Shown here in pieces: positions 1 through 23,937 of a DNA stretch of 23,937 bases. The DNA is taken from the NCBI GenBank assembly GCA_001797815.1, contig MGQK01000104.1, positions 1 to 23,937 on the forward strand. Direction: 5' to 3'. This DNA comes from Deltaproteobacteria bacterium RBG_13_61_14 (lineage in GTDB: Bacteria > RBG-13-61-14). Position numbers and translations under genes: made by a program. Within the stretch, counting starts at the first letter, position 1. The number at the start of each line of letters is the position of its first letter. The notes beneath the pieces are model-generated. The model was given only the letters and a program-made list of their open reading frames with translations. It did no database searches and had not been told where the DNA came from.

Positions 1-148
1 ATCTCGCGGCTTCATGATATCAGAGCTTCACTTGAAACTTAACGAATTTCAACCCCCGGTTTCATTTTTCCCCGCCGTTCTTTGCGGTCAAAGGATAATG
101 GCCCCACCGGTCATAGGCTCCCCATATCATCTTTTCGATCCGGCCGGC

Positions 149-2578
149 TCACCGCCTTTTCCTGCTTTTCTTTTTCGAGGGCGATGCCCGCTCCATCTCC
201 AGGCTCCGGCCGTTCAGCCGCACCCTTTTCACCCGGGACTGCGGGGGCAGGTCCACTTCGATGACCCGAGCGGGCAGGCGGGCCGTGACCGCCAATTCCC
301 CTCGGAGGAGCGCGGCGCGGAGCTTGACCGCCCGGCCCGGTTCCTCGACCAATTCCCCTCGCGCCCTTCCCCGGGCATCGGGAAAAACCTTGAGCGTGAG
401 CGGGTCCAGCGGTTTCTCCCCGGTGTGCTGCATGACCGGTCCGAGCGGAATCACCGTCCCTTCCCGGTAGAAGAACGGGACCCGCGAGAGCGGGCAGCGG
501 TAGCTGATCCATTGTTTGCCCGGGTAGCGCCGGCCGGTCCAGTGGTCGTGCCAGGCGCCTTCGGGAAAATAGATCCGGCGTTGGTCGTCCTCGGTCAGGA
601 TCGGCGCCACCAGGATGGACCGCCCGAACAGGAACTGGTCTTCGATGTTCCAGGTGGTGGGATCATCCTGGAACTCCAGGCAGAGCGGGGCCATGACCGG
701 AAGGCCGTTGCGGGCCGCATGGGCGGCCTCCGTATAAAGGTAGGGAATCAATCGGTAGCGGAGCTCGAGCATCCGGCGCGCGATGGCCTGCGTCTCCGGC
801 GAAAAGTTCCAGGGCTCCCGGAATTTCGGCGGGCAGCCGTGCAGGCGCATGTGGGAGTTGAAGATCCCGAACTGGACCCAGCGGGTGTAAAGCTTGTCGT
901 CGGGGACGCCGATGAACCCGCCCACGTCGTTGGACCAGAAGGAAAAGCCGCACAGGCCCAGGCTCAAGCCGCCCCTGAGCGAGCAGAGCATGTTCTCGAA
1001 GCTGGAGGAGTTGTCCCCGGACCAGTGCAGCGGGTAGCGCTGCGAGCCGGCATAGGCGGAGCGGGCCCAGATCACCGGCTGCGGGAAGAACTCCGCGGTC
1101 ACCTCGAAGGCGGCTTTGTTATACAAAAGGGGATAAAGGTTGTGCATGGTCCGGCCGTCGCCCCGGGCGAAGGTCATCCGGTCCATCGCCCACTCGCCGA
1201 AATCGGCCTTGATGCAGGCCGCGCCCAGTTGGAAGAGCTTGCGCCAGCGCTCCTGATACCACTCCACGCCCTCGGGCTTGGAGAAATCAATCATGGCCAT
1301 GGGCTTGAAGGTGAAAGCAAAGCCCTGGTCGTTCCCGGCAAAAGCGCCCCGCCGAAGACCGTCCTGGTAGAGCGGCAGCTTTTTCATCACGTAAGGGAAT
1401 TGCCAGAGCGAGACGCGGAAGCCCTGGTCCCGGCACTGGCGGAACATAGCCGCCGGGTCCGGAAACCGGTCCGGCGCAAACTCCCAGTCGCACTCCCAGT
1501 CGGTCTTGAACCAGTTGGTGTCAATGTGGATCACGTCGCTCGGCCATTTTTCCTCCCGCAGGCGCTTGGCCACTCCCAGCACTTCCTCCTGGCTCCCGTA
1601 ACTGATCCGGCTCACCCAGAGCCCGAACGACCACTTCGGCGGCACCGGGCCCCGGCCGGTCAGGTCGGTGTAGAGCCGGAGAATCTTTTTAAACGAAGGT
1701 CCGTAGAAAAAATAGTAATCCAGCAAGCGGCCTTCCACCGCCATGATCATATGGGGAAAGTGGCGGCTGCCCACCCAGAAGTTCATGGGCAGGCTCTCGT
1801 TAACAAAGATCCCGTAGCCCTGGGTGGAGAGGAAAAAGGGAATGGGCTTGTAGGTGCGGCCCATGGTGTTGCCCATGCCTTCCTTGGTCCACAGCCCGAG
1901 GGTCTGACCGCGGCGGTTCAGCGAAGCGAAGCGCTCGCCCAAACCATAGGTCGCCTCGCCCGGATTCAGGGTCCAATTCTCCACCGCGAAACTCATCCCC
2001 GAGCCCTGGTCGGCGACAAAACCCGTGGGCCAGGAATCCTGGGCATTGGGAAACGCGTTCTTCATCCGGCCGCCGGACTCGGTCAGGCGCCGGCCCCGGC
2101 CGTCAAAAATCTCGATCCGAAAATCCCGCTTGAACAGCGTGAGCTTGAGCTTCGGGCTTTTCAGGATGAACCGGTCCGGCGTCTCCTGGAACACGACCGT
2201 GAGCCGGGGGTCGGCCAGGTCGCCGATGACCAGGTCGGTGGCATGTTCCGGCACGGTCTCGCCCTCGACCGCGCGCAGGCGGAAAGCGTCGGCCCGAAGA
2301 AAGTCGAGGCGAAGCGTGATCCTTTGCCAGGGCGAGCCTTGGGTCTGGTATTCCAGAAAAAACTGGATCTTGCGCTGGGTATAGACCTGAAAGCCGCGGG
2401 CGGCAAAGAAAAATGAGTTGCCCTCGCGCCGGGCGGATTCCAGCTCCACGATGCAGTTGGCGGTCTTGTCGAACTGCTTGAAAATATTGGGACCGTCCAG
2501 GTCGCCTTCCGCATCGAGCGGGTGATCGCCCAAACCCACGTAAGAGTTGGGCACCCAGCCTTCGCTGGTCTTTCCCAT
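149..2578 (-). CDS. GH31 alpha-glycosidase (alpha-xylosidase/alpha-glucosidase, YicI-like)
   Basis: An 809-residue protein that would hydrolyse alpha-linked glucosides or xylosides from the non-reducing end. An N-terminal beta-sandwich (about 1-290) precedes a (beta/alpha)8 barrel (about 310-620) and C-terminal beta domains. The nucleophile motif KADFGE places the catalytic Asp at 459, and WSGDNSSSFENM gives the acid/base Asp at 522. HIDTNWF near 351 and RSAYAG near 506 are further GH31 marks. The KxDFGE form resembles E. coli YicI alpha-xylosidase (772 aa), though substrate cannot be fixed from sequence. There is no signal peptide, so it is probably cytoplasmic. The C-terminus ends in a short Lys/Arg-rich tail. 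The ATG is preceded by GGGAGG at good spacing. It is the last gene of a minus-strand run, 37 bp after the YfhO-like gene. Confidence 0.93.
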   Translation of the reverse strand: MGKTSEGWVPNSYVGLGDHPLDAEGDLDGPNIFKQFDKTANCIVELESARREGNSFFFAARGFQVYTQRKIQFFLEYQTQGSPWQRITLRLDFLRADAFRLRAVEGETVPEHATDLVIGDLADPRLTVVFQETPDRFILKSPKLKLTLFKRDFRIEIFDGRGRRLTESGGRMKNAFPNAQDSWPTGFVADQGSGMSFAVENWTLNPGEATYGLGERFASLNRRGQTLGLWTKEGMGNTMGRTYKPIPFFLSTQGYGIFVNESLPMNFWVGSRHFPHMIMAVEGRLLDYYFFYGPSFKKILRLYTDLTGRGPVPPKWSFGLWVSRISYGSQEEVLGVAKRLREEKWPSDVIHIDTNWFKTDWECDWEFAPDRFPDPAAMFRQCRDQGFRVSLWQFPYVMKKLPLYQDGLRRGAFAGNDQGFAFTFKPMAMIDFSKPEGVEWYQERWRKLFQLGAACIKADFGEWAMDRMTFARGDGRTMHNLYPLLYNKAAFEVTAEFFPQPVIWARSAYAGSQRYPLHWSGDNSSSFENMLCSLRGGLSLGLCGFSFWSNDVGGFIGVPDDKLYTRWVQFGIFNSHMRLHGCPPKFREPWNFSPETQAIARRMLELRYRLIPYLYTEAAHAARNGLPVMAPLCLEFQDDPTTWNIEDQFLFGRSILVAPILTEDDQRRIYFPEGAWHDHWTGRRYPGKQWISYRCPLSRVPFFYREGTVIPLGPVMQHTGEKPLDPLTLKVFPDARGRARGELVEEPGRAVKLRAALLRGELAVTARLPARVIEVDLPPQSRVKRVRLNGRSLEMERASPSKKKSRKRR

Positions 2579-2615
2579 GTTTCTTTCGCCTCCCGATTCC
2601 AGCGAAATGTTAGCT

Positions 2616-4805
2616 TTATTGGCGAGGCTTTGTCAAAGAAAATTTCCAGAAACCGAGCGAGAGCAGGAGAGTGAAAAGCGAAGCCAGGCTCGACCACAGC
2701 CCGATCCGAAAACTCCCGGGCACGAAGCGCAAAATAATGGCGCCGCCCCGGCCCGCGGTCAGGCGCCGGAAACCCAACTGATCGGGTTCGATCTTGATTT
2801 CCCGGCCGGACCTCCTCGCTTCCCAACCCGGATACCAGGACTCGGCCAGACGCACGGTCAGCTCGGAGCCCAGGACCCGGATTCCCCAGCGCCGCCAGAG
2901 GGAAGCGGGATCGAGCTCGACCCGGTCCGGGGCCGGGTGGCGGACGGTCATCTCGACCGGCTGGCCCCAGACCTCGGCCGTGGCCCGGGGCCGGGCGTTT
3001 TCATTTTTGTATAGATAGAGATCGGGATAGACCACGACCGGCGTCAGCTTCAAGGCCCCCTGGCTTCCGCTCCAGGGAGAACGCGAGACGATCCAGGTCA
3101 CGTTCATCTCGTTGAGAAAATCGAGGCGGTTGCGCGCCAGGTTTTGCGGGTCGCGCAGCGACCTCGGGTCGGCTCGGACCGGCCGGCTTTTGACCCGGTG
3201 CAGCCAGGACGGATAAAGCAGAGCCAGGCGCCGGGCCGCCCGTGCCGGGACGGTGCGGGTGAAGGCGTCAATGGTATCGGCCTGGAGGCGAAGGCCCAGG
3301 TGAAAAGGCAGCCCGGAATCCGAAGAGTCGTGAATGGCCGGGACCTGATAGCGCTCATTGCCTGCCGTGTCTCCCAGGAAAGAGAGGAGGCGGGGATCGA
3401 GTTCGAAGGCCGTGGGGTCGGTCCGGGGCAGGTGGGTGAGCGCGAGCCCGTAAAGGTCCAGGACCACCAGCGCGATCGCCAGCGCGCTCTTGCCTCGAAA
3501 GGAGAGCCGGGTCAAAACCGATTGGCCGGGCAGCGCGATCACGCCGACGGCGACCAGGATCATGGAAAAAATCAGTCGCACATCCATTCCCCGGCGAAAC
3601 CAGTAAAGGGAGACTGCCGTCGCCGCGCCGAAAACTACCAGGTAGCAAGCCCCGGCCCGGCCGGCCGGCAAGGGCGCGGACGGCGCGGCGGCGTCCCTGC
3701 CCTGGGCCCACTGGTCCAAGGCGAAAGTCGCCCCGAGCAGGAAAAAGATCTCGAGCACGGGCCAAAATTCAAGCGGCTCGGCCAGCATCCTGAGCCCGGG
3801 GAGGTTGGAATTCGCCAGGTTAAAAGGGGGCGCGTAGAGCAGGATGAGATAGATCGCCGCGGCCGGAAAGATGAACATGCGCCGGCGGACGTAGCTGAAG
3901 CGCCGGAGGCCATCGGCAGCCGGCAGGATGAGAAAGGCGCCGAGGAACCACGGGTCCAGGCCGGAGTTGGGGAAGGCGTAGGAAGCAGGGACAGGAATTG
4001 GGAACAGGGCCAGGAGCGGCACGGCGGCCAGAAGGCCGGGAAGATGCATCCGGGAAAACGTCTCGCCGGCCCAGAGAGAATGGCGGCTGAGCTCCAGGGC
4101 CGGGAGCAGTTGGGAAAAAGCCATCAAGGCCCCGATCCCGGCCGAGGCCGCGAGCGCGAGCAGGGGGGAGCGGCCCAGGGGTTTTTCTCGCTGGCGCAGG
4201 ATCAGCTCAAAGCCGAGGCCGAGGACCGCGTAAAGCAAGAGCTCCAGGTCGCCACCCAAGACCATGGCCGCGAGCGAGACCGCGGCCAGGGTGAAGGACC
4301 AGGCGCGGGGCCGTTTGAGCAGGGCGAAAGCCGCGGCATACCAGCACGGCAGCCAGGCGCCGGTGTGGAGCGAGGGCGGGGAGTTGATGTGGCCGAACAG
4401 GAACCCGGAGAAGGCATACGCTGCCGCGCCGATCAAAGCGGCCGGAGCCGACCGCCCTGCCACTCTTAAGAGCGCGAAAGCGGAGATCGCGGCCAGGGCG
4501 AGGTGAAAAAAGATATCGAAGCTTGCGGCTTGGCTGTAAAGGGCAAAGCGGATTTGGAGCAGGACCCCGGGCAGGTAGAGCGAGCCGGTCTGGGCGACGG
4601 CGAGGAAAGGCATGCCGCAGAGGTCGTGCGGGTCCCAGAGCGGGAAGTGGCCGGAGAGGTAGCAGCGCCGGATAAAGGCGGCAAAGGGAATCCACAGGTT
4701 GCCGATGTCCAGGACTTCCGGTTGGTCCACCACACTCAGGCCGAAAAGTGAGGGTAAGAAGGCAAGCAGGCCGGCCAAGGCCAACAAGGCCGCGACCCAG
4801 GGCAA
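2616..4805 (-). CDS. YfhO-family polytopic membrane protein
   Basis: A 729-residue integral membrane protein with about a dozen hydrophobic segments, beginning at residue 1. The N-terminal part has the family pattern 'P.WDPHDLCGMPFLAVAQTG' near 57-75. After the last internal membrane block, a soluble region ends in ESWYPGWEARRSGREIKI, the typical YfhO extracytoplasmic tail, followed by RFVPGSFRIG and a final membrane helix. Members of this family are GT-C-like membrane proteins involved in modifying cell-wall polymers with sugars in Firmicutes; the role elsewhere is unknown. The start is uncertain: TTG at 4805 is used here, but the frame stays open to just inside the preceding gene and offers CTG (4847) or ATT (4823). 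It lies between the dehydrogenase and the GH31 gene in the same operon. Confidence 0.82.
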   Translation of the reverse strand: MPWVAALLALAGLLAFLPSLFGLSVVDQPEVLDIGNLWIPFAAFIRRCYLSGHFPLWDPHDLCGMPFLAVAQTGSLYLPGVLLQIRFALYSQAASFDIFFHLALAAISAFALLRVAGRSAPAALIGAAAYAFSGFLFGHINSPPSLHTGAWLPCWYAAAFALLKRPRAWSFTLAAVSLAAMVLGGDLELLLYAVLGLGFELILRQREKPLGRSPLLALAASAGIGALMAFSQLLPALELSRHSLWAGETFSRMHLPGLLAAVPLLALFPIPVPASYAFPNSGLDPWFLGAFLILPAADGLRRFSYVRRRMFIFPAAAIYLILLYAPPFNLANSNLPGLRMLAEPLEFWPVLEIFFLLGATFALDQWAQGRDAAAPSAPLPAGRAGACYLVVFGAATAVSLYWFRRGMDVRLIFSMILVAVGVIALPGQSVLTRLSFRGKSALAIALVVLDLYGLALTHLPRTDPTAFELDPRLLSFLGDTAGNERYQVPAIHDSSDSGLPFHLGLRLQADTIDAFTRTVPARAARRLALLYPSWLHRVKSRPVRADPRSLRDPQNLARNRLDFLNEMNVTWIVSRSPWSGSQGALKLTPVVVYPDLYLYKNENARPRATAEVWGQPVEMTVRHPAPDRVELDPASLWRRWGIRVLGSELTVRLAESWYPGWEARRSGREIKIEPDQLGFRRLTAGRGGAIILRFVPGSFRIGLWSSLASLFTLLLSLGFWKFSLTKPRQ

Positions 4806-4848
4806 GTGGGAAAAAAATCGAATGGGGCCTGTGGTCTTCTCTTCCAGC

Positions 4849-5877
4849 TTAATCCCCGAACGGCTGGATGACCACTTTCATCGAGTCCCCGGCCGCGGCC
4901 ACCAGTTGGAAGCCTTGGCCGGTCTCTTCCAGGGGCAGGCGGTGGGTGATCATCTCCGCGATCGGAAATTTCCCGGCCCGGATCAACTCGATCGCAATCC
5001 GGATCTCGGCCGGGTTGCAGGCATAGCTGGGAAGCAGGGTTACCCCGTTGCGCCAGAAGGCGTTGATCGGCACCGGCAGGTCAACCCCCGGCTCGGTGGT
5101 CGCAAAACACAGCACCGTGCCCCCGCGGTCCACCGACTCAAGCGCCTGCTCAAAAGCGGGAAATGCGCCGGTGCACACGATCACCAGGTCCGCCGGCCGG
5201 CCTTGGTTGATCTCCTTGACCCGCGCCGGGATATCGTCCCTGGCCGAGACCGCGGCGGTAGCGCCGAAGCGCCGGGCGAGCTCCAGGCGAAACTCGTTCA
5301 CGTCGGTGGCGACGATGCGGGTGATGCCCGAGACTTTAGCGAGGACGAGGTGGAGCAGCCCGGACAGGCCGGCGCCGAGGATGAGCAAGGTCTGGCCCTG
5401 GCGCACCCCGGCCTTGCGCTGGCCCCGGACCACGCAGGCCAACGGCTCGATGAACACGCCCGCTTCGTAGCTCATCCCTGCGGGCAGGAGGAAGGTGCCC
5501 CGGTCCACGTTGATCCGGGGGATGCGGATGAACTCGGCAAACCCGCCGGGGTCGTAGTTGGTGGTGTGCAGGGTTTCACAGACGGTATGGTTATCGTTCA
5601 GGCAATAATGGCAGGTATTGCAAGGCACGTGGTGGGAGACAAAGACCCGGTCGCCGACCCGGTAACCCTTGACCCCTTCGCCGAGCTCCACGATCTCGCC
5701 GGCGATCTCGTGGCCCAGCACCCGGGGCGCTTGCTTGATCCGGTACCACTCGAGCACGTCGGAACCGCAAATGCCGCTCGCCCGCACCTTGACCAAAAGC
5801 TCGCCCGGGCCGATCCTGGGGGTAGGGATCTCTTGCAACCGGACGTCCCGGTTGCTGTAATACATGGCCACACGCAT
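4849..5877 (-). CDS. zinc-dependent medium-chain alcohol dehydrogenase (sorbitol/threonine dehydrogenase-like)
   Basis: A 342-residue NAD(P)-dependent dehydrogenase of the MDR superfamily that would oxidise a secondary alcohol, probably a sugar or polyol. Catalytic zinc ligands are visible: Cys37 in GICGSD, His56-Glu57 in GHE and Glu144 in FIEPLAC. The four structural zinc cysteines are at 86, 89, 92 and 100. The nucleotide-binding GAGLSG lies at 168-173, and Asp192 at the end of the second strand suggests NAD preference. I chose ATG 5877 (MRVAMYY) because family members start there. A TTG at 5901 would add eight residues and lie 8 bp from the aldolase stop. The gene follows the LsrF-like aldolase, so the two may act on one intermediate. 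The exact substrate is not determinable. Confidence 0.9.
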   Translation of the reverse strand: MRVAMYYSNRDVRLQEIPTPRIGPGELLVKVRASGICGSDVLEWYRIKQAPRVLGHEIAGEIVELGEGVKGYRVGDRVFVSHHVPCNTCHYCLNDNHTVCETLHTTNYDPGGFAEFIRIPRINVDRGTFLLPAGMSYEAGVFIEPLACVVRGQRKAGVRQGQTLLILGAGLSGLLHLVLAKVSGITRIVATDVNEFRLELARRFGATAAVSARDDIPARVKEINQGRPADLVIVCTGAFPAFEQALESVDRGGTVLCFATTEPGVDLPVPINAFWRNGVTLLPSYACNPAEIRIAIELIRAGKFPIAEMITHRLPLEETGQGFQLVAAAGDSMKVVIQPFGD

Positions 5878-5909
5878 GGCAGCGGTCCCGGCTGAATCCA
5901 ACCCGCGGG

Positions 5910-6884
5910 TTAGCGCCTCTTCTTGTCCTTTTTATGCTCTTTATGCTGTTTATGTTTCCCGCTTCCCTCGCCCCACTCGTCCTCTTTCCCCTTCTCCTCC
6001 GCCGGCCGCTCGTAGTAGCCCTGCCCCACCTTGATCTCTTTCGGGCTTTTGCCTCCGCCCAGCGCGATCCGCTTTTTCTCGGCGATTTTCGCTTTTTGGC
6101 TGCCCTCTTCCTTGAGCTCGAGGAAGATTTCGTAGGCCTCCTTGGGCGTCTTATTCTCGTGCAATAAAGCGCGCACCGCCCGGATCATGGCCACCGGGTC
6201 TTCCGACTGGAAGATGTTGCGGCCCATGTCCACCCCGACCGCGCCGTCCGAGATCGCCTGGTAGGCCATCTCCAGCGCCTCCGGCTCCGGCAACTTTTTG
6301 CCGCCCGCGATCACGATCGGCACCGGGCAGCCCTGGACCACCTTGGGGAAGCCGTCGCAGTAATAGGTCTTGACCATCCGCGCGCCCAGCTCCGCGGCGA
6401 TCCGCGAGGCCAGGCCCAGGTAGCGGGCGTCCCGGGCCATGTCCTTGCCCACCGCGGTCACCGCCAGCGTGGGGATGCCGTATTCCTCGGCCTCGTTGAT
6501 CAGGTTGGAAAGCCCGAGCAGGGTCTCCTTCTCGTGCTCCGCGCCCACGAAGATGGAGAGGGACACCGCGGCCGCGTTGAGCCGGATCGCCTCCCGGATG
6601 GTGGTGGTGATGCCCTCGTTGTCCAGGTCGCGCAAGATGCTGGTCCCGCCCGAGACCCGGAGCACGATCGGCGTCGAAGTCGTGCCGGTGACCGAGGTGC
6701 GCAGAATCCCCCGGGTCAGCATCAGCGCGTCCGCATACGGCGCCAGCGGACCGATGGTTTCCGCCGGCACCTCCAGGCCGCTGGTCGGGCCCAAAAAGTA
6801 GCCGTGGTCCACCGCCAGCATCAGCGAGCGGCCGGTCTCCGGCCGGATGATCCGCGCCAAACGGTTTTGCATGCCCCATTCCAT
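5910..6884 (-). CDS. LsrF/DeoC-type class I aldolase (autoinducer-2 thiolase-like)
   Basis: A 324-residue TIM-barrel Schiff-base aldolase. Residues 1-260 read closely like LsrF of enteric bacteria: VDHGYFLGPTSGLE at 25-38, the Schiff-base lysine Lys172 in VKTYY, VIAGGKKLPEPEALEM at 191-206, and GVDMGRNIFQ at 217-226. LsrF transfers an acetyl group from the phosphorylated autoinducer-2 derivative to CoA. No lsr transporter, kinase or regulator is present here, so another ketose-phosphate substrate is equally likely. Residues 263-324 are an extra hydrophilic tail ending in a Lys/His-rich stretch that LsrF lacks. ATG at 6884 has AGGGGG upstream. It is the first gene of the minus-strand run aldolase, dehydrogenase, YfhO-like, GH31. 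Confidence 0.85.
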   Translation of the reverse strand: MEWGMQNRLARIIRPETGRSLMLAVDHGYFLGPTSGLEVPAETIGPLAPYADALMLTRGILRTSVTGTTSTPIVLRVSGGTSILRDLDNEGITTTIREAIRLNAAAVSLSIFVGAEHEKETLLGLSNLINEAEEYGIPTLAVTAVGKDMARDARYLGLASRIAAELGARMVKTYYCDGFPKVVQGCPVPIVIAGGKKLPEPEALEMAYQAISDGAVGVDMGRNIFQSEDPVAMIRAVRALLHENKTPKEAYEIFLELKEEGSQKAKIAEKKRIALGGGKSPKEIKVGQGYYERPAEEKGKEDEWGEGSGKHKQHKEHKKDKKRR

Positions 6885-7001
6885 GATCTCAAACCCCCTT
6901 TGCGAAGAAAATCAGTCGGTCGGTTAAAAATAGAAACTGCCTTTTCGTCTCATGAAAGTAACCGCGCCTGGCCAAATCGAAAAAATCTCAGGGATGGCTT
7001 T

Positions 7002-7030
7002 AGGTTATGGAATCAGGCCGTAATTGTCAA
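7002..7030 (-). promoter_or_regulatory. candidate sigma70 promoter for the aldolase operon
   Basis: On the minus strand a perfect TTGACA (7025-7030) is followed after 17 bp by TAACCT (7002-7007). The -35 box is strong but the -10 box is weak. Transcription from here would give a leader of roughly 110 nt before the aldolase ATG. Confidence 0.3.
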
Positions 7031-7136
7031 GCATGGGGTCCCTGCCTAAATCTCCGGCTAAGAATTTATCACCTTGATTTTTAGGCAATTGCCCTTTTCG
7101 TCAGGGTGCGTTAGGCAAAGCCGTGGCTGTGGCCTG

Positions 7137-7164
7137 GTAGGGGCACGGCATGCCGTGCCCCTAC
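7137..7164. repeat. 28-bp perfect palindrome (interspersed repeat)
   Basis: A fully self-complementary 28-bp sequence opening with GTAGGGGCACGGCA and closing with its exact complement. A decayed relative starts at 23905. Similar GTAGGGGC...GCCCCTAC palindromes are a familiar kind of bacterial interspersed repeat. Confidence 0.85.
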
Positions 7165-7239
7165 TTCTTAGCCGGAGATTGAGGACCTCTTGCCCTCCCT
7201 CAGTTTGTGACCGCGCCGCGTATTTTCGGTCTTCGTAGA

Positions 7240-7290
7240 GGCGCAATTGATTGCGCCCACCTCCCGGCAAGGGCGCGATAAATCGCGCCC
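7240..7290. repeat. two adjacent GC-rich hairpins of the same palindrome type
   Basis: 7240-7257 reads GGCGCAAT, TG, ATTGCGCC (8-bp stem). 7271-7290 reads GGGCGCGAT, AA, ATCGCGCCC (9-bp stem) and is followed by CTAC, the same edge as the palindrome at 7137-7164. Confidence 0.75.
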
Positions 7291-7376
7291 CTACCCCCGG
7301 TTTCCGGAAAAATGAGGGAGGGCAAGTGGGGTCCCTGCCACCCGCCCGCCTTCCCCCACCCAATCCTCACCGCGGC

Positions 7377-7405
7377 TTGACTTTTCCTCCAGAACCCTCT
7401 AAAAC
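7377..7405 (+). promoter_or_regulatory. sigma70-like promoter of the thiolase-like gene
   Basis: TTGACT (7377-7382), a 17-bp spacer, then TAAAAC (7400-7405). Predicted transcription start is near 7412, giving a leader of about 22 nt to ATG 7434. It lies just outside the repeat block. Confidence 0.5.
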
Positions 7406-7433
7406 TGGGCCAAAACCTGGTCGGGGGTCCTCG

Positions 7434-8582
7434 ATGTCGGAACGGGTCGCCATTGTCGGCGTCAAGCAGTCGCGCTACCAAGCGGAAAAAAAATCCCAGC
7501 ACCTGACCGAGCTGGTCTATGAAGTAGTGAATGGACTGTTCGCCGGCCTCGGCATCACCCCGGCCGGGGTGGACACCATCGCCTCCTGCTCCCAGGACTT
7601 CATTGACGGCCGCACCATCTCCAACCGCACCATCCCCGAGGTCGAGGGCGCTTATCTCAAGAGCGAGGCCAAGGTGGCCGGCGACGGCAGCATGGCCGTC
7701 TTCTTCGGGATGATGCGCATCCTCTCCGGCAAATACCAGACCTGTCTGGTGCTGGCCCACGCCAAGATGAGCGAGGGCGCGCAGAACGTGATCGCCAACG
7801 CCCAGTTCGATCCTTTTTACCAGCAAGCACTGGGCCTGGACGAGCTTAACGCCGGCGCGCTCCAGGCCCGCCGCTATTTGCACCGCTACAAACTCGCCGA
7901 ATCGCTCCTGGCCGAAGCCGCGGCCAAGGCGCTCTCCATCGCCGCTCAAAACCCGCTCGCCTTCCGGGGCCGCGAGACTACTCCGGCCGAAGTGCTGGCC
8001 TCGCCCATGCTCGCCAGCCCGATCCGCGAGCTGATGGCATTCGCGCCGGCCGATGGCTGCGCCGCGCTGCTCCTGGCGAATGAATCGGTCGCTGCCCAAT
8101 TTACGGATAAGCCGGTCTGGATCGCCGGCGCCGGCCAGGCGGTGGACGCCTATTATCTCGGCGACCGCGATCTTTCCGAAGTGAAAGCGCTGCAAAGCGC
8201 GGCCAGGAAGGCCTACAAGATGGCCGGAATCAAGGACCCCAGGCAGGAACTCGACCTGGTGGAGCTGACCGACTTTTATTCCTACCAGGAGCTGATGTGG
8301 ATGGAGGGATTAAACCTGTGCAAGCGGGGCAAGGCCGGGGAGATGCTGCTAGCCGGCCGGACCGCGATGGACGGCGAGCTGCCGGTTAACCCCTCCGGCG
8401 GCGTGCTCGGCGGAAATCCGCTCTGCGTGGCCGGCCTGGCCCGCGTCATCGAGTGCTTCCTCCAAATCCGGGGCGAGGCCGGCGAGCATCAACTCCCGAA
8501 ACCGGTCAAGACCGCCGCGGCCCAAGGCTGCTACGGCCCGGCCGGCCAAAGCCAGTGCGTGATCGTATTAAAAAGTGATTGA
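7434..8582 (+). CDS. thiolase-fold (SCP-x/archaeal-type) protein with altered active site
   Basis: A 382-residue protein of the thiolase superfamily, SCP-x/archaeal branch, which normally makes or cleaves 3-oxoacyl-CoA. The fold is recognisable from ELTDFYSYQELMWMEGL (277-293) and NPSGGVLGGNP (319-329). The position that holds the nucleophilic Cys in ACASGS of active enzymes reads VAGDGS, making it Ala82. The GHP histidine is replaced by Asn328 in GGNP. A Cys-Tyr-Gly (366-368) sits where the C-terminal glycine-rich motif is expected. Retro-aldolases of the Ltp2 type use this fold without the cysteine but need a DUF35 partner, and none is adjacent. ATG 7434 is chosen because the family begins with SERVAIVGV; GGGGG lies just upstream. 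The gene appears to stand alone. Confidence 0.82.
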   Translation: MSERVAIVGVKQSRYQAEKKSQHLTELVYEVVNGLFAGLGITPAGVDTIASCSQDFIDGRTISNRTIPEVEGAYLKSEAKVAGDGSMAVFFGMMRILSGKYQTCLVLAHAKMSEGAQNVIANAQFDPFYQQALGLDELNAGALQARRYLHRYKLAESLLAEAAAKALSIAAQNPLAFRGRETTPAEVLASPMLASPIRELMAFAPADGCAALLLANESVAAQFTDKPVWIAGAGQAVDAYYLGDRDLSEVKALQSAARKAYKMAGIKDPRQELDLVELTDFYSYQELMWMEGLNLCKRGKAGEMLLAGRTAMDGELPVNPSGGVLGGNPLCVAGLARVIECFLQIRGEAGEHQLPKPVKTAAAQGCYGPAGQSQCVIVLKSD

Positions 8583-8648
8583 TCTCTTTGTCAAGAAAGC
8601 TTTTGCATAGTAAAGGTAATTTGAAATATCCTTGTCAGACAGGGATCT

Positions 8649-8677
8649 CGTTATGTATTATGTGAAGCTCTGACCCC
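8649..8677. repeat. dispersed repeat ending in AGCTCTGACCCC
   Basis: The complement begins GGGGTCAGAGCTTCAC and continues into an AT-rich stretch containing TAACGA. Related fragments occur at 21-45, 9277-9288, 9521-9534, 15106-15121 and 16998-17009, always between genes. The 8583-8864 gap holds nothing else I can identify apart from a CCAAC-rich stretch near 8700-8730. Confidence 0.55.
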
Positions 8678-8864
8678 GATCTTCCCGCTGGACATGCCTA
8701 CCGACTCCTGCCAACGGCCAACTGCCAACCGATTTCCATATCACCTTGCCACCCTGACACCTTTTCTTGGCGAGTACTGGCTGGCCTTCAAGGAACCGGG
8801 CCAAAGCGCGGTTCGGGACCTTTCTCTACCCAAGACCAGGTTGTTTTTCGATCAACTGGACCAA

Positions 8865-9005
8865 CTAGTCCCTGATTTCGGCATGGCGGGGAACCGGGGC
8901 TTTACGCCCATTCCTGGGATTCGCATAAATATCATGACGCGAGCCATGTCGGTGTAGATAACAGCCACGTTGCACCAGAGAACGCACGAATTCGTTACGT
9001 TTCAC
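8865..9005 (-). CDS. hicA: HicA-family mRNA interferase toxin, C-terminally truncated (possible pseudogene)
   Basis: A 46-codon frame starting with GTG at 9005, overlapping the hicB stop by 4 bp. It reads MKRNEFVRSLVQRGC, then HGSRHDIYANP (20-30) and PVPRHAEIRD (37-46). This is the HicA/YcfA double-stranded-RNA-binding-like fold: an N-terminal helix, then the catalytic histidine (His24) in the G-S-x-H strand. HicA toxins cleave mRNA. Family members are usually about 58-65 residues and continue past EI+D with a last helix. Here a TAG at 8865-8867 interrupts that point, yet the same frame goes on for 12 codons as LVQLIEKQPGLG, which matches the missing helix, before a second stop at 8826. The toxin is therefore probably truncated by a nonsense mutation, although the catalytic part is intact. 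Confidence 0.78.
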   Translation of the reverse strand: MKRNEFVRSLVQRGCYLHRHGSRHDIYANPRNGRKAPVPRHAEIRD

Positions 9006-9208
9006 AGATCCACACCAACCTCGAGGGTCTGCGCGCCGGCATGTTCCGGCTCGGGCTCCGACTCCAGCATCATGCGGCAGGCGTCAGCGATATTCTCTTT
9101 GAGCTCTTCCAGTGATTCGCCTTGGCTAAAGACCCCTGGGACCTCCTTTAGCCTTCCGATAAACCACTCTTCTTCTCTCCAATATTCCAGAGTGAAAAAA
9201 CGCTTCAT
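9002..9208 (-). CDS. hicB: HicB-family antitoxin (short form)
   Basis: A 68-residue protein with the HicB/UPF0150 RNase H-like fold: LEYWREEEWFIGRLKEVPGV (7-26), then the FSQGESLEELKENIADACRMML helix. It would bind and neutralise the HicA toxin encoded immediately downstream in a 4-bp overlap. It lacks the C-terminal HTH or ribbon-helix-helix domain of longer HicB proteins, so direct promoter autoregulation is not evident. The ATG is preceded by a strong GGAGGTG. Gene order (antitoxin first) differs from E. coli hicAB. Confidence 0.85.
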   Translation of the reverse strand: MKRFFTLEYWREEEWFIGRLKEVPGVFSQGESLEELKENIADACRMMLESEPEPEHAGAQTLEVGVDL

Positions 9209-9225
9209 TTTTCACCTCCGAAATC

Positions 9226-9254
9226 AGCCTATCAGGTTTCGCCGTATTTTTCAA
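9226..9254 (-). promoter_or_regulatory. candidate promoter of hicBA
   Basis: On the minus strand TTGAAA (9249-9254), a 17-bp spacer, then TAGGCT (9226-9231) preceded by TGA, an extended -10 form. The leader to the hicB ATG would be about 11 nt and includes the GGAGGTG site. Confidence 0.4.
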
Positions 9255-9289
9255 TAACCTTTGAGTTGGTGAGTTGGGGGTCAAAGCTC

Positions 9290-9519
9290 AATGCTGTTCA
9301 GATAAGAAAGGATTTTCACGCAAAGACGCAAAGGTGCAAAGACGCAAAAATTTAAACCCTTGGCGGCTTACCATCCTTTGCGGCTAAGCCGGCGAACTTG
9401 AGCCGCAGAAGCGGAGGAGTTCCCAAGACGCCATGTTTCTTGGTTTTTTTAACCTTTGCCACTTTGCGGCTTTGCGTGATAATTCCTCCGTCTGCAATAT
9501 CCCTTAACTGAACAGCATT
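9290..9519. mobile_element. MITE-like element with 12-bp terminal inverted repeats
   Basis: The ends are perfect inverted repeats: AATGCTGTTCAG at 9290-9301 and CTGAACAGCATT at 9508-9519. Sub-terminal arms are also related: a CGCAAAGACGCAAAGGTGCA-type run at 9316-9348 and its imperfect complement at 9451-9479. The element is flanked by the direct repeat GGTCAAAGCT (9279-9288 and 9521-9530), one base outside each end, resembling a target duplication. It encodes nothing recognisable, so it would need a transposase in trans. Confidence 0.55.
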
Positions 9520-9570
9520 AGGTCAAAGCTTCACTTGGGGAAATTTGGGGACACCATACTTAATTCCCGG

Positions 9571-10152
9571 CTATCGCGCCCGGTAGTCCACGGTCATTTC
9601 CCGGGAGTGGAGGACTTTTTCCAGGTCCAGGTAGATCAAGAGCACCTTTTTGGCCTGGCCTTCGATCACGGCCTCTTCTTCGTAATAGCCCTTGACGAAC
9701 TCGGCGCGGACCTGGGTGGACCCGGTCGCCGGGGGCTTAAGCTCCGCCGCCGGCCGGTTGGTAATTTCCACCACCCGCTCGGTGATGATGGCCGTGTTCA
9801 GCTCCCCGACCTCCACCACGATCAGCCGGGCCTGCTCGGTGAGCGGATTGAGCTTGAGCTGGAACAGCCAGCGCAAGTCCACCACCGAGGTGATCCGGCC
9901 CCGGAGGTTGACCACGCCCAGCACGTACTCCGGCACCTGGGGCACCCGCACGATGCCCGGCACCTTGATGATGCTCTTGCACAGCGGCGCGTCCACCGCG
10001 TAAAACTCGTCAGCCAGCCAGAAGGTGACCAGCTGCAGTTGCGCCTCCTGGGTGTCGGCCTCGGCCTCGCTCAGGCCGTGCCAATACTCCTCTTTCATCT
10101 GCTCCAGGATCTTCTGGGTATCGTAGGTCGCGAGCTTGCTTTTCTCCGCCAT
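9571..10152 (-). CDS. cheW: CheW-like chemotaxis coupling protein
   Basis: A 193-residue protein with a CheW domain from about residue 38 to 182. Residues FWLADEFYAVDAPLCKSII (44-62) and VPEYVLGVVNLRGRITSVVD (73-92) are the characteristic SH3-like strands that bind CheA and receptors. A 37-residue N-terminal extension, charged and helical, is longer than in E. coli CheW. It is the last gene of the cheR-to-cheW set, 3 bp after the PATAN-receiver gene. No CheA or receptor gene is in the window. The start ATG 10152 is clear. Confidence 0.92.
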   Translation of the reverse strand: MAEKSKLATYDTQKILEQMKEEYWHGLSEAEADTQEAQLQLVTFWLADEFYAVDAPLCKSIIKVPGIVRVPQVPEYVLGVVNLRGRITSVVDLRWLFQLKLNPLTEQARLIVVEVGELNTAIITERVVEITNRPAAELKPPATGSTQVRAEFVKGYYEEEAVIEGQAKKVLLIYLDLEKVLHSREMTVDYRAR

Positions 10153-10155
10153 GTC

Positions 10156-11250
10156 TCACTCCAATCCCAGCACATTCTCCACTATAGCGAGAATCTTTTT
10201 CTCGGTAAAGGGCTTCTCGATGTAGAGGTCGGCGCCCTCGCGGAAGCCGGCGCCGTGGTCCTCATGCAACTCCTTCACGGTCAGCATCACCACCGGGATG
10301 GTGCGGGTGGCGTCGTCGCGCTTGAGCCGGCGGCAGACCTCGTAGCCGTCCATCCGGGGCATCAACAAATCCAGGAAGATCAAGTCGGGCCGGGCATCGC
10401 GCACCCGGACCAGCGCCTCGTAGCCGTCCTGGGCCGAGATCACCCGGAACCCGTTCGCGGTCAGGACATCTTCCAGGATCTCGCGCACCGTGGGGCTGTC
10501 GTCCACCACCAGCACCGTGCCCCGCACCTCGGTCTTGTCCGCCCGGCGCAGCGCCGTGCCCGCGGCCAGGAGCGCCCGGGGCTCGAAACTGTCCGTGAGC
10601 CAGTGCAGGTAATCGTTCTGCTTGGGCGTGTCGGTGAAGATCACGTTGACAAAATAGCGCAGCTCCTTGAGATACCGGACCAGGGCCAGGCAAGTCTCCC
10701 CTCCCCTGCCCTCCCGGGTCTGCCGGAAATCAAGGATGTTGCCCCGGATAAGATCGCGGCAGGCCCGCTCGAACTCCGGACCGGCAAACCACTCCCCGGC
10801 CAGCGCCGGGCCTTCCTGCGTCTGCATCCGGTCAAAGCTGAAAACCGCCTCGCCCTTGGCGTTGCGCAGCTCCAGGTAAAAGCCGCCCTCCATCTCCGCG
10901 ACCAGGCCGAGCGCGATCTTCTCCAGCTCGGCCCGATACTGGCGCTGGAAATCCTCCCAGGCGATGTCCACGGTCTGGATTTCCGGCTCGATGTCGCGCC
11001 GCAGCCGGAACACCCCGTTGCGCCAGGAGATGAGATGGTAGGCTGACTCCTTGCCCTTCAGGCTCTTGGTGGCCGCGTGCACCATGCGGCCGTCCTGGAA
11101 ATAAAAGTGGCCCTCCTCCCCGCCGTAGCGGATCCAGAGGTAAGCGCTCGTCCCGGTCTTGCACACCGGCTCGATCAGCTCGAGCAGGCTCTCCTCTTCC
11201 AGCCGGCCCAACAGGTCGCGGCCGTCCTTGCTGGTCACGGTCTTGACCAT
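10156..11250 (-). CDS. PATAN (DUF4388) plus receiver response regulator
   Basis: A 364-residue signalling protein. Residues 12-100 form a PATAN/DUF4388 domain (LLGRLEEESLLELIEPVCK, then FYFQDGRMVHAATKS). Residues 105-235 are a middle domain I cannot name. Residues 245-362 are a CheY-like receiver with acidic pair Asp250/Asp251, phosphorylation site Asp294 in FLDLLMP, Thr324 and Lys346 in EKPF. It would receive phosphate from a histidine kinase and act by protein contacts, since no DNA-binding domain is present. The frame extends upstream, but ATG 11250 lies 2 bp after the previous stop and begins the conserved part. PATAN-receiver proteins commonly accompany chemosensory genes. Confidence 0.88.
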   Translation of the reverse strand: MVKTVTSKDGRDLLGRLEEESLLELIEPVCKTGTSAYLWIRYGGEEGHFYFQDGRMVHAATKSLKGKESAYHLISWRNGVFRLRRDIEPEIQTVDIAWEDFQRQYRAELEKIALGLVAEMEGGFYLELRNAKGEAVFSFDRMQTQEGPALAGEWFAGPEFERACRDLIRGNILDFRQTREGRGGETCLALVRYLKELRYFVNVIFTDTPKQNDYLHWLTDSFEPRALLAAGTALRRADKTEVRGTVLVVDDSPTVREILEDVLTANGFRVISAQDGYEALVRVRDARPDLIFLDLLMPRMDGYEVCRRLKRDDATRTIPVVMLTVKELHEDHGAGFREGADLYIEKPFTEKKILAIVENVLGLE

Positions 11251-11252
11251 GC

Positions 11253-11683
11253 TTAAAACCGCTCCTCGACCGAGCGCGAAGCCCGCTCCGACTCCGTCAC
11301 CAACCGGGCCACCAGGTCGGCCACCTCTTGCGGCACAAACGGCTTGCTCAGGTAAGCTTTCACCCAGACGTTGTAAGTAAAAGCCATCTCCGGGTCTTTC
11401 TCTTTGAAGGTCAGGATCACCACCGGGATTGCTTCCAGCGCCGGCTGGCTCTTCAGCCACTGCAGGAACCGGTAAGCGCTCAGCCGGCTGTGGAGCACGT
11501 CCAGGATCACGCCGGCCGGCGGCGATCCGCGGGTGAGAAGACTCTTGGCCTCCGCCTCGTTTTCCGCAAACTCGGCTCGCAAGCCCCGGCCGGCCAGGTT
11601 CAGCTTGAGCGTGTCCTGGATAAACGGCTCCTCATCCAGGATCAGCACTCGCCTGGCCGGCTCCTCCTTCGACGCCGCCCGGT

Positions 11684-11687
<4 letters not shown>
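11253..11687 (-). CDS. single-domain receiver (response regulator), atypical
   Basis: A 144-residue CheY-like receiver. The acidic cluster is Asp18-Glu19-Glu20, the phospho-acceptor Asp63 in VILDVL, with Thr93 in ILTF and Lys115 in LSKPF, so it should be phosphorylatable. It lacks the usual Met-Pro after the acceptor Asp (reads DVLHSRLSAYRF), which alters the active-site loop. There is no output domain. The start ATG 11687 overlaps the cheR stop in ATGA, implying translational coupling; a start further upstream would overlap cheR more. Confidence 0.85.
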
Positions 11688-13237
<1,550 letters not shown>

Positions 13238-13263
13238 ACGGTCACCCTGATACTAAGTTTTGA

Positions 13264-13292
13264 ATTTTACCACCCCATCTGAAAAATGCCAA
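13264..13292 (-). promoter_or_regulatory. sigma70-like promoter of the che operon
   Basis: On the minus strand TTGGCA (13287-13292), exactly 17 bp, then TAAAAT (13264-13269); each hexamer matches the consensus at five of six positions. Predicted start of transcription is near 13257, leaving a leader of about 20 nt to the GTG start. Confidence 0.6.
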
Positions 13293-13353
13293 GACTCGGA
13301 GAAAGCCCGTTTCAGGCCAGGGAGATGGGTGAGGCATCATCCCCTGCTCGGGG

Positions 13354-14706
13354 TCAGGCGAATTTTTTCTCGATCGCGCTGATGGCGTCGTCAAGGATGG
13401 CGGTGATCCGGTCGAGGTCGGCCGCACTCACGATGTAGGGCGGCGCCAGCAGGACATGGTCGCCGGCAATGCCGGAGACCGAATAGCCGCCGGGATAGAC
13501 GTAAAGCCCGCGCTCCATGCACTCGCTTTGGAAGTGCATCCTCACGTTCAGGGTCGGGTCAAAGGGCGCGTTGCCCTGGCTGCGGTCGCGGACGAACTCG
13601 ATGCCCAGGAGCAACCCCTTGCCGCGCACGTCGCCCACGATCCGGTGGCTTTCCTTGAGCGCCTCCAGCCGGGGCAGCCAGTAATCGCCCATCTCGGCCA
13701 CGCGCTCGATCAGCTTGTCTTCGCGTAGAATATTCAGCACCTCCAGGCCCACGGCCGCGCTCGCCGGGTGCCCGCCAAAGGTGTGGCCGTGGATAAAGGC
13801 ATGGCTGGAGGACTCCCGCAGGACCTTGAGGATCCCTTCTTCCACCAGCACCGCGCCCAAGGGCGCATAGCCGGAAGAAAGCCCCTTGGAAAGGCAGATC
13901 ATTTGCGGCCGAGCCTTGTAATGCTGGGAGGCCAGGAACTTGCCGGTCCGGCCGGTGCCGCTCATGACCTCGTCGCCGATCAGGAGCACGTCGTGGGTCT
14001 CGCAGATTTCCCGGATGCGCTGGAGGTAGCCCAGCGGCGGGGCCACGCCCGGAGCCGACGCGCCGACGATCGGCTCGAAGATAAAGGCCGAGATCAACTC
14101 CTCGCCCTCGGCGATGATCGCCCGCTCCAGGTCTTCAGCGCATTCCAGGTGGCAGCGATCCGGGGTGAGGTGGAAGGCGCAACGATAGCAATAGGGCGGG
14201 CTGATGCGGGGAAAGCTGAAAAGCATGGGGGAGAACTTGTGGCGGCGATAGTGGTGGCCGGTCAGGGAGAGCGCGCCCAGGGTGGAGCCGTGATAAGAGA
14301 TGGAACGGGCGATCACCTTGTGCCGCTCGGGCCGGCCCTTTTCCAGGTGGTATTGGCGCGCCAGCTTGATCGCGGTCTCCACCGCCTCGGAGCCGCCCGA
14401 GGTGAAATAGACCCGGTAAGGTCCATCGTCCATCATTTTGACCAGCGCCTCGGACAGCCGCAGGATCGGCTCGTTGGTAAAAGCGCTCATGTGCGTGAAG
14501 GCCACCTTCTCCGCCTGCCGCATCCAGGCCTCCATCACCCGCCGGTTGCGGTGGCCCAGGCAGACCACCGCGGCGCCGGAAGCGCCGTCAATGATCTCGC
14601 GGCCCTGGTCGTCGTAGAGGTAGATGCCTTCGGCGCGCACGATCAGGGGGTAACGCTTTTTCAGGTCGCGGTAGAAAATGAAGTCTTCGGTCAAGGTCGG
14701 GTTCAT
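13354..14706 (-). CDS. class III PLP-dependent aminotransferase
   Basis: A 450-residue fold-type I aminotransferase of class III (ornithine/BioA/omega-amino group). Phosphate-binding SGGSEAVE is at 103-110, the ring-nitrogen Asp245 is in IGDEVMSGTGRTG, and the PLP Schiff-base lysine is Lys274 in LSKGLSSGYAPLG. HTFGGHPASAA lies in the C-terminal half. A Cys-rich insert (Cys173, 176, 185, 189) occurs between the domains, and four nearby cysteines could bind a metal. The amino donor and acceptor cannot be told from sequence. The ATG overlaps the stop of the preceding cupin gene (ATGA), so the pair is translationally coupled. Confidence 0.92.
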   Translation of the reverse strand: MNPTLTEDFIFYRDLKKRYPLIVRAEGIYLYDDQGREIIDGASGAAVVCLGHRNRRVMEAWMRQAEKVAFTHMSAFTNEPILRLSEALVKMMDDGPYRVYFTSGGSEAVETAIKLARQYHLEKGRPERHKVIARSISYHGSTLGALSLTGHHYRRHKFSPMLFSFPRISPPYCYRCAFHLTPDRCHLECAEDLERAIIAEGEELISAFIFEPIVGASAPGVAPPLGYLQRIREICETHDVLLIGDEVMSGTGRTGKFLASQHYKARPQMICLSKGLSSGYAPLGAVLVEEGILKVLRESSSHAFIHGHTFGGHPASAAVGLEVLNILREDKLIERVAEMGDYWLPRLEALKESHRIVGDVRGKGLLLGIEFVRDRSQGNAPFDPTLNVRMHFQSECMERGLYVYPGGYSVSGIAGDHVLLAPPYIVSAADLDRITAILDDAISAIEKKFA

Positions 14707-15044
14707 GATCCGGGATGGTCCTTTCGGGGCGGGTGGAAGACGTTGAGCGAGACCACCGGCTCGCTGTCCTTGGGGACTTCCGCGGAGTGGAGTGCGCCGC
14801 CCGGGATATAAAGGGTCTCGCCCAAGGCGAGTTCGAGGGCGTGGCCATCAACCGAGAAGCGGATGCGGCCGGCGAGGATCACCGTGAGCTGGGCCGCCTC
14901 GTGCTGGTGCGGGGGAAAAACCGCGCCCGGCGCATAACGGTAACGCACCACGGTGAAGGGGCCGGCGTGCCAGACGCCCCGCTCCACGCCCGGCCGGACC
15001 GCTTCTTCCACAAACCTCAGCTTTTGCGCTTGCTCGGATTTCAC
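14703..15044 (-). CDS. small single-domain cupin
   Basis: A 113-residue beta-barrel cupin. Motif 1 is HQHEAAQLTVILAGR with His46, His48 and Gln52 as metal ligands; motif 2 supplies His86 in PGGALHSAEVP. Such small cupins bind a divalent metal and act as isomerases, dioxygenases or ligand sensors; this one could also protect or channel the aminotransferase substrate. The GTG start at 15044 is assigned from frame and promoter position; no strong ribosome site is visible. It is transcribed first in a two-gene unit with the aminotransferase. Confidence 0.85.
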   Translation of the reverse strand: MKSEQAQKLRFVEEAVRPGVERGVWHAGPFTVVRYRYAPGAVFPPHQHEAAQLTVILAGRIRFSVDGHALELALGETLYIPGGALHSAEVPKDSEPVVSLNVFHPPRKDHPGS

Positions 15045-15064
15045 GAGAACACCGGCTTTTTTTC

Positions 15065-15092
15065 AGTATAACCGATTCGGCCGGGATCGCAA
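15065..15092 (-). promoter_or_regulatory. sigma70-like promoter of cupin-aminotransferase unit
   Basis: On the minus strand TTGCGA (15087-15092), a 16-bp spacer, then TATACT (15065-15070). Start of transcription is predicted near 15058, giving a very short leader to the GTG start. Confidence 0.45.
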
Positions 15093-15222
15093 CTTTTTCC
15101 TCCCTGGGGTCAGGTCTTTAGTTTTTAGTTAATTCATTTATGAATATAGTTGAAGGGGCGGGAGAGCTCTCGTTCCGCCAAGGGACACCGCAAGAAACCG
15201 GTGGCCCCATGCTCGTGGATTC

Positions 15223-16875
15223 TCAAATCCGGTTGATCTTATTGGCAAAAGCCGCGGCTTCTTCCGGGCTCGCCGGAAAGATAAAGAACCGCAGCCGCAC
15301 CGGGACCGCCTTGGCGTTCTGGATATCAAAGCTCACCGTCTGCTTCCGCGAGTCCACCCCGCCGGCCAGCACGCCCATCCGGTTCTCCCGCACCAGCCAC
15401 CAGCCCTGGCCTAGACCAATCAAGCCGTTGGGCAAGCCAAGATGAATTTGGAAAGGCTTCATCTCCGAAAACGGGATCTCGCGCACCTCGGTCTCCAGCC
15501 CGGCCGGAGAATAGGCCACCACCGGCTCGGAAAGCGGCAAGGAAACCGAAATCAACCCCGAGGCGACCGCCGGCGTCTTAAATGTAACCTCCGCTACAAA
15601 AAGATTTTCCCGGTCCTGGGCCTTTTCCCAGATCACCTGGCTGTGTTTGGCCCGGCCGGAGATGGTGATCATCACCGGCGGCTCTGAGGCCGGCTGCCAG
15701 GCGTAGCCCAGGAACTCCTTGGCCGAAAGGCGCGGCGGCTCGGTCAGGTCCAGGGCCAAGAGCGCGGCCGCGTGGTGGTTCTTGGAGAAGCGGATCTCCA
15801 CCGGCAAGGGGTACCAGCCGGTCGGGTCCGAGACTTCCGCATTGAGCAGGTGGCCCCAGGCCTTCTTCAAGCTAGCCTGGTCCCGGCCCTGCTCCTCCGC
15901 GGTGAGCAGCGCGTCCCGCACCAGCCAGTCCCCGGTCCGCAGCTCGTAATCCTCTTCCCAGTGCGCAAACCCGTAATAGCCCATCCACTGGAACACCCCC
16001 GAGCCGTCCTCCGGCCGCCAGGGGCTGTCCAGTTGCGGCTTCAGTGCCGCAGGTTTGAAACCGGTATCGCTTAACGCCTGCCGGTATTCGCTCACCGTCG
16101 CGATCTTGTAACCGTCCGCCTCCGCGGCCTGCAAGTCCTTTTCCAGCTTCTTCATGGCATGGCCCGTGGCCCGGATGATCGCCGAAAAATAAGGGTCCGA
16201 GCCGCCGGTGGCCGCGACCTCCCCGTCGCCCAAGAAAAGCCAGCGCACCCGGATCGGGCCGTTGGGGTCGGTCACGTCGCGCTTCTCGATCACGTCCAGG
16301 CCGCGCACGCTGTAATAAGGGAAGCGGTCGTCATCCTGGAACCACGCATATTGGTCATGGTTCAGCACGAACACGCTGTAGCCATGCTCGCGGCCGAAAT
16401 CCGCCAACCCCTCGCCGAACTGGGCCTCCTGGGTGAAGATCACCCCGCTGCGCTTGAACCCGTAGCGCTGAAAAATCTCCTCGTTCAACTGGAAAGACCA
16501 CTCGCGGTCGCGGCGGGGATAAGCCAGGATCAGCTCGTCGCCGTAGTGAAACGAGACCAGCTCGGCTTGGCCGCCCTCCACCAGGGTCTTGAAATTTCTG
16601 AGCACCTCCGGGTAATTCTGGTCCAGGTATTCGAGGTATTGGCCCTGCATCTCAAAGTCCGCGTGCCATTGCGGGTGGGCCAGGTAAAAGTCCACCAGCG
16701 GCACCAAGCCCTGCTCCACGCACCGCCGCATCGCTTTTTCACTGCCGGCGATGTATTGGATATTGAAATGATACATGTTCAGGAGATAGCCGGGCGCTTT
16801 GGTCCCCGCGGAGCGGCCGGACCCGACCAGGAGACAGCCCAAGAGGACCCCTACCATCAAAACCCGTTTGCTCAT
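15223..16875 (-). CDS. exported GH57/GH38-like glycoside hydrolase
   Basis: A 550-residue protein with an N-terminal signal (MSKR, then a hydrophobic core to about residue 18). LLGC at 11-14 could be a lipobox, but a normal signal-peptidase site after residue 23 is also possible. Residues 28-270 resemble the (beta/alpha)7 barrel of GH57/GH38 enzymes: MYHFNIQY (34-41), FEMQGQYLEYL (74-84), GQAELVSFHYGDELILAYPR (102-121) and VIFTQEAQFGEGLADFG (145-161). Glu150 is the likely nucleophile, and Asp217 in LGDGE is a possible acid/base; both are inferences. The C-terminal half is beta-rich. The start ATG 16875 is preceded by AGGAGGGG, which decides it over the upstream frame. It probably acts on oligosaccharides in the periplasm or at the surface. 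Confidence 0.75.
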   Translation of the reverse strand: MSKRVLMVGVLLGCLLVGSGRSAGTKAPGYLLNMYHFNIQYIAGSEKAMRRCVEQGLVPLVDFYLAHPQWHADFEMQGQYLEYLDQNYPEVLRNFKTLVEGGQAELVSFHYGDELILAYPRRDREWSFQLNEEIFQRYGFKRSGVIFTQEAQFGEGLADFGREHGYSVFVLNHDQYAWFQDDDRFPYYSVRGLDVIEKRDVTDPNGPIRVRWLFLGDGEVAATGGSDPYFSAIIRATGHAMKKLEKDLQAAEADGYKIATVSEYRQALSDTGFKPAALKPQLDSPWRPEDGSGVFQWMGYYGFAHWEEDYELRTGDWLVRDALLTAEEQGRDQASLKKAWGHLLNAEVSDPTGWYPLPVEIRFSKNHHAAALLALDLTEPPRLSAKEFLGYAWQPASEPPVMITISGRAKHSQVIWEKAQDRENLFVAEVTFKTPAVASGLISVSLPLSEPVVAYSPAGLETEVREIPFSEMKPFQIHLGLPNGLIGLGQGWWLVRENRMGVLAGGVDSRKQTVSFDIQNAKAVPVRLRFFIFPASPEEAAAFANKINRI

Positions 16876-16909
16876 CGCTTTGCTCCCCTCCTGCCTGATT
16901 TCCTCGCCC

Positions 16910-16938
16910 AGCTTAAACCTCCCGGCTCCCACTGTCAA
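16910..16938 (-). promoter_or_regulatory. candidate promoter of the exported glycosidase gene
   Basis: On the minus strand a perfect TTGACA (16933-16938), a 17-bp spacer, then the weak TAAGCT (16910-16915). The leader to ATG 16875 would be about 28 nt and contains the strong ribosome site. Confidence 0.4.
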
Positions 16939-17097
16939 CGCCGGCTGATCCTTACCCACCCTCATTTTTCCGGGAACCGGGGGCAGGAATTGTGATTGGG
17001 GTCAGAGCTAAACTTTAAACTTTTCAATTCTGCATAATGAAGAATGTGAAAGGTGAAGATCTGCCCCCGAAGTGCACCGTGCACTGTCCACTCTTTT

Positions 17098-17190
17098 CGT
17101 TCACGTTCACGTTCAAGTTCAAGATTAGGTATGTCGTATGTCGGGTTAGAACCTCAAGCCTCTTGCCTCATGCATCAAGCCTCATGCCTA
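17098..17190. repeat. successive short tandem repeats
   Basis: Hexamer repeats CGTTCA(C/A) fill 17098-17123, a doubled GTATGTC occurs at 17129-17143, and CTCAAGCC/CTCATGC units alternate over 17152-17190. Just upstream, 17081-17092 (GTGCACCGTGCA) is the reverse-orientation relative of a repeat at 19830-19855. Confidence 0.6.
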
Positions 17191-17197
17191 TTTTTTC

Positions 17198-17302
17198 TGA
17201 GGGCGGATGGGTAAGGTTTGAGGGCGCATGGATAAGCTTTGAGGTAGTATCGGGATGCGATGAGGGCGTAATGGTAACCCTTGAGGTCGTAACGGCATTC
17301 GG
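17198..17302. repeat. five-unit tandem array with exact 21-bp period
   Basis: Units start at 17198, 17219, 17240, 17261 and 17282, each opening with TGAGG. The first two differ at few positions (TGAGGGCGGATGGGTAAGG versus TGAGGGCGCATGGATAAGC); the last three have diverged more. Period is exactly 21 with no indels. Read on the minus strand, the units encode x-[LIM]-[PS]-[LIM]-[RL]-P-[QH]. Confidence 0.8.
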
Positions 17303-17390
17303 GCTGGTTTTGGCCTTTTTTGCCGGGTTGTTTCGAGAACGGCTCTGGTCTGAAAGGAAATTAGTTTTATAATTCGGGAAGTTGCGTTAA

Positions 17391-17478
17391 CAGGAAAAAG
17401 CCGGGTTAAAGACCAGCAGGCTTTGCCGGCATCAACCCGAGGAGTGCGGAAGGTTTTCCTGCAAGCCGGCCGGGCTTG
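17391..17478 (+). other. candidate structured RNA segment
   Basis: CAGGAAAA (17391-17398) pairs perfectly with TTTTCCTG (17454-17461). Inside it CGGGTT (17402-17407) pairs with AACCCG (17434-17439). Immediately after comes a second hairpin, CAAGCC (17462-17467) with GGCTTG (17473-17478). I could not match this to a known riboswitch class, and the strand is undecided because stems read both ways. Confidence 0.35.
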
Positions 17479-17614
17479 ATCCGAAAATTGACAAAAAAGA
17501 ATTTGAAAACAAGAGGTTACGACCGTGAGGACCGGCCCTATCTTTGCTGCTATCCAAGCCATCCAGTCATCCTTCTATATTATGGAAAAACGTTGCAGTT
17601 TTGGGGGCATTATT

Positions 17615-17650
17615 AGCCGTAACCCATTGTAATGACAATAGTTATCGGCT
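17615..17650. promoter_or_regulatory. dyad-symmetric hairpin or operator
   Basis: Fourteen base pairs in three blocks: AGCCG/CGGCT, TAAC/GTTA and ATTGT/ACAAT, around an AATG loop, with only small internal mismatches. It lies about 70 bp upstream of the -35 box of the acyl-CoA operon and has no T-run, so an operator is more likely than a terminator. Confidence 0.4.
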
Positions 17651-17716
17651 GATTGGACCGGCCAGGCAAGAAAGAGCAAAGCTCCGTCAGATTTAATAAC
17701 CCTGCAAAGTTCTCGC

Positions 17717-17746
17717 TTGCGTTTCAGGCGGAATATGTGCTATTTT
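17717..17746 (+). promoter_or_regulatory. candidate extended -10 promoter of the acyl-CoA operon
   Basis: TTGCGT (17717-17722), an 18-bp spacer, then TATTTT (17741-17746) preceded by TGC, an extended -10 arrangement. The leader to ATG 17813 would be about 60 nt. Confidence 0.4.
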
Positions 17747-17812
17747 ATATTCGCCTCTCTTGGGTAGTTCATCTCACGCGAGAAGCCGGAAAATCGGACA
17801 AGGAGTTTTTCC

Positions 17813-19006
17813 ATGGCGAAATCTGTGATTGTTTCCGCGGCAAGGACGGCGGTGGGATCGTTCCAGGGCGCGCTGGCTTCCATCCCGGCGACCAAGCTGG
17901 GCAGCATCGTGATCCAGGAAGCGCTCAAGCGGGCGGGCGTGGACGCGGCGCTGGTGGATGAGGTGATCATGGGCTGCGTGCTCCCGGCCGGGTTGGGCCA
18001 GGCGCCGGCGCGGCAGGCGGCGATCGGGGCCGGCTGCCCGGTCTCGGTGAGCGCTACCACCATCAACAAGGTCTGCGGCTCGGGGCTCAAGGCGGTGATG
18101 CTGGCCGACAGCATGATCCGGGCCGGCGACGCCCAGATCGTGGTGGCCGGCGGCATGGAGAACATGAGCCGGGCGCCCTACCTCTTGCCCGGCGCGCGCG
18201 ACGGCTGGCGCATGGGCCCGCAGACCGCGGTGGACTCGATGATCAACGACGGGCTGTGGGACCCCTACAACAACTGCCACATGGGTTCCTGCGCGGACCT
18301 GTGCGGCAAAAAGTATGAGATCAGCCGCGAGGAGCAGGACGCGTTTGCCATCGCCTCGTATAAGAAAGCGCTGGCGGCTCAGGAAGCGGGCAAGTATAAG
18401 GCCGAGATCGTAGCGGTGGAGATCCCGCAGAAGAAGGGCGCGCCGGTGGTGGTGGACCGGGACGAGGAGCCGGGCCGGGCCAACTTCGAGAAAATTCCGA
18501 AACTGCCGCCGGCGTTTAACAAGGACGGCACCGTGACCGCGGCCAATGCCTCGAGCCTCAACGACGGGGCGGCGGCGATGGTGGTGATGAGCGAGGCCAA
18601 AGCCAAGGAACTCGGGCTGAAGCCCATGGTCGAAATCGTGGGACACGCCCAGTTTGCCCGGGAGCCGGAGTGGTTCACGATCGCGCCGAGCGGCTCGATC
18701 GAGCGGGTGCTCAAGAAGACCGGGATCAAGCTCAAGGAGATTGACCTGTTCGAGTTGAACGAGGCCTTTTCGGTGCAGGTGATGGCGGTGGCCAAGGACA
18801 TGAAGGAGCTGGGCGGGCTTGACATGAGCAAGGTCAACGTCAACGGCGGGGCCGCGGCCATCGGCCACCCGATCGGCGCGAGCGGGGCGCGGATTTTAAC
18901 TACCCTGCTTTTTGCCATGAAGGACCGCCAGGCCAGGACCGGGTTGGCCAGCCTGTGCATCGGCGGGGGCGAGGCGGTGGCCATGATCGTTCGTTCGTTA
19001 TGTTAA
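17813..19006 (+). CDS. acetyl-CoA acetyltransferase (thiolase II)
   Basis: A 397-residue biosynthetic-type thiolase that condenses two acetyl-CoA to acetoacetyl-CoA, or the reverse. All catalytic residues are present: nucleophile Cys88 in INKVCGSGLKAV, NEAF at 316-319, His352 in GHPIGASGAR and Cys382 in LCIGGGEA. Length is typical for AtoB/PhaA. ATG 17813 follows AAGGAG. It opens a plus-strand operon with enoyl-CoA hydratase, an SH3/caspase-like protein and an acyl-CoA dehydrogenase, suggesting butyryl-CoA metabolism or beta-oxidation. In contrast to the thiolase-like gene at 7434, nothing is missing. Confidence 0.95.
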   Translation: MAKSVIVSAARTAVGSFQGALASIPATKLGSIVIQEALKRAGVDAALVDEVIMGCVLPAGLGQAPARQAAIGAGCPVSVSATTINKVCGSGLKAVMLADSMIRAGDAQIVVAGGMENMSRAPYLLPGARDGWRMGPQTAVDSMINDGLWDPYNNCHMGSCADLCGKKYEISREEQDAFAIASYKKALAAQEAGKYKAEIVAVEIPQKKGAPVVVDRDEEPGRANFEKIPKLPPAFNKDGTVTAANASSLNDGAAAMVVMSEAKAKELGLKPMVEIVGHAQFAREPEWFTIAPSGSIERVLKKTGIKLKEIDLFELNEAFSVQVMAVAKDMKELGGLDMSKVNVNGGAAAIGHPIGASGARILTTLLFAMKDRQARTGLASLCIGGGEAVAMIVRSLC

Positions 19007-19032
19007 CATTTGGGGTCTGACCCCAATGTTAA
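19003..19032. repeat. palindrome spanning the thiolase stop codon
   Basis: TTAACATTTGGGGTC pairs with GACCCCAATGTTAA with one bulged T and a loop of one or two bases. It includes the TAA stop of the thiolase gene and ends just before the enoyl-CoA hydratase ribosome site. The core GGGGTC/GACCCC is shared with the dispersed repeats elsewhere in the window. It could act as an intra-operon attenuator or RNA-stability hairpin. Confidence 0.75.
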
Positions 19033-19047
19033 GTAAGGAGGGGAAAG

Positions 19048-19833
19048 ATGCCGGATGCGAGCCTGGTGCTGCTGAGCGTGGAGGACGGGATCGGGCTGAT
19101 GACGATCAACCGTCCCAAGGCCCTGAACGCGCTGAACGTGGAGACCCTCTTGCGGCTGGAAGAGGTGATCGAGGAGTGCGGCCGGCGGCCGGAGGTGAAG
19201 GTGCTGATTGTGACCGGCGCGGGCGAGAAGTCTTTCGTGGCCGGGGCGGACATAGGGGGGATGCTGGGGATGGGAGTGGCCGAGGGCCGGGCCTTTTCCG
19301 AGCTGGGCCAGCGGGTGTTCGGAAGACTGGAGAAGCTGCCCAAGCCGGTGATCGCCGCGGTCAACGGCTACGCGCTGGGCGCGGGCACCGAGTTGGCGGT
19401 GGCCTGCGACATCGTGCTCGCCTCGGAGAAAGCGCGCTTCGGCCAGCCGGAGGTGAACCTGGGGGTGTTCCCCGGGTTCGGCGGCACCCAGCGGCTGCCC
19501 CGGCTGTTGGGCAAGGCGCGGGCCAAGGAGATCATCTTCAGCGGCGAGCAATTCGACGCGGCGCGGGCGCTGGCGATCGGGCTGATCAACCGGATCTGCA
19601 AGCCGGAGGAATTGCTGGACGAGGCGAAGGAGCTGGCCCGGACCATGCTGAGCAAGGGCATGGCCGCGATCGGCCTGGCCAAGCAGGCGATCGAGGCGGG
19701 CAGCGAAGTGGATTTCGAGAACGGCCTGATCATCGAGCGGCACTGTTTTGCCCAGTGCTTTGACACCAAGGACCAGAAAGAGGGCATGACCGCCTTCCTG
19801 GATAAGCGGGAGCCGAAATTTATCGGGAAATAG
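19048..19833 (+). CDS. enoyl-CoA hydratase/crotonase
   Basis: A 261-residue crotonase-fold enzyme that hydrates trans-2-enoyl-CoA (for example crotonyl-CoA). The oxyanion-hole segment FVAGADIG is at 63-70, GYALGAGTELAVACD at 107-121 carries the catalytic Glu115, and FGQPEVNLGVFPGFGGTQRL (131-150) carries Glu135; both catalytic glutamates of true hydratases are kept. ATG 19048 is preceded by AAGGAGGGG. It sits 41 bp after the thiolase stop, separated only by the palindrome. With the acyl-CoA dehydrogenase downstream it covers two consecutive steps of the same pathway. Confidence 0.94.
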   Translation: MPDASLVLLSVEDGIGLMTINRPKALNALNVETLLRLEEVIEECGRRPEVKVLIVTGAGEKSFVAGADIGGMLGMGVAEGRAFSELGQRVFGRLEKLPKPVIAAVNGYALGAGTELAVACDIVLASEKARFGQPEVNLGVFPGFGGTQRLPRLLGKARAKEIIFSGEQFDAARALAIGLINRICKPEELLDEAKELARTMLSKGMAAIGLAKQAIEAGSEVDFENGLIIERHCFAQCFDTKDQKEGMTAFLDKREPKFIGK

Positions 19834-19855
19834 TGCACAGTGGATAGTGCACAGT
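19830..19855. repeat. short direct repeat ATAGTGCACAGT x2
   Basis: Two identical 12-mers at 19830-19841 and 19844-19855, 14 bp apart, filling most of the 35-bp gap after the enoyl-CoA hydratase. The first copy overlaps its stop codon. A related sequence in opposite orientation lies at about 17081-17092. Confidence 0.7.
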
Positions 19856-19868
19856 TTAAGATCAAGAG

Positions 19869-20675
19869 ATGAGCCGCAAGTTTCAAAAAGGTGAACGGGT
19901 CCAGTTTTACCAGGACGGGAAATGGATCAAGGGCAAGGTCACCGCGGTGCTGGGACCTTCGCGCCGGATCCTGACCGACCAAGGCCCGAGCGATAGAGTC
20001 TCGGTCAGCCGGCTAATCAAGGCCAAGGACTCGGTGCTGCTGCTGGAGACGCGGCTGGAGCAAGCGCTGAACAAGCCGGACCGCAACTACACCGAGCTGT
20101 TTGTCCGGGCGCTGCGGGCCAACCTGGTGGACATCCACCACGAGAAGGTCCATACCCGCCAGGATCTGCGCAACTTTTTGAAAGAGCAGACGCCGGGAAA
20201 GGACATCCGCTTCATCCATATTATCGGTCACGGGAAAGAGGCCGATGATAAAGGCCCCACCCGGATCTCGTTGACCTTTGAGGACGTGGACCTGAAAAAG
20301 AACGCCAACCTCTTCCGCGGTCTGGACGGTAAGATCATCATCTTCTCCTCCTGCGAGATCGGCCGCGACCGCGAGGCTTTGCTCAAGATCCTGGAGAAGA
20401 GCAGCGCCCAGTGCATCTATGCCTACAACCGGGAAGTGGACGACTGGTATTCGATCATTGTCGAGCTTTTGCTCTACGACCGCTTGATCAACCAGCCGGA
20501 CTGGCCGCCGGAGCGGGTGGGCCGCGAAGTGCAGAAGTCGTTGAACCTGCTGGGGGTCAAGCCGGATGGGCTCCGGCGCTGGGGCCTCAAGAGCTCGGCT
20601 TTGGTCTGGGTGACACAAAAGGACTTGAAGGCAGAGAACGGGAAGAACGAGACCAACGGCCGGGAAAAGACTTGA
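19869..20675 (+). CDS. SH3/Tudor-like domain fused to a caspase/CHAT-like domain
   Basis: A 268-residue protein with no close family I can name. Residues 5-52 (GERVQFYQDGKWIKGKVTAVL onward) look like a small SH3/Tudor-type beta-barrel. Residues 55-205 have the layout of clan CD caspase-fold peptidases and CHAT domains: a strand ending IRFIHIIGHGK with candidate catalytic His121, a segment ISLTFEDVDL, then IIIFSSCEIGRD with candidate catalytic Cys162. The tail (206-268) is charged. No signal or membrane segment is present, so it is probably cytoplasmic. It sits in line between enoyl-CoA hydratase and acyl-CoA dehydrogenase with 35- and 79-bp gaps. The ribosome site is weak. Function is unknown; a protease or protease-like sensor is an inference from the His/Cys arrangement. 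Confidence 0.7.
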   Translation: MSRKFQKGERVQFYQDGKWIKGKVTAVLGPSRRILTDQGPSDRVSVSRLIKAKDSVLLLETRLEQALNKPDRNYTELFVRALRANLVDIHHEKVHTRQDLRNFLKEQTPGKDIRFIHIIGHGKEADDKGPTRISLTFEDVDLKKNANLFRGLDGKIIIFSSCEIGRDREALLKILEKSSAQCIYAYNREVDDWYSIIVELLLYDRLINQPDWPPERVGREVQKSLNLLGVKPDGLRRWGLKSSALVWVTQKDLKAENGKNETNGREKT

Positions 20676-20754
20676 ACGAGGTCGGCGCGGACCAGAGAGT
20701 AAAAAGCCGCTGGCTATTGGTCGCGACCGAGTGCCGGGGGTGAGGGAGTGAGCG

Positions 20755-21894
20755 ATGTTTGATCTGAGCGAAGAGCAAAAGATGATTCAGGACATGGTCC
20801 GGGACTTTGCCCAGAACGAGGTGCGGCCCCGGGCCGAGCAGATTGATCGGACCCACGAGTTCCCGGCCGACCTGGTGAAGAAGATGGCGGAGCTGGGCTT
20901 GATGGGGGTGGAGGTGCCGGAGCAATGGGGCGGCGCCGGGATGGACCCGATCTGCTACGCCATCGCGGTGGAAGAAGTCAGCGCGGCCTGCGGGTCCACC
21001 GGGGTGATCCTCTCCGCCCACAACTCTTTAGCCTGCGCGCCCATCGCCAAGTTCGGCACCGATGCGCAAAAGGAGAAGCACCTGAAGCCGTTAGCCTCGG
21101 GCCAGGCCGTGGGGTGCTTCGGCCTGACCGAGCCCAGCGCCGGCTCGGACGCCGGGGCCATCAAGACCCGGGCCGAGCTCAAGGGCAAGGAGTGGATCAT
21201 TAACGGCACCAAGATCTTCATCACCAACGGCAAGGAGGCCAAGACCTGCGTGCTCTTCGCGCGGAGCGAGGATGCGCCCGGGCATCGCGGGATGAGCGCC
21301 TTTATCGTGCCCACCGACGCGCCGGGGTTTGCGGTGGGGAAGCTGGAAGAGAAGCTCGGGATCGTGGGCTCGAGCACCGCGGAGCTGGTGCTGGAAGACT
21401 GCCGCATCCCCGGGGAGAACCTGCTGGGCGAGCGCGGCCAGGGCTTCAAGGTGGCCATGTTCACGCTCGACGGCGGCCGGATCGGGATCGCGGCCCAGGC
21501 CGTGGGCATCGCCCGCGGGGCGCTGGAGGCCGCCGTCGCTTTTTCCAAGGAGCGGGTCCAGTTCGGCAAGCCCATTGCCGAGTTCCAGGCCATCCAGTGG
21601 ATGCTGGCCGACATGGCTACCGAGATTGACGCGGCGCGGCTCTTGCTCTGGCGGGCCGCGGCCATGAAAAAGGCGGGCGTGCGCTACTCCAAGGAGTCGG
21701 CCATGTGCAAGCTCTACGCGGCGGAGGCGGCCGAGCGCGCCACCACCAAGGCGGTGCAGATCCACGGCGGCTACGGCTACGTCAAAGATTACCCGGTCGA
21801 GCGCTTCTTCCGCGACGCCCGGATCACCTCCATCTACGAAGGCACCTCCGAAATCCAGCGCCTCGTGATTGCCAACAGTCTCCTGAAAGAGTAA
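20755..21894 (+). CDS. short-chain acyl-CoA dehydrogenase (butyryl-CoA dehydrogenase-like)
   Basis: A 379-residue FAD enzyme oxidising acyl-CoA to trans-2-enoyl-CoA, or reducing it with an electron-transferring partner. Signatures: CFGLTEPSAGSDAGAI (119-134), QIHGGYGYVKDYPVER in the C-terminal half, and the catalytic Glu362 in YEGTSEIQR. Length and the FDLSEEQKMIQ N-terminus match butyryl- and short-branched-chain dehydrogenases. The start has GGGAGTGAG upstream. No etfAB genes are nearby, so its electron carrier must be encoded elsewhere. Last gene of the acyl-CoA operon. Confidence 0.95.
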   Translation: MFDLSEEQKMIQDMVRDFAQNEVRPRAEQIDRTHEFPADLVKKMAELGLMGVEVPEQWGGAGMDPICYAIAVEEVSAACGSTGVILSAHNSLACAPIAKFGTDAQKEKHLKPLASGQAVGCFGLTEPSAGSDAGAIKTRAELKGKEWIINGTKIFITNGKEAKTCVLFARSEDAPGHRGMSAFIVPTDAPGFAVGKLEEKLGIVGSSTAELVLEDCRIPGENLLGERGQGFKVAMFTLDGGRIGIAAQAVGIARGALEAAVAFSKERVQFGKPIAEFQAIQWMLADMATEIDAARLLLWRAAAMKKAGVRYSKESAMCKLYAAEAAERATTKAVQIHGGYGYVKDYPVERFFRDARITSIYEGTSEIQRLVIANSLLKE

Positions 21895-21899
21895 AAGGA

Positions 21900-21918
21900 C
21901 ACAGGTTGAAAACCTGTG
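21900..21918. repeat. short hairpin after the acyl-CoA dehydrogenase
   Basis: CACAGGTT, GAA, AACCTGTG: an 8-bp perfect stem beginning 5 bp after the stop. No T-run follows, so it is either a weak transcription end or another interspersed palindrome. Confidence 0.65.
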
Positions 21919-21944
21919 CCACTATGCCATTATAAAAAGCATGC

Positions 21945-22066
21945 CTAAGTCCTTCGATTCATAAGTTCAATGACGAACTTATTTACTCAGGACTTAGTGC
22001 TGAGTGAGCAAATAAATCTTTACGAGTAAAAAATACGTCATTCTATCAGCGAATCGAAGCACTAAG
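21945..22066. mobile_element. small AT-rich element with imperfect terminal inverted repeats
   Basis: The ends CTAAGTCCTTCGATTC (21945-21960) and the complement of 22051-22066 match at 14 of 16 positions. Internal dyads ATAAGTTC/GAACTTAT (21961-21968 and 21975-21982) and CTAAGTCCT/AGGACTTAG (21945-21953 and 21989-21997) form a nested hairpin. It is much more AT-rich than its surroundings, and codes for nothing. Its right end directly precedes the arsC-like coding sequence. Confidence 0.55.
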
Positions 22067-22081
22067 CTAAGAGCGCTTTTT

Positions 22082-22471
22082 TTGTGCGCCGGCAACGCCG
22101 CCCGCTCGCAGATGGCCGAGGGCCTGGCCCATGCGCTCCGGGGTGAGAAGGTGGAGGCCTTTTCCGCCGGGAGCGAGCCGGCCGGCCAAGTGAGCTCGCG
22201 GGCGATTGAAGTCATGCAGGAGCTCGGCATTGACATCTCCTCGCAGCGGAGCAAGCACGTGGACGAGTTCCAGGGCCAGGAGTTCGACTACGTGATCACG
22301 CTCTGTGAAGGCGCGCGCGAAGCCTGCCCCTACTACCCGGCAAAAATCAAGAACCTCCACTTCGGGCTGCCCGACCCCGGCGCCGCGGCCGGCGAGCGGG
22401 AAGAAACTCTAGAACTCTTCCGCCAGGTCCGCGACCGCCTCCGCGACCTCATCCTCGAGCTTTTCCCGTGA
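22082..22471 (+). CDS. arsC: thioredoxin-coupled arsenate reductase (ArsC/LMW-PTP fold), 5' end disrupted
   Basis: A 129-residue reading from a TTG, with the low-molecular-weight phosphatase P-loop CAGNAARS (Cys2, Arg8 here) and the acid LPDPG (Asp98). The cysteine pair in LCEGAREAC (75 and 82) matches the thioredoxin-linked ArsC family, which reduces arsenate to arsenite. The true N-terminus should include a few more residues: the same frame reads LRALF just upstream, but it runs into the inverted-repeat element and offers no ATG or GTG before a stop at 22013. The gene may have lost its own start, or may use TTG or CTG. It overlaps the MATE gene by 4 bp, hinting at co-transcription. Confidence 0.75.
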   Translation: MCAGNAARSQMAEGLAHALRGEKVEAFSAGSEPAGQVSSRAIEVMQELGIDISSQRSKHVDEFQGQEFDYVITLCEGAREACPYYPAKIKNLHFGLPDPGAAAGEREETLELFRQVRDRLRDLILELFP

Positions 22472-23871
22472 GCGGCCCCCGCCCACCGAGAGCGCCCGGC
22501 CCTCGCCGCGACCTCACCCAGGGGCCGATCGCGGCCACCCTCTTGTGGTTCTCGCTCCCGATCGTGCTCCAGATGTCCATCCAGCCCCTCTACGGCGTGA
22601 TTGACCGCATCTTCATCGGCCACATTTCCAAGGAAGCTTTGGCCGCGGTCACCCTGGCCGGGGTGCTCCAGTTTTTGATCATCGCGCTGGGCGCGGCGCT
22701 CGGCAACGGCGCCACCAGCTACATCGCCCGGCTGACGGGCGCCGGCGACCAAAAAGAGGCGGACAACGCGGCCCAGCACGCGATCCTGCTCATGCTCCTC
22801 TGCATGGGGCTGATCCTGGCCATCGTCCCGTTCGACCGCTGGATCTTCCAGACCCTGGGCGCGGATGAAGTCATGCTCCCGATCGCGCTCCGCTACATCC
22901 GGATCCTGCTCTACGGCAACGCGGCCATCCTCTTCAACATGGTGGGCGCCAACATCCTGCGCGGCGAGGGCAACTCCCGCACGCCCTTGACCATCGCGGT
23001 GGTGACCGTGCTCTTCAACCTGGTCCTGGCCCCGCCCCTGATCTTCGGCCGCAACGAGGAGGTGTTCTGGGGGCTCAAGCTCGGCTACTTCGGTCTCGAC
23101 GTCTTCGGCGCGGCCCTGGCCACCTTGATCGCCCGGGTCCTGGGCTGCATCATGCTCCTGGCTTACGTCGGGCAGGGCCGGAGCGTGTGGACGCTGTCCT
23201 GGAAAAATTTCTGCTGGTGCCCGCGCCACTTCTTCGAGATCCTCCGGATCAGCGCGCCCATGCTGGTGGTCAACTTCACGAGCTTATCCGTGACCATGGT
23301 CTTCATGCGCGTGCTCACCCGCTTCGGCGCGGCCGCGGTCGCGGTCTACGGCGTGGGCGCCCAGCTCGACACCCTGGCGGTGCTGCCCATGATCGGCCTG
23401 ATGATCGGGGTGATCGGCATGGTCGGCCAGAACTTCGGCGCCGGCCGGCTTGACCGGGTCAAGCGCACGGTCTGGGTCGCCGGCCTGATCACCGCCGGCT
23501 TCTCCGGCCTCTTCGGGTTGATCTTCATCCTGGCGCCCAAATTCTGGATCGGGCTTTTCAACCACGACCCCGACATTTTGGCCCTGGGCCGCAACTACCT
23601 GAACATCGTTTCCGGCACCTACGTCCCGGTGGGAATCGGCTTCGTGATCGGCGGCGTCTTCCAGGGCCTGGGCAAGGGCATGCCCTGGCTCTGGATTACG
23701 GCGATCCGGTTCCTGGGCGTGAGCATCCCCCTCGCCTTGATCCTGTCCCATTACCTCGGCGCCAACGGGGTCTGGGTCGCCATCGCCTCGGCCCAGGTGG
23801 TGGCCGGCATCCTCTCCGCCCTCTGGATCCTCCGCGAATTCCGCCAGCCGCAATTCCTATCCAGCACCTAG
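22468..23871 (+). CDS. MATE-family efflux transporter
   Basis: A 467-residue membrane protein with about 12 transmembrane segments in two MatE halves. WFSLPIVLQMSIQPLYGVIDRIFIGH (27-52) is the typical first helix pair; ALGAALGNGATSYIARLTGAGD and GMVGQNFGAGRLDRVK are the symmetric loops of the two halves. These proteins export drugs or metabolites using sodium or proton gradients. The GTG start at 22468 overlaps the arsC stop (GTGA). The first 15 residues are Pro/Arg-rich. Substrate is unknown; linkage to arsC does not itself prove a role in metalloid resistance. Confidence 0.92.
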   Translation: MSGPRPPRAPGPRRDLTQGPIAATLLWFSLPIVLQMSIQPLYGVIDRIFIGHISKEALAAVTLAGVLQFLIIALGAALGNGATSYIARLTGAGDQKEADNAAQHAILLMLLCMGLILAIVPFDRWIFQTLGADEVMLPIALRYIRILLYGNAAILFNMVGANILRGEGNSRTPLTIAVVTVLFNLVLAPPLIFGRNEEVFWGLKLGYFGLDVFGAALATLIARVLGCIMLLAYVGQGRSVWTLSWKNFCWCPRHFFEILRISAPMLVVNFTSLSVTMVFMRVLTRFGAAAVAVYGVGAQLDTLAVLPMIGLMIGVIGMVGQNFGAGRLDRVKRTVWVAGLITAGFSGLFGLIFILAPKFWIGLFNHDPDILALGRNYLNIVSGTYVPVGIGFVIGGVFQGLGKGMPWLWITAIRFLGVSIPLALILSHYLGANGVWVAIASAQVVAGILSALWILREFRQPQFLSST

Positions 23872-23904
23872 TGCTCTGTCAAGGCAAATTTGCGGAATGG
23901 GAAT

Positions 23905-23928
23905 GTAGGGGCACGGCTTGCCCTGCCC
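23905..23928. repeat. decayed copy of the GTAGGGGC palindrome
   Basis: It opens GTAGGGGCACGGC like the 28-bp palindrome at 7137-7164, then diverges (TTGCCCTGCCC), so self-complementarity is only partial. The window ends 9 bp later. Confidence 0.6.
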
Positions 23929-23937
23929 AGGATCAGG

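Follow-up and report, generated by a model that had tools for sequence, protein, structure and literature searches.

Among described proteins, the closest to the one considered here are the CHAT (PF12770) proteases, such as TPR-CHAT/Csx29, together with caspase-3 and the other C14 caspases. H585 and C627 make up the dyad of a TPR-CHAT protease of solved structure and lie 42 residues apart (PMC9729208). Pfam also holds an uncharacterised family, DUF6642 (PF20347), and our literature search returned no paper mentioning either of these two names. The gene described below lies at positions 19869–20675 on the + strand of the window (the whole stretch of DNA analysed, 23,937 nucleotides). On the basis of sequence comparisons, its product, P0001, is probably a stand-alone caspase/CHAT-like cysteine endopeptidase with an N-terminal SH3-like module, encoded by a gene that was inserted in a metabolic operon.

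The open reading frame, which the first-pass annotation had delimited exactly, is clean, starts with ATG, stops with TGA and encodes 268 amino acids. The GC content at its three codon positions (0.58/0.36/0.83) is that of a codon-structured sequence, and the gene is present as a single copy in its own genome. A search of 386 whole genomes yielded one orthologue in a genome of a different phylum (G043), with 44–45% identity and E 9.6e-60. The alignment covers nearly the whole length, including the N-terminal barrel, and both proteins have the two-domain architecture. Given this codon structure and the near-full-length conservation in another phylum, 19869–20675 is a genuine gene. No further full-length orthologue was detected by profile searches of 385 genomes (a largely overlapping sample) and of 195 genomes of another phylum, so the SH3-like plus DUF6642 architecture is rare in the sampled genomes. 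With P0001 itself as the query, Pfam, NCBIfam, PDB, plasmids, phages and contig collections gave no useful match; tblastn against plasmids and phages produced no match, and two genome-contig scans and a viral-contig scan with P0001, its orthologue and DUF6642 as queries revealed no relatives. Several candidates were discarded in the course of these searches. The Pfam matches of P0001 to Chromo_MORC2 and PaaA_PaaC (E 0.13–0.16) were far under the cut-off and covered fragments, while the profile matches L007 and L009, as well as the sub-cut-off PF20347 matches in the aminotransferases L014, L017 and L019, were due to chance and fell in unrelated proteins. The DUF6642 motif 'VDWxESxAF', used as a DNA pattern, brought up a dUTPase-like protein in five copies and nothing else.

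Profile comparison places residues 54–210 of P0001 (20028–20498, + strand) in Pfam DUF6642. The two-sequence family (P0001 and its orthologue) was aligned by hhalign over these residues with an alignment of seven DUF6642-type proteins taken from other genomes and a plasmid, with 97.6% probability and E 2.8e-12; in the control run it scored 79, while shuffled versions did not exceed 19.8. P0001 itself scores 47.8 bits with the profile of the seven proteins, the best of 1000 shuffles being 4.0. The HG, SC and DVDW motifs of the family align with the window protein. The orthologue matches PF20347 with E 1.6e-5 and 25.1 bits, slightly below the curated Pfam cut-off of 27 bits, and P0001 alone has neither a PF20347 match nor any other meaningful match in the Pfam listing. 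Two features distinguish the window protein from other DUF6642 members: the extra N-terminal SH3-like barrel and a His-to-Cys stretch of 41 residues compared with 36–38. It had been suggested in the first-pass annotation that no described family has this architecture. With respect to the catalytic domain this does not hold, as the profiles assign it to a Pfam-described family of unknown function; with respect to the fusion it does, since we found no description of DUF6642 joined to such a barrel. The fusion is a new architecture of a known, uncharacterised domain family.

The same profile evidence ties DUF6642 to the caspase/CHAT superfamily. In a whole-genome search the two-sequence profile matched, besides a DUF6642 protein (L005), a true CHAT protein (L006; PF12770 E 1.9e-18), which was thus reached independently. 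The combined family aligns by hhalign with CHAT domains taken from four genomes with 95.1% probability and E 3.1e-8, the HG and SC motifs being in register; the score was 58–60, while none of 60 column shuffles gave more than 19.6. The link rests on this combined profile, since the DUF6642 set and the two-sequence family taken alone gave weaker results (54.7% and 53.4%). P0001 alone reached 14.4 bits with the CHAT profile, the top of 1000 shuffles being 7.2; it has no direct PF12770 match at E ≤ 1. When the combined profile was compared with PDB, the top matches fell on the catalytic-His 'sHG' segment of caspase-3, at a non-significant E of 0.09; the window protein has no significant sequence relationship to caspases, and no p20/p10 arrangement was demonstrated in it. 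The single-sequence AlphaFold2 model of P0001 (mean pLDDT 41) was too poor to interpret, and a caspase-like fold is therefore predicted from the profiles. Taken together with the conserved His and Cys residues described below, these comparisons support the clan CD-like, CHAT-related assignment proposed from inspection of the sequence. Compared with TPR-CHAT/Csx29, however, the window protein is smaller and lacks both TPRs and a CRISPR or gasdermin partner. The genome from which the window derives also encodes one large CHAT-domain protein (a frame of about 1080 aa; L047, G000:C130:14814-15641) with close relatives in two other genomes (G001 and G002).

The putative catalytic residues are His121, followed by Gly122 (20229–20234, + strand), and Cys162 (20352–20354, + strand), which fall on the CHAT histidine and cysteine. 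In nine divergent homologues M1, H121, G122 and C162 are the only invariant positions, and loss of the His or the Cys, which the first-pass annotation had named as evidence against its reading, was not seen; the rest of this family is about 20% identical to P0001. Such invariance at this level of divergence argues for selection on the dyad. The predicted strand RFIHIIGHGK ends at His121-Gly122 and a second one, KIIIFSSCEIG, precedes Cys162, the distance between the two residues being 41 positions as against 42 in TPR-CHAT; the strand-end location and clan CD-like spacing pointed out by the first-pass annotation are thus confirmed. A third common element follows the helix after the cysteine: in the combined alignment and in the hhalign comparison with CHAT, the EVDDW segment at residues 189–193 (20433–20447, + strand) is the counterpart of the 'DVDW' of DUF6642 and of the 'W.VDD' of CHAT. 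With the probable catalytic pair named, the function of DUF6642 becomes directly testable.

The N-terminal part of the protein, residues 1–51 (19869–20021, + strand), has relatives of its own. Residues 3–50 align by hhalign with two stand-alone small proteins of another genome (L008 and L010 in G031) with 96.8% probability and a score of 47.6, the shuffled maximum being 16.0. These proteins have no DUF6642 domain and possess their own N-terminal helix; the similarity is to the 48 N-terminal residues of the window protein. A small beta-barrel preceding the caspase-like domain had been proposed. The predicted strands (E10-15, E18-28 and E33-36 in the same low-confidence model) fit such a barrel, and their pattern suggests the SH3-like label. 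L008 (about 1267-1726) and L010 have in common, in addition to the barrel, a similar 'LNRRIVRRIRYL' helix, and the L008 protein passed the cut-off of no Pfam family.

As had been noted, the gene stands in line between those of an enoyl-CoA hydratase (19048–19833, + strand; PF00378 E 5.7e-67) and an acyl-CoA dehydrogenase (20755–21894, + strand; PF00441 E 8.6e-56), 35 nt downstream of the former and 79 nt upstream of the latter, with a thiolase gene further upstream. The first-pass annotation supposed that the protein senses or controls the acyl-CoA pathway; in such a case the barrel would sense the acyl-CoA/CoA state and the protein would cut or regulate the enzymes. The common strand and the short gaps agree with this, and some DUF6642 genes in four genomes also follow a metabolic gene, that of a PhnW/AepZ-type aminotransferase. 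In a sister-family genome (G002), however, the thiolase (67% identity), hydratase (58%) and dehydrogenase (72%) genes are kept in the same order with only 14 bp from the hydratase stop to the dehydrogenase start, and the P0001 gene is absent. The sole orthologue detected is flanked by ferritin-like and mazG genes, with no acyl-CoA genes near it; the nearest hydratase-dehydrogenase pair of that genome is on another contig, where there is no orthologue, and none of the other window ORFs of at least 80 aa has a match in the orthologue neighbourhood. Conserved linkage with thiolase, crotonase or acyl-CoA dehydrogenase genes is thus seen in neither genome, and we regard a regulator of this pathway as very improbable. 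The GC content of the gene (0.590) is lower than that of its operon neighbours (0.658–0.662), as expected for an insert. Together with the uninterrupted operon of the sister family and the different setting of the orthologue, this argues for insertion into a metabolic operon and against a conserved functional partnership. We infer insertion rather than loss by taking the arrangement of one sister-family genome as the ancestral state; the gene would then have entered, in this lineage, an already established operon of thiolase, enoyl-CoA hydratase and acyl-CoA dehydrogenase genes, with which its position suggests it is co-transcribed. The setting looks like an accident of lineage with no functional link, and location in a beta-oxidation operon is not to be taken for evidence of function. 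A short tandem repeat TAGTGCACAG at 19831 and 19845 (19831–19854) overlaps the stop codon of the hydratase gene, ahead of the P0001 gene. It has no further copy in the window and could mark the insertion point.

The preferred reading of P0001 as an endopeptidase acting apart from its neighbours also has to be weighed against two views of what such a molecule does. By analogy with TPR-CHAT and SAVED-CHAT proteases, it might serve in defence or programmed death, the barrel detecting a sign of infection, upon which the caspase-like domain would cleave a host protein; this would be a special case of the preferred explanation, with the same molecule. A weak PADLOC SAVED_CHAT match (E 0.024) and a patchy distribution over phyla would fit such a role, as would an IteS/IteA-like anti-phage pair of an S8 peptidase and an AAA ATPase, below the NCBIfam cut-offs, 3.6 kb from the orthologue (L003:659-4166), and an Abi_C gene 1.3 kb upstream of a plasmid DUF6642 gene. 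These associations, however, are single and non-adjacent, the window has neither defence genes nor a gasdermin or other known substrate gene adjoining P0001, and DUF6642 was not found in the phages and viral contigs searched. On such thin associations a defence role is possible, and we rate it as unlikely. Alternatively, the caspase-like fold could be a binding or scaffold module devoid of proteolysis. No substrate was found, and many bacterial proteins of the CHAT-like kind are not known to cleave anything; a conserved His–Cys pair is not in itself proof of proteolysis, and there is no conserved substrate or partner gene. Against this view stands the selection on a dyad suggested by the His, the next Gly and the Cys, which apart from M1 are the sole invariant residues of so divergent a family. 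We regard a pseudo-enzyme as quite improbable.

Under the preferred reading, P0001 would be a small cytosolic enzyme, a cysteine endopeptidase of caspase/CHAT (clan CD-like) type that works alone and outside the acyl-CoA pathway, with His121 and Cys162 of the DUF6642 domain as its catalytic dyad. The barrel most likely binds a ligand, a protein or a nucleic acid, and may control or aim the protease domain. A further step would be to see here a new class of sensor-proteases, consisting of a minimal caspase-like DUF6642 domain that is gated directly by the SH3-like barrel. We put this forward only tentatively and consider it rather doubtful; if true, it would provide a one-gene regulated cysteine protease, responding to stress or infection, that dispenses with TPRs, SAVED and CRISPR partners.

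Elsewhere, DUF6642 genes are found beside genes of phosphonate metabolism. In four of the six genomes of one class that carry an above-cut-off DUF6642 gene, it directly follows the gene of the PhnW/AepZ-type 2-aminoethylphosphonate aminotransferase (L020, L022, L023 and L024, about 350-3240). On the Brevibacterium plasmid NZ_CP093444.1 (L027:1666-7768), which is also the one carrying the Abi_C gene, the DUF6642 gene adjoins a convergent phosphonate cluster (GntR, phosphonate dehydrogenase, PhnE, PhnD); this second link of DUF6642 with phosphonate genes is possibly due to chance.
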